The notes under the pieces were generated by a model. That model did not search any database, had not been told where the DNA came from, and saw only the letters and a program-made list of their open reading frames with translations. The translations under genes and the position numbers were made by a program. A stretch of DNA of 64,000 nt from Methanoculleus sediminis (GTDB taxonomy: Archaea > Halobacteriota > Methanomicrobia > Methanomicrobiales > Methanoculleaceae), in NCBI RefSeq assembly GCF_001017125.1, contig NZ_JXOJ01000002.1:285033-349032 (forward strand), read 5' to 3'. Of this stretch, positions 1-64,000 are shown one piece after another (position 1 is the first letter of the stretch; the number at the start of each line of letters is the position of its first letter).

Positions 1-222
1 CTGCTGCTCGACCGCTTTTGCAAACTCCGGCCGGGTCAACTTGATGGTATTGAGTCTCTCCCTCGCTTCAGGTTCGAGGATCTCCATGAGCGCGGCACGG
101 ACCTGCGCATCGATCTGCTGCTGGCGTGCGGCCTCGTCCTCCATAGCCTGCTGATCCATCGCCTGCCGCTGCATCTGTTCCATCCTGCGGCGGCGGAGTT
201 CGGCGAGTTCGTCGTCTACCAT
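1..222 (-). CDS. PDCD5-family DNA-binding protein (3' end cut by the window edge)
   Basis: The 74 visible codons begin MVDDELAELR and continue with a highly charged, Gln/Met-rich helix (RRRRMEQMQRQAMDQQ), then a segment ending EPEARERLNTIKLTRPEFA. The basic-acidic N-terminal helix followed by the phrase EARERLNTIKLTRPE is characteristic of the archaeal PDCD5/TFAR19-like proteins, about 110-120 residues long and nucleic-acid binding. The C-terminal third lies outside the window. It sits 19 bp downstream of S19e on the same strand, an arrangement I recall as common in euryarchaea, so it is probably cotranscribed with it. The start is the ATG giving MVDDEL. Confidence 0.88.
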   Translation of the reverse strand, partial: MVDDELAELRRRRMEQMQRQAMDQQAMEDEAARQQQIDAQVRAALMEILEPEARERLNTIKLTRPEFAKAVEQQ

Positions 223-241
223 CTGTCATGCCTCCTGTCGA

Positions 242-691
242 TCAGTACTTCGCAAGGCCCGGGGCGGTTGCGGCGGCCTCTGCTTTCAGGCCGTTCGCAA
301 CGTTGTCGAGGAAAGACCTGCCCGCCGGGGTTACCGTGCGCCCCCCACTACCGTGGGCGACGTATCCGGCCGCTTCGAGCTGCTGGAAGATCTTCCGGAC
401 GATCGACCCGCTCCCCCGCTTGAACCGGTTCGGAGCCGAGCCGCGGTCGTGCTTGCCGCCGTAGGCGGAGCGCATTCTCTGGATACCGACGGGGCCGTCG
501 GTGTAGATCCGCCGGAATACCGCCGCTGCACGCACGTACCACCAGTCGTCATTCTCGGGGGGCATCTCTTTGTGTACCCCCGTCTTTGCAAAAGCGGCCC
601 AGTCGGGGGGCTGAATCTGCGAATTTTTCTTGAGTTCTTCTGCCACCTGCCGGATGAGCATATCGGCAGGGATGTCATATACAGTCGTCAT
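242..691 (-). CDS. rps19e: 30S ribosomal protein S19e
   Basis: A 149-residue protein of the small ribosomal subunit, found in archaea and eukaryotes but not bacteria; in eukaryotes it is needed for 18S rRNA maturation. Recognisable family segments are MTTVYDIPADMLI at the N-terminus, the tryptophan-rich PENDDWWYVRAAAVFRRIY, the basic GIQRMRSAYGG, and the winged-helix end with IVRKIFQQLEAAGYV and GRTVTPAGRSFLD. Length matches the family. A TATA-like element overlapping the end of the upstream YhbY gene suggests its own promoter in addition to read-through from the RNase P/YhbY pair. Confidence 0.97.
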   Translation of the reverse strand: MTTVYDIPADMLIRQVAEELKKNSQIQPPDWAAFAKTGVHKEMPPENDDWWYVRAAAVFRRIYTDGPVGIQRMRSAYGGKHDRGSAPNRFKRGSGSIVRKIFQQLEAAGYVAHGSGGRTVTPAGRSFLDNVANGLKAEAAATAPGLAKY

Positions 692-737
692 AGATGAACC
701 TCACTCTCGCTAACAGTCTTTACATATTCGTCCAGTG

Positions 738-752
738 ATGTTTTATATATTT
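738..752 (-). promoter_or_regulatory. TATA-like promoter for S19e
   Basis: On the minus strand this reads as an AATATATAAAAC-type box about 50 nt upstream of the S19e start codon, overlapping the last codons of the YhbY gene. Spacing fits transcription starting about 25 nt before the ATG. Prediction from sequence only. Confidence 0.5.
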
Positions 753-1003
753 CGAGGACTGTGCCCGGGCGATCGGTTCCGCCGCTCCGTGAGGACGAGC
801 GTCCGCCCCCGGACCTCGGCCAGGACCGCACCGGCCGACGCCGCTATCTCCTCCGGATCGACCTCGGTGTTCCGCAGCCATCTCACCTTGACGACCTTCC
901 GGTCCTTGAGTTGCCGCCGGATCTCGTCGATCATGACGTTCGTGATGCCGCGTTTCCCGATCCAGATGGTGGGCTTGAGATCCTGAAACGATTCTCTGCT
1001 CAT
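743..1003 (-). CDS. YhbY/CRS1-domain RNA-binding protein
   Basis: An 86-residue single CRM (CRS1-YhbY) domain. The phrases LKPTIWIGKRGIT, NVMIDEIRRQLKDRKVVKVRWL and VRGRTLVLTERRN match the beta-alpha-beta fold with the GxxG-type loop seen in YhbY, a protein that associates with pre-50S ribosomal particles in bacteria. The start at 1003 is chosen because the ATG overlaps the stop of the upstream RNase P component gene in ATGA, implying translational coupling. Its neighbours (RNase P subunit, S19e) fit a role in RNA maturation or ribosome assembly. Confidence 0.93.
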   Translation of the reverse strand: MSRESFQDLKPTIWIGKRGITNVMIDEIRRQLKDRKVVKVRWLRNTEVDPEEIAASAGAVLAEVRGRTLVLTERRNRSPGHSPRNI

Positions 1004-1317
1004 TGCCGGGGCCTCCCGACCGGGAACCGGGAACGGTGCCCGCAGGCAAGACAGGTGACGACCACGCGGCCCCGGTGAACCCTGACCCGGGCGTTCGACC
1101 CCGGGACAAGGTAGGCGTAGCACCGGCGGCAGAAGCGGCGTTTCAGCGGGCGTTCTATCCGAATCCGATGACGCATCCCGATCTTGCGGGCCAGTTCCAC
1201 GCACCGGTTGCTCCTGTCGGGGCTTTCCGGGTAGAACTCCGCTGCACGCGCAAAGAGAACGGCGATCCTCTCGCGGGCAAGTCTCCGGGAGCCTGATTTA
1301 CGTGTAGTATCTGCCAT
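1000..1317 (-). CDS. rnp4: Ribonuclease P protein component 4 (Rpp21 homologue)
   Basis: A 105-residue zinc-ribbon subunit of archaeal RNase P, which removes 5' leaders from pre-tRNA. Visible features are the helical RERIAVLFARAAEFY, the phrase ARKIGMRHRIRI, and the zinc ligands in FCRRCYAYLVPG and CLACGHRSRFP (two CxxC pairs). Length agrees with archaeal Rpp21. The start at the ATG reading MADTTRK follows a strong TATA element about 50 nt upstream. It is the first gene of a minus-strand unit and overlaps YhbY by 4 bp. Confidence 0.95.
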   Translation of the reverse strand: MADTTRKSGSRRLARERIAVLFARAAEFYPESPDRSNRCVELARKIGMRHRIRIERPLKRRFCRRCYAYLVPGSNARVRVHRGRVVVTCLACGHRSRFPVGRPRQ

Positions 1318-1361
1318 GGTGCGATCCGTTTCAGTGGTGGGTCTTGAGGTTGGAGGCGTGA

Positions 1362-1374
1362 GAATATATAAGAA
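1362..1374 (-). promoter_or_regulatory. TATA-box promoter for rnp4-yhbY
   Basis: The minus strand reads CTTATATATTC here, a good archaeal TATA box, 45-55 nt upstream of the rnp4 ATG. It lies between rnp4 and the 3' end of purN. Confidence 0.6.
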
Positions 1375-1388
1375 ATTGATGGCCGCGG

Positions 1389-2015
1389 TCAACGGACCCG
1401 CACACGCCGGCCGTCGGCCTCCAGGCGGCCTTCGCAGAAGAGTTTCACGGCGAGCGGGAGAGCTTCGTGCTCTTCTGCGAGGATTCGGTCGGCGAGCGTC
1501 GTCTCGTCGTCGTCCGGGAGGACCGGCACGCACCGCTGGACAACGATGGGCCCGGTATCCATCCCCTCGTCGACCAGGTGGACGGTACAGCCCGCGACCT
1601 TCACCCCGTACTCGATCGCCTGCCTCTGCGCGTGCAGCCCCGAGAACGCCGGGAGCAGGGCGGGATGGATGTTCATCATCCTGCCCGAGAACTCGCGGAC
1701 GATCCCGAACCCGAGGATCCGCATGTAGCCGGCGAGGACGAAGAGATCGGCCCGGCAGGCCCGCATCGCGGATAAAAGTGCCTCCTCGTATGCGGCCTTC
1801 GCCGGGAACCGCGCGTAGTCGACGACCGTCACCGGGATACCGGCGCTCTTCGCCCGCTCTATCGCGTACGCCCCCGGGTTGTCGGTGACGAGCCCGACGC
1901 AGATCCCCGGGATCGTTCCCGCCGCAATGGCATCGATCACCGCCTGAAAGTTCGATCCTCTCCCCGAGGCGAGGAACGCAATCCGTTTCTTATCGACAGA
2001 TCTCTCTGGACTCAT
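1389..2015 (-). CDS. purN: Phosphoribosylglycinamide formyltransferase (GAR transformylase)
   Basis: Folate-dependent third step of purine synthesis, transferring a formyl group to GAR. The protein shows the N-terminal FLASGRGSNFQA phosphate-binding loop, the catalytic MMNIHPALLPAF segment with the conserved N-x-H, and AGCTVHLVDEGMDTGPIVVQ with the catalytic aspartate. About 208 residues, normal for PurN. The ATG at 2015 is preferred over one three codons upstream because a GGAG lies 10 nt before it but only 1 nt before the other. It follows the CorC-like gene by about 20 bp on the same strand. Confidence 0.96.
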   Translation of the reverse strand: MSPERSVDKKRIAFLASGRGSNFQAVIDAIAAGTIPGICVGLVTDNPGAYAIERAKSAGIPVTVVDYARFPAKAAYEEALLSAMRACRADLFVLAGYMRILGFGIVREFSGRMMNIHPALLPAFSGLHAQRQAIEYGVKVAGCTVHLVDEGMDTGPIVVQRCVPVLPDDDETTLADRILAEEHEALPLAVKLFCEGRLEADGRRVRVR

Positions 2016-2036
2016 AACTACCATTCTCCGGACATC

Positions 2037-3317
2037 CTACCGGGCCTCGCCCGACGTGTTCTGAGGCGCGATGATCAGTTTCACCTTGACGATCCGCCGG
2101 CCCCGCATCTGCATCACCACCAGCATGATGTTGCTCTCCTCGATCTTGACCACCTCGCCGCGGCGGGGGATGTGCCCCAGCCGGTCGATGACGAGGCCGC
2201 CGATGCTCTCGTAGGTATCGGTCAGCGGGAGAGCGAGGTCCAGGTCATCGTTGAGGTGCTCCACCCAGGCCCGCGCATCGACCAGATAGACACCGTCCTC
2301 GATCTGCTGCACCTCGGGCTCCTCCTCGTCGAACTCGTCCATGATCTCGCCGACCAGTTCCTCGAGCATGTCTTCGACGGTCACGATCCCGGCAAACGAG
2401 CCGTACTCGTCGAGGACGACCGCCATATGCTGCTTCTTCACCTGAAGCTCCTTTAAGAGCTCGTCGATCTTCTTGCTCTCGGGAACAAAGTAAGGCTCGT
2501 ACATCAGGTTCCCGATCGTCGCGCTCGTCTGCTGCCGGAAGACTGCCGAGAAGACGTCTTTCACGTTCAGGAGCCCGACGACGTTGTCGATCTGTTCGTG
2601 GTAGACCGGTATCCGGGAGAAACCCGTCTCGTTGAAGATGGAGAGGGCGTTCTCGAGCGTGGACACGTCCTCGACCATGACGACGTCCACCCGCGGCGTC
2701 ATCACCTCGCGGACCGTCGTGTCTCCAAAGCGCAGTACCGAGTAGAGCATGTCCCGCTCCTCCTCCTCGATGGTGCCCTCCTCCTCGCCGACGTCGATCC
2801 ACTCCTTGATCTCCTCCTCGGTGACGACCGGCTCGGTCACACCGGGCCTGAAGGCGAACTGCCGCTTGATGCGGTCCGCGACCCAGAGCACCGGGTAGAG
2901 CACTCTCGAGAGGTAAAGGATCGGCCGGGCGACGCGGAGCGCGAGTGCCTCGGTGTGCCGGGAGGCGTACATCTTCGGCCCGATCTCCCCAAAGACCAGC
3001 ATCAGGATGACCGTGACGCCGGTCGCTATCCCGATACCGACGTCGCCGTAGGCGGCGATGGCGATCGCGGTCGCGAGCGATGCCGCGGCTATGTTGACGA
3101 TGTTGTTCCCGATCAGGATGGTGATCAGGAGGGCGTCGGTCGATCGTTTCAGCGTATCGAGTGCTTTCGCTCCTTTCCTACCCTGATTTAAGAGGGCGCG
3201 GACTTTCGCCCGGGTTATCGATATGAGGGCGACTTCCGAACTCGAGAAGAAGCCCGAAAGGAGCAGACAAACAATGAATAAAATGATCTCTATGGTTAGA
3301 AGGTCTACGACTACCAT
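2037..3317 (-). CDS. CNNM/CorC-HlyC-type membrane transporter-like protein with paired CBS domains
   Basis: A 426-residue membrane protein. The N-terminal DUF21/CNNM region (about 1-180) has four hydrophobic segments and the motif SGFFSSSEVALIS. A CBS pair follows (about 200-330; VMTPRVDVVMVEDVSTLENAL and HMAVVLDEYGSFAGIVTVEDMLEELVG quoted in part), then a CorC_HlyC domain (about 345-420). Family members are linked to Mg2+/Co2+ export or tolerance; the haemolysin label is historical. A GGAG sits 3-7 nt before the chosen ATG and a TATA element about 85 nt upstream. It probably leads an operon with purN; no functional link between the two is evident. Confidence 0.9.
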   Translation of the reverse strand: MVVVDLLTIEIILFIVCLLLSGFFSSSEVALISITRAKVRALLNQGRKGAKALDTLKRSTDALLITILIGNNIVNIAAASLATAIAIAAYGDVGIGIATGVTVILMLVFGEIGPKMYASRHTEALALRVARPILYLSRVLYPVLWVADRIKRQFAFRPGVTEPVVTEEEIKEWIDVGEEEGTIEEEERDMLYSVLRFGDTTVREVMTPRVDVVMVEDVSTLENALSIFNETGFSRIPVYHEQIDNVVGLLNVKDVFSAVFRQQTSATIGNLMYEPYFVPESKKIDELLKELQVKKQHMAVVLDEYGSFAGIVTVEDMLEELVGEIMDEFDEEEPEVQQIEDGVYLVDARAWVEHLNDDLDLALPLTDTYESIGGLVIDRLGHIPRRGEVVKIEESNIMLVVMQMRGRRIVKVKLIIAPQNTSGEAR

Positions 3318-3412
3318 TTACTCCACGCCGCATCAAGCGGCAGCATCCGGTATTGATTGATTCCCGGCATTTTATGAATTATGTCGCGCGCAGATGTTAT
3401 AAAACCAGCGCT

Positions 3413-4237
3413 TCACGGGAATACCTCTCGTAGCGCCTCCGATTCACGCGAGAGAAGCACGACCTTCTCCTCGGACGAGAGCGCCCCGGGAAAGACCATG
3501 TCCTCGAGTTCCAGCGTGAGGTATCCGCCGTAGCCCCGGTCGGCAAGTTCCGCAAGCACCCGCAATGCCTCCGGATCATCATGGATGGGGTGGTGGGGCC
3601 GCCCGTTCCCGCCGAGCGCGCTGACGTGGACGTTGACCGTTCGTTCGATGCAGAGGTCGATGAACCGGATTACCTCGTCGCAGGACGTCATCATGGCGTG
3701 TCCCATATCCAGCGTGAACCAGAGCCAGGGTTCCCGCTCGAGCACCTCGGCGGCATCTTCCGCCGTCGAGAGGAGGGCGTTGACCCGGGGCTCCAAGTTC
3801 TCGATCGCCACCTTCACCCGTGTTCCCTCGGCGACTTCGCGGAGCCGGGCGATATAGTCCTCGAACCGCCGGTAGTCGTAGGCGCTCGGGTGGCGTTTCG
3901 CCGTCCGCTTCCCCGGGTGGACGGTGACCACGGCGGCACCCATCCGCTCCGCCATCCGGACGGCCTCGACGGCGTAGTCGACCGAGATCTCGGCGACCCG
4001 TGGATTGATGGAGCAGGGGTTCAGGTCCAGCGACGGGGCGTGGACGGTGATCGGCGAGAGTTCCGGGTGGCCCGCGATGCACCGGCCAAGTTCGCCTTCA
4101 GGACGGTCGCGAAGCCAGAAGTGCGGCGTCTCGACCCAGAACTCAAGTGAATCAAGGCCGGATTCGGCGACGTAGTCGAAGATATGGTCGCAGGGATACT
4201 CGTGGAAGAACATGGTCGAGACGGCGAAACGACCCAT
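3413..4237 (-). CDS. Sugar phosphate isomerase/epimerase-family TIM barrel
   Basis: A 274-residue AP-endonuclease-2-like (xylose isomerase-like) barrel. Supporting phrases are FAVSTMFFHEYP at the first strand, SPITVHAPSLDLN, VVTVHPGKRT, VKVAIENLEPR, LWFTLDMGHA with a metal-binding D/H, VNVHVSALGG and GYLTLELED. The clustered His/Glu/Asp residues at strand ends are typical metal ligands, but the substrate cannot be read from sequence. The start MGRFAVST is chosen because the family fold begins there; a longer frame upstream would cross the divergent xseA promoter. Confidence 0.88.
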   Translation of the reverse strand: MGRFAVSTMFFHEYPCDHIFDYVAESGLDSLEFWVETPHFWLRDRPEGELGRCIAGHPELSPITVHAPSLDLNPCSINPRVAEISVDYAVEAVRMAERMGAAVVTVHPGKRTAKRHPSAYDYRRFEDYIARLREVAEGTRVKVAIENLEPRVNALLSTAEDAAEVLEREPWLWFTLDMGHAMMTSCDEVIRFIDLCIERTVNVHVSALGGNGRPHHPIHDDPEALRVLAELADRGYGGYLTLELEDMVFPGALSSEEKVVLLSRESEALREVFP

Positions 4238-4244
4238 AACACTA

Positions 4245-4262
4245 CTTGATATAAACCATCGG
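4245..4262 (+). promoter_or_regulatory. Divergent promoter region of xseA and the sugar isomerase gene
   Basis: Only about 40 bp separate the two start codons. A GATATAAAC box on the plus strand, read as GTTTATATC on the minus strand, lies about 20-25 nt before the xseA ATG, implying a leaderless xseA transcript. The same AT-rich core may serve the minus strand. Confidence 0.5.
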
Positions 4263-4276
4263 TCTAATAGATTGTG

Positions 4277-5524
4277 ATGATGCTCGGCGGTCATTCCACG
4301 GGCCCGGAGCGGTTCGGCACCCCGATCTTCGGGGTCTCGGAGGTCTCGGGGCTCATCTGCGACCTCCTCGACGACGCACGCCTGCGCCAGATCTGGGTGC
4401 GGGGGGAGGTGACCAACTACAAGAACCACGGCTCCGGCCACCGCTACTTCTCGCTCTCCGAGCAAAACGGAAGGGATTCCGCGGTGATCAACTGCGTTAT
4501 GTGGCGCACCTCCGCTTCAACGCTCGCGTTCGCACCCAAAGACGGCATGGACGTCCTCGCCTGGGGATCCGTGGAGGTCTACGAGCCTCACGGCAGGTAC
4601 CAGCTGATCGTCCGGGAGATGCTCCCGGCGGGCCTCGGCGAACGCCACCTCATGGTCGAGCGCTGGAAACAGGAACTCGACGCCGAAGGGCTCTTCGATC
4701 CCGGGCGGAAACGGCCTCTGCCCCTTTTCCCACGACGTATCGGCGTGGTCACCTCATCGACCGGCGCGGCGGTGAAGGATATCCTCTCGGTCATCTCCCG
4801 GCGCTACCCGGCGGAAGTCGTCCTCTCCCCGACGGCAGTCCAGGGGGAGGGGGCGCACGTCGAGATCGCGGAGGCGATCCGGCGGATCGACGGGCTTGTG
4901 GACGTGATCATCGTCGGGCGCGGCGGGGGGAGTTTCGAGGATCTCTTCCCCTTCAACCACCCGGACGTCGTGCGGGCCGTCGCGGCGTGCAGAACGCCGG
5001 TGATCAGCGCCGTCGGGCACGAGGTGGATACCGCCCTCTGCGACTTCGCCGCGGACCTCCGGGCGCCGACCCCGTCCGCGGCGGCGGAACGTGCGGTGCC
5101 GGAACGCCGGGAGGTGCTCCGGGAACTTGCCGGGTGCGAGGAGAGGATGCACCTGCTCGTCCACAGCCGCCTTGCCGCATCACAGAGCGAGGTCGAGGAT
5201 CTCCGGGAGCGCATGCGCCCCGGACGGCTTGCGCGCCGCATCAACGAACGGATGCAGCGCCTCGCTGAACACGACGACCTGCTCCGCCGGGCGGCGGTCA
5301 CCCGGATGCAGCGGGAACGCTCCGCCCTCACGGAGGTTCGCGCCAATCTCGAAGGAAAGAACCCGCTCGCGATCCTGGAGCGGGGATACTGCATCGTCGA
5401 GGCGGGCGGCAGGGTCGCGAGGAGCGCCGCGAGCCTCGCACCGGGCGAGCGCGTGACGATCAGGATGGTGGACGGCCGGGCGAAAGCCGTCGTGGAGGAG
5501 ACAACGTATGACGAAGACCTTTGA
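4277..5524 (+). CDS. xseA: Exodeoxyribonuclease VII large subunit
   Basis: Catalytic subunit of the bacterial-type single-strand exonuclease ExoVII. It starts with an OB-fold (LICDLLDDARLRQIWVRGEVTNYK in part) followed by the nuclease region with FPRRIGVVTSSTGAAVKDIL, DVIIVGRGGGSFEDLFPFN and PVISAVGHEVDT containing conserved Arg/Gly/Asp/His residues, then a coiled-coil arm and C-terminal NPLAILERGYCIV. About 415 residues, near the usual 400-450. GTG and two ATG codons are adjacent at 4274-4282, so the exact start is uncertain. It overlaps xseB by 17 bp. Confidence 0.96.
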   Translation: MMLGGHSTGPERFGTPIFGVSEVSGLICDLLDDARLRQIWVRGEVTNYKNHGSGHRYFSLSEQNGRDSAVINCVMWRTSASTLAFAPKDGMDVLAWGSVEVYEPHGRYQLIVREMLPAGLGERHLMVERWKQELDAEGLFDPGRKRPLPLFPRRIGVVTSSTGAAVKDILSVISRRYPAEVVLSPTAVQGEGAHVEIAEAIRRIDGLVDVIIVGRGGGSFEDLFPFNHPDVVRAVAACRTPVISAVGHEVDTALCDFAADLRAPTPSAAAERAVPERREVLRELAGCEERMHLLVHSRLAASQSEVEDLRERMRPGRLARRINERMQRLAEHDDLLRRAAVTRMQRERSALTEVRANLEGKNPLAILERGYCIVEAGGRVARSAASLAPGERVTIRMVDGRAKAVVEETTYDEDL

Positions 5525-5693
5525 AGAGATGCTGGAAGAACTGCGGGAAATTGTCCGGAAACTCGAAGACGGCGATACGAGCCTTGAGGAGAGCATCGCC
5601 ATCTACGAACGGGGTGCGCTCCTCGTCAAACAGTGCGAGGACCTCCTCGGCACGGCCGAGATGAAACTTACCGAGCTTGGCCGCGACCGGTGA
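5508..5693 (+). CDS. xseB: Exodeoxyribonuclease VII small subunit
   Basis: A 61-residue helical protein that packs on the ExoVII large-subunit arm. TFEEMLEELREIVRKLEDGD followed by SLEESIAIYERGALLVKQC is diagnostic of XseB. It starts inside the end of xseA (17-bp overlap), so the pair is translationally coupled. Its 3' end overlaps by 26 bp the end of the convergent histidine kinase gene. Confidence 0.95.
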   Translation: MTKTFEEMLEELREIVRKLEDGDTSLEESIAIYERGALLVKQCEDLLGTAEMKLTELGRDR

Positions 5694-7623
5694 AGCGATA
5701 GAACCCCGGCGGGACGTCGATCTCGAATCGCACACCCTTCCCGGGCTCGCCGGTCTCCCGTATGGAGAGATCGGTGATGCCGAGGATCTCCCTGGTAAGA
5801 AAGAGCCCGAACCCGGTCTTCCGCCCGAACCCACGCTCGAAGAGGTTCTCTTTTGCTGCATGGGGAATGCCGATGCCGTCGTCTTCGTAGACAAGGCTGA
5901 TCCCCCGGCCGGACTCTTCGGGATAGATGCGTATCCGGGTAACCCGTTCGCCGTGCCGGAGCGAGTTGTCGATGAGGTTTTCAAAGACCCGGACGATGAG
6001 CGGGTCGGCGTACACCTCCAGATCGCGCGTCCGTACCTCGACGGCAACCGGTCCCGGGTCAAGCCCCGCCGCCGCCTCGCGGACGATACGCCGGACATCC
6101 TGCCAGGCGGGAGCGGCCACGCCGACATCCCGGTATTCCGCGGTGAAGGCCATGTAGCGCCGGATGTCCCGGACGGCTTCTTCCTCCTTCCGACAGTACT
6201 CCAGCAGTTCCGGGTCGCTCACCTGCTCCCGGTAGAGGTCGAGGTAGCCGGAGAGGACGTTGAGCCGGTTTAAGATGTCGTGCCGGGTCACGTCGGAGAG
6301 GAGGTTGAGTTTCCGGTTCGCGAGGAGGAGCGCCTCCCCCGCCATCCGCGCATCGGTGATATCCCGCCCCACCGACTGGTACTCGACGGCGGAGCCTCCT
6401 TCGTCGAAGGCCGCCGTGTTTGTCCACTGCTGCCACCGGACCCTGCCGTCCGGCATGATCACCCGGTGCTCGACCGCCGATACCGGGTGGCCGGGGGTGA
6501 GGGACGCGAGGCTCTCCTGGATCCGGGCCTGGTCGTCGGGCGGGACGGTGAGGGCGTACCGCCGCCCGATGAGGTCGCTGCACGGGATGCCGAGGTAACG
6601 GCAATAGGCGTCGTTCGCAAAGGTGATGGTGCCGTCGGGGAGCCTGCGGCAGATCAACTCGGTCTGGCTCTCGACGACCATCCTGCACCGCTCCTCGCTC
6701 CGCCGGAGGGCAACTTCGGCCTCGCGCCGGGCCGTAATGTCCCGTATGTAGACGGAGACGCCCGCACGGGTGGGGACCGCACGCACCTCGAAGGCATGCT
6801 CCCGCCCGTGGAGGTCAAACCTGCATTCGCTCACGCCGGGCCGGCCGGTCTCTGCGATCTTTCGGAAAAACCCGATAACATCATCGTTCTGGAGTTCCGG
6901 GAACAGATGGTAGATGCTCTGTCCGACCGCTTCCTCCACCGGGCGGCCCGAGAGACGGGCGGCCGCCCGGTTCCAGGAGATGACGCGGCCGTCCCGGTCC
7001 AGGGCGAGAAATGCGTCGCTGACGTTCTCGGTCAGTTCCCGGTACCGGTCTTCGCTCTCCCGGAGGTCTTTCTCGACTCGCTTCTCTCCCGATATGTCGT
7101 GGAACACCCAGAGGTACTCGGTTGCACGGCCGCCGGAGCCGTAAGTTGCGGAAACGGCCGCGGTCGCCGGAACGGTGCCGCCGTCGGCGCGGACGAGCAG
7201 GAACTCCTGCGCCGGCAGATCCTCGCCCCGGCCGAGCGCTGCAACAGCCGACCGGAAAGCCGGAACGCTTCCCGGGTGGAGATGTACGCCGAGAGGCGAC
7301 CCCTGCAGTCGGTCGGCAGCGATGCCGAGCAGGAGGGCCGCCGCCCGGTTCGCCTCCAGGACGATGCCGTCCGCGCCCGTGCAGAGGCAACCCGCCGGGA
7401 GGTCGAGAAATCGGTCGCGGTACCGCCGGTATGCGGCGTCGATGCTCCGGATATCGGCGATCAGCGCGTCGACCTGATCGTAGATCTCGGCGAGATCGGG
7501 TTTGAGCAGGAGCAGGTTCCCCACGGGAGCCGCATCTTCGCCGGCCCTGAGCGGGCGGAGGCGGCGGTCGAGATCCTCCAGGTGTTCGAGGAGGTCTTCG
7601 AGAGCCGGGGTGAGCGGTTGCAT
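5668..7623 (-). CDS. Multi-PAS sensor histidine kinase (cytoplasmic)
   Basis: About 651 residues, no membrane segment. After an N-terminal helical region (about 1-80) come PAS1 (about 85-195), PAS2 (about 205-315, starting YRELTENVSDAFLALD) and PAS3 (about 325-440, ending VGRDITDARM). The phosphoacceptor helix has the archaeal-type H-box SDVTRHDILNRLNVLSGY. The ATPase domain has N-box NLIDNSLRHGE, G1 DDGIGIP and G2 KTGFGLFLT. The start MQPLTPALEDLLEHL is preferred because upstream sequence of the open frame is low-complexity and unrelated to kinases. No response regulator is adjacent, so it is an orphan kinase; the signal is unknown. Confidence 0.9.
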   Translation of the reverse strand: MQPLTPALEDLLEHLEDLDRRLRPLRAGEDAAPVGNLLLLKPDLAEIYDQVDALIADIRSIDAAYRRYRDRFLDLPAGCLCTGADGIVLEANRAAALLLGIAADRLQGSPLGVHLHPGSVPAFRSAVAALGRGEDLPAQEFLLVRADGGTVPATAAVSATYGSGGRATEYLWVFHDISGEKRVEKDLRESEDRYRELTENVSDAFLALDRDGRVISWNRAAARLSGRPVEEAVGQSIYHLFPELQNDDVIGFFRKIAETGRPGVSECRFDLHGREHAFEVRAVPTRAGVSVYIRDITARREAEVALRRSEERCRMVVESQTELICRRLPDGTITFANDAYCRYLGIPCSDLIGRRYALTVPPDDQARIQESLASLTPGHPVSAVEHRVIMPDGRVRWQQWTNTAAFDEGGSAVEYQSVGRDITDARMAGEALLLANRKLNLLSDVTRHDILNRLNVLSGYLDLYREQVSDPELLEYCRKEEEAVRDIRRYMAFTAEYRDVGVAAPAWQDVRRIVREAAAGLDPGPVAVEVRTRDLEVYADPLIVRVFENLIDNSLRHGERVTRIRIYPEESGRGISLVYEDDGIGIPHAAKENLFERGFGRKTGFGLFLTREILGITDLSIRETGEPGKGVRFEIDVPPGFYRFTGRGQAR

Positions 7624-7728
7624 ACCTGACCAGTTCCCCACACCCTGAATGCATAAACCTATCCCCGGCAGCTCACGGACGGGCACGCGGGTTCGGGAAC
7701 CGGCCGTGATCGCGGAACTCCTTTCAAA

Positions 7729-7950
7729 GTGTATATCGCACAGAACGGCGCACCATGCATCGTGGTAGACGAGAAGGTGTGGGCGGTAATGACGGTCTTT
7801 GCTGTGGGCGTCGTCGTGATCCTGGATCTCCTGGGCGGTCTCCCGACGGGAGTGGTCCTGATCGTCGGGCTCTTCGCGGCGGTTCTGCTCCTCGGAATCG
7901 GCATACTGGTGCTCGGCGAGATCCGGGACGGGATGCGGGACGCCCGGTGA
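7729..7950 (+). CDS. Small two-helix membrane protein, unrecognised
   Basis: Up to 73 codons encoding two strongly hydrophobic helices (VWAVMTVFAVGVVVIL and GVVLIVGLFAAVLLLGIGIL) followed by a charged tail EIRDGMRDAR. The most natural start may be the GTG at 7762 (reading MVDEKVWAV) rather than the ATG at 7729, because the first 11 residues are not membrane-like. A TATATCG element lies just at the 5' end. No family recognised. The hydrophobicity and clean charged ends argue for a real gene, but homologues were not checked. Confidence 0.5.
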   Translation: MYIAQNGAPCIVVDEKVWAVMTVFAVGVVVILDLLGGLPTGVVLIVGLFAAVLLLGIGILVLGEIRDGMRDAR

Positions 7951-7970
7951 GGGAGGGCGCTCAAGAACAT

Positions 7971-8047
7971 CGCACCTGATGGTGCTCAAACTCCCGGCTC
8001 GAAGACCTCCGGTCTTTTCGTGCTCCGGCCCTTCGGCCCATCGCACC
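7971..8047. repeat. Cluster of short palindromes between convergent genes (repeat family A)
   Basis: Contains GCACC-TGAT-GGTGC at 7972-7985 followed by the phrase CTCAAACTCC, then AAGACC-TCC-GGTCTT at 8002-8016 and a GGCC/GGCC hairpin near 8027-8040. The first unit recurs at 21737-21760 as GCACC-TTT-GGTGC plus CTCAAACTCC. It lies between two convergent genes, so it could also act in transcript 3'-end formation. Confidence 0.55.
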
Positions 8048-8488
8048 TTACGGACAGTCGTTCTCCGGCACCTCAACCTCGAGCTCGACGACCAGTTCCT
8101 CCCCCCGCCGGAGCGCCTCGATGAACTCCCGGGGGAGGGTCGCCGCCACCCGGTCGGAGCGGATGCCCACCGTCCGGTCGGAGACGAAATCGCTCCGCCG
8201 CCAGACGAGATCGGCGGGGTGATCCAGGGTGAACGCCGCGCTGCCCCGCGACGTCACCTCGACGGTCTCGCCCCCCGCGGTAAGCCGTGTCGTCAGCACC
8301 GCCCGATCGTTGCGGAGCAGCGCTTTGAGGGCGGAATCGAGGTCGGCGGCGCCCTTGTCGGCGGCGACGCCGACGATGCAGTCGCCGGTCTCGGTCAGCA
8401 TCTCGTCCCTCGTCACCTCAAACGTCGTCGGATGGGTCCCGCTGACCAGCGGGTGCCCCCGCGCCCGCACGATATCCCTCGCCTTCAT
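8048..8488 (-). CDS. DUF371-family protein
   Basis: A 146-residue cytosolic protein of an archaeal family without known function. Recognisable phrases are VRARGHPLVSGTHPTTFEVTRD at the N-terminus, CIVGVAADKGAADLD, LTAGGETVEVTSRGS, and DRTVGIRSDRVAATLPREFIEALRRG at the end. A conserved cysteine sits in GDCIVGV. No catalytic motif I can name. It is divergent from the HVO_0476-type zinc-finger gene with 32 bp between the start codons, so the two may share regulation. Confidence 0.8.
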   Translation of the reverse strand: MKARDIVRARGHPLVSGTHPTTFEVTRDEMLTETGDCIVGVAADKGAADLDSALKALLRNDRAVLTTRLTAGGETVEVTSRGSAAFTLDHPADLVWRRSDFVSDRTVGIRSDRVAATLPREFIEALRRGEELVVELEVEVPENDCP

Positions 8489-8512
8489 GCTTATTAGGAG
8501 AGGGATGCTATT

Positions 8513-8529
8513 GCTAATGAATGATTAGC
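8513..8529. promoter_or_regulatory. Inverted repeat embracing the start codon of the zinc-finger gene
   Basis: GCTAAT (8513-8518) and ATTAGC (8524-8529) are perfect 6-bp complements with the ATG of the downstream gene in the loop. It lies in the 32-bp divergent intergenic region and could be an operator or an RNA hairpin at the initiation site. Role not established. Confidence 0.4.
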
Positions 8530-9111
8530 ATCGTCTGCCCCGTCTGTAAAGAGGAGTGCGAACACCAGGTTCTCCGGGAAGCCGCCGATCTGGTGGTGCA
8601 GTGCTGCGAGTGCGGCCAGGTCCACCGGGTGCCGAAGCCCCCCGAGCCCGAGATCCTCACCATCAAGGCCATCGTGAGCCAGGAGACCGAATCGATGGTC
8701 TGCAGTGTCGAGATGCTCGAGGAAGAGGTCGTCTCCGTCGGCGACCGGATCGTCGCGGAGTGCGGAGACGAAGTCTTCGGGGTCGAGGTCACCGGCATCG
8801 AGGCGGGACCAAAGAGGGTTCGCCGGGCGGCGGCCGACGAGGTGACGACCCTCTGGACACGGGGGATTGAGCAGGTCGTGGTGAAGGCGTCGATTCATAC
8901 CGGGCGCACGACCCTCCCTCTCTACCAGACCGCCGACGGCGAGGACGAGTTCGTCGTCGGGGAGACCTACACCTTCGGCGGGCGACGAATCCGAATCTCG
9001 CACATCAAACTCCGCGACGGCCCGGTCATACGCAAAGAGGGCTGGAAGACGGTAGCCCGCAGGGTGAAGCGGATCTACGGGTATCTCGAGGGACGCTACC
9101 AGGGGCGCTGA
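8521..9111 (+). CDS. HVO_0476-family zinc-finger protein
   Basis: A 196-residue protein with an N-terminal zinc ribbon: CPVC near residue 6-9 and CCECGQVHRVPKP near 29-33, a typical four-Cys site. The remainder is beta-rich (VGDRIVAECGDEVFGVEVTGIE, TLPLYQTADGEDEFVVGETYTF in part) and ends with a basic helix ARRVKRIYGYLEGRYQ. This matches the archaeal family named after haloarchaeal HVO_0476, which is uncharacterised and probably nucleic-acid related. It ends 3 bp before the convergent thioredoxin-like gene. Confidence 0.85.
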   Translation: MISIVCPVCKEECEHQVLREAADLVVQCCECGQVHRVPKPPEPEILTIKAIVSQETESMVCSVEMLEEEVVSVGDRIVAECGDEVFGVEVTGIEAGPKRVRRAAADEVTTLWTRGIEQVVVKASIHTGRTTLPLYQTADGEDEFVVGETYTFGGRRIRISHIKLRDGPVIRKEGWKTVARRVKRIYGYLEGRYQGR

Positions 9112-9114
9112 CCC

Positions 9115-9393
9115 TCACCGGGGCAGGGGCTCGGGGAGGTGGCGCCGGATTGCAGCCTCGAGGTCTTCACGGTGGACGAGCCCTTCCATCCGCTCCCTGA
9201 TCTCGTCGCCGTCGAGGACAAGGGTCGTCGGCGTCACCCGGAGGTTATATTTCTGGATGTAATCCGGGTTCTTCACGGCATCGATCTCTTCCACCTCGAT
9301 CCCGAGATCCGTCTCTGCCTCGCGGAGGATCGGGGTCTGCTCCTTGCACCCCATGCATCCTTCCTGATAGAAACTGATCACCTTTACCGCCAT
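9115..9393 (-). CDS. Thioredoxin/glutaredoxin-like protein
   Basis: A 92-residue thioredoxin-fold protein with a CMGC active site (C13, C16) after FYQEG, the cis-proline segment VTPTTLVLDGDEI, and a C-terminal helix. Length and the absence of an N-terminal extension resemble the small archaeal thioredoxins that reduce protein disulfides. The substrate is unknown. A run of A on the plus strand just upstream (9416-9424) is AT-rich and may hold its promoter. Confidence 0.88.
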   Translation of the reverse strand: MAVKVISFYQEGCMGCKEQTPILREAETDLGIEVEEIDAVKNPDYIQKYNLRVTPTTLVLDGDEIRERMEGLVHREDLEAAIRRHLPEPLPR

Positions 9394-9437
9394 ATACGGC
9401 AGGTCGCGGGGAGACTATAAAAAAGTGTGGGGGGCCG

Positions 9438-10136
9438 TCACCCCGTTATGACGCCGAGCGTGACCCGGGCGCTGCCGTAGCGGTGCGCGATGGTCATCGA
9501 GTCGGGATTCTTGGCGGTGACCTTGCCGAAGCGCAGCGCAGGGCTCTCGTTGCTCTCGTTGCCGAGGGAGATATCCGGCGTCGTCGTCAGCCCGAGCGGC
9601 ACGAATTCGCCCACCTCCGTCTCGGTGAAGTTGAGACCGATGCCGTTTGCATCCTCTTCGCTCAGGTTCATGGCAAGGTCGTTCGTTCCGTAGGAGAAAC
9701 CGATTGTCTTCGTCTCACCGGGCCGCATCCCGACGAGCCCCACGGAGATGGCGTTGGTCTCGAAACCGAGCAGACCGAATCCCGAGAAGCCGCTGATCTC
9801 CGGGTATAAGACAGGGATAACGGCAATATTCTCGCCCGAGACCTGTCCGCCGACAGGCATCTCCAGACGCTGGGTCAGGAGGACGACGTTCCCCTTCTTG
9901 TATTCGCTCTCAAGGAGGCTCTGGTCGGTCGTGATGAGGGGCCGTCCGTCCTCGGCAAGAACCGTGTAATCGATAACCGCCGTGTTTCCTACCTGGGCGG
10001 CCGCCTTCTTCTCGAACATCGGGGCCAGGTAGGTGCCGACCATGGCAACCGCAACCAGAACGGCAATTCCCACGTAGGCCCATTTCATCCAGGGGGCATT
10101 GTCGTCCTTCGAGGTCTTCTGCTGTGTCTTTTTCAT
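9438..10136 (-). CDS. Membrane-anchored FKBP-like (peptidyl-prolyl isomerase-type) protein
   Basis: 232 residues. A Lys/Gln-rich N-terminus is followed by one transmembrane helix (about 17-42, WAYVGIAVLVAVAMVGTYL), placing the rest outside the cell. The phrases VGNTAVIDYTVLAEDGRPL and SVGLVGMRPGETKTIGFSY match the start and the GMxxGE turn of FKBP domains of the SlyD-like archaeal group, with a large insertion between them. FKBPs catalyse proline isomerisation and act as chaperones. Several aromatic FKBP active-site residues are not obvious, so enzymatic activity is uncertain. Confidence 0.75.
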   Translation of the reverse strand: MKKTQQKTSKDDNAPWMKWAYVGIAVLVAVAMVGTYLAPMFEKKAAAQVGNTAVIDYTVLAEDGRPLITTDQSLLESEYKKGNVVLLTQRLEMPVGGQVSGENIAVIPVLYPEISGFSGFGLLGFETNAISVGLVGMRPGETKTIGFSYGTNDLAMNLSEEDANGIGLNFTETEVGEFVPLGLTTTPDISLGNESNESPALRFGKVTAKNPDSMTIAHRYGSARVTLGVITG

Positions 10137-10198
10137 TACAAGTACAATTCGCCGTTTGGTGAAATAAAATGGTATTGTTATGAGAAGAAGAAGGGAGG

Positions 10199-10222
10199 TC
10201 GAAGATAAATTTATATTATTTC
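10199..10222 (+). promoter_or_regulatory. TATA-box promoter for hsp20
   Basis: An AT-rich AAATTTATATTATTT element lies about 75-85 nt upstream of the Hsp20 ATG, in the 157-bp divergent region shared with the FKBP-like gene. It would give a leader of about 50 nt. Confidence 0.6.
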
Positions 10223-10293
10223 AGCACTACCTTAAGGTTAGCCTCGGGCGACCCGCTTGTCCGGGGCGATCCGAGTATACAGGAGTGATTACG

Positions 10294-10764
10294 ATGGCAA
10301 GAATAGAACGAGGGCCGTACCGGACGATATGGCAGGACTTCGACGACCTTATGGCCGAGATGGAAAGCAGGTTCCAGTCCTTGCTCGGGGGGATCGGCTC
10401 ACGCGGAGAGGAAGTCCGGGGCCGGGTCGTCCCGGCGGTCCGCGACTTCCGCGTGGATGTCCGCGACCACGAAGACGAAGTGATCGTCGTTGCAGACCTT
10501 CCCGGCGTCGAAAAAGAGAACGTCGCCGTCCGGCTCATCGATCCCCAGCACCTGGAGATCGCCAGCAGGCGGACGGGAGAGACCGAGGAGGAGAGCCGGG
10601 ATTTCTTCATGCGGGAACGCATCTATGGGCTGATGAGCCGGACGGTGCTGCTTCCGGCGGAAGTGACCGAGGAGAGCGCCGCTGCAACGTTTAAGAACGG
10701 TGTTCTCGAGGTCCGGCTGAAGAAGGCGCCGACCGAGACCGGGACCACGATCCCCATCGAATAA
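10294..10764 (+). CDS. hsp20: Hsp20/alpha-crystallin small heat shock protein
   Basis: 156 residues. N-terminal arm (about 1-45), alpha-crystallin domain (about 48-145; FRVDVRDHEDEVIVVADLPG, LEIASRR, ATFKNGVLEVRLKK) and a C-terminal IPIE, the I-x-I anchor used in oligomer assembly. It holds unfolding proteins under stress. The ATG at 10294 is chosen over an in-frame ATG at 10180 because AGGAGTG lies 7 nt upstream and the TATA box is between the two. A second Hsp20 with the same C-terminal IPIE is at 45370. Confidence 0.96.
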   Translation: MARIERGPYRTIWQDFDDLMAEMESRFQSLLGGIGSRGEEVRGRVVPAVRDFRVDVRDHEDEVIVVADLPGVEKENVAVRLIDPQHLEIASRRTGETEEESRDFFMRERIYGLMSRTVLLPAEVTEESAAATFKNGVLEVRLKKAPTETGTTIPIE

Positions 10765-10765
10765 C

Positions 10766-10778
10766 CTTATTTTTTCAT
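10766..10778 (+). terminator. T-run terminator after hsp20
   Basis: CCTTATTTTTTC immediately follows the stop codon; archaeal transcription terminates at such T-rich stretches. Confidence 0.5.
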
Positions 10779-10806
10779 GCCGATAGGTATTTCAACCGAA
10801 TAGTTC

Positions 10807-11622
10807 ATGTCGGGCCAGCGTGACACTATCATGATGGATAAAAAGAAGGTCAAGGATTACATGACCTACGACGTCGTCACCGTCGACGCACATGGAACGG
10901 TCCGGGACGTCATCGAAGCAATAAAAAATACGCATCACGACGGCTTCCCCGTCGTGGAGAACTCAAAAGAGGTAGTAGGTTACATCTCGGCGCGGGACCT
11001 TCTCTTTGCCCATCCGTCAACTCCGATAGAGCAGGTGATGTCCCGCCACCTCATCGTCGCCGACCCGGACATGAGCGTGAACGACGCCGCCCGCGTCATC
11101 TTCCGCTCCGGCATCCAGAAACTCCCGGTCGTCAACGACAAGAACGAGCTCATCGGGATCATGTCGAACGCCGACGTCATCAGGTCCCAGATCGAACACG
11201 TTTCGCCGGAGAAGGTCTTCAAATTCATCGAGACCCTCAAAAAACTCTACGGAGTCGAACCGGTCTTAAGAAGGGGTTCGGTCCCGATCAACGATCTCCT
11301 GCCCACCCAGTCGAAGATCTACGAGGACGAACTGGAGGGAAGGATGTACGAGATCAAGAAAGGGCTCGCCGAACCCCTGATCGTGGTCAGGCGGCCGGGC
11401 CGCTGGATCCTGGTCGACGGGCACCACCGCGCGATCGCGGCGAAACGGCTCGGGATCAAGAACCTCGACGCCTACATCATCGAGGTCAGGGAGAACATCG
11501 AGCTCGGGATGGAGCGGACGGCCCGGACGCTGAACCTCAAGACGCTCGACGACATCAAGGTGCTCGACTACGCCCGCCACCCCCTCGTCGCGCTGACGCA
11601 CCGGCTCGTGCGGCACGGGTGA
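10807..11622 (+). CDS. CBS-pair protein fused to a ParB-like nuclease domain
   Basis: 271 residues. Two CBS motifs (about 15-130: VKDYMTYDVVTVDAHGTV, GFPVVENSKEVVGYISARD; MSRHLIVADPDMSVNDA, KLPVVNDKNELIGIMSNAD) sense adenine nucleotides or related ligands. After a linker, a ParB/sulfiredoxin-type domain (about 155-235) carries LAEPLIVVRRPGRWILVDGHHRAIAAKRLG in part, with the DGHHR signature. The combination suggests a ligand-gated nucleotide- or DNA-dependent enzyme; function is inferred only. In-frame ATGs at 10831 and 10834 (MDKKKVKDYM) are plausible alternative starts. Confidence 0.9.
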   Translation: MSGQRDTIMMDKKKVKDYMTYDVVTVDAHGTVRDVIEAIKNTHHDGFPVVENSKEVVGYISARDLLFAHPSTPIEQVMSRHLIVADPDMSVNDAARVIFRSGIQKLPVVNDKNELIGIMSNADVIRSQIEHVSPEKVFKFIETLKKLYGVEPVLRRGSVPINDLLPTQSKIYEDELEGRMYEIKKGLAEPLIVVRRPGRWILVDGHHRAIAAKRLGIKNLDAYIIEVRENIELGMERTARTLNLKTLDDIKVLDYARHPLVALTHRLVRHG

Positions 11623-11627
11623 ACAGA

Positions 11628-11640
11628 CATCTTTTTTATT
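11628..11640 (+). terminator. T-run terminator
   Basis: CATCTTTTTTATTCC follows the CBS-ParB stop codon by a few bases. Confidence 0.5.
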
Positions 11641-11739
11641 CCATCGGCATTGCCGTGACCGTCCTATACGGATTTCACCCCGGTGTGCCGGTGACACCCG
11701 TCAAATTCGCATAAGGTCTACTTAACCTGCTTGAATCTA

Positions 11740-11755
11740 TCAGAAATTATATCTA
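11740..11755 (+). promoter_or_regulatory. TATA-box promoter upstream of the duplicated membrane protein
   Basis: AAATTATATCTAA-type box. Transcription would begin near 11770-11782, right at the left arm of the nested inverted repeat, leaving a leader of roughly 140 nt before the ATG at 11918. Confidence 0.5.
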
Positions 11756-11781
11756 ACATTAAATAGCATTTCGAACCATCA

Positions 11782-11853
11782 GAAACGGCCGCTCTTCATT
11801 CAGGGAGCCAACGGACCTCAAATGCCCTGAAGGCACCTCAAGAAGGCCGTTTC
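11782..11853 (+). promoter_or_regulatory. Nested inverted repeat in the 5' leader (candidate structured RNA element)
   Basis: Outer arms GAAACGGCC (11782-11790) and GGCCGTTTC (11845-11853) are perfect 9-bp complements. Inner arms TTCAGGG (11799-11805) and CCCTGAA (11825-11831) are perfect 7-bp complements. The co-linear nesting predicts a two-stem RNA with internal loops of 8 and 13 nt and a 19-nt apical loop. No known riboswitch class is recognised. Confidence 0.55.
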
Positions 11854-11917
11854 GCAGCCGGCATGCCTATTCGCGGACGAGAACGGGCGTGAGACCAGGC
11901 TCGAACGGGGCATCGAG

Positions 11918-13918
11918 ATGAGAGAGATACAAGAAACCATAACCCGCCGGACAAAAGACCGTCTCGGGGAACAGCCGCCGCACCCGGCGGCGATCGCCGG
12001 ACTCTACCTGCTCTGCATATCGCTCATCTGGTTCCTTCCGGGCTTTCTCGCGCCGGAACTCTTCGGCGGGGGCAACGCTTACCCGTTCATCATCTTCGAA
12101 TACGGCGGCGTATACCTGCTCGCGGCCGTCCTCTTCGGATGCTCCGCGGCACTTCTCTTCGCACTGGCGAGGCAGATGAGCGGGCCTGGCGTGCGGGCAT
12201 TCGCCCTGGCCGTCGCGCTCCTCCTGCTCTACCTGGTCCCCACCTATCTCGGGGGATCGATGCAGATGATACTGCCGTTTTACGTCCCCGGGTGGGATTA
12301 TTTCGGCCTATCGCCCGCAGTCGACGTCCTGATGAGCGCCGTCATCTCCTTCTCGGGCATCGGCCTCCTCGCTCTCGCGACGATCGTACCCATCCTCCTC
12401 ATCGACCGGTACGCCCCAATGAAGCGGCCGTATGCCGCCGCGGCAGTGCTCGGCACCCTCCTCTTCCCCTGCCTGGCGGCGGCGATCTTCAGGACCGATC
12501 CCGTTCCGTCCCTCATCCCCTGGCTCTCCCTCTCCCTCTCGACCCTCTCCGTCCTCTGCCTCGGGGTCGCCGGGGCGGCGGTGCTCTCCATCCCTCTGGT
12601 CGTCCGCCGTCTCCTGAAGGGGAGCGGCAACCCGCCGCAGCAGGCCCGGATCTTCGGGTTGCTTCTCCTCTGTCTCCTCCTCGTCTGGTTCGTCCCGGGG
12701 TATCTCGAGCCCGGATTTTTTCTTACGGGCTACGACTCCTCCAACCCCAGCTCCTGGCAGAAGAGGAGTTGGTTCACCCCCTACGGCCCGGGGGATCTCG
12801 AATGTCCGTTGTCCACCCTCCCCACGATCGAAGGCAACTATCTCATCGACATGAACGTCTTCCCGGCCGGCCCCCACTCAATCATCTCCCCCTGCACGAT
12901 GTACACCCACGAACACACAGAGGAACGGTACATCGTCGGCCAGCAATGGTACAGGGACGAATGGACGTTCCGAAGCGAGAAGAGGACATTATTCGAATCG
13001 CTGACGGGCATCGGGGAGGTATCGGAGACGACGCTCGATCTCGGCGACCACCTCCTTGCCGCCGGGTTCGAGCGCTCCGACGCGGAGCGGGAATACCCCG
13101 CCTGGCTCTTCATAAACGAGACCACGAGGGGCTACATCCTCACCTACGAGAGGCCGTTTGACGACGGCAGGAGCAACGACTTCTTCATCGTCTACTACGG
13201 GACATACAACACCATGGGCCCCGATCCGGACAGGTCTCTCAAAGCGCTGATCGCACAGCGGCTCTCCCCGTCGGCGATCCGGGCTCCCGGCGAGGGGCTC
13301 TACGAGGAAGAACGCCTGAGCCGGATGCCGGAGGCGGAACCGTTCCTCTACATCTCCGGGATGCTCCGGTATGCCGGCATCCTCCTCCTGACGCCCTTCC
13401 TCTTCGGGTGCTCCGCCGCGCTCCTCTTTGCGGGTGCGCTGACCGAACTGGAGACCCAAAAAAGACGATTCGCCATTGCGATTCCGCTCCTCGCCGCCGT
13501 CCTCCTGTACCTCTCTCTCATCTCCGCCTACCTGACCGGTTCGACCTGGATGCCGATCCCGCCGTTTTATCTCCCCACGAGCGAGCCTCTCGGCGTATCG
13601 ACGCTTCTCGAGGTCCTGCTGAACCTCATGATATTCCTGTCGGCCCTCACGTTCATCGGTCTCGGGGTGATCGCGCCGTACCTTCTCCTCAAGCGCTACC
13701 TCCCCCTGAAGCGGCCTTTCCGGGCTGTTCTCGTCTCGGGCACCCTCGTCTTCGGCATCCTCGTCTACCCGCTCATGATGATGCTTGCCGTCTGGGGCGG
13801 ATTACGTCCTGCCCCCTGGCTCTCCCCTCTTGTCTGGGTGGCCCTCGGGTTCTGCCTTGCCGCCGCGTGGGCGGTGGTGATCTACGCAGTCCAGGCAGCG
13901 GCGGGGCGGAAGGGGTGA
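11918..13918 (+). CDS. Internally duplicated 12-helix membrane protein with a large external domain, unrecognised
   Basis: 666 residues. Six predicted membrane helices (about 25-225) are followed by a related six-helix unit (about 235-665). Both halves share LFGCSAALLFA (residues 72-82 and about 494-504), WFxPGxL, FYxP and xKRPxxA at matching places. In the second half a soluble region of about 210 residues (about 255-475), with Trp/Tyr-rich segments and two Cys, is inserted after the first helix. No transporter or enzyme family is recognised. It precedes another polytopic protein by 75 bp on the same strand. The ATG has GGGGCATCGAG in front of it. Confidence 0.82.
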   Translation: MREIQETITRRTKDRLGEQPPHPAAIAGLYLLCISLIWFLPGFLAPELFGGGNAYPFIIFEYGGVYLLAAVLFGCSAALLFALARQMSGPGVRAFALAVALLLLYLVPTYLGGSMQMILPFYVPGWDYFGLSPAVDVLMSAVISFSGIGLLALATIVPILLIDRYAPMKRPYAAAAVLGTLLFPCLAAAIFRTDPVPSLIPWLSLSLSTLSVLCLGVAGAAVLSIPLVVRRLLKGSGNPPQQARIFGLLLLCLLLVWFVPGYLEPGFFLTGYDSSNPSSWQKRSWFTPYGPGDLECPLSTLPTIEGNYLIDMNVFPAGPHSIISPCTMYTHEHTEERYIVGQQWYRDEWTFRSEKRTLFESLTGIGEVSETTLDLGDHLLAAGFERSDAEREYPAWLFINETTRGYILTYERPFDDGRSNDFFIVYYGTYNTMGPDPDRSLKALIAQRLSPSAIRAPGEGLYEEERLSRMPEAEPFLYISGMLRYAGILLLTPFLFGCSAALLFAGALTELETQKRRFAIAIPLLAAVLLYLSLISAYLTGSTWMPIPPFYLPTSEPLGVSTLLEVLLNLMIFLSALTFIGLGVIAPYLLLKRYLPLKRPFRAVLVSGTLVFGILVYPLMMMLAVWGGLRPAPWLSPLVWVALGFCLAAAWAVVIYAVQAAAGRKG

Positions 13919-13993
13919 ATCGCGTAATTCTCTGCAGGTGGATTCCGGAAAGGTAAAGGTAGCTATCGACGATCATAAGTTCAGTGTGAATCC

Positions 13994-14959
13994 ATGACGT
14001 CCAAATATTATACAACCCTGCAGAACCTCATACGCCTCCTCCCCTACTCGCTCTTCGCCGGCCTGGTCGGCGGCGGACTGCTGGCGCTCCCGGCCTGCGT
14101 CCATACATGGTGCTGGGGCGGGATCGCCTGCTACAACCACGGGCTCTTCGACGGCATCGGCACGTTCCAGGGCCTGGTGCTCGGCATCCTCGCTCTCCTC
14201 CTTACCGGGATGCTCCCGGTCGCCATGCGGCGGGAGGGCGGGATGGAGAGGAACTTTGCCGTCCTCGCAGGCGGGATCGCCGGGTTCACGGCATTTCTCG
14301 TCCTCGAGATTTATTCAATGGTAACAGCAGTCTCCGGGCACGGATACGCCGCAGGACCCTCCGACGTCCTCTCTCTGGCCCATGACACCCTCACGGATCT
14401 CCTCCTCCCCCTTCTCGCCATCGCCCTCGCTATGGCGGCCCTCGCCGCTCTCGGAGCCTTCGCCGTCTCGTTCATCCGGGAGAGAGCGGCCGGGCCGAAC
14501 GAGGGTGCCGCGGCATCGCGGCTCCTCCTCTGCTCCACGGCCGCCCTCATCCTCGTCGTCGTGGTTCTCCCCCCGCTCACCGCCCACGCGATGCTCGGTG
14601 CAGGGATGATCGACGTGAACCCCGGAACGGCGCTGATGACGGCCGCCGTCTCCGCCGAACGCACCGCGCCCGACACCATCGTCATCACCGTCGAGGAAGC
14701 GCCTCCCGCTTCCGCGCTCGACCACGATCTGCCGTTCTCGGTCTTCATGAACGGATTCGACGTCTCCGATGCTTCCGCGTGCGCCACGAGCGGTTTTGCC
14801 GCGACGGTCGACACACCCGGGGGGCTTGAGGCCGCCAGAGGATCGGAGGCCGCCTGGACGGGGGCCGGGGTCTCAAACAACGGCACCCCGGTGGACATCG
14901 TGGTGATGGGCCACGGGGCCGACGGCTCGGATATCATCGTCATGAGCCGCACAATTTAA
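13994..14959 (+). CDS. Polytopic membrane protein with a C-terminal external beta-rich tail, unrecognised
   Basis: 321 residues. Predicted helices lie at about 14-35, 55-75, 85-108, 128-158 and 175-200; a Cys pair is in CVHTWCWGGIACYN near residue 36-48. After the last helix a roughly 110-residue tail (PDTIVITVEEAPPAS, FSVFMNGFDVSDASAC, GAGVSNNGTPVDIVVMGHGADGSDIIV in parts) reads like the beta-strand-rich end of archaeal pilin-type proteins, which is only a resemblance. It follows the duplicated membrane protein on the same strand and may be functionally linked. Function unknown. Confidence 0.78.
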   Translation: MTSKYYTTLQNLIRLLPYSLFAGLVGGGLLALPACVHTWCWGGIACYNHGLFDGIGTFQGLVLGILALLLTGMLPVAMRREGGMERNFAVLAGGIAGFTAFLVLEIYSMVTAVSGHGYAAGPSDVLSLAHDTLTDLLLPLLAIALAMAALAALGAFAVSFIRERAAGPNEGAAASRLLLCSTAALILVVVVLPPLTAHAMLGAGMIDVNPGTALMTAAVSAERTAPDTIVITVEEAPPASALDHDLPFSVFMNGFDVSDASACATSGFAATVDTPGGLEAARGSEAAWTGAGVSNNGTPVDIVVMGHGADGSDIIVMSRTI

Positions 14960-15058
14960 GCAGGGGCAGTTGACGCCACGCTCCGCCGGCATGTTGCGGA
15001 GAAAAACGCCTGCAGGAGAGTCTTTGCGGGTAAAAAGTGAACCGGGTATGTCGGGGTC

Positions 15059-16237
15059 CTACGACCCCTCGGTCCGGGTATCGAAATCCTCGTTCAGGAC
15101 ATGCTCTTTCACGACCGTCCCCTCCGGGATGATCACCTCCGGCCAGAGCCGGGTCCCGGAGTGGACGACCACGCCGCCTTTCAGCACCGCACGGGGCCCG
15201 ATGACCGTGTCGTGCTCGATGTTGCACCCGCTCCCGATGAGCGTATCGTTGTCGATGATGCTCCCGCTGACGGTGCTGTCTCTCCCGATCACCACCCGGT
15301 TGTAGATCGACGAGGAGAAGATCTTCGCGCTGTTCTTGATTATGCAACCCTCTCCGATGCTCGTATACGGCCCGATAATGACGTTCTCCTCGATGATCGT
15401 CCCGGCGCCGATCGAGACCGGCCCGATCACCCGGGAGTTCGCCGCAACCGAGACGCAGCTCCCTATCTGTGCCGGGCCGAGGATCCGGGCACCCTTGATG
15501 TAGAGGTCGCCGGAGATGTTCGTGAACCCGATATCCTGCAGTTTCCACCTCTCGGCTTCACGGAGCGACCTCGGGCTCCCCACATCCGACCAGTTGCCGC
15601 GGGCAAGCCAGGCTTTGAGGGGGTACCCCTGCTCCATCAGTTCGGGGAAGAGGTTGCGGGCGAAGTCGAACTTCTCGCCGGTCGGGATGTGGTCGAAGAT
15701 CTCCGGGTCGCAGACGTACATACCGGTGCTCGCGAGGTTCGAGAAGATCTCCCCCGGGCTCGGCTTCTCCTTGAACCGTTTGATCTGGTAATCCGCATCG
15801 ATCTCGGCGATCCCGTACTCGGTCGGGTCGTCGATGCTGATGAGCCCTATCGTGGTGATCGAGTCGTTTGCAAGGTGCTCGCGGTAGAACTCGAGCAGGT
15901 TCAGGCCCACCACGTGGTCGCCGCCCACGACCAGGAACGGCTGCTCTTCGAGGTATTTCTGGGCATTCTTGACGCTCCCCGCCGTCCCGAGCTTCGTCTT
16001 CTCGTGGACGTAGGTGACGTCGACCCCGAAGAGCGACCCGTCCCCGAGAGCCTCCTCGATGGACTCGCTCATGTAGCCGAGCGTGATCACCACGTCGGTG
16101 AACCCGAGGTTCGCGAGGTGTGAGACCAGGTGCTGGATCGAGGGTTTGTTGACGATTGGAATGCACGGTTTTGGACGCCCGAATGTGAGGGGGCGGAGCC
16201 GTGTGCCCTCCCCTCCGCACATTATGCACACCTTCAT
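15059..16237 (-). CDS. NDP-sugar pyrophosphorylase with left-handed beta-helix domain
   Basis: 392 residues. The N-terminal nucleotidyltransferase (about 1-240) shows MCGGEGTRLRPLTFGRPKPCIPI, PFLVVGGDHV and the sugar-binding FxEKPSPGE and NWSDVGSPRS segments. The C-terminal hexapeptide repeats (about 255-375; IGPYTSIGEGCIIKNS, TLIGSGCNIEHDTVIG) form a left-handed beta-helix. It activates a sugar 1-phosphate with NTP for glycan synthesis; mannose-1-phosphate guanylyltransferase or glucose-1-phosphate nucleotidyltransferase is likely, but the sugar is not determined. The start MKVCIMCGG is chosen because it opens the nucleotide-binding strand. Confidence 0.9.
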   Translation of the reverse strand: MKVCIMCGGEGTRLRPLTFGRPKPCIPIVNKPSIQHLVSHLANLGFTDVVITLGYMSESIEEALGDGSLFGVDVTYVHEKTKLGTAGSVKNAQKYLEEQPFLVVGGDHVVGLNLLEFYREHLANDSITTIGLISIDDPTEYGIAEIDADYQIKRFKEKPSPGEIFSNLASTGMYVCDPEIFDHIPTGEKFDFARNLFPELMEQGYPLKAWLARGNWSDVGSPRSLREAERWKLQDIGFTNISGDLYIKGARILGPAQIGSCVSVAANSRVIGPVSIGAGTIIEENVIIGPYTSIGEGCIIKNSAKIFSSSIYNRVVIGRDSTVSGSIIDNDTLIGSGCNIEHDTVIGPRAVLKGGVVVHSGTRLWPEVIIPEGTVVKEHVLNEDFDTRTEGS

Positions 16238-16332
16238 GTCACTCCATTGTATGCGTATCGATTTAACCCTTGGGGCAGCACGGGGCACCCGTTCCCAACC
16301 TTTATCCTCCGGTATGCAAAGAATCTACAGAA

Positions 16333-16830
16333 ATGACGGTGTTCGAATGTAAACTCTGCGGGAAGTGCTGCATGCACGCAGGAGACGCGCTCATCGAGGT
16401 CGAGAAGAGGCTCACAAGCCGCGACTTCCTCTGCCGGCAGAAGGTCGTCGGCGGCACGTTCCGCGCCCGGGTAGAGGAGCGGTTCCTCGACGCCTTCAGG
16501 GATACCGCCGAAAACGACAGGCACCCGTCCTGGTGCCCATTCCTCCGGGGCCTTCCCGGGGAGAAGGGGAAATACGTCTGCACCATCCATAACAGCCGTC
16601 CGCTGATCTGCCGCTCCTACGTCTGCTGCACCATGCGGATCTTTGATTCCGGCGGAGAGGAGGCCGGGAAGGTAAAGGGGAGGAGGAGCCTCGACACCAC
16701 CGATGCCGCTCTCGCCCGGTGCTGGGAGGAATCGATTGCACCGCTCGCGACCGACGACGACATCGCCTGGGAGAGCGAGGTTGCCGCGATCCTCGGGCGT
16801 TCCGGCTACCGGGTCGAGACCTATGAGTGA
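16333..16830 (+). CDS. YkgJ-family cysteine-cluster protein
   Basis: 165 residues. The N-terminal FECKLCGKCCMHAG and the later CTIHNSRPLICRSYVCC carry the CxxCxxCC and CxxH..RPxxCR signatures of the YkgJ (UPF0153) zinc/iron-sulfur-binding family. The biochemical role is unknown. Its stop codon overlaps the start of the next Cys-rich gene by 8 bp, so the two are translationally coupled. Confidence 0.9.
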   Translation: MTVFECKLCGKCCMHAGDALIEVEKRLTSRDFLCRQKVVGGTFRARVEERFLDAFRDTAENDRHPSWCPFLRGLPGEKGKYVCTIHNSRPLICRSYVCCTMRIFDSGGEEAGKVKGRRSLDTTDAALARCWEESIAPLATDDDIAWESEVAAILGRSGYRVETYE

Positions 16831-17083
16831 ACCGCGGCGGCTTCCCGTCGTCCGGGGCCGGGTGCAGTGCACGGAAAAAGAGAGCGTTCCCGTCGCCCAA
16901 TGCAGACTCTGTGTCCATTCCGCCCGTGTCGTAGTCAAAGGGATAGAACTGCCGTCGCCGGCACGGGCCTACTGCAGCCGGTGCCGCGACGCACCCGATA
17001 TCGATATGGCGAAGGTCGAGACGGTTCTCTGCGACGATCTCTCCGGCGAGGGATTTCGGAGCATCGCAAACATCATCAGTTAG
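16823..17083 (+). CDS. Small cysteine-rich protein, probable partner of the YkgJ-family gene
   Basis: 86 residues starting at an ATG inside the end of the upstream frame. Five cysteines are arranged as one single Cys (VQCTEKES), CRLCVHS and CSRCRDAPDID, suggesting one four-Cys metal site. The tail ETVLCDDLSGEGFRSIANIIS is not recognised. The tight coupling with a cysteine-cluster protein suggests they act together, but no function can be named. Confidence 0.7.
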   Translation: MSEPRRLPVVRGRVQCTEKESVPVAQCRLCVHSARVVVKGIELPSPARAYCSRCRDAPDIDMAKVETVLCDDLSGEGFRSIANIIS

Positions 17084-17089
17084 CCGGGC

Positions 17090-17425
17090 TTACTTCCGCC
17101 AGAATTCCCACGGGTGTTTCGTCTGGAACGGAACGCCCTTCGCCTCGTTGTTCCAGTCGGTCTCGATCGTGTGGTGAACCAGCCGGACCTCGTTGCGAAG
17201 CTCGGTAAGGACTTCTTTGACGCCCTCAAGTTCCTGCTGAAGCCGGTTCAACTCCTCAAACGAACGCGGCTGCCGGACCGTCGGCGTCCCCGCCTCTCTA
17301 CAGGCAAGGCCGGCCTCGATCAACTCGAGAATCGCCTCGTTCCTGTCGAACGCGTGATCCCTGGCAAACTGATCGATCTGCTCCATCAGGTCGGGATCGA
17401 GCGCAAACGAACATCTCATCACCAT
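17090..17425 (-). CDS. Ribbon-helix-helix-like protein with a coiled coil
   Basis: 111 residues. The N-terminus (MRCSFALDPDLMEQIDQFARDH, quoted in part, then FDRNEAILELIEAGL) fits a CopG/Arc-type ribbon-helix-helix fold that dimerises and binds DNA. Residues about 55-90 (FEELNRLQQELEGVKEVLTEL) are a coiled coil. The end, GVPFQTKHPWEFWRK, is Trp-rich. It could be a transcriptional regulator or antitoxin-like protein; no toxin is adjacent. It is convergent to the Cys-rich gene with 6 bp between ends. Confidence 0.75.
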   Translation of the reverse strand: MVMRCSFALDPDLMEQIDQFARDHAFDRNEAILELIEAGLACREAGTPTVRQPRSFEELNRLQQELEGVKEVLTELRNEVRLVHHTIETDWNNEAKGVPFQTKHPWEFWRK

Positions 17426-17554
17426 AAGTCGTCCATTCCCACTATTGCACCTCTCTGCTGATTATAGTGTCTGCCGTCCCGTGGAGGGGCAACCTATCAG
17501 GTGCAGCGTCTTTGCAAAAAAAGTGTCACGGGTCCTCTATGGAGGACAACCCGG

Positions 17555-17860
17555 TCAACTGATATTTTCCATGTTGTATCCTTTCTGGGCGAGCAGATCC
17601 TTCACCCGCTCGCGATGGTTGCCCTGCAGCTCGATCGAGGAGTCCTTGACCGTGCCGCCACAGGCCAGTTTCGCTTTCAGGAACTTGGAGAGGTCTTCGA
17701 GATCGATGTCGTAGGGGTCGAGGCCCTCGATGACCGTGACTTCCTTTCCGTACCGACGTCTGTTTATCTTTACGCTGATTCTCTGCTGTTCCTTGGCTAC
17801 TTCTTCACAGATACACAGTTCTTTTGGCAGTCCGCAGGTCGGACATATCCCACCGTTCAT
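17555..17860 (-). CDS. Translation initiation factor eIF1/SUI1 family protein
   Basis: 101 residues. A Cys-rich N-terminus (C6, C9, C16, C18) precedes the SUI1 domain: [33 protein letters not shown]-type segment ([19 protein letters not shown] in part) and [11 protein letters not shown]. Archaeal SUI1 proteins bind the small ribosomal subunit and monitor start-codon selection. It lies 42 bp downstream of the ribonucleotide reductase gene on the same strand but has its own strong TATA box in that gap. Confidence 0.95.
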
Positions 17861-17882
17861 TGCATGTACCTTTCAGCTCTCG

Positions 17883-17896
17883 TTATATATTATTTG
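17883..17896 (-). promoter_or_regulatory. TATA-box promoter for the SUI1 gene
   Basis: Minus strand reads AATAATATATAACG, about 23-36 nt upstream of the ATG, with a GAAAGGT ribosome-binding-like segment between them. Confidence 0.65.
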
Positions 17897-17902
17897 GCAT
17901 GG

Positions 17903-19549
17903 TCATCCGTCAATCAGGCAGACATCGCACCCTAGCGAGAATATCTGGTCGGGTCTGCTCCGGTAGCGGTAGACGGTCGTGCCCTTGCATCCGAGATCGT
18001 GGGCAAGGGAGAAGACACGGCCGATCTCGTCGACGGTTGCGCTCTCCGGCAGGTTCACGGTCTTCGAGACGGCGTTGTCCACGTGCTTCTGGAACGCCGC
18101 CTGCATCCGGACGTGGTGCTCCGGTGCGATCTCGGTTGCCGTCCTGAAGAGGTCGCGGGCATGGTCGTCGAGGGGGAGGCCGGCGACCGTGCCGTGGCGG
18201 CGGACATGCCCGGCCACATCCTTCCCGCCGGCGGTCCGGGGCAGGAATTCGGCGACGAGGCCGCTCGTGATGCTGACCGGCCGGCCGTCGATCGTCCGGT
18301 CGTAAGCGAGCGAGAAGAGCGGCTCGATCCCGCTCGTCGTCCCGGCGACGAGGTGGATCGAGCCCGTGGGGGCGATGGTGGTGACGGTGGCGTTCCGCAT
18401 CTCTCCCGAAAAGATCGAGCCCTCGATCGCCGGAAACGACCCGAGCTCCCTCCCGAGTTCCTCCGAACGCTCCCGGGCCGTCTCCTCTATACGCTCCATC
18501 AGGCTCCCGGCAAACCGGAGCGCCTCCTCCGATTCGTAAGGAATCCCCATGCGTATGAGCGCCTCGGCGAACCCCATGACGCCGAGGCCGATCTTTCGGG
18601 TCGACAGGGTCCTCTCCCGGATCAGGGGCAGGGGGAAGCGGTTCACGTCGATGACCGCATCGAGGAATTCGACGCCGCACCGGACGATTTTTGCCAGCAG
18701 GTCTTCGTCGAGGTCGTTCTTTCCAATGCACCGGGCGAGGTTGACGCTTCCGAGGTTGCAGCTCTCGTAGGGGTAGAGCGGCTGCTCGCCGCAGGGGTTG
18801 GTCGCCTCGATGGGGCCGAGGTGCGGGGTGGTGCTCCGGCGGTTGATCTCGTCGAGGAAGAGCACTCCCGGCTCGCCGGAGATACGGGCGGACGCGGCAA
18901 TGAGACGCCAGAGCGATCGGGCGTCGATGCTCTTCCACACCGTACCATCGCGGGGGTTCGTGAGGTCATACTCCTTCCCCGTCGCGAGGCACGAGAAGAA
19001 CTTCTCGTCGACGCCGACCGAGATGTTGAAGTTCGAGAGCCCTCCTTCCTGCTTCGCGGTGACGAACTCCTCGATGTCAGGGTGGGAGGCCGCGAGCACC
19101 CCCATGTTCGCTCCCCGCCGCCGGCCGCCCTGCCTGACCGCCCCGGTCGCCGCATCGAAGACCCGCATGAACGAGACCGGCCCGGTCGCGGCGCCCATGA
19201 CCCCATTGACGGCGTCGCCGCGAGGCCGGAGGCGCGAGAACGAGAACCCGGTTCCTCCCCCGGACTGGTGGATGAGCGCCATGTGGCCGAGGGTCCCGAA
19301 GATCCCCTCGAGCGTGTCCTCCACGGGAAGGACGAAGCAGGCCGAGAGCTGCCCGGCGGCAGTTCCCGCGTTCATCAGGGTCGGGGAGTTCGGGAGGAAG
19401 AGGAGGCCTGAAAGGAGCGAGAAAAACTCGCGTGACCGCGCCGTCCCGCCCACGGCGTCCGCGACCCGGGAGAAGAGGCCGTCCGGCGTCTCGCCCGGGA
19501 GGAGGTAGCGGCTCTCCAGGAGGAGGCGGCCTTGCGGGGAGATCTCCAT
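17903..19549 (-). CDS. nrdJ: Adenosylcobalamin-dependent (class II) ribonucleotide reductase
   Basis: 548 residues, compact because it lacks an N-terminal ATP-cone. It reduces ribonucleotides to deoxyribonucleotides using a cobalamin-generated thiyl radical. Visible active-site elements are the first redox Cys in QLSACFVLP, the NxCxE motif in EATNPCGEQPLYPYESCNLGS with the second redox Cys, the phosphate-binding TIAPTGSIHLVAGTTSGIEP in part, and a C-terminal CDVC pair that would re-reduce the site. It is divergent from cobyric acid synthase, which makes a precursor of its cofactor. Confidence 0.95.
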   Translation of the reverse strand: MEISPQGRLLLESRYLLPGETPDGLFSRVADAVGGTARSREFFSLLSGLLFLPNSPTLMNAGTAAGQLSACFVLPVEDTLEGIFGTLGHMALIHQSGGGTGFSFSRLRPRGDAVNGVMGAATGPVSFMRVFDAATGAVRQGGRRRGANMGVLAASHPDIEEFVTAKQEGGLSNFNISVGVDEKFFSCLATGKEYDLTNPRDGTVWKSIDARSLWRLIAASARISGEPGVLFLDEINRRSTTPHLGPIEATNPCGEQPLYPYESCNLGSVNLARCIGKNDLDEDLLAKIVRCGVEFLDAVIDVNRFPLPLIRERTLSTRKIGLGVMGFAEALIRMGIPYESEEALRFAGSLMERIEETARERSEELGRELGSFPAIEGSIFSGEMRNATVTTIAPTGSIHLVAGTTSGIEPLFSLAYDRTIDGRPVSITSGLVAEFLPRTAGGKDVAGHVRRHGTVAGLPLDDHARDLFRTATEIAPEHHVRMQAAFQKHVDNAVSKTVNLPESATVDEIGRVFSLAHDLGCKGTTVYRYRSRPDQIFSLGCDVCLIDG

Positions 19550-19566
19550 ATGATCCCTGATGGAAC

Positions 19567-19584
19567 CCCGCCCTTAATAACCCG
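19567..19584. promoter_or_regulatory. Shared divergent promoter of nrdJ and cbiP
   Basis: CCTTAATAACC sits in the middle of the 59-bp gap between the two start codons. It is near-palindromic and reads as GGTTATTAAGG on the other strand, placing a TATA-like core about 25-35 nt from each ATG. Confidence 0.45.
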
Positions 19585-19608
19585 TCGTGCCAAACTCTTC
19601 TGCCGGCA

Positions 19609-21096
19609 ATGTCTCTCATCGTGCTCGGAACTGCATCCCATGTCGGGAAGAGCCTGACCGTTGCGGCGCTCTGCCGTGCGCTCTACCGCCGCGGAATCCC
19701 GGTTGCGCCGTTCAAATCCCAGAACATGAGCCTCAACTCCTACGTCACGGCCGACGGGAGCGAGATCGGGATCGCCCAGGCCGTCCAGGCCTTCGCGGCC
19801 GGGATCGAACCGGAGGCCGACATGAACCCGATCCTCCTCAAGCCCAAGGGGGATTCGGTCTCGCAGGTGGTGCTGCTCGGCCGCCCATATAAGGATGTGC
19901 AGATCCGCGATTACTACAGAGAGACCGATACGCTTCTTGCCGAGGCCGTCACTGCATTCGAGCGGCTGAAAAGGCGCTTCGGGAACGTGGTGGTCGAAGG
20001 TGCCGGGGGAGCGGCGGAGGTGAACCTCTACGACCGCGATATCGCGAATATACGGCTCGCCCGCTCGCTCCGTCTCCCCATCGTCCTGGTCGCCGACATC
20101 GAGCGGGGCGGGGTCTTCGCCCAGGTCTACGGGACGCTCGCCCTCCTGCCGGAGGACATCCGCCCCCTCGTCGCCGGCGTCATCGTCAACAAGTTCCGGG
20201 GAGACCCGGGGCTCTTTGCGTCGGGCGTTACGAAACTCGAGGAACTCACGGGCGTCCCGGTGCTCGGGGTGGTGCCCTACGCGGAGATCCCCCTCCCGAG
20301 CGAGGACTCGCTCTCGATCGGTGATAAAGGAGAGCGATCGACCGCACGCCAGGTCAGGATAGCCGTCCTCCGCCTCCCCCGGATCTCGAACTTCACCGAC
20401 TTCGAACTCCTCGAGCAGTACGCCGCGGTGGACTACGTCCCGCCCGGCGGAACGCTTTCCGGCTACGACTGCATCATCCTCCCCGGAACGAAGAACACCG
20501 TCGAGGATCTCGCCGTGCTGAACCGCCACGGCGTGGGGGAGGAACTCCGGCTCGCCCGGGAGCGGGGAGTCCCGATCATCGGGATCTGCGGCGGTTACCA
20601 GATGCTCGGGAGCCTGATCGTTGATTCCGGCATCGAGTCGGAGACCCCGGCAGAGCACCCGGGCTTCGGGCTTCTCGACGTCGTGACGGCCTTTACCGGC
20701 TATCGCAAGACGACGGTGCAGGTCCGGCGCCGGGCGACCGGCCCCGGCCCCATTCTCCCGGCGATGGGGGAGGTGGAAGGCTACGAGATCCACATGGGCG
20801 AGACGGAGCGGGGCGACCTCTCCGAAGCGTTCGCCGGCGAAGGGGCCGCAACCTCCGACGGCCTGGTCTTCGGGACCTACATGCACGGCCTCTTCCAGAA
20901 CCCCGGTGCGGCAAACGCCCTCCTCGCCTACCTCGCAGGGCGGCGGGGCGTAGCCTTCGAGCCGGTGACGGCGGAGAGCACCGCCCTCGGGGCCGCGGCA
21001 TCCTACGACGACCTGGCACGGCACTTCGAGGAACACGTGGATATGGGGGCGATCCTGGAATTCTTTATTGTTCCCGACTCACGTGAGAGAGGATGA
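19609..21096 (+). CDS. cbiP: Cobyric acid synthase
   Basis: 495 residues. ATP- and glutamine-dependent amidation of cobyrinic acid a,c-diamide (or its adenosyl form) at four carboxyls in cobamide synthesis. The N-terminal domain has the P-loop-like [19 protein letters not shown] and [13 protein letters not shown]; the C-terminal glutamine amidotransferase domain has [10 protein letters not shown] with the nucleophilic Cys and YMHGLFQN with the catalytic His. Length is normal. It overlaps the downstream GrpB-family gene by 4 bp. Confidence 0.97.
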
Positions 21097-21677
21097 ATGA
21101 AAGAGAGATCTCTCCATCGGACGCAACCGTTCTCGATTACATACACGTCCGCGTCGTCGATTACGATCCCGCCTGGCCGGACCTCTTTCGCACGGAAGCC
21201 CGTCTGCTGGAAGATATCCTGAAAGACAACCTGGTGGCTATCTTTCACATCGGCAGCACGTCCGTACCGGGTCTCCGGGCAAAACCCATCATCGATATCA
21301 TGCCGGTCGTCCATGACATCAAGCAGGTTGATGAGTGTTCCCGGCAGTTCAGGGCTCTCGGCTACGAGGCCATGGGCGAACTCGGCATACCCGGCAGAAG
21401 ATACCTTCGCAAAGGCGGGGAGAACCGCACCCACCAGATACATGCCTTCCAGTACGATAACGTGCAGAATATATTGAGGCATTTAGCCTTTCGGGATTAC
21501 CTGAGGTGCCATCCCGAGATCAGTCACGCATATGCCGCTCTCAAGTCGGAACTTGCCGCCCGGTATCCCGGGGATATAGGGGGATACTGCAACGGCAAAG
21601 ACGGTTTTGTGAAACACGTGGAACGTGACGCGTTGCAATGGTACTGGAAAAGATACGGGGCAACCAGCCGGTGTTAG
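21093..21677 (+). CDS. GrpB (UPF0157)-family nucleotidyltransferase-fold protein
   Basis: 194 residues with the diagnostic [39 protein letters not shown] (in part), RRYLRKGG and [12 protein letters not shown] segments. The GS...D-I-M arrangement is that of a minimal nucleotidyltransferase fold; the reaction is unknown. The start overlaps the cbiP stop (ATGA), but the gene is functionally unrelated and appears less GC-rich than its neighbours by eye, so it may be acquired and simply co-transcribed. Confidence 0.92.
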
Positions 21678-21709
21678 GCACCCGGACCCGGGCACCGGGG
21701 AAACCGCTC

Positions 21710-21845
21710 TTCGCAGCTTCACGTTCTTTGCACCTCGCACCTTTGGTGCTCAAACTCCGGATGTCCCATCCGTCGTTCTTGCGTGCGGCCCTCTCAACTC
21801 GAAGGCCTTTGATGCTCGAATACCGGCTATTCGGCTTTCACAAAA
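21710..21845. repeat. Palindrome-rich intergenic stretch (repeat family A, second copy)
   Basis: GCACC-TTT-GGTGC at 21737-21749 is followed by CTCAAACTCCGG, the same unit seen at 7972-7993. Further downstream are GGCC..GGCC-like and CGAATACCGGCTATTCGG hairpins. It separates the GrpB-family gene from the convergent pilus operon, so transcription termination or decayed mobile repeats are both possible. Confidence 0.5.
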
Positions 21846-21869
21846 AAAAGAAACCCTGTCCCGGCTCTT

Positions 21870-22919
21870 TCAGATGATGAACCGGAACGCCATCCAGGCG
21901 ACGAACACCATCAGCGCCGAGTACTTCAGCCCCGCGACTACCCGGCCTTCGCCCATGATGCCCGCCGCCAGCCCCGAGAAGAATCCCTGGATCAGCGCTG
22001 CGTGGCAGAAGAGCCGGTTGTAGAGGAAGAGGTCCACATTGCCCATGAACGACTGGGCCGAACTCGAGCCCGACGCGGCGACCGCCTCGCCCGCCTCCGC
22101 CATCGTGGTGAGGAAGGTGCCCGAAAGCACCCCGATGACGAAGAGGAAGACGAAGAACGACATCAAAACGATGATCATGTAGATCATCATGCCGTTTTTG
22201 CGCTCCGACTGCAGGTTGAAGAACTCATATGCGTCGTGCGCCGCCGCCCGCAACACCTCGCTCACGTCACCCCCAGCGGAGCTCGCGTGGGCGATCAGGT
22301 CGACACTCCGCTCCGCGAGCGGAGTATTCACGGCCTTTCCGAACCGGCGGATGGCCTCCACGAACGGAACGCCCCAGGACATCTCGGTATCGAGTTTGCG
22401 GATGTGCGGCGTGAGGGCCCCGTATTCGCCCTCCGAGACGATATGAATGGCGTGCGGGAGCGTCATACCCGAATCGTTCATTCCGGCCACGTCGCGGAAG
22501 AAGTTCGGAAGCGATGCCTCGACGCTCGATATGCGCCACGCCTCCTTGAAATCGAGGAGAGCAAGCGGCACGATGGCGAGGAGGAGGGCAAAGACGAAGA
22601 CGTCGTCGAGCATCGTCGTCGTGAAGAGGGCCCCGATCCCGTAGGACGTCACCATGCTCACGAACCCGCCGATAAGGAGGAGGAGGGCGACCGGAACGGA
22701 TACGAAGAGGACGGTGTAGGGCTCCTCCATCATCACCCTGACCGGGTGTTTGAGGAAGCGGTAAAATCCTTCCTGATACTTCCGCCAGTTCTCAATCCTG
22801 CCGAAGATCTCCTGGTCCTGCTCCACGAACCGTTCGGGCTCCAGGGCGTCATCCGGAACAATCTCCTGTTCCACAGGCCGCCTGTTCAGGAAATCGTTGA
22901 AAATATCTTTGAATCCCAT
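21870..22919 (-). CDS. Archaeal type IV pilus/secretion membrane protein, TadC/GspF type (second copy)
   Basis: 349 residues. A cytosolic N-terminus of about 70 residues is followed by helices at about 72-92 and 105-125, a T2SSF domain (about 140-290; RISSVEASLPNFFRDVAGM, GMTLPHAIHIVSEGEYG, VDLIAHASSAGGDVSEVL), then further helices including IYMIIVLMSFFVFLFVIGVL. Such proteins form the inner-membrane platform with the ATPase. It lies 1 bp downstream of a second platform gene; archaeal systems often carry a related pair. Confidence 0.88.
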   Translation of the reverse strand: MGFKDIFNDFLNRRPVEQEIVPDDALEPERFVEQDQEIFGRIENWRKYQEGFYRFLKHPVRVMMEEPYTVLFVSVPVALLLLIGGFVSMVTSYGIGALFTTTMLDDVFVFALLLAIVPLALLDFKEAWRISSVEASLPNFFRDVAGMNDSGMTLPHAIHIVSEGEYGALTPHIRKLDTEMSWGVPFVEAIRRFGKAVNTPLAERSVDLIAHASSAGGDVSEVLRAAAHDAYEFFNLQSERKNGMMIYMIIVLMSFFVFLFVIGVLSGTFLTTMAEAGEAVAASGSSSAQSFMGNVDLFLYNRLFCHAALIQGFFSGLAAGIMGEGRVVAGLKYSALMVFVAWMAFRFII

Positions 22920-22920
22920 A

Positions 22921-23844
22921 TCACACCTCCGGAGTCATGGAACTGATCAGGACGACGAACATCATGCTCCCGAACGGCACAATCATGTAGATGATGATGC
23001 AGAGGAAGAACGGGTCCGAGTCGCCCGAGAGGATCGTCATCACCGACTGCAGGATGATCAGAAAGAGCATGCCGGCGACCATCGCGGTGACGTAGGACTC
23101 CGCGATCAGCCCGAGCGTCTCTAAAAACGACTTCTGCTGCTGGTTGTTCTCGAGCGTGTACTGGTGAGCCTTGTTGCGGAAGTATTCCGTGAGGTTGCTC
23201 CCGCTGGAGATGCTCGCAACGGCTCCCTGCAGGAACTCCCGCATCCGTTCGCTCGGCGTCGCCTGCGAGACCGTCCGCAGGGCATCGAGAAGATCCTTCC
23301 CGAAGAAATCGGTCTCCCGGGAGATGTAGCGCGCTTCGACGGCGCTTTCGCCGTATATCGTGCTCTGGCCGAGCAGCCGGAAGACTTCGTCGGGGGTGAT
23401 CCCGGCCGAAGACATGGCGGTGACGTAGTTGATGGCGTACGGGAGGGTGGCATCGATATTCCGGCGACGTTCTCCCGCCTTTATACCGGGATAGAGGAGG
23501 TAGATCAGGTAGGTTATCCCCCCGAAGACCAGAAGAGAGATGACCGTGATGGCGATGGTTCCGAGCAGCATCTTGTGGTCGTTCAACGCGTACAGGACTT
23601 CCGGAACCGCCCCGCGGTAGACGATCATATCGGGAATCCGCAGGAGGTAGACCAGGAGCCCGATGAGCGCGGCGGCGGCCAGCCCCACGGCGACCGAGGA
23701 TACGTAAGCGGTCGCAAGATATGCCTCGAACGGCGTATTCATCCGGGCTCCCATCAGGTCGTTTCGGAGGCTGATGTAGTCTCCCCGCTTCTTCTTCAGG
23801 CCGTGCCCGATCAGGTTGAAGCAGAACCGTTCGTAACTGTTCAT
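22921..23844 (-). CDS. Archaeal type IV pilus/secretion membrane protein, TadC/GspF type (first copy)
   Basis: About 307 residues: helices at about 45-70 and 95-118, a T2SSF domain (about 130-240; NIDATLPYAINYVTAMSSAG, TPDEVFRLLGQSTIYG, SGSNLTEYFRNKAHQY) and C-terminal helices ending FGSMMFVVLISSMTPEV. The start MNSYERF overlaps the ATPase stop in ATGA, showing coupling. With the following gene and the ATPase it forms the core of a pilus or secretion machine. Confidence 0.9.
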   Translation of the reverse strand: MNSYERFCFNLIGHGLKKKRGDYISLRNDLMGARMNTPFEAYLATAYVSSVAVGLAAAALIGLLVYLLRIPDMIVYRGAVPEVLYALNDHKMLLGTIAITVISLLVFGGITYLIYLLYPGIKAGERRRNIDATLPYAINYVTAMSSAGITPDEVFRLLGQSTIYGESAVEARYISRETDFFGKDLLDALRTVSQATPSERMREFLQGAVASISSGSNLTEYFRNKAHQYTLENNQQQKSFLETLGLIAESYVTAMVAGMLFLIILQSVMTILSGDSDPFFLCIIIYMIVPFGSMMFVVLISSMTPEV

Positions 23845-26333
23845 GCGGAACCACCCTCCCCGTAGAGGTCGGCACGCACCCGCTGGACGACCGTCTCCGG
23901 ATCGCGGAAGTAGGAGACCAGGATCTTGCTCACGTCCTTGAAGTGGCGGATCTTCTTGATACGCATCCATTCAAGGACTTCCTGCCGGCGTTTGAGCTCT
24001 TCACGCATCCGCTCCTCGCTCCAGCCACGGTCTTCCATGATCTGTTCGAGGATGTAGGATTTGCCGGAATACCGGATCTCGTCGGTTGCCGGATGCCACC
24101 GGAAGACCTCGTTGGTGATCAGCTCGTTCGTCCGGGGATCGATATCCAGGATCTCGATGAGCTGCTTGTTCCGCCGGATCCGCTGGCCGCCGATACGGGC
24201 CTGCACCTGGATGGACATCAGGTTCAGTGCAGAGAGCATGTTTCTCGGCACGTCGATCGGCGGGTTCTCCAGACGGTGGACGGCGCTCGCCACCGAGTCG
24301 GCGTGCATCGTCGCGTAGGTGACGTGGCCGGTGCTCATCGCCTGGAAGAGGGTCAGGGCCTCCTTGCCACGGACCTCACCGACCAGGATGTACTCCGGAC
24401 GCTGCCGGAGTGCGGCACGCAGGAGTTCGTACATATCGATCTCGCCCCGCCCGTCCTGCGAGAACGAGTCGCGGGTGATGCTCGGGATCCAGTTCGGGTG
24501 AGGCAGTTTCAGTTCCCGGGTATCCTCGAGGGTGACGATCTTTGCCAGCGGCGGAATGAAGAGCGATATGGCGTTCAGGGTCGTCGTCTTTCCGGACGCC
24601 GTCCCGCCGGCAAAGATGCAGGACTTGGCGTTCTCGACCGCAAGCCAGATGAAGGCGATCCCGAGCGGCGAGAAGGTGTGCCACTCGATGAGGTCCGTCG
24701 GCGTGATCGGCTCCTCGCGGAACTTACGGATCGTGAACGTCGAGCCGTGAGCGGTCACTTCCGCCCCGAGCGTCATCTGGATACGCGATCCGTCGCTCAT
24801 CGTGGCGTCCAGCATCGGTTCGGCGATGGAGATGTATTTTCCGGCCCGCTGCGCAAGTTTCGTGACGAACGAGTCGAGCGCCACGTGATCGTGATAGACG
24901 AGGCTCGTCTTCATCGATTCGTACGTCGTGTGATAGACGAATATGTAACTGTTCACGCCGTCGCAGGAGATATCCTCGATGTACTTGTCGTGCATCACCG
25001 GGTCGATCAGCCCGTCGCCGAGGAACTCCTTCTCCACGTGATAGAGGATCTTCTCGCGCCCGAGAGGCTCAAGGCGAATTCCGTAGTCGGCGATGATCAT
25101 GTTCGCCGCATCGCGGAGCGCTGTCCTTGCTTCGTCACGGGTGAGGTCGCGGGAAGTGATGTTGAGCGTCTCAAAGAGCCGCTCTTTGATCTCCAGGAAG
25201 AGTTCCTGCTCCCCGGGCGTGAGCACGGGCTCGATGACGTTGTAGGTATACTCGTGCGTCGTGCTGTCGTAGGTCACCCGGACATAGGCATACGGCTCGT
25301 TCACCGGGTAGAGTTCGATCTCCTCCACCCCCGGCGACGGCCGCATCGCGAGATCGACGAGCGGGCCGTGGAGCGTGGAGTTGTACTCCTCGACCACGGC
25401 GCCGACTTTCGGCACCTGGATCTTTTTGAGGAACCCGAACCGGGGCTGCGCAACCTCTTCGACCGGGGTCACCACCTGTGCGGCGGCTGCAGCAAGCGAA
25501 GTGGAGGAGAGGGACTGGGAGAAGAGATCGTCGAACTCCGACACGACCCTGGCGTTGTCGACGAAATCGAAACGGTGTTCGTTACGGTTGATGTTCAGTT
25601 CATCGATCGTGAACGTCGCGCTCTTCGGAAGGATCAGATCCGCCAGGTTCCCGAGCTCGTCGACCGTCACCACGCCGTCGGAGATCTCTCCTCCGACTCC
25701 GGAATCGCCGACATCCCCCACAACGCGGGGCTTCGGTTTGGTGGTGCCGGATTCATCACCCTCGCGCCACCCTTTCACCCGGTCGAGGATTCCCGCGGGG
25801 GTGTGGTGCCCGGAGGGAGAAGCCGGCGCATCCGGCTTCGCCGGGATATTCTCAACCGTCTCCGATGGAGCGGCCGGCACGTCCGGCTCGGTCCCAGAAT
25901 CCTTCTCCGTCACCGGCGAAGCGGCCGGAACCACCGGCTCTGCCGGAGCGGATGCGACCTCTCCACCGTTTTCCGGCTTGTTCCGGCCGATCCGATCGAG
26001 GAGCGCCCTGACCGGATCCTTGCCGGCGGGTGCACGCGGTTCGGCGGTCTTTTCCGGTCTCGCCACCGTGTCGATAAGCGAACGGATCCCCGTGCTCTTC
26101 TGCGCCTGCACCGGCGAAGGCTCCGGCTGCTCGTCTATCTCATCGGTAACGGGCTCCGCAGCCTCCGGAACCGGCTCTTTCCGCACATCCTCTTCCGGGG
26201 ATCGGGACGGCAAACCCGTATCGGCGCTCTCCGTCGTGGTTTCTCCGTCGCCGGCCTCCTGTTTCCCGGGTTGTGCGAGAAGGCCCCTGACTGCTGCTAT
26301 CAATTCACGTTCTTCATCTTCACCTGAACTCAT
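23841..26333 (-). CDS. Type II/IV secretion ATPase (GspE/TadA family) with long disordered N-terminus
   Basis: About 830 residues. The first ~240 are rich in Pro, Glu, Ala, Ser and Thr and look disordered. The conserved part has an N-terminal subdomain and the ATPase core with Walker A IFAGGTASGKTTTLN, the Asp box LEDTRELKLPHPNW, Walker B YILVGEVRGKEALTLF and the His box MSTGHVTYATMHADS. It powers pilus assembly or protein secretion from the cytosolic face. The start MSSGEDEE is favoured over an ATG seven codons upstream; both overlap the end of the upstream gene. Confidence 0.92.
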   Translation of the reverse strand: MSSGEDEERELIAAVRGLLAQPGKQEAGDGETTTESADTGLPSRSPEEDVRKEPVPEAAEPVTDEIDEQPEPSPVQAQKSTGIRSLIDTVARPEKTAEPRAPAGKDPVRALLDRIGRNKPENGGEVASAPAEPVVPAASPVTEKDSGTEPDVPAAPSETVENIPAKPDAPASPSGHHTPAGILDRVKGWREGDESGTTKPKPRVVGDVGDSGVGGEISDGVVTVDELGNLADLILPKSATFTIDELNINRNEHRFDFVDNARVVSEFDDLFSQSLSSTSLAAAAAQVVTPVEEVAQPRFGFLKKIQVPKVGAVVEEYNSTLHGPLVDLAMRPSPGVEEIELYPVNEPYAYVRVTYDSTTHEYTYNVIEPVLTPGEQELFLEIKERLFETLNITSRDLTRDEARTALRDAANMIIADYGIRLEPLGREKILYHVEKEFLGDGLIDPVMHDKYIEDISCDGVNSYIFVYHTTYESMKTSLVYHDHVALDSFVTKLAQRAGKYISIAEPMLDATMSDGSRIQMTLGAEVTAHGSTFTIRKFREEPITPTDLIEWHTFSPLGIAFIWLAVENAKSCIFAGGTASGKTTTLNAISLFIPPLAKIVTLEDTRELKLPHPNWIPSITRDSFSQDGRGEIDMYELLRAALRQRPEYILVGEVRGKEALTLFQAMSTGHVTYATMHADSVASAVHRLENPPIDVPRNMLSALNLMSIQVQARIGGQRIRRNKQLIEILDIDPRTNELITNEVFRWHPATDEIRYSGKSYILEQIMEDRGWSEERMREELKRRQEVLEWMRIKKIRHFKDVSKILVSYFRDPETVVQRVRADLYGEGGSA

Positions 26334-26958
26334 CCTCTGTGCCCCCAATATCAACGTACTTTTCTACCTGAGGTTCATGGAACTCAATGATGCACCGTGT
26401 CCGCTCTCCGATCCGATCCGAGACCACACACATGTAGCGCCCATTAAGCAGTCGAAAACTGACCTTTCCCCCGGAATCCGTCACATCGCTCGTCATAACG
26501 AGCTTTCCCTTCCGGATCGCGACGTGGGCCCCGGCAAGAGGCGTCCGGCCGTCGCGCACGATCAGGCAGAGCACCCCTATCCGTTGCCGGGCAGGCGTGC
26601 CGACGGTCGGGATGTCGAAGCGACCGTTCTTCTTCAGGTGGCTCTTGTCGAAGACCCTGCACCGTGAAACCAGCGCGTCGACAATCGGCGGCGTCACCGG
26701 GAAGAGTTCGAACTCTTCCCGCCCGGTCAGGCGCAGGACGGCCGAATCTCCAAAGAGTGTCCCCATCGTATCGACGAACATGGCACCGTCCGGTTCGCCC
26801 CCGGAGAAAATCAGGAAGAACGTCTGTCCTTTCTCTTTCGAAACCCCTATTCCGGTCGGGGAATGGCTGCTGCTGTAGTGCAGCAACTCGTCAAGAGTGA
26901 AGTGTCCCTCGCTCGTCGACTGTTGAAGGATCTCGTCCATAAGGTCGTTTATGTCCAT
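26320..26958 (-). CDS. Accessory protein of the pilus operon, unrecognised
   Basis: 212 residues, no signal peptide or membrane helix. Residues about 1-110 (MDINDLMDEILQQ, FTLDELLHYSSSH, GQTFFLIFSGGEPDGAMFVD) are a mixed alpha/beta segment. Residues about 130-205 (IGVLCLIVRDGRTPLAGAHVAIRKG in part, VTDSGGKVSFRLLNGRYMCVVSD) resemble a carboxypeptidase-regulatory-like beta-sandwich of the kind G-x-P-L-x-G-A-x-V...T-D-x-G. It is the first gene of the operon and overlaps the ATPase by 14 bp, so it probably serves the same machine. Confidence 0.75.
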   Translation of the reverse strand: MDINDLMDEILQQSTSEGHFTLDELLHYSSSHSPTGIGVSKEKGQTFFLIFSGGEPDGAMFVDTMGTLFGDSAVLRLTGREEFELFPVTPPIVDALVSRCRVFDKSHLKKNGRFDIPTVGTPARQRIGVLCLIVRDGRTPLAGAHVAIRKGKLVMTSDVTDSGGKVSFRLLNGRYMCVVSDRIGERTRCIIEFHEPQVEKYVDIGGTEDEFR

Positions 26959-27330
26959 GCAGATCTTCAGGTACGGTATTTTGTAGTTTTTATGCCGGAA
27001 AGGGGATTTTTACCCCCTATCACAATATATCACATCAGTATGCTATTATTAATACCTTGTGATAATGGGATCGGGATTCTAACTAATATTCTTGAGAAAG
27101 GGGCGTATCCGGAAGTCGGGAGGAGACCGTTTACGCGCAGAAGTCTCTGATAGGTTTCCGACCGTAGAGGGAATTGCAGCCGAAGAACCCGAACATCTGA
27201 ACTGCTCCGGCCGGGGGCAGGTGCCTGTATAGTGCCGAATCCATCCGGAAAATGCATCGAAACGGCAGCGATCCCCTGCGAAGAAAGATCGCCAGAAATA
27301 AGAGATAACAGGTGAATAGAGTACCCGCCC
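26959..27330. promoter_or_regulatory. Divergent control region between pilus operon and prepilin peptidase
   Basis: 372 bp without a convincing gene. It holds GGGG-ATTTTTA-CCCC (27002-27016), an 8-bp inverted repeat TATCACAA (27018-27025) and TTGTGATA (27057-27064), and a GATATATTG box on the minus strand about 60-70 nt before the pilus operon start. The half nearer the peptidase gene (about 27140-27330) shows no clear element. A regulator binding site is a reasonable inference. Confidence 0.45.
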
Positions 27331-28137
27331 ATGATTCTTCCGCCCGTGGTAACTGTCCCCCTCATGATTGCAGCAGCTGCAATAGGGGTCACGCTCATAT
27401 ATGCGTCCATCTTAGATGCAAAGGAGCGGCGGGTGCCCCACAAAACCTGGCGTCCCGCACTCGCGATCGCGATCCCGGCAGCCGTCTGGGTGTACGGACT
27501 GACCATCCTCGCGGACTGGCAGGCGGCAGCGGCGTATCTCATCCTGGTCGCGGTCTTCTGCGGATTTTTTTACCTCTTCCAGGCCGTAAACCTCTTCGGC
27601 GGAGCGGATGCGTACGCTCTCATCATCATAACCGCATGCATCCCGTTCTACCCGCTCGAACCGTTCTTCGGTGCATCACCCCTCGGGTTCTTCCCGTTCA
27701 GCGTGCTGACGAACGCCGTGCTCATCAATATCGCGGCACCCGTCGCAATACTCGCGAAGAACGTCCTGGAGGGGAACCGGGCCCCGCTGCCCTGCCTCCT
27801 GCTCGGCTTTCCCGTCGACGGGAGATCGATCCAGAACGAGTTCGGTTTCGTCATGGAAGATATCGAGGAAGGGGAGGACGGCAGGCTGGTCAGGCGGTTC
27901 GTCGGATTTACGGAATCGCTCGGGCGTATCGTGCGGGGGGAGCGGCGGCTATACACAAAAGATCTCAGGCTGCACCCAAAAGACTACCAGAGGGAGCTTG
28001 CCCTCTACAGGAAGGCCGGCCGGGTCTGGATATCCTACGGCATTCCATTCATCATACCGATCACTGCGGGATTCCTGACCGCACTGTTCATGGGAGATAT
28101 CCTCTTTGTAATCATGAAGGCAATCGCGGGAATGTGA
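27331..28137 (+). CDS. Prepilin peptidase (A24/FlaK-PibD type) with C-terminal extension
   Basis: 268 residues. It cleaves class III signal peptides of archaeal pilins on the cytosolic face. Catalytic aspartates are visible in YASILDAKERRVPHK (first Asp) and in FGGADAYALI, a variant of the GxGD motif. Six or so membrane helices are predicted (about 7-24, 45-60, 70-90, 95-120, 130-150, and the C-terminal FIIPITAGFLTALFMGDILF). A cytosolic loop of about 90 residues (about 155-240) separates the last helix. It is divergent from the pilus operon and 6 bp before hisI. Confidence 0.9.
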   Translation: MILPPVVTVPLMIAAAAIGVTLIYASILDAKERRVPHKTWRPALAIAIPAAVWVYGLTILADWQAAAAYLILVAVFCGFFYLFQAVNLFGGADAYALIIITACIPFYPLEPFFGASPLGFFPFSVLTNAVLINIAAPVAILAKNVLEGNRAPLPCLLLGFPVDGRSIQNEFGFVMEDIEEGEDGRLVRRFVGFTESLGRIVRGERRLYTKDLRLHPKDYQRELALYRKAGRVWISYGIPFIIPITAGFLTALFMGDILFVIMKAIAGM

Positions 28138-28143
28138 ATAGAT

Positions 28144-28509
28144 ATGGAGATACAATTCAAGGACGGATTGGTGCCTGTCATCGTGCAGGAAAGAGGGACT
28201 CGTGATGTCCTGATGCTCGCCTACGCAAACGCAGAGGCGCTGGAACTCACCAGGACCACCGGATATGCGCATTATTACAGCAGGAGCAGGCGGAAACTCT
28301 GGAAGAAAGGGGAGGAGAGCGGACACGTCCAGCGAGTCTGCCGCATCCTGGTCGACTGCGACGAGGATGCCGTCCTCTACGAGGTGGAGCAGACCGGCGC
28401 GGCCTGCCATACCGGCCACGCCTCGTGTTTCTACCGGACGGTCGAAGGGGAGGAGATCGCCGGATTGGTCTTCGATCCGGAGAAGGTATACGCTAATAAG
28501 GGTGAATGA
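28144..28509 (+). CDS. hisI: Phosphoribosyl-AMP cyclohydrolase
   Basis: 121 residues. Third step of histidine synthesis, opening the adenine ring of PR-AMP. The metal-binding residues are seen in [13 protein letters not shown] (D-x-D-x-D) and in [14 protein letters not shown], with the family start [11 protein letters not shown]-like ([20 protein letters not shown] in part) and [16 protein letters not shown]. HisE is not fused, as usual in archaea. It probably shares a transcript with the prepilin peptidase upstream and the PIN-ATPase 23 bp downstream. Confidence 0.97.
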
Positions 28510-28532
28510 CTTCATTACTATGGTGATTTTTT

Positions 28533-30428
28533 ATGAAAATTGTACCCGATACAAGCGTCGTAATAGACGGACGCATAACATCGCTGATAAAAACCGGAGA
28601 ATATAAGGGCGCAACAATAATCATACCGGAAGCCGTCGTCGCCGAGCTGGAGGCCCAGGCGAATCAGGGGCGGGAGATAGGGTTTTCCGGTCTGACCGAA
28701 CTCCAGGAACTCTTCCGGATGTCGGGAGAGAATGTCATCGAACTCCGGTTTGCCGGGGAACGCCCGAGCCTCGACCAGGTGAAACTCTCCAGCGGGGGCG
28801 AGATCGATGCCCTGATCCGGAACGTCGCGATCGACCACGATGCACGGTTCATCACGAGCGATCTCGTGCAGGCGGAGGTGGCGAAGGCCAAAGGTCTCGA
28901 CGTCACCTACCTGCGGCCGCAGATCGGCGACTTCTCGCCGCTCTCGATCGACCAGTACCTCGATGAGGAGACGATCGCGATCACGCTTAAGGAGCGGGCC
29001 CCACCGGTGGCAAAGATCGGGAAACTCCGGGAGACCCGTCTGGTCACCCTCCGGGATGCGCCGATGACCGAGTACGAACTCAAGGGCATGGCGCAGGAAC
29101 TCCTCGAGCGGGCGAAACGCGACCCGGACGGCTTCATCGAGCTCGAGAAGCGGGGGATCACGGTCGTCCAGATCGGGTCGCTCCGGATCTCGATTGCCCG
29201 GCGGCCGTTCTCGGACGGGATGGAGATCACGGTGGTCCGGCCGCTCGTGGACCTCTCGCTCGACGACTACGACATGGCGCCGGAGATCAAGCAGCGGATC
29301 CTCGGGAACCGCCGCGGCGTCCTGATTGCGGGCCCGCCGGGAGCGGGGAAGACCACCCTCGCCCAGAGCCTTGCGACGTTCCTCGCCGACAACAACTTCG
29401 TCGTGAAGACGATGGAGGCCCCGCGGGACCTGCAGGTGCCCGACCACATCACCCAGTACACGGCGCTCGAGGGCAGCATGGCGAACACCGCCGAGGCTCT
29501 CCTGCTCGTCCGGCCCGACTACGTGGTCTTCGACGAGATCCGGAAGAGCGAGGACTTCAGCGTCTACGCGGATATGCGCCTCGCCGGGATGGGCATGGTC
29601 GGCGTGGTGCACGCCATGGAGGTGCACGACTGCCTCCGGCGGTTCTGCGACCGGGTGGACTACAGCATCCTGCCGCAGATCATCAACACCGTCATCTACG
29701 TCGTCCAGGGCGCGATCACGAAGATCTACGACCTTGAACTGGCGATCAAGGCACCTGAGGGGATGCCCGGCGACGCGCACATCCGCCCGGTGATCGTCGT
29801 CCGCGAGCACGCCCGGCGGGAGCCCGAGATCGAGATCTTCCGCTACGAGGGGGAGACCCTGGTGATGCCGCTCGCACGAAAGAAGAACGCCGGGGGGCCG
29901 CCCGCTGCACCTGCGGAGCCGCCGGTCGTCGCGGCAGCAGCAGCGGAGCCCGAGGAGAACGTCACCTGGAAGGTCGCCGAGAAAGAGGTCCAGCGCGAGA
30001 TCGGGCGGTATACGACCGGGCCGGTCGAGGTCCGGATCATCAGCGATAACAAAGCCGTCGTCTACATCGAGGACAAGGACGTCCCGGCGGCGATCGGGAA
30101 GGGCGGCAAGAACGTCTCGGCGATCGTGAACAAACTCGGCATCGGGATCGATATCCGGCCGAGGAGCGAACTCGAGGCGCAGAAACCCGTCGAGGAAGAG
30201 ATGCAGCTTGCCGGCGGCATCAGGATCCGTCTCGACAAGAAACAGCTGACGATCATCTCCCCGGAGAACAGGGGCAAGATCGTGGACGTCTTCGCCGGGA
30301 AGGAGTACCTCTTCACGGCAACGGTGAACGAGGAGGGCGACATCCTCCTCGCCAAGAACAGCACGATCGCCCAGGAGATGATCAAGCGTTACAACGAGGG
30401 CGAGACGATCCGGTTAAGACCGGTATGA
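28533..30428 (+). CDS. PIN domain - ATPase - KH domain protein
   Basis: 631 residues. PIN-like nuclease domain (about 1-140; KIVPDTSVVIDGRI, acidic residues in AIDHDARFITSD-like VAIDHDARFITSD), a VirB11/PilT-type ATPase (about 230-440; Walker A IAGPPGAGKTTLAQS, PDYVVFDEIRKSEDF, VGVVHAMEVHD) and a KH RNA-binding domain (about 490-570; AVVYIEDKDVPAAIGKGGKN, in part). This three-domain protein is conserved in euryarchaea and presumed to act in RNA processing or quality control; its substrate is unknown. It lies 40 bp before leuS. Confidence 0.93.
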   Translation: MKIVPDTSVVIDGRITSLIKTGEYKGATIIIPEAVVAELEAQANQGREIGFSGLTELQELFRMSGENVIELRFAGERPSLDQVKLSSGGEIDALIRNVAIDHDARFITSDLVQAEVAKAKGLDVTYLRPQIGDFSPLSIDQYLDEETIAITLKERAPPVAKIGKLRETRLVTLRDAPMTEYELKGMAQELLERAKRDPDGFIELEKRGITVVQIGSLRISIARRPFSDGMEITVVRPLVDLSLDDYDMAPEIKQRILGNRRGVLIAGPPGAGKTTLAQSLATFLADNNFVVKTMEAPRDLQVPDHITQYTALEGSMANTAEALLLVRPDYVVFDEIRKSEDFSVYADMRLAGMGMVGVVHAMEVHDCLRRFCDRVDYSILPQIINTVIYVVQGAITKIYDLELAIKAPEGMPGDAHIRPVIVVREHARREPEIEIFRYEGETLVMPLARKKNAGGPPAAPAEPPVVAAAAAEPEENVTWKVAEKEVQREIGRYTTGPVEVRIISDNKAVVYIEDKDVPAAIGKGGKNVSAIVNKLGIGIDIRPRSELEAQKPVEEEMQLAGGIRIRLDKKQLTIISPENRGKIVDVFAGKEYLFTATVNEEGDILLAKNSTIAQEMIKRYNEGETIRLRPV

Positions 30429-30468
30429 TACAGGGCAACTATGAGGAACCAGAATCTGGAGGCTTAGA

Positions 30469-33246
30469 GTGAGCGGATTAGATATGCAGGGCAACGAACG
30501 GGAGTGCATCGCCCGGTGGGAGCACGCGTTCGAGGCCGATCCGGCAGAGAAAGAGAAATATTACCTGACCGTGGCGTACCCGTATCCAAGCGGGGCGATG
30601 CACGTCGGGCACGGACGGACCTATATCGTCCCGGACGTCCTCGCCCGTTACCAGCGGATGAGGGGGAGACAGGTCCTCTTCCCGATGGCGTTCCACGTCA
30701 CCGGCACCCCGGTCATCGGGATCTCGAAGAGGATTGCAAACGGCGACGCGAAGACGATCGGGCTCTACCGCGACCTCTACCGGGTGCCGCAGGACATCCT
30801 TGATCGGTTCATCGACCCGATGGAGATCGTCCGCCACTTCTCGGAGGAGTACCGGCGCGTGATGCAGAAGTGCGGGCTCTCGATCGACTGGCGGCGCCGG
30901 TTCATCACCGTCGACCCGCAGTACAGCAAGTTCATCGAGTGGCAGTACAAGCACCTGCACGAGGAGGAGCACGTCGTCAGGGGTGCCCATCCGGTCAAAT
31001 ACTGCCCCCAGTGCGAGAACCCGGTCGGCGACCACGACCTCCTCGAGGGGGAGAAAGCCGAGATCATCAGGTTCACCCTGGTGGTCTTCTCCTGGGACGG
31101 CGCCAGGATACCCTGCGCGACCCTCCGGCCCGAGACGGTCTACGGCGTGACGAACCTCTGGGTGAACCCGGACGTCACCTACGTGCGGGTGACGCTCGAT
31201 AACGAGGAATGGATCTTAAGCCGCGAGGCGGCGGCGAAACTCGCCCTGCAGGACCACGACGTCCGCGTGGGAGAGGAGATACCCGGGACGGCCCTCGTCG
31301 ACCGGACGGTCACCCACCCGCTCTCCGGCGACGTCCCCGTCCTCCCGGCGACGTTCGTCGACCCGGACATGGGGACCGGGATCGTCATGAGCGTTCCGGC
31401 CCACGCGCCCTTCGACTACATCGCGCTCCGCGACCTGCAGCAGCAGGGGAAGTATACGTCCATCCGGCCGATTCCGCTCATCTCCGTCGAGGGCTACGGC
31501 GAGATCCCGGCAAAGGACGCGGTCGAGCGGGCGGGCATCCGCGACCAGAACGACCCGGGGATGGAGGCACTCACCCAGGAGGTCTACAGCGCGGAGTTCT
31601 CCCGCGGGAAGGTCTTCGAGAAGTACGGCGGCAGGCCGGTTCGCGAGGCCCGGGACGACGTGGCGGCCGTGATGATGGAGCGTTACGGCTCCATCCCGAT
31701 GTACGAGTTCGACAACCGCCAGGTCACCTGCCGGTGCGGCGGCAGGGTCTTCGTGAAGATCCTGCACGACCAGTGGTTCCTGGAGTACAGCGACCCGTGC
31801 TGGAAGGAGCAGGTGAAGACCCAGCTCGAGCGGATGGCACTCGTCCCGCCCGAGGTCCGGACGGAGTTCGACCGGACGGTCGACTGGCTGAAGGACTGGG
31901 CCTGCACCCGCCGGGTGGGGCTCGGGACGAAACTTCCCTGGGATCCGACCTGGATCATTGAGCCGCTCTCCGACTCGACGATCTACATGGCCTACTACAC
32001 GATCGCCCATCACCTGAAGGCCATCCCGCCGGAGAACCTGACGCCCGAGGTCTTCGAGTACATCTTCAAGGGCGAGGGGGACCCGACCACGGTCGACCGC
32101 GAGACCCTCGATACGATCCGGAATGAGTTCCTCTACTGGTACCCCTACGATTACCGGTTCTCGGCAAAGGATCTCATCTCGAACCACCTCACCTTCCAGC
32201 TCTTCCACCACCGGGCGATCTTCCCGCAGGAACTGCAGCCGCAGGGCATGGTGGTCTTCGGGATGGGCCTTTTGAACGGGGCGAAGATGTCCTCGAGCAA
32301 GGGCAACGTCTTCCTGCTCGAGGACGCCGTGGAAGAGTTCGGTGCCGATACGGTTCGGATGTTCCTCGTCGGGAGCGCCGAGCCCTGGCAGGACTTCGAC
32401 TGGAGGAATGAGCTCGTCTCGTCGACGAAAAAGCAGATCGAGCGGTTCTGGAACACCGTTTCGGAGGCAAAAGGGGCGGCCGGCGCCTACGATATCGATG
32501 CCTGGCTCGCGAGCAGGCTCCAGCGGCGCATCGAGAGCGCCACCGCGGCGCTCGATGGATTCCAGACCAGACAGGCGCTTCAGGAGGCGTTCTTCGGCGT
32601 GGAAGCCGACCTGAAGTGGTACCGCCGCCGCCTGCCCGATGGCGCGAGCGGCGGAGCGGTGATGCAGGACCTCTGCCGCACCTGGGTGCGGCTGCTCGCT
32701 CCCTTCGTCCCGTTCACCTGCGAGGCGCTCTGGAAAGACATCGGCGGGAAAGGCCTAGTCTCCTTCGCCCCCTGGCCCGGGGTGGACGAGAGCCGGGTCA
32801 GCCCGGAGATCGAGCTCGCCGAGGAACTCCTCGCCCGGACGGTCGAGGATATCGAGTCGATCAGAAAACTCATCCCGATGGAGCCGACGTCCATCAGCCT
32901 CTTCGTCGCCCCGGCCTGGAAGCACGAGGCCTTCCGGATCATCGCGGCCTCGGCCGACAAGACGAGAGTGATGCGGGAGATCATGCAGAACGAGGAGATG
33001 CGCAAGCGCGGCCGCGAGGCGACCGATGCCGCAAAGCAGATCACGAAACTCGTCCTGAAACTGCCGCCCGACCTCGTGAAGCAGCTGCAGGAATCGCCGC
33101 TCGACGAGCAGGCGGTCCTCGAGGCCGCACGTGCGTTCCTGGAGCACGAGTTCGGCGTGCCGGTGAAGGTCCAGAGCGCCGAGGCGAGCACGCACCCGAA
33201 GGCCTCGGGAGCGCTGCCGTTCAAGCCGGCGATCGTGATCGAATAA
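30469..33246 (+). CDS. leuS: Leucyl-tRNA synthetase
   Basis: 925 residues, archaeal/eukaryotic-type class I synthetase. HIGH motif is PYPSGAMHVGHGRTY; the KMSKS loop is GAKMSSSKGNVF. The CP1 editing domain holds the zinc-like CPQCENPVGDHD and TLRPETVYGVTNLWVNP, with FVDPDMGTGIVMSVPAHAPFD completing the editing site (quoted in parts). The C-terminal anticodon-binding and tail regions are present. The first codon is GTG (SGLDMQGNE follows), with an in-frame ATG at 30484 as an alternative. Confidence 0.97.
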   Translation: MSGLDMQGNERECIARWEHAFEADPAEKEKYYLTVAYPYPSGAMHVGHGRTYIVPDVLARYQRMRGRQVLFPMAFHVTGTPVIGISKRIANGDAKTIGLYRDLYRVPQDILDRFIDPMEIVRHFSEEYRRVMQKCGLSIDWRRRFITVDPQYSKFIEWQYKHLHEEEHVVRGAHPVKYCPQCENPVGDHDLLEGEKAEIIRFTLVVFSWDGARIPCATLRPETVYGVTNLWVNPDVTYVRVTLDNEEWILSREAAAKLALQDHDVRVGEEIPGTALVDRTVTHPLSGDVPVLPATFVDPDMGTGIVMSVPAHAPFDYIALRDLQQQGKYTSIRPIPLISVEGYGEIPAKDAVERAGIRDQNDPGMEALTQEVYSAEFSRGKVFEKYGGRPVREARDDVAAVMMERYGSIPMYEFDNRQVTCRCGGRVFVKILHDQWFLEYSDPCWKEQVKTQLERMALVPPEVRTEFDRTVDWLKDWACTRRVGLGTKLPWDPTWIIEPLSDSTIYMAYYTIAHHLKAIPPENLTPEVFEYIFKGEGDPTTVDRETLDTIRNEFLYWYPYDYRFSAKDLISNHLTFQLFHHRAIFPQELQPQGMVVFGMGLLNGAKMSSSKGNVFLLEDAVEEFGADTVRMFLVGSAEPWQDFDWRNELVSSTKKQIERFWNTVSEAKGAAGAYDIDAWLASRLQRRIESATAALDGFQTRQALQEAFFGVEADLKWYRRRLPDGASGGAVMQDLCRTWVRLLAPFVPFTCEALWKDIGGKGLVSFAPWPGVDESRVSPEIELAEELLARTVEDIESIRKLIPMEPTSISLFVAPAWKHEAFRIIAASADKTRVMREIMQNEEMRKRGREATDAAKQITKLVLKLPPDLVKQLQESPLDEQAVLEAARAFLEHEFGVPVKVQSAEASTHPKASGALPFKPAIVIE

Positions 33247-33248
33247 CA

Positions 33249-33262
33249 CCCTTTTTTTCAAG
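33249..33262 (+). terminator. T-run terminator after leuS
   Basis: CACCCTTTTTTTCAAG begins a few bases beyond the leuS stop codon, the longest T run of this region. Confidence 0.55.
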
Positions 33263-33418
33263 CCGTGCCCTATAAGGCTCCAGATCTACTTTCTCCCCGC
33301 AGCGAGAGGATATATCATCCTGCCGGACGACCGTGGATGTCTATGCTCCCGTAACGGTTCGCGGGAAGGCGGCCATTTGACCTCTCGTTCCAACGGAGCA
33401 ACGAATGGAGCGTGTGAG

Positions 33419-33550
33419 ATGATCGAGTCACGATGCGGCATACTCTGCGGCGAGTGCAAGTACCGGGCACAGGTCGGCTGCAGGGGGTGTACGGCAATCA
33501 CGAAGCCGTTCTGGAGCGACACCTGTGCCGCACTCCCGGGCAAAAATACC
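33419..33550 (+). pseudogene. Truncated DUF3795-like gene remnant
   Basis: From the ATG the frame reads MIESRCGILCGECKYRAQVG followed by CRGCTAITKPFWSDTC, the Cys-rich N-terminal third typical of DUF3795 proteins. After the next residues the similarity stops and the frame runs into the antisense of the DUF5611-like gene. Normal family members are about 100 residues with further Cys motifs. I interpret it as a decayed or 3'-truncated gene; a short functional peptide cannot be excluded. Confidence 0.55.
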
Positions 33551-33628
33551 CCGAAAGAAGAAGACGGGCCGGTGAACCGCCTTCAGGGATCCCGGCCCCG
33601 GGCGACCCCGTCGAGGAGAACAAACCGG

Positions 33629-33973
33629 TTATTCTTTTCCCTTCACGGCCTGCTGGGCCTTCTTCGCCCGCTCTTTCGCCGTAAACCCGGTCACCTGCTG
33701 GAGATAGTTTCGGAACCGGCGGTTGGTGTCGATGATCGTCTCGTCGTCGGCATCCTTGCCCGCCTCGGTATCGACGATCAGGGTTTTGCCTCCCGTGCCC
33801 ACCCAGACCTCAAGGCGCAGGAGCGCTCCGTAGGAGATGATATAGTGGCCGTCCTCTGCCGCACGGGGTTCGATCCCGAACTGGTCGCGGAGACCCTGAA
33901 TCATGGATTCTGCGAGTTGTTTTGTGTATCCGCGCTTGATCTGGTATTCCTGCATAATATTTTTAAGGGACAT
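33629..33973 (-). CDS. DUF5611-type conserved archaeal protein
   Basis: 114 residues: MQEYQIKRGYTKQLAESMIQ, FGIEPRAAEDGHYIISYGAL, LRLEVWVGTGGKTLIVDTEAG, then DTNRRFRNYLQQVTGFTAKER and a Lys-rich tail. The alternation of beta strands and the phrases match a small methanogen family of unknown function that I recall as DUF5611. It is divergent from the PAC2-family gene with about 30-40 bp between starts, sharing an AT-rich region with AATATTTTTAAGG. Confidence 0.75.
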   Translation of the reverse strand: MSLKNIMQEYQIKRGYTKQLAESMIQGLRDQFGIEPRAAEDGHYIISYGALLRLEVWVGTGGKTLIVDTEAGKDADDETIIDTNRRFRNYLQQVTGFTAKERAKKAQQAVKGKE

Positions 33974-34014
33974 CCAGCTATGTTAAACTAATCCAGGAGT
34001 GAGTGATTGATCCC

Positions 34015-34728
34015 ATGGACGATATAAAGGTCATATCCAGAGCGCTCGAGGGCGCCGAAAAGACAGTCCTGATCGGCTTTCCCGGGAGCGGGCTCGTCGG
34101 GAGCATTGCCCTGCAATATCTCGTCGAGCAGATGGAATTCGAGCAGATCGGGGCGATCACGAGCAAATACTTCCCGCCGGTCGCCCTTATGACGAAGGGC
34201 GTGATCAACGCTCCCGTACGCCTCTACGAGAAGGATCACCTCGTCGCGGTCATCTCCGACGTTCCCGTTCACCCGGCGATCTGCTACGAGGTGGCGAACG
34301 GCATCATGGACTGGCTCGCGCAGTTCGACATCAGGGAGGTCGTCACGATCGCAGGGATCATCACGAACGAATCGGAAAAGAGAGTCTTCGGGGTCGCGAC
34401 CAGCAGCGGAGTCCTGCAGCGTGTCGAAGAGAAGACGATCATTCTTCCCATGGGGAGCATCTCCGGCGTCGCGGCAAGCCTCCTCACGGAGTGCAAGACC
34501 CGGGGCATCCCGGGGATAGGGCTGCTCGGGGAGACGGTGAACACTCCCGATCCGCGGTCGTCCGCGGCCACGATCGAGGTCTTGAACCAGATCTACGGCC
34601 TCAACCTGGACATCCAGCCGCTGCTCGAACAGGCGGTGGAGATCGAGGCTGCGATGTCCCAGATCGCCGAACAGGTGCAGAAGACCGAGGCCGCGCCCCG
34701 GAGAGAGCAGCTGCCGATGTACGGGTGA
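34015..34728 (+). CDS. Proteasome assembly chaperone-like (PAC2-family) protein
   Basis: About 237 residues. TVLIGFPGSGLVGSIALQYL, QIGAITSKYFPP, VAVISDVPVHPAICYEVANG in parts, VVTIAGIITNESEKRVFGVAT, GIPGIGLLGETVNTPDPRSS (parts) are typical of the archaeal PAC2/PbaB family, ATP-independent chaperones linked to proteasome assembly. The end is helical and charged. A GTG at 34003 with AGGAGT 4 nt before it is an alternative start. It overlaps the downstream DUF473-type gene by 1 bp. Confidence 0.9.
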   Translation: MDDIKVISRALEGAEKTVLIGFPGSGLVGSIALQYLVEQMEFEQIGAITSKYFPPVALMTKGVINAPVRLYEKDHLVAVISDVPVHPAICYEVANGIMDWLAQFDIREVVTIAGIITNESEKRVFGVATSSGVLQRVEEKTIILPMGSISGVAASLLTECKTRGIPGIGLLGETVNTPDPRSSAATIEVLNQIYGLNLDIQPLLEQAVEIEAAMSQIAEQVQKTEAAPRREQLPMYG

Positions 34729-35123
34729 TGGCCATGAAGTATGCAGCGTTAACCGGAATCTCGCCGTCGGTCATTGCCGAACTCAAGAGCGGCAAGGCCC
34801 GCACCCTCGAGCTGAACAGCGCCCACAACATCATCACGCTGACCGAGACCGCTCCCGGGGAGTGTATCTTCGTGACGTCGGTCAACGAGGAAGATCTCTC
34901 GCCCGGCGATCCGGGGATCATGGTCGATCTCCTCGCCCTCAACATCAGCATGAGGCGGATCGAGGTCGCCAACCCGCTCTTCTACGAGGAGCGGGAGCGG
35001 ATGTCCGCCCGGATCAAAGTCCAGTTCCGGGGGATAACCATCGCACGCGACGTGGAGGGGCGGAAGTGGGGGGACCCGACCAAGGTCGAGGTCATCCGGT
35101 CGGCATGTTACCGGGCCGGATGA
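34728..35123 (+). CDS. DUF473-type conserved protein
   Basis: 131 residues: MKYAALTGISPSVIAELKSG, RTLELNSAHNIITLTETAPG, ECIFVTSVNEEDLSPGDPGI, EVANPLFYEERERMSARIKV. This looks like the methanogen family DUF473; the fold appears beta-rich and no catalytic residues are evident. The ATG overlaps the PAC2 stop codon (TGATG), so the two are co-translated, suggesting a shared role in protein quality control; that is inference. Confidence 0.8.
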   Translation: MAMKYAALTGISPSVIAELKSGKARTLELNSAHNIITLTETAPGECIFVTSVNEEDLSPGDPGIMVDLLALNISMRRIEVANPLFYEERERMSARIKVQFRGITIARDVEGRKWGDPTKVEVIRSACYRAG

Positions 35124-35201
35124 TGCGCCCCCGGTTTTTCACGCCCCGAACCTCAAAGAGTTAATAACCCCATGCGACCAAAATGTATGGGAATACCACA
35201 G

Positions 35202-35276
35202 GGGTCTGTGGCTTAGCCAGGACATAGCGCCGGGCTTCTAACCCGGATGCCGGGGGTTCGAATCCCTCCAGGCCCG
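35202..35276 (+). tRNA. tRNA-Arg (anticodon TCT)
   Basis: Acceptor GGGTCTG (35202-35208) pairs with CAGGCCC (35269-35275), discriminator G. Anticodon stem CCGGG/CCCGG encloses CTTCTAA, giving TCT. T-arm GGGGG-TTCGAAT-CCCTC. No intron, and CCA is not encoded (TCG follows). A TTAATAACC element about 40 nt upstream is a likely promoter. Confidence 0.95.
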
Positions 35277-35394
35277 TCGATTTTTTTGATCCCATTTTCC
35301 GTAAGAGGAATACGGGCATCTGATCCACGGGATGCTCCTCGCCGCGTGCCGCAGAACCGCGGGATTGATGCCGACATCCGGCCAATTACATCTC

Positions 35395-35697
35395 ATGAAG
35401 CACGAAACGGTCAGACTGACCGGAAAGGACGCCGACGGGTATGTCATACCCCTCGGCCCGGTGAACCTCGTGGCGGTGGTGACCGATGCGGGTATGGTCG
35501 GTTGCGGTGCGTTCGACGTCGATGCGCTTGAAAGATTCGGATACCCAGCAGCGCGTGTCAAACCCGCGGGAGGCGCATCCTCGATCGAGACCGTCGAGGG
35601 TCTCCTCCGCGGCGAGATCAAGGGGGCGAACAGGCATGCATCCGAGCGCGGGGTCGCCGTCGGCATGACCGGGAGAGAAGCGCTCGACCGTCTCTAG
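35395..35697 (+). CDS. YunC/DUF1805-family protein
   Basis: 100 residues: GYVIPLGPVNLVAVVTDAGM, VGCGAFDVDALERFGYPAAR, then VEGLLRGEIKGANRHASERG and GMTGREALDRL. These match DUF1805 (YunC), a small conserved fold with a buried Cys in VGCGAFDV; its biochemical role is unknown. The ATG at 35395 (MKHETVRL) is chosen over an upstream ATG because the preceding residues are unlike the family. Confidence 0.88.
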   Translation: MKHETVRLTGKDADGYVIPLGPVNLVAVVTDAGMVGCGAFDVDALERFGYPAARVKPAGGASSIETVEGLLRGEIKGANRHASERGVAVGMTGREALDRL

Positions 35698-35753
35698 AAC
35701 GCCCTGATCGATTCACTTTTTCAGAAAAAACAGGATTGGCCGGAGAGAGCCGA

Positions 35754-37748
35754 TCAACGGATTTTCGTCCCCGGCCTGACCGGGCGGAGAGGAACCAGGA
35801 GAGACGCCTCGTCGCCGGCGGCGAGGATCATCCCCCGGCTCTCGACGCCGAAGATCTTTGCGGGGGCGAGGTTCGCGATCAGCGCCACGTCTTTGCCCGT
35901 CAGTTCTTCGGGGGCGTAGAACTGCGCGATCCCGCTGACCACCTGGCGCTTCTCGCTTCCGAGGTCGACGACGAGTTTGTAGAGCTTCTTCGAGCCCTTG
36001 ATCGGTTCGGCCGAGACGACCTTTGCGACCCGGATGTCGAGATTGCCGAACTCTTCGATCGAGACGACGGGCATCCTCGGTGCGGCCGCCTCCTTTGCCT
36101 GCTCCACCCGCAGGTTGAGGGTCGCCTCGAGGGCGGTGACCTGCTCCTTCTCGACCTTCGTAAAGAGCGTGGCGGGTTTTTCGAGCGGCCGTGCCCCCAC
36201 CGGCGCCGTGGCCTCGGCGATCGGGTGATCCGCAACGTTGTCCTCGTAGCCGAGCATCGTCCAGGCCCGCTGCATCGCATCAGGCATCAGGGGCTGGAAG
36301 ACGAGGACGAGCGCTTTCACGATCTGGATGCAGTCGGCGATCACCTGTTCTGCCGCCGCCCGGTCTTCCTTGATCACCTTCCATGGGGCATTGTTCTGGA
36401 TGTAGCCGTTCCCGAACGACGCTAAAGCCATCATCGAATCGACGGCGTTCTTGAAGTCGTAGTCCCGCATCCGGGCATCGACGACGGAGAGCGACCGCTC
36501 GATCTCCGCGACGACCTCGGGCCGCGGAGCGAGGTCGGGCACGCCGGAGAACTCCTTCTCGGCGAAGTACATCGTCCGGTAGATGAAGTTCCCGAGCGTC
36601 CCGACGATCTCGTTGTTCACCCGCTCGGCATAGACCTTCCAGGAGAAGTCGAGTTCCTTCGTATGGTTCGTGTAGGAGAGGAGGTAGTAGCGGAGGTAGT
36701 CCGCCGGGAGGCCCTGGTCGAGGTAGTCGTCGTTCGTCCAGACGACGTAGCCCCGGGACTTCGAGAACTTCCGTCCCTCGATCGTGACCATGCCGCTCGC
36801 GACCACCGCGTGCGGGAGGCCGTAGCCCGCCCCTTTGAGGAGCGCCGGCCAGAAGATGCAGTGGTGGTAGATGATATCTCCGCCGATGAAGTGCGTGACC
36901 CCCGTCTCGTCGCCGCACCAGTAGTCCTTCCAGTCGGCGCCGGCATTCTGTGCCCACTCCTTCGTAAACGATATGTAGCCGATCGGTGCGTCGACCCAGA
37001 CGTAGACGACGAGGTCGTCGCGCCCGGGGAACTTCACGCCCCAGTCGAGTGTCCGGGTGATGCACCAGTCGTGCAGGAGCTCCTTCACCCACCCGAGGGC
37101 GTAGTTCCGGGCGGTGGATGTCCCCCGGAGGTTTTCGAGGTACTCGAGGAGGAACTCCCGGAACGCCGAGAGTTTGAAGAAGTAGTGCTCCTGCTCGCGG
37201 TACTCCGCCTTACCGCCGCATATCTTGCAGATCGCGTCCTTGATCTCGCCGGGCTCGAGATGCTGCCCGCACCCCTGGTCGCACTCGTCGCCCCGGGCGA
37301 CCGCCCCGCAGTGCGGGCAGATCCCCTCCACATAGCGGTCGGGGAGGAACCGCTCGCACTGCGGGCAGTAACTCTGGCTGACGGTCTCCGCGTAGACGTA
37401 GCCGTTCTCGATGAGCCGTTCGACAATCGAGCGGGCGGTCTCGTGGTTCATGGCATCGTCGGTCATCCCGAACCGGTCGAAGACGACCTCCATCCGCCGG
37501 AACGTCTCGTAGAAGTGCTCGTGATACCGCTCCGAGAGTGCGCGGGGCGTCGAACCCTCCTGCTCGGCGCTGATCACGATCGGCGTCCCGTGGTTGTCGG
37601 ATCCGCATACAAAGACGACCTCCTCCCCGGACCGGCGCATATACCGGACGTAAAAGTCCGCCGGCACGTAGGTCCGCAGGTGCCCGATATGGCAGGGACC
37701 GTTCGTGTACGGAAGCCCGCACGTTACCAGCAACGGCTTACCACTCAT
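35754..37748 (-). CDS. metG: Methionyl-tRNA synthetase with fused C-terminal tRNA-binding domain
   Basis: 664 residues. HIGH-type motif [20 protein letters not shown] (in part), zinc knuckle cysteines [27 protein letters not shown] (two knuckles), and KMSKS variant [13 protein letters not shown]. The C-terminal OB-fold (about 555-660; [38 protein letters not shown] in parts) binds tRNA and allows dimerisation. Length agrees with full-length archaeal/bacterial fused forms. It is divergent from the unknown gene at 37791. Confidence 0.97.
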
Positions 37749-37790
37749 CCTTATTTAATCTGGTTGCGATGCTAATAAAGATACCAGCGC

Positions 37791-38576
37791 ATGGCACGAC
37801 GAACTACGATACCGGTGAGATCGTTCGGCTCCGAGGTCGGAACGCCCGCCGTTAAGGAACTCGCGGAGTGGCTGAAGGAGAAGAGGGGGGTGGAAGCGGA
37901 TCTTACCACCTACCGGCTCGAGCGGTCGCTCGACGCACAGGCAGGCGTGGCGGTGCCGGCTGCAGGCGGCGTCTTCTACGGCGAGCGGTTGAGCGGGGCA
38001 TTCCTCGGCATGGAGGAGGGGGTGCTCGTCGGCGAACCGGGGATCGATGCGGCAGCCGTGGCCGAAGATGCCCGGTTCGTCCGGAAAAAGCAGAAAGACG
38101 CGTGGATCGCCCTCCCCGCCCCCCACATGCTCGGGTTTTGCGACGCCTGCATGGGGGACGAGGAAGAGTTCTCCGAAACCATAGCGGACCTGTACGCCCG
38201 GCTGATGCGGGAGATGCGGGACGCAGGCGTGCAGGCCCACGTTCTCGTCGCAGAAGAGGCGGATGCCATCGAACTCGAGATGCTCGCGGGGAGAAAAGTC
38301 CTCTTCTTCCCGAGAAACCCGGAGACCTTCGACATGGAACTCCTGCTCGAATACCAGGGCGTTCTCGTCCTCCCGGCGGCCGCGCTCGACCGGGCACCTG
38401 ACCTGATGGAACGGTTCCGCGTCCGGAAACTTGTCCTGCTCGACGCGGAGGGCAGGGATCTCGCGGCGGCGGCCGAACTCGCCGACCCGGATATGCTCGA
38501 AGCAGGCGGCTACTGCGAGGACTCCTGCCCGGACTACTGGCAGAGCCTCGTCGACCGGGCGTTCATTCCTCGATAG
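37791..38576 (+). CDS. Conserved-looking protein with two CxxC-type motifs, unrecognised
   Basis: 261 residues, soluble, acidic. MARRTTIPVRSFGSEVGTPA begins an alpha/beta region. Cysteines occur as CDAC (C117, C120, in GFCDACMGDEEEFSE) and CEDSC (C242, C246, in GGYCEDSCPDYWQS), which could form one metal site or two redox pairs. Between them VLFFPRNPETFDMELLLEYQG and VLVLPAAALD suggest Rossmann-like strands. No family recognised. It is divergent from metG (42 bp) and its end overlaps the convergent DHH gene by 14 bp. Confidence 0.8.
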   Translation: MARRTTIPVRSFGSEVGTPAVKELAEWLKEKRGVEADLTTYRLERSLDAQAGVAVPAAGGVFYGERLSGAFLGMEEGVLVGEPGIDAAAVAEDARFVRKKQKDAWIALPAPHMLGFCDACMGDEEEFSETIADLYARLMREMRDAGVQAHVLVAEEADAIELEMLAGRKVLFFPRNPETFDMELLLEYQGVLVLPAAALDRAPDLMERFRVRKLVLLDAEGRDLAAAAELADPDMLEAGGYCEDSCPDYWQSLVDRAFIPR

Positions 38577-39537
38577 ACTCCGCCCTCTCCGCCAGGCGGC
38601 GGTAGTGGCGGTTCCTCTTAATGAGCCAGAAGAGGAGCCGGTCGAGGAGGGTGAAGGGGAACGTTCCCCCCGCCGCGTGGGGATGGCCGCCGCCGGAGAA
38701 CTCCCGGGCGATGATGTGGCTGACCGGGGGGACGGAACGGATGGAGATGCGGCCGTTAGAAGAGACGATCACCTCGATGTCGGTGCCGAGCTCGTCGCGG
38801 ATGGCGTGAGCGGTCTCGCTCGGGTAGCCGTAGAGGGGCGCGAACGCGATCCGGTAGCGACCGTCCTCGATGATCGTGGTGTGCCGGATGCTCTTTTTGA
38901 TGTCGCGCTCCATCTCACGGACGATCTCGTTGTACTCGCTCTCGACTCTCGCGTCGACGATCGTTCCCCGGACAAGGTTGTCGCGGACGTACTCCCGGCA
39001 ACCCTTCCGCATCACCACCTGCCCAAGCATCTTCGACCGGGGATCCAGGTGCTTCCAGAGGTCGTAGTCGCAGACGACCCGCGCGATCTCTTCGGCCACC
39101 GGGTCGCCGGGGGCGAGGTCGCGGGCGACGATCCCGGTCGCGCAGGTGGAGACGTCGACGTGGAGGAGGCTCGTCTTCTTCTCGACGGCACGGATCTCCT
39201 CGTCCTTCCAGCGGTGATGGTCGCGCCACTCGATCCGCCACCCGTTCGACCGGGCCTTCGCCAGCCGCTGCTCGACGCCCTGCTGGTAGCCGATATCCGA
39301 TATGCTGAGGAGGTCGCCCCGTCCCGGAGAGCCGGCAACGGCGTCGAAGAGGGAGAGGAACTTGCCGACCGAAGACCAGACGGTAAAGACGTCCCCGTAA
39401 GCTCTCCGGTGAACGGCATCGCTCCCAACAGCGTCGAGGTCGTTGTGCGTGAGGTGCACGACGCTCTCCTTTCTCGTGGAGAGAGCCTGCATGAGGTTTT
39501 CGCCCGGGGCATCCGGCTTCCGAACACTTCCGCCCAT
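38563..39537 (-). CDS. DHH-family phosphoesterase
   Basis: 324 residues. VVHLTHNDLDAVGSDAVHRR is a variant of the DHH motif I region; ISDIGYQ, IEWRDHHRW (the DHH motif) and LLHVDVSTCATGI are motifs II-IV. The C-terminal DHHA1-like part ends FSGGGHPHAAGGTFPF, the GGGHxxAAG substrate-binding motif. Family members hydrolyse oligonucleotides, cyclic di-AMP/pAp or pyrophosphate; the substrate is not decided here. Archaeal single-protein DHH enzymes of this size are often nanoRNase-like. Confidence 0.92.
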   Translation of the reverse strand: MGGSVRKPDAPGENLMQALSTRKESVVHLTHNDLDAVGSDAVHRRAYGDVFTVWSSVGKFLSLFDAVAGSPGRGDLLSISDIGYQQGVEQRLAKARSNGWRIEWRDHHRWKDEEIRAVEKKTSLLHVDVSTCATGIVARDLAPGDPVAEEIARVVCDYDLWKHLDPRSKMLGQVVMRKGCREYVRDNLVRGTIVDARVESEYNEIVREMERDIKKSIRHTTIIEDGRYRIAFAPLYGYPSETAHAIRDELGTDIEVIVSSNGRISIRSVPPVSHIIAREFSGGGHPHAAGGTFPFTLLDRLLFWLIKRNRHYRRLAERAESIEE

Positions 39538-39611
39538 TGTTCTTTATATCGGCATACGACGTGATAAACAGGCGGTTATGGGTCCGCTGCCGCCCCGCCG
39601 TCCCGGGGAAC

Positions 39612-39626
39612 ACAGTATTTATTAGG
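39612..39626 (+). promoter_or_regulatory. TATA-box promoter for tRNA-Phe
   Basis: AGTATTTATTAGG lies about 30-40 nt upstream of the tRNA 5' end, appropriate for an archaeal tRNA promoter with a short leader. Confidence 0.55.
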
Positions 39627-39653
39627 AACGACCGACAACATTGTAAGGCAGAA

Positions 39654-39727
39654 GCCCCTGTAGCTCAGACTGGGAGAGCGCCAGACTGAAGATCTGGTTG
39701 TCCCCGGTTCAAATCCGGGCGGGGGCA
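39654..39727 (+). tRNA. tRNA-Phe (anticodon GAA)
   Basis: Acceptor GCCCCTG (39654-39660) pairs with CGGGGGC (39720-39726), discriminator A. Anticodon stem CCAGA/TCTGG encloses CTGAAGA, giving GAA. T-arm CCCGG-TTCAAAT-CCGGG. No intron; CCA is not encoded. Confidence 0.96.
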
Positions 39728-39766
39728 CTTCGAGCAACTTTTCTGCCGTCTTCGCGAAGTGATCCC

Positions 39767-40426
39767 ATGCGCATCAAATTCTGCGGAACAGCCAGCCTTG
39801 CGGATATGGAGTGCGCAGTCGATGCGGGCTGCGACGCCGTGGGGTTCATCATGGGCGTGACCCACAAAAGCAGCGATTTCGTAACGGCAGCAGAAGCCGC
39901 GAAGATGATACGCCACCTCCCGCCGTTCGTCGAACCGGTCGCGGTCACCCACCTGCAGGAGACACAGGACCTTATCGGGCTGGTAAAAGAATCGCGCTGC
40001 ACGACGCTGCAGGTCCAGAACACCGTCGAACCCACCGAACTGGAGGTCATCCGCGACGCCCTCCCGCATGTCAGGATCGTGAAGGCCGTCCACGTGACGG
40101 ACGTATCGGCCGTCGCGGCGGCAAAACGCTACGAGCCCTACGCCGACGCACTCCTCCTCGACACCAGGACCCATGAGAGGCTCGGGGGAACGGGGATCCC
40201 TCACGACTGGAATATCAGCGCAAGGATCGTCGCAGACTCGGCAATTCCCGTCATACTTGCTGGAGGACTCACGCCGGAGAACGTGGGAGCCGCAATACGG
40301 AAAGTCCGCCCCTACGGGGTCGACGTGCATACCGGCGTCAAGAAAGACGGTGTCCGCAACCCTGATAGAACCCGGGCTTTTGTCCGCGAAGCACGGAACG
40401 TTCTGTCCGGCTCCCCGGGCCCATAG
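39767..40426 (+). CDS. trpF: Phosphoribosylanthranilate isomerase (TrpF family)
   Basis: 219 residues, a (beta/alpha)8 barrel for the Amadori rearrangement in tryptophan synthesis. IKFCGTASLADMECA carries the catalytic Cys, ADALLLDTRTH the catalytic Asp, and PVILAGGLTPENV and YGVDVHTGVKKDGVRN the phosphate-binding loops. The usual C-terminal SSGVE is replaced by HTGVK. No other trp gene is nearby, so it may be a stand-alone trpF or a paralogue with another substrate. It starts 40 bp after tRNA-Phe. Confidence 0.85.
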   Translation: MRIKFCGTASLADMECAVDAGCDAVGFIMGVTHKSSDFVTAAEAAKMIRHLPPFVEPVAVTHLQETQDLIGLVKESRCTTLQVQNTVEPTELEVIRDALPHVRIVKAVHVTDVSAVAAAKRYEPYADALLLDTRTHERLGGTGIPHDWNISARIVADSAIPVILAGGLTPENVGAAIRKVRPYGVDVHTGVKKDGVRNPDRTRAFVREARNVLSGSPGP

Positions 40427-40556
40427 GCGCCCTGTTCACCCGTCCTCCTGCACCCGGCAGGAAGACCTCGGTCTCTTCTGCGAGAGGCTATCCGGCCCGA
40501 TAGTTGCCCGGGCAGGCGACCGGGAAGGCCGCCCGCCCGAAAAAAGATTCTCTCGT

Positions 40557-40793
40557 TCACCACCGGCGCCCGCGTCCGCCGCCGAAGCCGCGGCCACGGC
40601 CGCACCCATACGGGATTCCGCCTCGCCCGAGGCCGTAAACCGGCTGCTCTGCCGGTGCCTCCTGGGTGGTCTCGTTCGTTTCTCCGGCAGGGCTGCCCTC
40701 TGCCTGCGGCTGCGGCGGCAGGACGCACCGGCCCATGCGCCGCCCGGTCATCGGCCCCATACCCCGGGGCCCCATACCATCGAATCCTGGCAT
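40557..40793 (-). CDS. DUF5320-family small glycine/arginine-rich protein
   Basis: 78 residues starting MPGFDGMGPRGMGPMTGRRMG, the signature opening of DUF5320, with one Cys in GRCVLPP and a second in PYGCGRGRGFGGGRGR. The middle is Glu/Thr/Pro-rich. Function unknown; homologues tend to occur beside NifX/NifB-type or ATPase genes of the Mrp family, but none is here. The divergent region to the kinase gene holds a GTTATATCTT box on its strand. Confidence 0.85.
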   Translation of the reverse strand: MPGFDGMGPRGMGPMTGRRMGRCVLPPQPQAEGSPAGETNETTQEAPAEQPVYGLGRGGIPYGCGRGRGFGGGRGRRW

Positions 40794-40833
40794 TGCTGTT
40801 CACCTCTGTTGCAACATATTACTCATATGCGCT

Positions 40834-40848
40834 AAAAGATATAACAGT
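40834..40848 (-). promoter_or_regulatory. TATA-box promoter for the DUF5320 gene
   Basis: Minus strand reads CTGTTATATCTTTTAG about 45-60 nt upstream of the start codon; AT-rich sequence continues to the ATG. Confidence 0.5.
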
Positions 40849-41016
40849 ATCTATTCACGCAGAGTATGCCCGATGTATGAACGGACCGTAAAATCTTCAT
40901 GCACTACCGGAAATATCGGCCTGTCCGGGACTGACTCCTCCCGGTGCACTCCATGCCAAAGTTTACCGTCGATCAGGTTCCACCTCCAATAGAAACGCAG
41001 AACGACCGAACCCGCC

Positions 41017-43419
41017 ATGTCTTCCACACCTGTATCCGATGAACTGCTCAATCCACGCGCCACCCTCGACGAACTCGAGGACGGCGTGCTCCTGCTCGAC
41101 GCCGACAGGAGAGTGGTACGGGCCAACCGGATCTTCCGAAGCCTTCTATCGCTGCCGGACAACAGGGATCTTACCGGGGCGGACGCGATGGCGCTTATCC
41201 GCACCCATCTTGCACCGCTCATCGCCGATCAGGAAGCGGCCGGGCGGCTGATCGCGGCAATCCGGGAAAGAAAGGTGCTTTCCGGGCTGGAATGCCGAAT
41301 CGCTCCCGACAGGTGGATGGCATGCTCGGTCCGGGTTCCAGGCAACGATGCGGTGCTCCTCCTTGTCAGCGACATCACCGCGAGGAAGAAGAGCGAGGAG
41401 ACCTACCGCCGTCTCGAACAGGAGCAGAGGCACTACCGGGAACTCTTCGAACTCGCCCCCGACGGCTACTTCGTCTGCGACCCGCAGGGAACGATCCTCG
41501 ACGTGAACCGGGCGGGAGCCCTCCTCCTCGGCAAGGAGAGAGAGAGCCTGATCGGGACGGCCGGCACCGATCATATCGTCCCCGGGGACAGGAAGGCCTG
41601 CCGCGACATCGTCGCCCGGTTCGAAGGCGGAGCCCCGGGCCCCCTCCGCGGGATCGAGGTCCGAATGCAGCCGGCGACCGGAGAGCCCATTCCCGTCTCC
41701 CTCTCGGCTGCGGCCGTCCGTGACGACCGGGGGGCCCTTACGGAGATCCGGTGGCTCGCCCGGGACATTACCCGCAGGATACAGGTGGACGCGGAGCGGG
41801 AGCGGCTGCTCGCCGAGAACCAGTCGCTCGCGGCGAACCTTGCAAAAGAACACGACATCCTCCGGACGGTCATGGAGTATACCGACGTCCACCTTGCGTA
41901 CCTCGATCCCCATTTCCGGTTCGTTCGCGTGAACACGGCCTACGCAGAAGGATCGGGGTACACGAAGGAGGAACTTCTCGGGCAAGGGCACTTCGACCTC
42001 TTCCCGAACCCGGAGAATCAGGCGATCTTTCAGCGTGTACGCGATACCGGCGAACCGTTCCGGATATACGCAAAACCGTTCACCTATGAGAATCAGCCGG
42101 AACGAGGGACGACCTACTGGGACTGGAGCCTCGTGCCGGTGAAGGATGCGAAGGGAGGCGTCCAGGGGCTGGTCTTCTCGCTTGCCGACGTCACGGAACG
42201 TATACGGGCAGAGAAAGAGGTCCGTATCCGGAACAGGAGGCTCGCCGTCCTGAACGCGGTCATCACTGCCTCGGCATCCGCGTTCACCCTGGACGAACTG
42301 CTCGACAACGCGCTCGATGCGGCACTCGAGAACCTCGGGTTCGACGTCGGGTCGATCTACATGCTGGAGGGAAGAGACCGGATGCAGGCGACCGTCCGGT
42401 GCCACCGGGAAGTCTCCGAATTCGTCCTGATGCATAACGGAAGACTCAATGTGCGGCACTGGCCCTACAACCGGGTATTCGTCGCGGGGCAGCCGTGGTT
42501 CGTCGAGGGGAGGGAAGATGCGCCCGGCCGGGATCTTGACGTGCTCGCGGACTTCGGCGTCGCTTCGCTGGCCTTCATTCCGCTTGCCGCCGAATCCTCC
42601 GTCGTCGGGGCGCTCGTGCTCGGGAGCACCGATATCCGGGAGATACCGGAGGAGACACGGCTGATCCTGGAGGCTGTCGGCCGTGAGGTAGGAAACGGCG
42701 TTCTCCGGGGGATGCTCTACTCACGGCTCGAGGCGGCGAACCGGGAGGCGAACCTCTACCTCGACATCCTCACCCACGACATCAAAAACGCCGACAACAT
42801 CGCAAGTATCTACGCCGAACTGCTCGGCGAGACGCTTGCCGGGAAGGAGCGGGATTACCTGCAGAAACTCCGGGCCGGTATCAGAAAGAGCATCGATATC
42901 ACGGCAAACGTCGCCACGATCCGCAGGATCCGCGAGAGCCGGACGGTGCTTCGCCCGGTCGATCTCGACCGGGTGATCCGGGAGGAGATCGCGCACCATC
43001 CGGATACGCGCATCGCGTATGAGGAACCACGCGTGACGGTGCTCGCCGACGACCTCCTGCCCGAACTCTTCACGAACCTCATCGTCAACGCCGCAAAACA
43101 CGGCGGGCCGGATGTCGAGGTCACCATAACCGTCGAGGATGCCGAAGAGGACGGGCTTGTCCTCGTCACCGTCGCCGACACCGGGCCGGGAGTTCCGAAC
43201 GAGGCGAAGGAATCCATCTTTTCCCGGTTTGAGCAGGGGAAAGGCCGGGAGAGCGGCCAGGGCCTTGGCCTCTCGATCTGCCGGATGCTTGCTGCCCGCT
43301 ACGGCGGCAGGATCTGGGTCGAGGACCGGGTGCCGGGCCGCCCTGAGGAGGGGGCGGCGTTTGTGTTCACGTTCAGGAAGGCCAGGGGTAACGGCGAACT
43401 ACCGGCACCAGATATGTAG
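41017..43419 (+). CDS. PAS/GAF sensor histidine kinase (cytoplasmic)
   Basis: 800 residues, soluble. Three PAS-like domains (about 10-125 with LEDGVLLLDADRRVVRANRI; about 140-260 with LFELAPDGYFVCDPQGTILD; about 290-410 with HLAYLDPHFRFVRVNTAYAE) precede a GAF domain (about 420-575). The phosphoacceptor helix has YLDILTHDIKNADNIASIYA, an archaeal-type H-box. The ATPase shows NLIVNAAKHGG, DTGPGVP and GQGLGLSICR. No receiver gene adjoins it. Signal unknown. Confidence 0.92.
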   Translation: MSSTPVSDELLNPRATLDELEDGVLLLDADRRVVRANRIFRSLLSLPDNRDLTGADAMALIRTHLAPLIADQEAAGRLIAAIRERKVLSGLECRIAPDRWMACSVRVPGNDAVLLLVSDITARKKSEETYRRLEQEQRHYRELFELAPDGYFVCDPQGTILDVNRAGALLLGKERESLIGTAGTDHIVPGDRKACRDIVARFEGGAPGPLRGIEVRMQPATGEPIPVSLSAAAVRDDRGALTEIRWLARDITRRIQVDAERERLLAENQSLAANLAKEHDILRTVMEYTDVHLAYLDPHFRFVRVNTAYAEGSGYTKEELLGQGHFDLFPNPENQAIFQRVRDTGEPFRIYAKPFTYENQPERGTTYWDWSLVPVKDAKGGVQGLVFSLADVTERIRAEKEVRIRNRRLAVLNAVITASASAFTLDELLDNALDAALENLGFDVGSIYMLEGRDRMQATVRCHREVSEFVLMHNGRLNVRHWPYNRVFVAGQPWFVEGREDAPGRDLDVLADFGVASLAFIPLAAESSVVGALVLGSTDIREIPEETRLILEAVGREVGNGVLRGMLYSRLEAANREANLYLDILTHDIKNADNIASIYAELLGETLAGKERDYLQKLRAGIRKSIDITANVATIRRIRESRTVLRPVDLDRVIREEIAHHPDTRIAYEEPRVTVLADDLLPELFTNLIVNAAKHGGPDVEVTITVEDAEEDGLVLVTVADTGPGVPNEAKESIFSRFEQGKGRESGQGLGLSICRMLAARYGGRIWVEDRVPGRPEEGAAFVFTFRKARGNGELPAPDM

Positions 43420-43774
43420 CGGGTGGTGCATAAGATCCTCCGGGCCATCGCAAGTTGTGTGAGGCAAACAGGGCAGAGACAACAGTATACTCTTCCGCGG
43501 AAGAGGTAAGCCGCACAGCAGCCCGAAGGTTCGGGCCGTCAAGCAAAAAAGGGCCCTGTTGAAATGCTTTCCACAACCCCTGGATAACACTCGGTTGCCG
43601 ATAGAGGCGGGTGATGTGGGTCTCACGCGAAGCCGCGAAGTCGCGAAGGGAGACAGTCAATACCCATCCAGACTTCGCGTTCTTCGCGCCTTCGCGTGCG
43701 TCGGTGAGACATGGATTATCCGGAGATAATTCATCCTCCGGGAGAGGGTTTCAACAAAACCCAAAAAAGGGACC
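43420..43774. other. Intergenic region between convergent genes holding two palindromic features
   Basis: 355 bp with no plausible gene. It contains a perfect 16-bp palindrome CTCTTCCGCGGAAGAG (43490-43505) and the long imperfect inverted repeat at 43619-43710 listed separately. AAAAAAGGG runs near both gene ends could serve transcription termination. Confidence 0.6.
43619..43710. repeat. Long imperfect palindrome, GCGAAG-rich (repeat family B)
   Basis: Left arm GTCTCACGCGAAGCCGCGAA continuing to about 43650; right arm from 43671 with CTTCGCGTTCTTCGCGCC and ending GTGAGAC at 43710. The arms are complementary with a roughly 20-nt loop. The same units occur as two tandem copies at 55045-55233. 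Confidence 0.75.
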
Positions 43775-45019
43775 TTATCGGGCAGGCACCGCTGCCATGC
43801 CCTTCTCCACCCGGCGGGCCATCTCCTGCTTGACCTGCCTGATATTCCCCACCTGGTCGCGCTCCGCAAGGGTCGGGCCCGCTTTGCCGACGACCTCCTC
43901 GCTCGGGACGCCCTTTGCGTTCATGACGCGCTGGTAGCCGAACGTTGCCCAGTCGTCCGGAAGATCGCGCATCCGCACGTATTCCATGTTGTTCGGCGCA
44001 AGATCGAGCTGGGCATCGAGGACGCTGTTGACGTAGTCCTTGTTCTGCTCGAAGACGACCAGGGGCTCGACGACGTCGGCCTTCACGAGATCCTGGATGT
44101 CGCGGCCCTCGTACTGCTTGATGAGCCTTGCACATTCGTTGAAGTGCGTGACCTCCATCTTCATGAAGTTCTCCCAGATCCCTTTGATCCTCGGGTCGCT
44201 CTCCTGCTGTGCAAAGGAGTAGTAGAGGTACGCCTCGTTGAGCTCAATCATCGCCATCTTCTCAAGCATCGTCTCGTTCGGGTCGCCGAGCAGGCCGTAC
44301 TGGGTGACGTGCTGCTCCTCGATCTCCGCGATCTCGGCATACAGCTGCCGCGCGATATCGTCGGGATACATGAACCCGTGCGCCCGGTAGTAGAGCATCG
44401 TCTGCTGCTCTCCGGCGGTGATCGTGATGTAGTTCATCTTCGTCTTGATGTCGGCCGTATCCTTGTCGTAGTGCTTGCGCATCGAGTCGAAGGGATGGCG
44501 GTGCTCGATGCTCGTCGGCCGGCCGGGTTTCACTTCGGTGTTGCCCTGGACGATCGCCTCCGGGTCGCCGCCCTCGATGTAGTCGTAGAGGCAGCTGTAG
44601 CGGTAGAGGTGGTCGAAGTCCTCGAGCAGGGCAAAGTCCAGCGTCTGCTTCACGTAAGGATCGGGCTCGTTCTGCGCCAGGTTCGCGGTGAGGTCGACCG
44701 CTACCTGCTCGTAACCGAGGGTGGTCTCGATGACCGACTGGTCCGCCGGGTTGAGCCAGTTGATCGTCTCCTGCTGCTGGGAGTCGATCCGCCGCATCAG
44801 GGCCATCGACTTCTTCACCTGGGGATCGGGATGCATCCGCTCGATCGCGTGCGACATCAGGACGGCGTTGTTCTCGATACCGTTCATGAGGATGATCCGG
44901 GTCCGGGTGTAGGCGTCGACCGCCTTTTTGTCGTACGGGGCCGGAACCATATCCTTCCAGTTCATGGGCTGCTCTTCGATAGGCATGCCTTCCATCTCGA
45001 ATGGTTTGAATTGCGCCAT
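43775..45019 (-). CDS. Ferritin-like (rubrerythrin-type) diiron domain protein
   Basis: 414 residues, almost wholly helical. Candidate metal-ligand motifs are LEDFDHLYRYS (about 145-155), EIEEQHVTQYG and MEVTHFNECARLI, three E-x2/3-H pairs, plus RIILMNGIENNAVLMSHAIE in part near residue 40, as in ferritin-like four-helix bundles. The length suggests two bundles or one with long extensions. Likely roles are peroxide/oxygen detoxification or an oxidase; which one cannot be read. The start MAQFKPFEM is chosen because GGAGG lies 8 nt upstream. Confidence 0.82.
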   Translation of the reverse strand: MAQFKPFEMEGMPIEEQPMNWKDMVPAPYDKKAVDAYTRTRIILMNGIENNAVLMSHAIERMHPDPQVKKSMALMRRIDSQQQETINWLNPADQSVIETTLGYEQVAVDLTANLAQNEPDPYVKQTLDFALLEDFDHLYRYSCLYDYIEGGDPEAIVQGNTEVKPGRPTSIEHRHPFDSMRKHYDKDTADIKTKMNYITITAGEQQTMLYYRAHGFMYPDDIARQLYAEIAEIEEQHVTQYGLLGDPNETMLEKMAMIELNEAYLYYSFAQQESDPRIKGIWENFMKMEVTHFNECARLIKQYEGRDIQDLVKADVVEPLVVFEQNKDYVNSVLDAQLDLAPNNMEYVRMRDLPDDWATFGYQRVMNAKGVPSEEVVGKAGPTLAERDQVGNIRQVKQEMARRVEKGMAAVPAR

Positions 45020-45369
45020 CTCGTCTTCCTCCATAACCCCCGCATATCCATCGGCACGGGCATCTCCGGCATAACGGCGGCACGGGCGGTGAACCCTGCG
45101 GTCCCTCCGTACCCCAAAAACCGGGGGTTGCTCCCCATGCCGGTCACGCCACAAAAACCTAACGGCCGGCAAACGAGGGCATAAAGATCGTTTTTTTAGG
45201 GCGTATCGGCAGCCGCCCGGGGTACACCCCGGGATTATCCGGCCCGCCACGTCCCGTGCCGCCGGGAAGACCGCAACGTATACATCGCCGGAGGCGTGGC
45301 TGCAAGAGAAGGCGACCCCGGTACCCGGGTACAAAATGTTAAGTATGCGGGCTCAAGAGGGGGCGGCGG
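45020..45369. other. Divergent intergenic region, ferritin-like gene and second hsp20
   Basis: 350 bp without a convincing gene. It has several short GC-rich palindromes (for example CCCGGGGTACACCCCGGG near 45215-45235, and CCCCGGTACCCGGGTAC near 45315-45331) and a T-run at 45191-45198 with GATCTTTATGCCC on the minus strand, a possible promoter for the ferritin-like gene. A TACAAAATGTTAAGTATG stretch near 45331-45348 may be the hsp20 promoter. Confidence 0.4.
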
Positions 45370-45891
45370 ATGGCGACCGGTCATCCGACGGCAACCGGAC
45401 TGCAGGAGGCATGGACCATGACAGGGAGAGAAGACGACCCCGCCGGCCCCGGGCGGCGGCAGGATAGGGATCAGAGAGCGGGCAACCGGGAGGCCGGGGA
45501 GAGGGGCGGGCTGCCGCCGGTCTCACGTGGCGGCAGCCGCGACTTCCCGGGCCTCACCGCAGACTTTCGGGTCGACATTCTCGACCACGGCGACGAAGTG
45601 ATCGTCGTTGCGGAACTGCCCGGCGCGGAAGAGGACGAGATCCGGATCAACCTGCTGAACCCCCAGACCCTGCGAATAACGGCTAGGCGCGCCGGGCCGG
45701 TCGAGGAGGGGCCGGAGACTTACTACATCCACGAACGCGGAGACGGCACCCTGAGCCGGATGATACGCCTGCCCGCGAGCGTGGTCGAAGAGGGCGCCGG
45801 GGCCGGATTCAAGAACGGCGTCCTCGAGGTGCGCCTGAAGAAGATGGGGGCACCGTCCGGACCCGGCGGCAAAAAGATCCCCATCGAGTGA
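45370..45891 (+). CDS. Hsp20/alpha-crystallin small heat shock protein (second copy)
   Basis: 173 residues, or about 157 from the internal ATG at 45418. The alpha-crystallin domain (about 65-160) shows FRVDILDHGDEVIVVAELPG, NPQTLRITARR, GFKNGVLEVRLKK, and the end is the I-x-I-type IPIE, as in the hsp20 at 10294. The N-terminal arm is unusually rich in Gly, Arg and Asp. It is flanked by a ferritin-like gene and trehalose synthase, all plausible stress functions. Confidence 0.93.
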   Translation: MATGHPTATGLQEAWTMTGREDDPAGPGRRQDRDQRAGNREAGERGGLPPVSRGGSRDFPGLTADFRVDILDHGDEVIVVAELPGAEEDEIRINLLNPQTLRITARRAGPVEEGPETYYIHERGDGTLSRMIRLPASVVEEGAGAGFKNGVLEVRLKKMGAPSGPGGKKIPIE

Positions 45892-45913
45892 CGGGAGGCG
45901 GTGCGGGCACGCA

Positions 45914-47242
45914 TCAGTGCCGGGCCGCGCACCCGGCCATCCGGGTCGTCACCACCTGCGGGTGGTAGCAGATGACGCTGTCCCGGGCGGTGATCCTTCC
46001 GTTGACCACCTGATCGATGACGGTGAGGTGATCCTGCACGCCCCGGGTGAGAAGATAGTACTCCCGCACGAACTCCTTGCCCCGGGCGCCCATCTCGTGG
46101 GCGAGCTCAGGGTTCCGGAGGAGATGGAGGATCCGGTCGGCGGTCTCCCGGATCGTCGAGACCAGGTAGCCGTTCCAGCCGTCGCGGACCTGGAGCGGTA
46201 TTCCGCCGACGCTCCCGGCGACCACGGGCTTCTCCTTCCAGAGCCCTTCGGTCACCGTCAGCCCGAATCCCTCTTTGATGGACTTCTGGACGATCACGTC
46301 CGACGCCCGCTGGAGCGCGTTGATCTCGCGGTGACTGTCCGGCGGGAGGTCGAGGATATGGATATCGGGATCGTCCTCGGCCGTCTCGCGAACCTCACGC
46401 AGGACGATGAAACATTCCGGGTCGTCGCACGCCCGCCCGCCGACGAGGACGAGCTGGCAGGGCATCTTCTGGCGGACCATTTTGAACGACTGGATGACGC
46501 CGACCGGGTCTTTGAAGGTGTCGTACCGGGAGACCTGGGTGACGATCGGCTTCTCCGGGTCGATACCGTACTTCGCGAGGGTTGCGTCGATCTCGGATGA
46601 GGGGAGGTCGCGGTTCTTCTCGGATAAGGGGTCGATGAACGGTGGGATGATGAAACTCGGCACGTTCCAGAGAGGAAGATACTGGAAACTGGAGAATACC
46701 CCGGCATGATACTTCTCGACCAGCCTGCGCAGGATGTTGCCGATGCTCCCGACGGTCGTGGTGGGTACCGTCTCCAGCTGGACGTGGCACCGCCAGAGCA
46801 GCCTCTTTCGCTCGAGTTCCCGGTTCGTCAGGAACTCGACGAGGCCGAGCGGCTGGGGGTCGTGGATGGTCACGACATCGGAATCGTCCTCGATCAACCC
46901 GTCGTTCTGCCGCTGGGCCTCCCAGTAGGTCTCGATCATCGCCGGTGAGAAACCACCCCCCCGGCCCTGGAGGAAGTTATGGAGCGTCTTTGTCACGTCG
47001 AAGAACGCCGGTTCGGCCTCCATGATGCTCCAGGTCGTCTCGAGGCCGAGCGCGTTGAGGAACGGAACGTACGAGATCAGGATCTCCGAGACGCCGCCAC
47101 CGTAGCGGGTCGAGTTGATCTCCTGGAGCCTGACGCCGGAGAGACGCCCGGCAAGTTCCTCGATCGCCGAAAATTGCTTTGTGCCCACGATTCGCTGGTA
47201 TTCCCTGAATGAGGGATACCCGGGGAGATCCGTAACGATCAT
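45914..47242 (-). CDS. treT: Trehalose synthase, glycosyltransferase family 4 (TreT)
   Basis: 442 residues. Family GT4 enzyme joining NDP-glucose and glucose to trehalose. LQEINSTRYGGGVSEILISY gives the N-terminal acceptor-side glycine loop; TIHDPQPLGLVEF follows; the C-terminal donor domain has VTQVSRYDTFKDPVGVIQSF, LVLVGGRACDDPE and the E-x7-E motif in KEGFGLTVTEGLWKEKPVVA (in part). These match archaeal TreT closely. Trehalose would serve as compatible solute. It is convergent with the second hsp20, with 22 bp between ends. Confidence 0.93.
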   Translation of the reverse strand: MIVTDLPGYPSFREYQRIVGTKQFSAIEELAGRLSGVRLQEINSTRYGGGVSEILISYVPFLNALGLETTWSIMEAEPAFFDVTKTLHNFLQGRGGGFSPAMIETYWEAQRQNDGLIEDDSDVVTIHDPQPLGLVEFLTNRELERKRLLWRCHVQLETVPTTTVGSIGNILRRLVEKYHAGVFSSFQYLPLWNVPSFIIPPFIDPLSEKNRDLPSSEIDATLAKYGIDPEKPIVTQVSRYDTFKDPVGVIQSFKMVRQKMPCQLVLVGGRACDDPECFIVLREVRETAEDDPDIHILDLPPDSHREINALQRASDVIVQKSIKEGFGLTVTEGLWKEKPVVAGSVGGIPLQVRDGWNGYLVSTIRETADRILHLLRNPELAHEMGARGKEFVREYYLLTRGVQDHLTVIDQVVNGRITARDSVICYHPQVVTTRMAGCAARH

Positions 47243-47345
47243 GAGAGGAACACTACCCGGTAATACACACCCAACCGATAAAATGCCTTTCGGTGAGAGA
47301 TGTGCAAACCCACGAGGATGCCGCGGGGATGCGTGCTAAAAGAGG

Positions 47346-47771
47346 TCACCCGCTTTTCATCGGCAGGGTACGGCGAGCGTCGTCGTCCGTGCGAGAAGAG
47401 GCGTCCCGGGGGAGAGCCCTCTCCAGGGCAGCCTTCAACTCGGCAAGAGAGATAGGCTTTTCCAGGACACCGACGATGTCGTCCGCGTATCTCGAATACT
47501 CCTCCGGCCAGACGTGTTTTGCGGTGAAGAGCAGGACCGGGATATCCTTGTATTCATCATTCCGTTTTAGTTCTTCCAGAAACTGCCATCCGTCTATAGG
47601 AGACATCATCACGTCGAGAATGATGAGCGCGGGCTTCTCTTTCTTGATTGCCCGGAGGGCATCCCATCCGTTGTGAACCAGGAGCGGTTCACGGTTGATC
47701 TTTTTGAGCAGCAGCTCCATTACTTCCAGCGTCGGCAGGTCGTCGTCGACGACCATAATCTTGTTTCCCAA
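47346..47771 (-). CDS. Stand-alone response regulator receiver protein
   Basis: 141 residues, one receiver domain: acidic pocket MVVDDDLPT, phosphoacceptor Asp in ALIILDVMMSPIDGWQF, Thr/Ser-type VLLFTAKHV and Lys in GVLEKPISLAEL. A short Ser/Arg/Asp tail follows and no output domain, so it may signal through protein contact. It lies 3 bp downstream of a histidine kinase, its probable partner. Confidence 0.95.
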   Translation of the reverse strand: MGNKIMVVDDDLPTLEVMELLLKKINREPLLVHNGWDALRAIKKEKPALIILDVMMSPIDGWQFLEELKRNDEYKDIPVLLFTAKHVWPEEYSRYADDIVGVLEKPISLAELKAALERALPRDASSRTDDDARRTLPMKSG

Positions 47772-47774
47772 AAC

Positions 47775-49568
47775 TCATACCTCCCTTGGTATCCTGATGG
47801 TGAAGGTGCTCCCTTCGCCCACCTCACTCGTCACCGTTATATCCCCTCCATGCAGCAGGACATACTTCTTTGCGATCGAGAGCCCAAGGCCGGTACTGCC
47901 GCCTTTGCGATCCTGTCTGGCGTCTCCGATGTAGAACGGCTCAAAGATCGATTCGATAATATCCTCGGGGATACCGATGCCATTATCACACACCATAATA
48001 TAATGGTTCTCATTTGATCTCGTATACCGGATCCATACTTTCTCTGGCGGTTCATTATACTTAACGGCATTCGATACCAGTCCTGCCACCGCCATGGAAA
48101 GTCTGTCGGGATCTCCCAGGATATGGACATTATCGGGTATTTCGTTACAAATCCGGGCACTGCGTTCGTACTCGCCTTCCGAGACGACGGCGTCGACGAG
48201 GTCGCGGAGCGGTACGTCCTGAACGGTCAGATCGACGTAGTCCATCGTGAGCAGACTGAGCTCGACCACCCTCTCGACCACCGCCTGCTCCTGATCGGCG
48301 CACTCAAGGCAGGTCTTGAGGGCCGCCTCCGTATCCTTCGTGAGGCCGTAATAACCGGGATCTTCGACGATCATCCGGAGATAACCGACGAGCGGCTGCA
48401 ACGGGGTGCGTAATTCGTGGGCAAGCCTGGTGACGAGTTCTTTCCACTGTTCAACCTCCCAGGAGAGCTGCCTGCACGCAAGCCTCTGCCGCCGCGCCTC
48501 GGTGGTATCCCGTGCCGACCCCACGATGCCGGTGAACGTGCCGTCCACCCCGTTATACGGGGCGATTGTAATGGAGAAGGTATGCCGGGCGCCCGCTATC
48601 TCCAGGTCGAGGTCATAACAGGCGTTCTTCTGTTCTTCGATCACCTTCCGGATCAGTTCCATGTTCTGCGCGGCAAGGTCGGCGGGCAGGAGGGCGTCCA
48701 CACCCTTCCCGATGATCTCTTCGGGAGAGATCCCGTACTCGGGCGCACGAACCCAGGAGAAGTGCAGGATGCAGCCCACGGCATCCTGCATGAAGAAGAT
48801 GTCGTTTGTCTGCCGGATGAGTTCCATCAGCCGTCCGTTCGACCGGATGAGTTCGTTGTTCTCACCGAGAAGCCTGCCGGCGTCCACAACCGTGCATTCG
48901 AAGAGATTCTCGGGGGCAAGGGCCCTGCAGGAGAGAAGAACTCTCCTTGCATCGCCGTTGTGCGCATAGAAAGTCATCTCCACGTTTCCGACGTAGCCTT
49001 CCAGCTTCATCTCCTCGATGAACCGGGCCTTGCCGGAATCGTCCGCCCAGAACGCTTCTGCCGGGATACCGACGAGTTCCCGGGGCGCATAACCGAGCAT
49101 ATCGGCACACTTTCTGCTGACGCAGACAACACGGAGAGTCTCAGGGTCGCAGAGGAACCTTGCATCCCGGGTATCCTCGACGATCCGCCTGCACCGGGAG
49201 GCGGCCAGGTGTGATTCCTGCGAAAAGAGAGTCGTGGCCCCGAAGACCCAGAAGAAGAGCATCGTGTGCAGCCCCGTCATCACGGGGTCGACGGCAAAGC
49301 CGAGTGCCAACAGGTGCGCCCGGATGATCACGAACCCGGCAACAAGGAGCGCCGTCGCCCTGAATGCCTGCCGGGGGAACCAGAGAGCGGCAAAGATTAT
49401 CGGGATGCAGTAAATAAGGGGGCAGAAGAACTGGGTGTTCACCGGTGTGGCCGCCGTGAGCATGAGCGACACCGCCGAGAACGATACCACCACAATCATC
49501 TTGACGACGTCCGTCCCGGTAAAAAGATCCTGTCGAAAACAGCTCAGAGGGCTCCGGTTCAGGGGCAT
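47775..49568 (-). CDS. Membrane-bound PAS sensor histidine kinase
   Basis: About 597 residues. Two or three N-terminal hydrophobic segments (MIVVVSFSAVSLMLTAATPV, FFCPLIYCIPIIFAALWF, AFRATALLVAGFVII, MLFFWVFGATTLF) anchor it. Two PAS domains (about 130-240 and 255-375; ENLFECTV, NDIFFMQDAVGCILHFSWVR in part) precede a canonical HisKA with LAHELRTPLQPLVGYLRM and an ATPase with LVSNAVKYNEP, DNGIGIP, GSTGLGLSIAKKY. The start MPLNRSPLS is chosen because a TATA box lies inside the upstream extension of the frame. Confidence 0.9.
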   Translation of the reverse strand: MPLNRSPLSCFRQDLFTGTDVVKMIVVVSFSAVSLMLTAATPVNTQFFCPLIYCIPIIFAALWFPRQAFRATALLVAGFVIIRAHLLALGFAVDPVMTGLHTMLFFWVFGATTLFSQESHLAASRCRRIVEDTRDARFLCDPETLRVVCVSRKCADMLGYAPRELVGIPAEAFWADDSGKARFIEEMKLEGYVGNVEMTFYAHNGDARRVLLSCRALAPENLFECTVVDAGRLLGENNELIRSNGRLMELIRQTNDIFFMQDAVGCILHFSWVRAPEYGISPEEIIGKGVDALLPADLAAQNMELIRKVIEEQKNACYDLDLEIAGARHTFSITIAPYNGVDGTFTGIVGSARDTTEARRQRLACRQLSWEVEQWKELVTRLAHELRTPLQPLVGYLRMIVEDPGYYGLTKDTEAALKTCLECADQEQAVVERVVELSLLTMDYVDLTVQDVPLRDLVDAVVSEGEYERSARICNEIPDNVHILGDPDRLSMAVAGLVSNAVKYNEPPEKVWIRYTRSNENHYIMVCDNGIGIPEDIIESIFEPFYIGDARQDRKGGSTGLGLSIAKKYVLLHGGDITVTSEVGEGSTFTIRIPREV

Positions 49569-49593
49569 AGGCAATAGAGAGAATATCCTGGGA

Positions 49594-49608
49594 AATGTAT
49601 ATAAGCAA
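49594..49608 (-). promoter_or_regulatory. TATA-box promoter for the kinase-regulator pair
   Basis: Minus strand reads TTGCTTATATACATT about 26-41 nt upstream of the chosen start codon. It excludes the longer in-frame ATG at 49634 as the translation start, at least from this promoter. Confidence 0.6.
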
Positions 49609-49754
49609 TTCGGATTCATTCGACCGGTAAACATTGATGTTTCAGAAAAAGAAGTGCAGTTTTTTGATTTCTCAGGGCAGACCTCGAATATTCTTCAATC
49701 CGGGTAGAGGGGGCGGCGGAACTTCCGTGAGCTCGATACCTCCCGAAAAGAGAG

Positions 49755-49768
49755 CATATATGAAGATC
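49755..49768 (+). promoter_or_regulatory. TATA-box promoter for arfC
   Basis: GAGCATATATGAAG lies about 20-32 nt upstream of the arfC ATG, predicting a leaderless or very short leader transcript. Confidence 0.55.
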
Positions 49769-49786
49769 GGTGTGTAACCCTAGATT

Positions 49787-50467
49787 ATGCGCCCGTTTGT
49801 CTTCGTCAACATCGCCATGAGCGCTGACGGGAAGATCTCAACGAGAGAGCGGCGACAGGTGAGGATCTCGGGTAACGAGGATTACTTGCGGGTCGATCGG
49901 ATCAAGGCGGAGAGCGATGCCATCATGGTCGGCATCGGTACGGTGCTTGCCGACAACCCTTCCCTCACCGTCAAGTCCCCGGAACTCCGCGAGCAGCGGA
50001 GGGCGGCCGGAAAGGATGAGAACCCCATCCGTATCGTGGTGGACGGCAGGGGAAGGACACCCCCGGATGCGGACATTCTCCACAAGGGAAGCGGGAAGCG
50101 TATCGTCGCGGTTTCGAAGGAAGCACCCAAAAAAGCCGTGGAGGCCCTCCGGCAGCATGCCGCCGTCGTCGTCGGCGGCGAAGAGACCGTCGACCTTCGC
50201 GGCCTGCTCGAAGAACTGCATCGTCAGGGCGTCCGGCGCCTGATGGTCGAGGGAGGGGGGACGCTGATCTGGACACTCTTTGAGCAGGGGCTCGTCGACG
50301 AACTCCAGGCGTTCGTCGGCAGCATCGTCATCGGCGGAAAGGACGCTCCCACACCGACCGACGGCGCCGGTTTTCTCCGGGAGAAAGACTTTCCGCGGTT
50401 GCGGATCATCGAGGCCGTCCGGCTCGACGACGGCCTGCTCGTGCGGTGGGAAGTGGAGAGAACGTGA
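49787..50467 (+). CDS. arfC: 2,5-diamino-6-ribosylamino-pyrimidinone 5'-phosphate reductase
   Basis: 226 residues of the RibD C-terminal/dihydrofolate-reductase fold. NADPH-dependent reduction of the ribosyl side chain, an early step to riboflavin and coenzyme F420 precursors in archaea. FVNIAMSADGKISTRERRQV, DAIMVGIGTVLADNPSLTV, IRIVVDGRGRTPP and RRLMVEGGGTLIWTLFEQGL (in parts) match the archaeal enzyme. The deaminase half of bacterial RibD is absent, as expected for archaea. Its end is followed by a shared terminator region. Confidence 0.95.
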   Translation: MRPFVFVNIAMSADGKISTRERRQVRISGNEDYLRVDRIKAESDAIMVGIGTVLADNPSLTVKSPELREQRRAAGKDENPIRIVVDGRGRTPPDADILHKGSGKRIVAVSKEAPKKAVEALRQHAAVVVGGEETVDLRGLLEELHRQGVRRLMVEGGGTLIWTLFEQGLVDELQAFVGSIVIGGKDAPTPTDGAGFLREKDFPRLRIIEAVRLDDGLLVRWEVERT

Positions 50468-50489
50468 GGCGGGAGAAAACCGCTCGATA

Positions 50490-50556
50490 ACTTTTTTAAA
50501 ATAGAAAAACGAAGCCCGATCGCCTTTCCGAACACGCTTCAGGCCGGGCGATCGGA
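50490..50556. terminator. Bidirectional terminator region between arfC and the lipoprotein gene
   Basis: A CTTTTTTAAAA run (50490-50500) serves the plus strand. A hairpin with arms CCGATCGCC (50516-50524) and GGCGATCGG (50547-50555) is followed on the minus strand by a T-rich tail (CGTTTTTCTATTTT), suiting the lipoprotein gene. Confidence 0.6.
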
Positions 50557-50572
50557 AAAAAGGTTGTTTTGA

Positions 50573-51043
50573 TCAGGGTACTTCCACGATCTGGTCCTTG
50601 ACCTTGAAGGTGCCTCCCGTGACGAAGGATACGGTTATCTCGACACGGTTCTCGCCTTTCGCTTGCTGGATGACAATCTCGTCGCCGCGGATCGGCTCCA
50701 GGGTGTCGGTGATGACTTCCCCGGTCGACTTGGTCACGCGCACGTCGATATGCGTCACGTAATCCTGCCCCTTACCGCCGCCGAAGGTGATGGTAAGGTC
50801 ATGCGTGAACCGGGAGGGGTATCCGGGCTCGATTCCGAACGCAACCTCCTTTCCCGGCGGCGCCGTCTGTGTCGGGCCGGGCGCAAGGGAGACCGCGGTC
50901 GTCGTGGCCACGGGCGTCTCCCCGACCGTCGCCGTCGCCCTCGGGGTTGTGGGGTCGGCGGGGTCGCCCGAGCCGGTGCAGGCGGCAGAGAGCGAAAATG
51001 CGAGCAGGAGCACAATCAGAGTTGACAGCAACCTGAAGTTCAT
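50573..51043 (-). CDS. Predicted secreted lipoprotein, unrecognised
   Basis: 156 residues. Signal peptide MNFRLLSTLIVLLLAFSLSA is followed by a lipobox-like Cys in SAACTGSG, then a Thr/Pro/Ala-rich linker (about 30-65) and a beta-rich domain (about 70-156; VAFGIEPGYPSRFTHDLTITFGGG in part, HIDVRVTKSTGEVITDTLEP). The domain resembles small archaeal surface beta-sandwich proteins. No family is named with confidence. The start gives the signal peptide; an upstream GTG (MKYLDVHE) would disturb it. Confidence 0.78.
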   Translation of the reverse strand: MNFRLLSTLIVLLLAFSLSAACTGSGDPADPTTPRATATVGETPVATTTAVSLAPGPTQTAPPGKEVAFGIEPGYPSRFTHDLTITFGGGKGQDYVTHIDVRVTKSTGEVITDTLEPIRGDEIVIQQAKGENRVEITVSFVTGGTFKVKDQIVEVP

Positions 51044-51237
51044 AAAGCATTCATGCACATCAAGGTATTTCACCCTTTCGTCACGCTCGCGGCATGTTGT
51101 GGATACGAGGGCATAAATAACCCATGGTGCTGCAGGCCCGGCCGCCTGACCAGGGGAAATCGCATCAGGCCGGACGGAAACGAAGCAGAGGACGACGAGA
51201 TTTCGATCGGGTTTTGGAACAACAGGTTCGCAAATCA

Positions 51238-51252
51238 GAAAGTTTTATATCT
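51238..51252 (+). promoter_or_regulatory. TATA-box promoter for the FMN-binding gene
   Basis: AAAGTTTTATATCTG lies about 45-55 nt upstream of the chosen ATG, followed by an AGAAGGTG ribosome-binding-like segment 6-13 nt before it. It excludes the earlier in-frame start at 51124. Confidence 0.55.
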
Positions 51253-51294
51253 GTTGGAAGGAACCTTCTATCCACATTTGAGAAGGTGCAAACG

Positions 51295-52884
51295 ATGAAT
51301 CTGCGAAGACCAAACGCTAACGATGCGACGGGAACGACAAACCGCTCCCGTGACGTCGTTCCGATGTCCGGCATCTGCAGCCGGTGCGTCGACGGGTGCA
51401 AAGGATCCTGCGAGATCTGGCTCTCCTCGTTCCGGGGCAGAGAAGTGCTCTACCCCGGCCCGTTCGGCGAGATCACGGCCGGCGCGGATAAAGACTACCC
51501 GATCGACTACTCGCACCTGAACATCCAGGGCTACGCCCGGGGCGCAAAAGGAATGGCGGAAGGCGTCGAGGCCAATCCCGACACCGCCGTCTTCCAGGAC
51601 GTCGATACCCGGACAGAATACGGCTGGAGCATCAAGGTACCGATGCGGGTTCCGATCTTCACCGGGGCGCTCGGGTCGACCGAGATCGCCCGGGCGAACT
51701 GGGAGCACTTCGCCATCGGAGCGGCAATATCCGGTATTACGCTCGTCTGCGGGGAGAATGTCTGCGGCGTCGATCCGGAACTGGTGCTCGATCACGACGG
51801 CAAGGTCACCAGATCGCCCGAGATGGATCGCCGGATCGAGTCCTACAGGGAGTTCAAAGACCGGTACGGCGAGCTCCTGGTGCAGCTGAACGTGGAGGAC
51901 ACAAGGCTCGGAACCGCGGAGTACGTCTCCTCGAAGCACAACCTGGAGACGATCGAACTGAAGTGGGGCCAGGGAGCAAAGTGCATCGGCGGCGAGATCA
52001 AGGTCGGCAGCCTCGACCGGGCGAACCAGCTCAAAGACCGCGGGTATATCGTCCTCCCCGACCCGGGGGTTCACGAGGTGCGGGCGGCCTTCCAGGACGG
52101 CGCCATTAAAGAGTTCGAGCGGCACTCCCGCCTCGGCTTCGTCACCCGGGAAGAGTTCCTCGAGGAGGTCGACCGGCTTCGCGACATCGGTTTCAAGCGG
52201 GTCACCCTCAAGACCGGCGCCTACTCGGCCGTCGAACTCGCGATGGCAATCCGCTACGGCGCCGAGGCGAAGATCGACCTCCTCACCATCGACGGCGCAC
52301 CCGGCGGTACGGGGATGAGCCCCTGGCCGATGATGAACGAGTGGGGCATTCCGACCTTCTACATCGAGTCGCTTGCCTACCAGTTCGCCGAGAGGCTCCG
52401 GGAACGGGGCATCCGGGTCCCGGACATCGCTATAGCCGGCGGGTTCGCGGACGAGGCCAACGTCTTCAAGGGGATCGCCATGGGAAGCCCCTACGTCAAG
52501 GCGGTCTGCATGGGCCGCGCTCTCATGATCCCCGGCATGGTCGGGAAGAACATCGCAAAGTGGCTTGAGACCGGCGAGATCCCCAGGACCGTCTCGAAGT
52601 ACGGCAGCACCGTCGAGGAGATCTTCGTCTGCTACGAGGAACTCAAAGAGAGATATCCCGGCCGGATAGGCGAGATCCCGCTCGGAGCAATCGGGATCTA
52701 CACCTACGCCCAGAAGTTCAGAACGGGGCTCCAGCAGATCATGGCCGGAAGTCGGAACTTCAGCCTCAAGACGGTCGGCCGGAGCGATCTGATGGCACTG
52801 ACCGAGGAGGCGGAAGCGGTCTCCGGCATCCCGTACGTGATGCGGGCTTACCGCGACGCTGCCGAGGCGATCCTCGACTCGTAA
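51295..52884 (+). CDS. FMN-binding glutamate-synthase-like protein with N-terminal cysteine cluster
   Basis: 529 residues. Four cysteines C28, C31, C35 and C39 (GICSRCVDGCKGSCEIW) suggest an iron-sulfur or zinc site at the N-terminus. The rest matches the FMN-binding barrel of glutamate synthase (GltB central part): VPIFTGALGSTEIARA, QLNVEDTRLGTAEYV, TLKTGAYSAVELAMAI, LLTIDGAPGGTGMSPWPMMN in part, DIAIAGGFADEANVFKGIAMG, AVCMGRAL. No glutaminase domain is present, so it would use ammonia or another amine donor. Archaeal members are poorly characterised. Confidence 0.88.
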   Translation: MNLRRPNANDATGTTNRSRDVVPMSGICSRCVDGCKGSCEIWLSSFRGREVLYPGPFGEITAGADKDYPIDYSHLNIQGYARGAKGMAEGVEANPDTAVFQDVDTRTEYGWSIKVPMRVPIFTGALGSTEIARANWEHFAIGAAISGITLVCGENVCGVDPELVLDHDGKVTRSPEMDRRIESYREFKDRYGELLVQLNVEDTRLGTAEYVSSKHNLETIELKWGQGAKCIGGEIKVGSLDRANQLKDRGYIVLPDPGVHEVRAAFQDGAIKEFERHSRLGFVTREEFLEEVDRLRDIGFKRVTLKTGAYSAVELAMAIRYGAEAKIDLLTIDGAPGGTGMSPWPMMNEWGIPTFYIESLAYQFAERLRERGIRVPDIAIAGGFADEANVFKGIAMGSPYVKAVCMGRALMIPGMVGKNIAKWLETGEIPRTVSKYGSTVEEIFVCYEELKERYPGRIGEIPLGAIGIYTYAQKFRTGLQQIMAGSRNFSLKTVGRSDLMALTEEAEAVSGIPYVMRAYRDAAEAILDS

Positions 52885-53021
52885 GACAGAGCGTATCGAT
52901 TGCCGAACAGCCTCCCCCGCTGGCCGCACACCATGTCCCTGACGTTGGACCGGGGGAGGTAAACAACCTCGGGGGATACAGATACCCCGAATAACCAATT
53001 TTTATTAATATTTTCCATTCA

Positions 53022-53037
53022 CGATAATATTTAATGC
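53022..53037 (+). promoter_or_regulatory. TATA-like promoter for the epimerase gene
   Basis: ACGATAATATTTAATG lies about 30-45 nt upstream of the ATG within an AT-rich stretch that begins near 52990. Confidence 0.5.
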
Positions 53038-53067
53038 GAAGAGTGCATCAGGGATGCCTGATACACC

Positions 53068-54201
53068 ATGCATACGGATACCAGTCCGGCCATTCTCATC
53101 ACCGGGGGAGCGGGGTTCATCGGGTCGCACCTCGCAACTGAACTGTTGCAGCACGGCTATCAGGTTCGCATTCTCGATAACCTGATGCCACGGGTGCACG
53201 GCCCGGAGCGGTGCCGGCCCGACCACCTCGACCGGCGGGCGAAGGTCGTCGTCGGGGATATCCGGGACACGCACCAGCTCGAGGAGGCTCTCGACGGGAT
53301 CGACGCCGTCATCCACCTGGCGGCGGTCGTCGGGGAGCGGTCGAGCATGTACCGGCTTGAAAAGTACATGAGCGTCAACACCGCCGGAACCGCCGTTCTT
53401 CTCGAGGCGCTGCTCGATCAGCCGGTCGAACGGCTGATCGTCGCCTCGAGCAGCGCCGTCTACGGGGAAGGCCTGTACTGCTCCTACAACGGAACCGTCT
53501 ATCCGAAGGTCCGGCGCTCCCCGGGAGAGACGGCAAGGGGCGGCTGGGAGCCCCGGAGCCCGGACGGAGAGGTGATCTACCCCCTCCCGACCCCGGAGAC
53601 GAAGGAGGCGTCGCCGCTCTCGGTCTACGCCATCTCCAAGCACGACCAGGAAGAGATGTGCAGACTGATCGGGGAGACCTACGGGATTCCGACGACCATT
53701 CTCCGGCTATTTCCCGTCTACGGCCCTCACCAGGGGCATGCAAACCCGTATTCCGGCATGCTGGTCGAGTACGCGTCCCGCCTGCTCCAGGATCTCCCCG
53801 TGCACCTCTTCGAAGACGGTTACCAGCAGCGCGACTTCGTGAGCGTCCACGACGCGGTGCGCGCCTTCCGCCTTGCCCTCGAGTCGCCCGGTGCCGCGGG
53901 CGGGACGTTCAACATCGCAAGCGGCCGCCCCTGTACGTTTAGAACCGTCGCCGGCCTTCTTGCAACGATGACCGGGCGGCAAAACCTTTCCCCGGAGATC
54001 ATGGGGATCAGCCGGGTCGGCGATATCCGCCACTGCTTTGCAGATATCGGCCGTGCACGGGAAGTCCTCGGCTACGAGCCGGAAGTCACCCTCGAAGCGG
54101 GCCTGCTTGATCTGGCCGCCTGGGTCGAGGCCGAGATCGCAGAGCGGCGAAAGGTTCCTGCACCCGTCAGGACGCCCGGATCGTCACGCCTGCGGGTCTG
54201 A
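53068..54201 (+). CDS. NAD-dependent NDP-sugar epimerase/dehydratase (dTDP-L-rhamnose 4-epimerase-like)
   Basis: 377 residues, extended SDR. Rossmann motif ILITGGAGFIGSHLATEL; catalytic Ser in IVASSSAVYGEG and Tyr/Lys in SVYAISKHDQEE; DGYQQRDFVSVHDAVRAF and FNIASGRP complete the fold. The phrase VRILDNLMPRVHGPERCRPDHLD in part resembles dTDP-rhamnose 4-epimerases. An NDP-sugar for surface glycans is the likely product; substrate not certain. An AATATTTAATGC box precedes the ATG. Confidence 0.9.
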   Translation: MHTDTSPAILITGGAGFIGSHLATELLQHGYQVRILDNLMPRVHGPERCRPDHLDRRAKVVVGDIRDTHQLEEALDGIDAVIHLAAVVGERSSMYRLEKYMSVNTAGTAVLLEALLDQPVERLIVASSSAVYGEGLYCSYNGTVYPKVRRSPGETARGGWEPRSPDGEVIYPLPTPETKEASPLSVYAISKHDQEEMCRLIGETYGIPTTILRLFPVYGPHQGHANPYSGMLVEYASRLLQDLPVHLFEDGYQQRDFVSVHDAVRAFRLALESPGAAGGTFNIASGRPCTFRTVAGLLATMTGRQNLSPEIMGISRVGDIRHCFADIGRAREVLGYEPEVTLEAGLLDLAAWVEAEIAERRKVPAPVRTPGSSRLRV

Positions 54202-54254
54202 GGGGCACCCGGTGCCCAACCTTTATTTCTCCGCCGGAAGTACGTGATCGTATC

Positions 54255-55001
54255 ATGCGCATCAGCCTCCGGACCTGGGAAGTACGGCTCGGGATTGTCC
54301 TCGTTGCTTCATCGATCGCCATCTACAGCGTGAAACACCTCCTGCTCGGCGACGCCGAGAACACCTACCAGTACATCTTCAACGCTCTCGGGTTCCTCCC
54401 GATAAACGTCCTCCTGGTGACCCTCATCTTAAACCAGCTTCTGAGCGTCCGGGCAAAGCGCGACCGGCTGGACAAACTGAACATGGTCATCGGCACCTTC
54501 TTCTCGGAGGTCGGCACCGAACTCCTCACCATCCTCTCGGACCGCGACCCGAGCCTTCCGGAGATCCGGCACGATCTCGTCGTGACGAACGCCTGGACAC
54601 CGGAGAAGTTCTCGGAGGTGCGCGACCGTCTCCGGCACCACACCTGCCGGGTCACCGCCGGTGCCGCGGACCTGCAGGAACTCTGCCGGTACCTGAAGGA
54701 GCAGCGGGGATTCCTCCTCCGCCTGCTCGAAAACCCCGTCCTCCTGGAGCACGAATCGTTCACCGACCTTCTGCGGGCGGTCTTCCACCTGACCGAGGAA
54801 CTCGAGCGGCGGGGGGACTTCGCCGGACTCCCGGCAAGCGACGTCGAACACCTCGCGGGGGACGTCGAGCGGGTATACGGCCGGCTCATCGGGGAATGGC
54901 TCGCCTACATGGAGTACCTCCAGAGGAACTACCCCTACCTCTTCTCGCTTGCGATGCGGAGCAACCCCTTCGACGAGACGGCGTCGCCGGTGGTACGGTG
55001 A
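54255..55001 (+). CDS. Two-helix membrane protein with charged cytosolic domain, unrecognised
   Basis: 248 residues. Two N-terminal membrane helices (LGIVLVASSIAIYSVKHLLL at about 12-31 and FLPINVLLVTLILNQLL at about 47-63) are followed by a soluble helical domain of about 180 residues, rich in Arg, Leu and Glu (VGTELLTILSDRDPSLPEIRHDL in part, LKEQRGFLLRLLENP). It looks like a membrane-tethered coiled or helical bundle protein. No function can be assigned. It follows the epimerase by 53 bp on the same strand. Confidence 0.8.
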   Translation: MRISLRTWEVRLGIVLVASSIAIYSVKHLLLGDAENTYQYIFNALGFLPINVLLVTLILNQLLSVRAKRDRLDKLNMVIGTFFSEVGTELLTILSDRDPSLPEIRHDLVVTNAWTPEKFSEVRDRLRHHTCRVTAGAADLQELCRYLKEQRGFLLRLLENPVLLEHESFTDLLRAVFHLTEELERRGDFAGLPASDVEHLAGDVERVYGRLIGEWLAYMEYLQRNYPYLFSLAMRSNPFDETASPVVR

Positions 55002-55044
55002 GGGGTTCGGGCAAGACTGTAGCGTAATCTATCCGCTACTTTGA

Positions 55045-55233
55045 CTCACGCGAAGCCGCGAAGAACGCGAAGATCGGTTATCCGAGAGCAACTCCCCTTC
55101 GCGGCTTCGCGCTCTTCGCGTGGGGCCATATCATCGCATATAAACCGTTAACTCAAGCGAAGCCGCGAAGAACGCGAAGATCGGTTATCCGAGAGCAACT
55201 CCCCTTCGCGGCTTCGCGTTCTTCGCGTGAGAC
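55045..55233. repeat. Two tandem copies of the GCGAAG-rich palindrome (repeat family B)
   Basis: Copy 1 at about 55045-55127 and copy 2 at about 55151-55233 are nearly identical over about 80 bp, including the loop ATCGGTTATCCGAGAGCAAC. Each is an imperfect inverted repeat: left arm ACGCGAAGCCGCGAAGAA, right arm TTCGCGGCTTCGCG. Period is about 106 bp. A third copy lies at 43619-43710. Confidence 0.8.
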
Positions 55234-55285
55234 CGTAATCATGACCTTCCAGGAATGTGCATTCTCCACGCCCCCTTCCAGCACA

Positions 55286-55298
55286 ACCTATATACCGC
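55286..55298 (+). promoter_or_regulatory. TATA-box promoter for the 2-oxoacid oxidoreductase operon
   Basis: ACCTATATACCGC lies about 30-40 nt upstream of the alpha-subunit ATG, giving a leader of only a few nucleotides. Confidence 0.65.
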
Positions 55299-55326
55299 CA
55301 CGCAATCTACGCCACGCCCGATCACC

Positions 55327-56985
55327 ATGGCCGAATACTCCGTACTGATCGGCGGGAAGGCCGGCGAGGGCATCAACACGGCGGGTCTCTCCATCGCCGG
55401 CCTCTTCTCCCGCCTCGGCTACCGCACCTACATGTACTTCGACTACCCCTCGCTCATCCGCGGCGGGCACAACTTCGCAATCGTCAGGGCTGCCGACAGG
55501 ACGGTCGGGGCGCACCGTACCCCGGTCGACGTCCTCCTCGCCTTCGACCGGAACAGCATCGAGAACCACCGCCGGAGGATCCAAGACGGCACGACGGTCA
55601 TCCACGACGCTTCAACGGTGGTGAGGGGCGAGGGGTACGGCCTCCCGCTCGATGTGATCGTCAAGGAGGAGAAGGCCCCCCCGATCACCAAAAATTCAGC
55701 GATGCTCGGGGCGCTTGCCCGGGTGGCGGGCATCGGGCGGGAGGTGCTCGAGGATGTCCTCCGTGCAACCGTCCCGGAAAAGCACCTGGAGGCGAACCTC
55801 CGGGTCGCCGGCCGGGGCTACGACGCCGTGGAGGAGGTCTTCACCGTCGAACCCCTCGATGCTCCGGCGCTCCCGGTCCTGACCGGAAACGAAGCAGCAG
55901 GGCTCGGGCTCGTTTACGGCGGGCTGGACTCCTACGTCGCCTACCCGATGACGCCGTCATCGAGCCTCCTTCACTTCCTCGCGAATCGCGCCGAAGACCT
56001 CGCAATCAGGGTCACTCACCCCGAAAACGAGATCGGCGTCATCCTGATGGCGCTCGGGCATGCCTACGCCGGGGAGAAGACGGCAGTCGGCACCTCGGGC
56101 GGCGGATTCTGCCTGATGACCGAAGGCCTCTCGCTTGCCGGGATGTCGGAGATCCCCGTGACGATCGTGATGGGGCAGCGGCCCGGTCCGAGCACCGGCA
56201 TGCCGACCTACACCTCCCAGACCGACCTTCACTTCGTCCTGAACGCAGGCCAGGGCGAATTCCCCCGGCTCGTCGTCGCCCCGGGCGACCTCGAGGAGAC
56301 CTACGCCTGGTCGGCGGCCGCGCTGATGCTCTCCTGGCGGTACCAGGTTCCCGCGATCGTCCTGACCGACAAGACGCTCGCGGAAGGGGCGTATTCCTTC
56401 GACATCGGGGCGGTCATCCCGCCCCCGGATCGCGAACCGGTGCTCTGGGACGGGGCGGGGGAGTACCGCCGCTACGTCCGGACAGAGGACGGGGTATCGC
56501 CGCTCGCCTTCCCGGGGAGGGAGGGGGCGATAGTCAAGGCAACCAGCTACGCCCACGACGAGGCCGGGTTCACGACGGAAGATCCGGTTGAGGCAAGGGA
56601 ACTGCAGGAGAAGATGATCCGGAAAGGGGAGAGCCTGAAGGCGGAACTGGCCACCTACCCGGCGGTGAAGACCTACGGCGCACGGGATGCCGGGACGACG
56701 ATCGTCTGCTGGGGTTCGCAGAAGTGGGCGTGCATCGAGGCCGCCGAACAACTCGGAGCACGGGTCGTCCAGCCGCTCGTCCTTTCGCCGTTTCCCACCC
56801 GCGCCTGGAAGGAGGCGATGATCGGGGCGGGGAAGGTTGCCTGCGTCGAGAACAACGCCACCGGGCAACTTGCCCGCCTCCTCCGGCAGCACGGCTTCGA
56901 TCCGGGCCGCCCGGTCCTGAAGTACGACGGGCGGCCGTTCGCGGTCGACGAACTCGCGGCACGGCTCGCGGAGGTCCTCGCATGA
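55327..56985 (+). CDS. 2-oxoacid:ferredoxin oxidoreductase, fused gamma-alpha subunit
   Basis: 552 residues. The gamma domain (about 1-180) has VLIGGKAGEGINTAG and DYPSLIRGGHNF; the alpha domain (about 190-550) has the thiamine-pyrophosphate-side motif YVAYPMTPSSSLLHF, ENEIGVILMALGHAYAGEKT and GTSGGGFCLMTEGLSL in part. Oxidative decarboxylation of a 2-oxoacid to acyl-CoA with ferredoxin as acceptor; 2-oxoglutarate or another oxoacid, not determined. The start MAEYSVLIGG is taken after the TATA box. Overlaps the beta gene by 4 bp. Confidence 0.92.
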   Translation: MAEYSVLIGGKAGEGINTAGLSIAGLFSRLGYRTYMYFDYPSLIRGGHNFAIVRAADRTVGAHRTPVDVLLAFDRNSIENHRRRIQDGTTVIHDASTVVRGEGYGLPLDVIVKEEKAPPITKNSAMLGALARVAGIGREVLEDVLRATVPEKHLEANLRVAGRGYDAVEEVFTVEPLDAPALPVLTGNEAAGLGLVYGGLDSYVAYPMTPSSSLLHFLANRAEDLAIRVTHPENEIGVILMALGHAYAGEKTAVGTSGGGFCLMTEGLSLAGMSEIPVTIVMGQRPGPSTGMPTYTSQTDLHFVLNAGQGEFPRLVVAPGDLEETYAWSAAALMLSWRYQVPAIVLTDKTLAEGAYSFDIGAVIPPPDREPVLWDGAGEYRRYVRTEDGVSPLAFPGREGAIVKATSYAHDEAGFTTEDPVEARELQEKMIRKGESLKAELATYPAVKTYGARDAGTTIVCWGSQKWACIEAAEQLGARVVQPLVLSPFPTRAWKEAMIGAGKVACVENNATGQLARLLRQHGFDPGRPVLKYDGRPFAVDELAARLAEVLA

Positions 56986-57866
56986 CCCCGGATCAATCTC
57001 CCGGCCGGCCGGCCGGCGATCTCATCAGCCCGGCAGAGAACACCTGGTGTCCCGGCTGCGGCAACTTCTCGATCCAGCACATGATGAAGTCGGCCGTCGC
57101 CGAGCTCTCGGAGGAGGAGGGGATACCTCTTCGAAACTTCGTCTTCCTCGGCGGGATCGGGTGCCACGGGAAACTGGCCGATTACCTGAACGTCAACAGC
57201 CTCTACGCCATCCACGGCCGTTCGGTTCCGGCGGCCACCGGGATCCGGCTCGCAAATCCGGACCTGAAGGTGATCTGCCACGTCGGGGACGGGGACATCT
57301 ACGCCGAGGGGCTCGACCACCTCATCTTCGCGGCCAAGCGCAACAGCGACATCACCGTCATCGTTCACGACAACCGGGTCTACGGGCTGACGACGGGGCA
57401 GTACACCCCGACGTCGCCCACCGGGTTTCGCGGCCGCTCCACCCCGGGCGGGATAACGGAGCATCCCCTAAACCCGCTCGAAGTCATGCTCGCCGCCGGG
57501 GCCACGCATATTGCGCGGGGCTACACGAAGAAGATCCGGCACTTAAAAGACCTCTTCAAGGAGGCGATCATGCACCGGGGGTTCTCGTTCGTCGATGTCC
57601 TCCAGATCTGCGCGACCTACTTCAACCTGACCGACTACTACAACGAGCACGCCTACGAGATGAAGGAGGGCGAGACCGATACCGGCCGGTACGAGAGCGC
57701 TCTAGGAAAGATCCGGGAGTGGGACTACGACCGGGAGGCGCCGATCCCGCTCGGGACGTTCTACTCGGTCGAGAAACCGATATACGAGGAGAAGTTCCGG
57801 GCGCTCACGGCAGGGAGGCCGGAGAGGCGGGCGCTTGTCCGGAAGGTTATCGAGGAGTGGCGGTAG
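56982..57866 (+). CDS. 2-oxoacid:ferredoxin oxidoreductase, beta subunit
   Basis: 294 residues. It binds thiamine pyrophosphate and an Fe-S cluster: NTWCPGCGNFS and GIGCHGKLADY supply cysteines; CHVGDGDIYAEGLDHL is the GDG motif with the Mg/TPP site; HDNRVYGLTTGQYTPTS follows. It completes the two-subunit enzyme with the fused alpha/gamma partner. No separate ferredoxin-like delta subunit is nearby. The next gene (PAS protein) is convergent, 5 bp away. Confidence 0.94.
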   Translation: MTPDQSPGRPAGDLISPAENTWCPGCGNFSIQHMMKSAVAELSEEEGIPLRNFVFLGGIGCHGKLADYLNVNSLYAIHGRSVPAATGIRLANPDLKVICHVGDGDIYAEGLDHLIFAAKRNSDITVIVHDNRVYGLTTGQYTPTSPTGFRGRSTPGGITEHPLNPLEVMLAAGATHIARGYTKKIRHLKDLFKEAIMHRGFSFVDVLQICATYFNLTDYYNEHAYEMKEGETDTGRYESALGKIREWDYDREAPIPLGTFYSVEKPIYEEKFRALTAGRPERRALVRKVIEEWR

Positions 57867-57870
57867 ACTC

Positions 57871-58575
57871 TCACGGCGACGCCATCCGGTGGTGCTTGCG
57901 GAGATACTCCCGGATCGACGTCGACTCGAGGGCCCCGAGATCGAGCTGCCGGACAGTCTCGTCGATCATCTCCACCTGGAGCAGGATCTTCTCGCGGACG
58001 TCGTCGTCCATGAATCCGGCCAGTGCGGCGATCACCTGGAGCGGGTTGCGGATCCGGTCGTTGAGGGTCATGAGTTGCTCGACATTCTCCTCGAGCTGCC
58101 GTAGCATTCTGTTCCGGGAATCGATGTCCGGGAGGAGCGCTCCGTTTTCTTCGGTGCCGAAACAGATCCAGCCGGCACAACGCTCCCCGGGGCCCTGTGC
58201 CGGGTGGCAGGTCCACCGGACGGGCACCCGGCATCCGCCGGCAGAGATGCGGTCAACGATAAATTCAACTTCCCGTCTCTCTTCGAATCGTTTCCGGAGG
58301 CAGCCGCCGTCCCGATCGGACTGCGGCAGAATCGTCCCGATGGCGTCCTGTCCGGTGAGTGCCGCGCGGGAACGTCCGGCAAGGATCGCCCCGGAGAGGT
58401 TGACGAACCGGATGCGGCGATCGGCATCCAGGATCATGACGAAACAGGAGATACAATCGGCAGCGCGCCTGAATGCCTCGTCCCATGTCCCGCCCGGGCA
58501 CCCGGACAGGTGGCGTGCGGCCACGGCTTCCATCGCGGCGGCGCGATCTTCCGCCATGCCGGTCAGGCGGTGCAT
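57871..58575 (-). CDS. PAS protein with a histidine-less phosphoacceptor-like helix
   Basis: 234 residues. PAS domain (about 40-145; CISCFVMILDADRRIRFVNL, GRSRAALTGQDAIGTILPQ) followed by LMTLNDRIRNPLQVIAALAG, which lines up with the H-box region of archaeal PAS kinases but has no histidine, and no ATPase domain follows. It overlaps the upstream kinase gene by 13 bp, so it is translated together with it and may modulate that kinase by dimer exchange. Alternatively it may be a kinase decayed to a regulatory form. Confidence 0.78.
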   Translation of the reverse strand: MHRLTGMAEDRAAAMEAVAARHLSGCPGGTWDEAFRRAADCISCFVMILDADRRIRFVNLSGAILAGRSRAALTGQDAIGTILPQSDRDGGCLRKRFEERREVEFIVDRISAGGCRVPVRWTCHPAQGPGERCAGWICFGTEENGALLPDIDSRNRMLRQLEENVEQLMTLNDRIRNPLQVIAALAGFMDDDVREKILLQVEMIDETVRQLDLGALESTSIREYLRKHHRMASP

Positions 58576-61028
58576 GCATCCTCCTCCGGCCCGCCGGCAC
58601 CGTCGGAGACGATGAGCTCAACGACCGTCCCGGCCACCCCCGGCCGGAACGTGATGGTCCCTTCGAGTTGTGCCGCGAGGATCCGGACGAGTTGCAGCCC
58701 CAGGGTCGCCGGTGGCCGGTTAATAACGTCCGGGGGCATCCCGACACCGTCGTCCCGGTATTCGATGGCGAGCCGGTCATCCGGCAGCCGGGAAATCCGG
58801 ATCACGATCGCTCCGTTATCCCTGCCGGCAAACCCGTGCCTGAGAGAGTTGGAGATGAGTTCGTTAAGGATGAGCCCGAGCGGGATCGCTGCATCCCCGG
58901 AGAAGGTGATCATCTCCGCCGTCTCGACGGTGACGGATACGTAGGCCTGCAGGGCGTAGGACTGGACCAGGTCGTCTGCGAGCCTGTGCGCGTAGGCACC
59001 GATGTCAACGGCGGCGAGTGACTCCGATCGGTAGAGGCTCTCGTGGACGAGCGCGAGCGACTTCACCCGGTTCACGCTCTCCCGGATGCTCTCTCGTGCT
59101 TCGGGATTATCTATCAGGCGGCCCTGCAGGGAGAGAAGACTCGAGATAACCTGCATATTGTTCTTCACCCTGTGATGAACCTCCTTTAAGAGCGCCGTCT
59201 TCTCATCAAGCGACATCTGCAGCCGGCGCTCGTACGCCTTCCTCTCCTCGAAGTGCCGGGCGTTGACGATGGCAAGCGCGGCCTGGTCAGCGATCCCTTT
59301 CAGGAACGCGAGATCTCCCGGGGAGAACGTGCGCGGCGCATCAAACATCACCACGTCCAGAGCCCCGATCAGGACACCTTCGTAGAGAATTGCCGCGGAC
59401 GCAACCGCCCGGGGAGGCCGCTCCGGGATGCTCTTCCGGGACATCTCATCCACCCGGAGCATCAGGTCGGGAACGGTGATGATCGGACCCTGTTTGTGCA
59501 GTTCACGCTCGTAAATCGAGAGTGGGATGCACGGCAGGCAACCCTGTGCTCCCTCAGGCACCCCGAACGACCGGGCGGGCACGAGCATACCCCGGTGGCG
59601 ATCCGAGAGGAAGACGACCGCTGCCGGAACCTGGAGCGCCCGGGCTGTCTCCTCACAGAGCGCATCGAGCACGGCATCCTGTGCGATGCTGCAGTTCAGT
59701 CGCGCAGCAATCCGCAGAAGCGTATCAGTCCGATCTCTCTCCTCACGGAGCGCCTGCTCCCGTGTTCTCTGCACGGTAGTATCGCGGACGATCCCGACGC
59801 AGTACCATCCGCCCCCGACCCGCACGGCGGCTATCGAGAGCTCCCCCAGGAAGACCGAACCCCCTTTCCGGGCGAACGTGACGTCTGGAAACCTCAGGCG
59901 GACGGCACCCTGCAGCGCGCCCGCAACGGCATGCCTGATGTCCTTAACATACGGAAGATGGGAATACCCGGGCGGAAAGAGCTGGCCGGGGTCATCCCCG
60001 ATGATCTCGCCCGCTGCGTATCCGAAGAGGTCTTCGGCGCTGTGGTTCCAGTAAGTGATCCTGGCGGAACCGTCCATGACGACGATCGCGTCGGATGCGG
60101 CATCGGCCAGAAGAGCCAGTTTCTGATCGTTCATCCAGGTGTTCCGGGCCTCCCGACGCTTGCGTTCGGTGATGTCATGGCCGACCACCTGGTATTCGCA
60201 GACGGCACCCCCGGTGTCGAAGATCGCCCGGCATACGCTGCGGTACCAGCGTTCCTCGCCGTCCGCCCCGCCGACCCTGAACTCCCGGGTGAGGGTAGGG
60301 GTGAAGGCGTCTGGTGGGCCCGCCCTGACGGGCAGTTCTCCTGCGATCTCAGCCGGGAGGATCTCGTGAGCGCGCATACCGAGCACGTCTTTGCGCTCAC
60401 GCCGGCAGAAGGCACAGAACGCCTCATTTGCGTAGATTATCGTCCCGTCCGGCAGGAGTCTGCAGAGGGGATCGGTCAGGTCTTCGACGATGGCGTGGTA
60501 GTAGGCCTCGGCGGCATGCAGCGCTTCGCACGAACAGGGGCATATCGCGACCGACCCGAGAGTCGCCGCGACCGCCTCCAGGGCACCGGTCTCGAGCCGC
60601 CGCCACCTCCTTCGCCCCGTGTGACCCTTTAATCCCAGGATGCCCTGGAGTTCCGGCCCGCAGAAGATGGGGATCACGATGACCGGCGTAGAGATACCCC
60701 GGACAGGCTGACCCGCCCGGAGCTGATCCTCCCACCCGGGCGGCAGATCCCGGCAGGAGAGACACCCCACTTTACCCTTCGGAACGGCCGCGCCATCGGC
60801 CCATTCGTAACGAAGACGCAGACAGATCCCACCCGTGCCCGGCTTACGGGCGACCTCGGCAAGGCAGACCCGGTTCGCCCGCACCGTCCTCCCGAGGCGC
60901 CGGAGAAAGGCGTACATCCGGGCGTCCCGGGTGACGCTCCCGGAGGAGAGAGACCCCGCACGGTCCAGGGCCGCCACCTGCCTCCGGAGGAGGGGCGCGG
61001 TTCTTCTCCGCCCATTTCTATTACGCAT
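58563..61028 (-). CDS. PAS/GAF sensor kinase of the HisKA_2 class
   Basis: 821 residues, cytosolic. N-terminal region about 1-150 with Cys-rich KVGCLSCRDLPPGW and VIVIPIFCGPELQG looks GAF-like. PAS1 (about 170-285), PAS2 (about 300-420) and a GAF domain (about 430-590; NCSIAQDAVLDALCEETARAL in part) precede the HisKA_2 helix LLKEVHHRVKNNMQVISSLL and an HWE-like ATPase with LNELISNSLRHGF, DDGVGMPP and LGLQLVRILAAQ. It lies between cheW and the PAS protein in one operon; the 8-bp overlap with cheW suggests coupling. Confidence 0.9.
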   Translation of the reverse strand: MRNRNGRRRTAPLLRRQVAALDRAGSLSSGSVTRDARMYAFLRRLGRTVRANRVCLAEVARKPGTGGICLRLRYEWADGAAVPKGKVGCLSCRDLPPGWEDQLRAGQPVRGISTPVIVIPIFCGPELQGILGLKGHTGRRRWRRLETGALEAVAATLGSVAICPCSCEALHAAEAYYHAIVEDLTDPLCRLLPDGTIIYANEAFCAFCRRERKDVLGMRAHEILPAEIAGELPVRAGPPDAFTPTLTREFRVGGADGEERWYRSVCRAIFDTGGAVCEYQVVGHDITERKRREARNTWMNDQKLALLADAASDAIVVMDGSARITYWNHSAEDLFGYAAGEIIGDDPGQLFPPGYSHLPYVKDIRHAVAGALQGAVRLRFPDVTFARKGGSVFLGELSIAAVRVGGGWYCVGIVRDTTVQRTREQALREERDRTDTLLRIAARLNCSIAQDAVLDALCEETARALQVPAAVVFLSDRHRGMLVPARSFGVPEGAQGCLPCIPLSIYERELHKQGPIITVPDLMLRVDEMSRKSIPERPPRAVASAAILYEGVLIGALDVVMFDAPRTFSPGDLAFLKGIADQAALAIVNARHFEERKAYERRLQMSLDEKTALLKEVHHRVKNNMQVISSLLSLQGRLIDNPEARESIRESVNRVKSLALVHESLYRSESLAAVDIGAYAHRLADDLVQSYALQAYVSVTVETAEMITFSGDAAIPLGLILNELISNSLRHGFAGRDNGAIVIRISRLPDDRLAIEYRDDGVGMPPDVINRPPATLGLQLVRILAAQLEGTITFRPGVAGTVVELIVSDGAGGPEEDACTA

Positions 61029-61503
61029 CTCTTCTGGTCACCAGATCCTTGACGGCCTTCTGGATATCGATCCAGATGATGAGATCTTTGTCACCCTTCT
61101 TCTCCCTGTCAAGTCCGTCGCTGCCGTGTAACTTGATGATTCCCTTCATGTAGGCCTGGTTTGAGATGGCCTCGTCCATCCGCTCGACATCGGTCTCCGC
61201 GACCTGGATGACGCTATGAACATCGTCGACGACGATCCCGATATTCGACCCGCCGGAGGCTTCGGGGGCCAGCACGATGATCTTCTGGCTCTCGGTGTCT
61301 TCCTGTCCGGAGAGACCCAGCATCTGGTAGAGGTTGATGATGTTGGTGATCTCCCCCCGGAGGTTCATGATCCCTTCGAGGTAGGGCGGTGCTCTCGGCA
61401 CCGGCGTGATCGGCATCATCTCGACGATCTCCTGCGCAAGGTGGATGTCGAGGGCATACAGCGATCCCCCGACCTGGAACTCAACAACGCCTATGGTTGC
61501 CAT
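61021..61503 (-). CDS. cheW: CheW-type chemotaxis adaptor
   Basis: 160 residues: VEFQVGGSLYALDIHLAQEI, VPRAPPYLEGIMNLRGEITN and IGIVVDDVHSVIQVAETDVE match CheW, the scaffold joining chemoreceptors to CheA. The ATG at 61503 is preferred because GGGGTG lies 6 nt upstream. It follows the chemoreceptor gene by 15 bp and overlaps the next kinase by 8 bp. No CheA is in the window, so the kinase partner may lie beyond the edge or be the adjacent HisKA_2 kinase. Confidence 0.94.
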   Translation of the reverse strand: MATIGVVEFQVGGSLYALDIHLAQEIVEMMPITPVPRAPPYLEGIMNLRGEITNIINLYQMLGLSGQEDTESQKIIVLAPEASGGSNIGIVVDDVHSVIQVAETDVERMDEAISNQAYMKGIIKLHGSDGLDREKKGDKDLIIWIDIQKAVKDLVTRRDA

Positions 61504-61518
61504 ACTCCACACCCCGCT

Positions 61519-64000
61519 CTAGAACGAGAACCGCTGCATGGTCGCCTTGAGGTCGCCTGCCATGTTGTTGAGTTCGTGCGCGGCGCTGCCGATCTCTTCG
61601 GTCGACGCGCTCGTCTCCTCGGAGAGCGACGCCAGGTTCTCCACCTCCGCCTGGGTATCCTTGGTCAGACGGGTTCCTTCGCCCATCGCCTCGACCACGC
61701 GGTTCGCGACGTTGGCCTGGCCCTCGATTGCCCGTGCGATCTCGCCCATGTCGCCGCTGACCAGCTCTGCCCCGGAGACGATCTTCTTCAGTTCGGCGAT
61801 GGTGCGGTTGACGCTCTCGACACCCTCCTCGATCTCCGCATAGACCTGTTCCATATTCGTCGCGGTCTTGTTGCTGTTTGCGACGATCGAAGCGATGAGA
61901 TCCTCGATGTTGTGGCTTGCCTTCTTGGATTCTCCGGCAAGGTTCCTGATCTCGCCCGCGACAACCGCGAACCCGCGGCCGTGCTCTCCGGCGCGGGCGG
62001 CCTCGATCGCGGCGTTGAGCGCGAGGAGGTTGGTCTGGTTGGCGATGTCGTTGATGAGCTTCACGATCTTTCCGATCTCGTCCATCTGCTCGTTGAGCTG
62101 GATGATCTCGTTCATGCTCTGTTGCGAGATCTTCTCGACGACCGCCATCTTCTGCTTGGCGGCTTCACCGAGTTCCAGACTCTCCCTTCCGGTTCGAACC
62201 GCCTCGTTGGTGGTGCCGAGCACTTCCTGCGCCGTGCCGGCGATCTCTTCGTTGGAGGCGGAGAGATCCGCCATCTGGCCCTCGACACTCTCGATCTGAT
62301 CGAGAACCCTCTTTGCCAGGTCGGCGCACTTCTGGCTCGTCACCGCCACCTGTTCGGTTGCCTTCGCGATCTCGTCGGAACTCTTGCTCGTATCCTGGGT
62401 GCTGCTCTCGAGCTGGACGATGGCATCCTGCATCTTCTTGAAGGGAACGACGATGGTATCCAGGGTCTCGTTGATGCCTTCCATGATCGTGCGGTACTCT
62501 CCTTCGTGCTTCGCTGCGTCGGCGCGCACGCCGAGCTGTCCCTTCCGGGCCGCCCGGGTCAGCGTATCGGTATCTTTGACCAGAGCCTGGAGTGTCTCCA
62601 GGGTGCGGATGAACGCCGGGACAAGCCGGTCCTGTTCGGAACGACCACCGAGCTGACGGTAGTGGTCGAGCCGGGAGAGGTCGCCGTGGCTGATCATCTC
62701 GACGGTATCTGCGACGTAATTGACCCGATCCTGGACATCATTGACGGCTGTCGCGACTTCAGCGAAGACGCCCCGGTACTGTCCGGTCACCCGCACCGTG
62801 TGGTCGTTGACGGCCATCCGCTGCAGGGCATGGTTTGCCTCGACAAGCCCGGCGAGGCCGTCGATGCACTGGTTCAGGCTCTCCTTGATCTTGTTGAAGT
62901 CGCCCCGGTACTCGGCCGTGATCTTTTCCGGGATCTCTCCGCGGCCGATCTGGTTGATGTAGTTCGCCGTGACCTCTATCGGGTCCATGAACGCATCGAG
63001 GACTTCGTTCACGCCCTCGAGGATCGAGCGGTAGTCCCCCTGGTGTTTGGCGAGGTCGGCACGGGCGTCAAGTTTCCCGGCGGCGGCGCCCCGGGTGAGC
63101 CGCTCCGTATCGGCGATCACGAGCCCGATGGCCTCTTTCACCCTTCCCAGGTTCCCGGTAATCTTGGTGAAGTCCCTGCGCAGATCCTCGGTATACTCGT
63201 CGGCGTCGGCGACCGCGAGATCGAAGTTAAGGTCACCCCGGGCGAGCAGTTCCAGGTTTCCGGCAAGCCGGTCGACCTCGTGTTCCATGTATTCCGAGAC
63301 TCTGGCCCTATCGGTGATCTCTTCGATAATCTCGACGTGGCCCATCGGCTCGCCGTCCGCGTCCTTCACGTAGAAGGTGTCGACCTGGAATTTGCCGCCG
63401 TTCATCTCGAAGAGTGTCTGGGTCTCGCCCTGCCGCAGACGGGCTATGGCGCACTGGCCGGTGCTGCAGATCCCGGTATTCCAGGTGCTGCACGGTTTCC
63501 CGATGATGTCGGCGCGCTTCCTGCCGATCAGCTTCTCCGCCGCTGCATTGACGAGCGTCCAGTTCATATCGAGGTCGGTGACCGCGATCGGGAACTGTAC
63601 TGCATCGAGGATCGACTCGTACCAGGCGGCGACGTTTGCGGCCGCCTTCTTCTCCCGGGTGACGTCCACTAATTCCATATGCGCCCCCCTGACGTTGCCG
63701 ACGGCGTCAAGCAGCGGCGCCGCCCATTCCTTGAGGAGGAGGACGCCCTTCGGGCACCGGATCTTCACCTCGGCAGCGGTGAGGCGTCTCTCGCTCATGG
63801 AGATAGCAATGCTGTCGCCTTTCAATTCCAGGATATCGAGGGCCTTGACGTTCAGGCGCAGGCCCTCTTCACGACTCCATCCAAAGAGCTCAAGCGCCGC
63901 GTCGTTGAGGTCGATGAAGTTGAGGTCGCTGTCCACGGTGATCATGGGCAGGGGGTTCCTGTCAATCGCCGTCCGGGTATCGGCAATCTTTGTGAGAGTT
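61519..64000 (-). CDS. Soluble methyl-accepting chemotaxis protein, PAS and poly-HAMP-like (5' end outside the window)
   Basis: 827 visible residues; the frame is open beyond the window edge, so the true start is missing. No membrane segment is visible. Two PAS-type domains (MITVDSDLNFIDLNDAALEL; then VTDLDMNWTLVNAAAEKLIG) precede duplicated HAMP-like linkers sharing LTRxAxxGxLxxRADxAKHxG, and a signalling hairpin with NQTNLLALNAAIEAARAGEH in part. The second PAS has Cys in GKPCSTWNTGICSTGQCAI. It probably forms arrays with CheW in the cytosol. Confidence 0.93.
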   Translation of the reverse strand, partial: TLTKIADTRTAIDRNPLPMITVDSDLNFIDLNDAALELFGWSREEGLRLNVKALDILELKGDSIAISMSERRLTAAEVKIRCPKGVLLLKEWAAPLLDAVGNVRGAHMELVDVTREKKAAANVAAWYESILDAVQFPIAVTDLDMNWTLVNAAAEKLIGRKRADIIGKPCSTWNTGICSTGQCAIARLRQGETQTLFEMNGGKFQVDTFYVKDADGEPMGHVEIIEEITDRARVSEYMEHEVDRLAGNLELLARGDLNFDLAVADADEYTEDLRRDFTKITGNLGRVKEAIGLVIADTERLTRGAAAGKLDARADLAKHQGDYRSILEGVNEVLDAFMDPIEVTANYINQIGRGEIPEKITAEYRGDFNKIKESLNQCIDGLAGLVEANHALQRMAVNDHTVRVTGQYRGVFAEVATAVNDVQDRVNYVADTVEMISHGDLSRLDHYRQLGGRSEQDRLVPAFIRTLETLQALVKDTDTLTRAARKGQLGVRADAAKHEGEYRTIMEGINETLDTIVVPFKKMQDAIVQLESSTQDTSKSSDEIAKATEQVAVTSQKCADLAKRVLDQIESVEGQMADLSASNEEIAGTAQEVLGTTNEAVRTGRESLELGEAAKQKMAVVEKISQQSMNEIIQLNEQMDEIGKIVKLINDIANQTNLLALNAAIEAARAGEHGRGFAVVAGEIRNLAGESKKASHNIEDLIASIVANSNKTATNMEQVYAEIEEGVESVNRTIAELKKIVSGAELVSGDMGEIARAIEGQANVANRVVEAMGEGTRLTKDTQAEVENLASLSEETSASTEEIGSAAHELNNMAGDLKATMQRFSF

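What the first reader, a model, noticed from the sequence alone, without database searches (positions are those of the whole stretch)
11918..13918. Membrane protein built by internal duplication with a 210-residue external insertion
Both halves repeat LFGCSAALLFA exactly at equivalent positions and share WFxPGxL, FYxP and xKRPxxA landmarks. One half carries a large soluble Trp/Tyr-rich domain. No family is recognised, so this may be an undescribed transporter or sensor class.
Basis: seen in the sequence. Interest (0 to 1): 0.62.

Follow-up and report, generated by a model that had tools for sequence, protein, structure and literature searches.

The report
Duplicated membrane protein with hypervariable face
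A methanogen gene encodes a previously undescribed double-unit membrane protein whose outside-facing domain carries a stretch that related species swap by recombination, and it sits in a gene neighbourhood linked to secreted toxin-like and protease-like proteins, so it may be a surface recognition molecule rather than an ordinary transporter.

Summary
The 666-aa protein at 11918-13918 (called A) is two tandem six-helix units (40% identity, E 6e-24; HH probability 99.9%). Both units have the same predicted orientation, N-in, and the second carries a ~210-residue extracellular domain between its first and second helices. No Pfam, NCBIfam, PHROG, PADLOC or PDB family covers it. The membrane unit was found only in three families of one methanogen order. 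The soluble domain is a wider family, usually a single-helix-anchored protein.

(1) A is one half of a two-gene module with its neighbour B (13994-14959), present or absent as a cassette between two convergent genes.
(2) Homologues of A, B and the soluble domain sit beside secreted caspase-like peptidase and PepSY-like genes. Close relatives of a polymorphic-toxin-like protein lie within 8 kb of A/B in 8 of 8 resolvable genomes.
(3) Residues ~262-370 of the extracellular domain form at least three allele classes shuffled between species (dS 0.4-0.8 inside, mostly 0.1-0.3 outside; triplet tests p 2e-7 to 7e-21).

I favour a surface recognition component of an inter-microbial conflict locus (0.4). 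Transport, export/processing and toxin immunity remain open. Structure prediction failed.

The parts
11918..13918 (+). Gene A, 666-aa duplicated 12-helix membrane protein
11987..12592 (+). Unit 1, helices 1-6 (residues 24-225), no soluble domain
12131..12163 (+). First copy of LFGCSAALLFA (residues 72-82)
12644..12700 (+). Helix 7 = first helix of unit 2 (residues 243-261)
12701..13336 (+). Extracellular domain (residues 262-473); homologous to stand-alone anchored proteins of other methanogens
12701..13027 (+). Hypervariable recombining segment of the extracellular domain (residues ~262-370)
13028..13303 (+). Conserved core of the extracellular domain (residues 371-462), motif DFFIVYYG
13388..13891 (+). 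Helices 8-12 of unit 2 (residues 491-658)
13400..13432 (+). Second copy of LFGCSAALLFA (residues 495-505)
13994..14959 (+). Gene B, 321 aa: five predicted helices and a C-terminal ~125-residue predicted extracellular domain; conserved partner of A
14174..14383 (+). Fast-evolving stretch of B (residues 61-130)
11649..11954 (.). Stretch upstream of and into the start of A, 88% identical to the 5' side of a truncated toxin-like gene in sister species; includes a ~13-codon, stop-containing probable toxin relic on the minus strand (11649-11687)
10807..11622 (+). Left flank: CBS-domain protein gene, the direct neighbour of the right flank in genomes without A-B
15059..16288 (-). Right flank: nucleotidyltransferase/hexapeptide gene

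Best explanation
A is a 12-helix protein of the cell membrane made of two six-helix units in the same orientation. It holds an extracellular domain on the outside and works with the neighbouring membrane protein B. The A-B pair belongs to a variable surface or conflict locus that elsewhere also encodes secreted caspase-like peptidases, PepSY-like proteins and large secreted polymorphic-toxin-like proteins. The outer tip of A's extracellular domain is the recognition surface: it binds a partner or foe (a secreted peptidase/PepSY protein, a toxin, a neighbouring cell, or a virus) and is diversified by exchange of alleles between species, while the membrane part and B transduce or gate the response. 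Shown: duplication, topology pattern, A-B linkage, allele exchange, gene neighbourhood. Inferred: binding, partner identity, and any gating or signalling.
For: Tandem duplication. The positive-inside pattern puts both units N-in and the domain outside. All 16 genomes with a membrane unit plus soluble domain carry B beside it, in two genera with unrelated flanks. A/B co-occurrence within the genus is 10/10 against 3/25 (Fisher p 1.6e-6, not corrected for phylogeny). Allele segment: dS 0.43-0.82 between classes against 0.04-0.33 in the flanks for closely related pairs, and near flank level within classes; eight triplet tests p 2e-7 to 7e-21. A and B have dN/dS about 0.3-1.0 against about 0.1 or less for the two flanking genes. 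Neighbourhood: PepSY1 next to B in eight loci outside A-B, with the caspase-like gene before it in those where the contig allows; A-PepSY1-B in G054; caspase-like + PepSY2 + a double A without the domain in G119; soluble-domain gene abutting PepSY2 in several genomes. Toxin-like gene within 8 kb of A/B in 8 of 8 resolvable genomes.
Against: No binding partner or activity is known. In the window's own genome the caspase-like/PepSY pair lies elsewhere (G000:C8:892787-894250) and the toxin-like gene is only a probable relic, so the neighbours are not needed for A-B to persist. PepSY1 presence does not correlate significantly with A (p 0.15). High dN/dS could partly be relaxed constraint. Gene-neighbourhood counts are not phylogenetically independent.
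Confidence: 0.4

Rival explanations
1. A-B is an ordinary small-molecule transporter or channel. The 6+6 parallel repeat is the transport path, and the exposed tip varies only because viruses or grazers use it as an attachment point.
For: A 6+6 repeat with N-in/C-in topology is typical of secondary transporters (general knowledge). The strongest variability is confined to the exposed domain.
Against: No transporter profile or solved structure matches. Singles in f4 keep only one unit yet keep B. dN/dS is high across the membrane part too.
Confidence: 0.22
2. A-B is the membrane export, anchoring or activation complex for the secreted caspase-like peptidase, PepSY protein and toxin-like protein of the same loci.
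For: Tight gene orders caspase-PepSY1-B and A-PepSY1-B, and B near the toxin-like gene in G049 and G054. Caspase-like peptidases are described as processing enzymes of polymorphic toxins (PMC3482391). YpeB/PepSY-type proteins are proposed peptidase inhibitors (PMC6393860).
Against: Full-length secreted proteins there begin with apparent signal peptides (by eye), so a dedicated exporter is not obviously needed. A-B persists without these genes nearby in several species.
Confidence: 0.2
3. A, or A with B, is the immunity protein against the toxin-like protein of the locus, with allele classes matched to toxin types.
For: Linkage with toxin-like genes. Polytopic membrane proteins serve as immunity proteins in some bacteriocin systems (general knowledge). 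Retention after toxin loss would be orphan immunity.
Against: G020 and G033 have the same toxin tail but different allele classes in A. A separate small ORF follows the toxin-like gene in the usual immunity position (L075:5145-5642). The toxin-like genes beside A are 5'-truncated.
Confidence: 0.1

Closest known systems
VARTIG modules of Thermococcales (PMC8416519)
   Same: Archaeal membrane-associated locus centred on a protein with a segment that is hypervariable through recombination between species; layout resembling polymorphic toxin loci; self/nonself recognition proposed.
   Different: VARTIG centres on a large secreted immunoglobulin-domain protein. A is a 12-helix membrane protein with an unrelated domain and a fixed partner B. 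The VARTIG authors searched other archaea by Ig-domain criteria, which would not find A.
Polymorphic toxin systems (PMC3482391)
   Same: A-B loci carry secreted TSP3/beta-helix proteins with a conserved pre-toxin-like region, at least two different C-terminal tails and degenerate extra copies.
   Different: A and B are not toxins and match no known family. The toxin-like genes next to A are truncated, or reduced to a probable relic in the window.
Caspase-like (clan CD / C13-like) peptidase plus PepSY-type regulator pairs
   Same: Homologues of B, of A's membrane unit and of A's soluble domain lie in tight gene order with such pairs or their members.
   Different: In the window's genome the pair is elsewhere. 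Peptidase assignment rests on a visible His...Cys pattern and a sub-threshold Pfam C13 score (E 0.037).
6+6 repeat secondary transporters (for example MFS)
   Same: Two six-helix units, same orientation, N-in and C-in.
   Different: No profile match; fold not determined.

Membership tests
VARTIG-like hypervariable recognition module | Exposed segment hypervariable by recombination between species | tested here: met
   dS and triplet tests
VARTIG-like hypervariable recognition module | Large secreted Ig-domain protein at the 5' end of the locus | tested here: not met
   A is a 12-helix protein with no Pfam Ig or other match
Polymorphic toxin system, toxin component | Secreted protein with exchangeable C-terminal toxin domain | tested here: not met
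   A ends in helices conserved across orthologues; a neighbouring gene in sister species, not A, has that layout
Polymorphic toxin system, immunity protein | Allele type tracks toxin type | tested here: not met
   G020 and G033 share a toxin tail but not the A allele class; only one such pair
Polymorphic toxin system, immunity protein | Neutralises the cognate toxin | not testable with these tools
   needs expression experiments
MFS or another known transporter family | Significant profile match | tested here: not met
   nothing above chance
MFS or another known transporter family | Transporter fold with pseudo-two-fold axis | tested here: inconclusive
   AlphaFold2 mean pLDDT 35, pTM 0.26 with four near-identical rows
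Mog1/PsbP/LpqN-like domain (soluble part) | Fold match | tested here: inconclusive
   Model pLDDT 54; no Foldseek hit below E 1e-3; LpqN 6e5d listed at E 0.35, TM-score 0.30-0.33, not significant

The most novel reading that the evidence does not exclude
A-B is the membrane receptor of a so far undescribed self/nonself recognition system in methanogens: a duplicated 12-helix protein displays a polymorphic tip that distinguishes kin, rivals or viruses and works with a secreted caspase-like peptidase, a PepSY regulator and polymorphic toxins.
Probability: 0.2. Interest if true: 0.8.

Novelty: new variant of a known kind. Interest (0 to 1): 0.52.

Why it matters
How archaea tell kin from rivals is largely unknown. 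This is an undescribed membrane-protein family with direct sequence evidence of allele exchange on its outer face, and the segment is mapped, so recognition can be tested by comparing natural alleles. It also ties three families without annotation (A's membrane unit, its soluble domain, B) to secreted peptidase, PepSY and toxin-like genes, which gives a functional lead for many 'hypothetical' methanogen proteins.

Tried and rejected
Pfam, NCBIfam, PHROG and PADLOC scans of the protein and of its halves or aligned members found nothing above chance. PDB profile searches gave only chance hits (mechanosensitive channel YnaI E 0.17). AlphaFold2 of the whole protein failed. The soluble domain alone gave pLDDT 54 and no significant PDB fold. 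Virus, phage and plasmid collections hold no relative, so there is no sign that it is a viral gene. Weak membrane-unit hits in G226, G157 and G190 looked unconvincing (G190 is MFS-like by eye) and were set aside; the 368-aa multi-helix protein in G159 (E about 0.003-0.008) was left open. The helices of the G197 tandem proteins are not significantly related to A's units (HH probability 10%). The idea that A's allele class matches the toxin type failed on G020/G033. The idea that A needs the PepSY1 pair in the same genome failed (p 0.15). Whether the domain was gained by unit 2 or lost by unit 1 is undecided: unit 1 of all doubles, including G119, is one clade (100/100), so the duplication predates the split between G119 and the window's genus; the f4 single proteins lie on the unit-2 side, but the root is uncertain.

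Full report
What is there. The ORF at 11918-13918 (+) encodes 666 residues with no match in Pfam or NCBIfam. Three named Methanoculleus or Methanomicrobiales records carry 83%-identical full-length orthologues, and the window lies in the same genus as them by the tree of units. Other genomes bear handles only, so family and genus codes (f1, g1 and so on) are used below.

Duplication. The units align at 40% identity, E 6e-24. Profile-profile comparison gives probability 99.9 and E 3e-32. With the soluble part removed, one alignment runs through all six helices at 20 standard deviations above shuffles that preserve helix and loop composition.

Topology. Hydropathy with charge counting gives six helices per unit. 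The short loops on one side carry 1-5 Lys/Arg each and those on the other side 0-1, so both units start inside and the 210-residue domain is outside. This is inference from sequence; the AlphaFold2 model of the whole protein was unusable.

Distribution. Full-length A occurs in 10 of 35 genomes of the genus, the window's included. A search of 393 genomes of the phylum found the membrane unit essentially only in three families of the order (one weak further hit in G133 was not followed). Family f4 has single-unit proteins that keep the soluble domain, and G119 has a double without it. In a tree of units, all unit 1 copies group at 100/100 and the f4 singles fall on the unit-2 side; long G119 branches make finer claims unsafe. 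The soluble domain is much wider: 200-280-residue anchored proteins occur across the order and in other families of the phylum, with a conserved YYG motif.

Module. B (13994-14959) lies 75 bases downstream of A. B is beside A in all 16 genomes that have the membrane unit plus the soluble domain, including f4, where no other gene of the window's neighbourhood was found (in G054 a PepSY-like gene lies between A and B). In ten genomes of the genus without A-B and with long enough contigs, the flanking CBS-protein and nucleotidyltransferase genes are direct neighbours, a few bases apart in five of them, so A-B is a presence/absence cassette. Three genomes keep B without a detectable A; in one of these (G027) the contig ends close by.

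Linked genes. Eight B homologues outside the A-B pairs follow a PepSY-like protein (DUF4901 and PepSY matches; PepSY just above its cut-off), and the caspase-like gene with a visible GHG...C pattern comes before it, in part at a contig end in G027. In G160 two such pairs precede B in one run. In G119 a caspase-like gene and a second PepSY type precede the double A. The stand-alone soluble-domain gene directly abuts the same PepSY type in several genomes of the genus. In the window's genome one caspase-like/PepSY1 pair exists about 595 kb away on the same contig.

Toxin-like gene. A secreted protein with TSP3 repeats, in the long forms also a NosD/beta-helix region and an Ig-like domain, followed by a pre-toxin-like region and differing C-terminal tails, lies within 8 kb of A or B in 8 of 8 genomes where contigs allow a decision, at three or more distinct loci. 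The name 'pre-toxin-like' and the nuclease-like look of the tails come from my own knowledge; Pfam supports only TSP3, NosD/beta-helix and Ig-like. Next to A these genes are 5'-truncated, starting at the equivalent of residue 839 of the full-length G024 protein. In the window the stretch 11650-11954 is 88% identical to the same junction in sister species and holds a short stop-containing piece resembling residues 837-849 of that protein, so the gene was probably deleted here.

Hypervariable segment. Between the window protein and G003, unit 1 is 92% and the C-terminal part of the domain 93% identical, but residues 269-355 only 45%. The more distant G001 is 79% identical there. At least three classes exist: {G000, G001}, {MH98A, chikugoensis, G020}, {G003, G033, G017}; G005 looks mosaic. 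Synonymous divergence is 0.43-0.82 between classes inside the segment but 0.04-0.33 in the flanks for the closely related pairs, and is near flank level inside the segment within a class. In eight triplets, informative sites inside and outside the segment support different parents (p 2e-7 to 7e-21). This points to exchange of old alleles rather than relaxed constraint alone. A (outside the segment) and B have dN/dS of about 0.2-1.0, mostly near 0.5, the flanking genes about 0.1 or less; B residues 61-130 are also elevated.

Interpretation. A recombining exposed segment on a cell-surface protein, in a cassette-like module linked to secreted peptidase, PepSY and toxin-like genes, is best read as a recognition component of a conflict locus. 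The nearest published idea is VARTIG in Thermococcales (PMC8416519), which has unrelated proteins. Immunity to the linked toxin is disfavoured because G020 and G033 share the toxin tail but not the allele class. A transporter whose exposed tip evades viruses, and an export or processing complex, are not excluded.

Limits. Genomes are related, so association p-values are nominal. No structure, expression or binding data exist. The peptidase call rests on a residue pattern and a sub-threshold score. Phase, gain or loss of the soluble domain in unit 1 is unresolved.

Noticed in passing
L068 (G197:C1:1688500-1700000), 2498-9684: Five tandem ~450-aa secreted proteins with the same soluble domain followed by several helices; expansion not explained.
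   Followed up: partly
L232 (G024:C1:48000-62000) 9711-13685 and L180 510-4838: Full-length 1324-1442-aa secreted toxin-like proteins with signal peptide, beta-helix or TSP3 repeats and a variable tail near caspase-PepSY-B.
   Followed up: partly
L168 (G024:C1:58000-74000) 4126-6671: The caspase-like gene appears split by a 565-aa transposase-like ORF: its first 50 residues match at G024:C1:62125 and the rest at 64116.
   Followed up: no
L023 (G026:C133): A second, truncated copy of A (532 aa) with its own B; its hypervariable segment is a further allele.
   Followed up: partly
window 14174-14383: Residues 61-130 of B are also a hot spot of divergence (dS 0.4-0.5, dN 0.25-0.40 against most orthologues).
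   Followed up: partly
L229:4246-4845, L230:4387-4986, L231:3931-4530, L234:4549-5148: Short 199-aa extra copies of the pre-toxin-like region, probably degenerate toxin cassettes.
   Followed up: partly
L163 (G159:C1:1171000-1179000) 3323-4720: A 465-aa secreted protein that contains the soluble domain twice.
   Followed up: no
L063 (G159) 1849-2955: A 368-aa multi-helix protein with a weak match to A's membrane unit and a possible internal repeat of its own.
   Followed up: no
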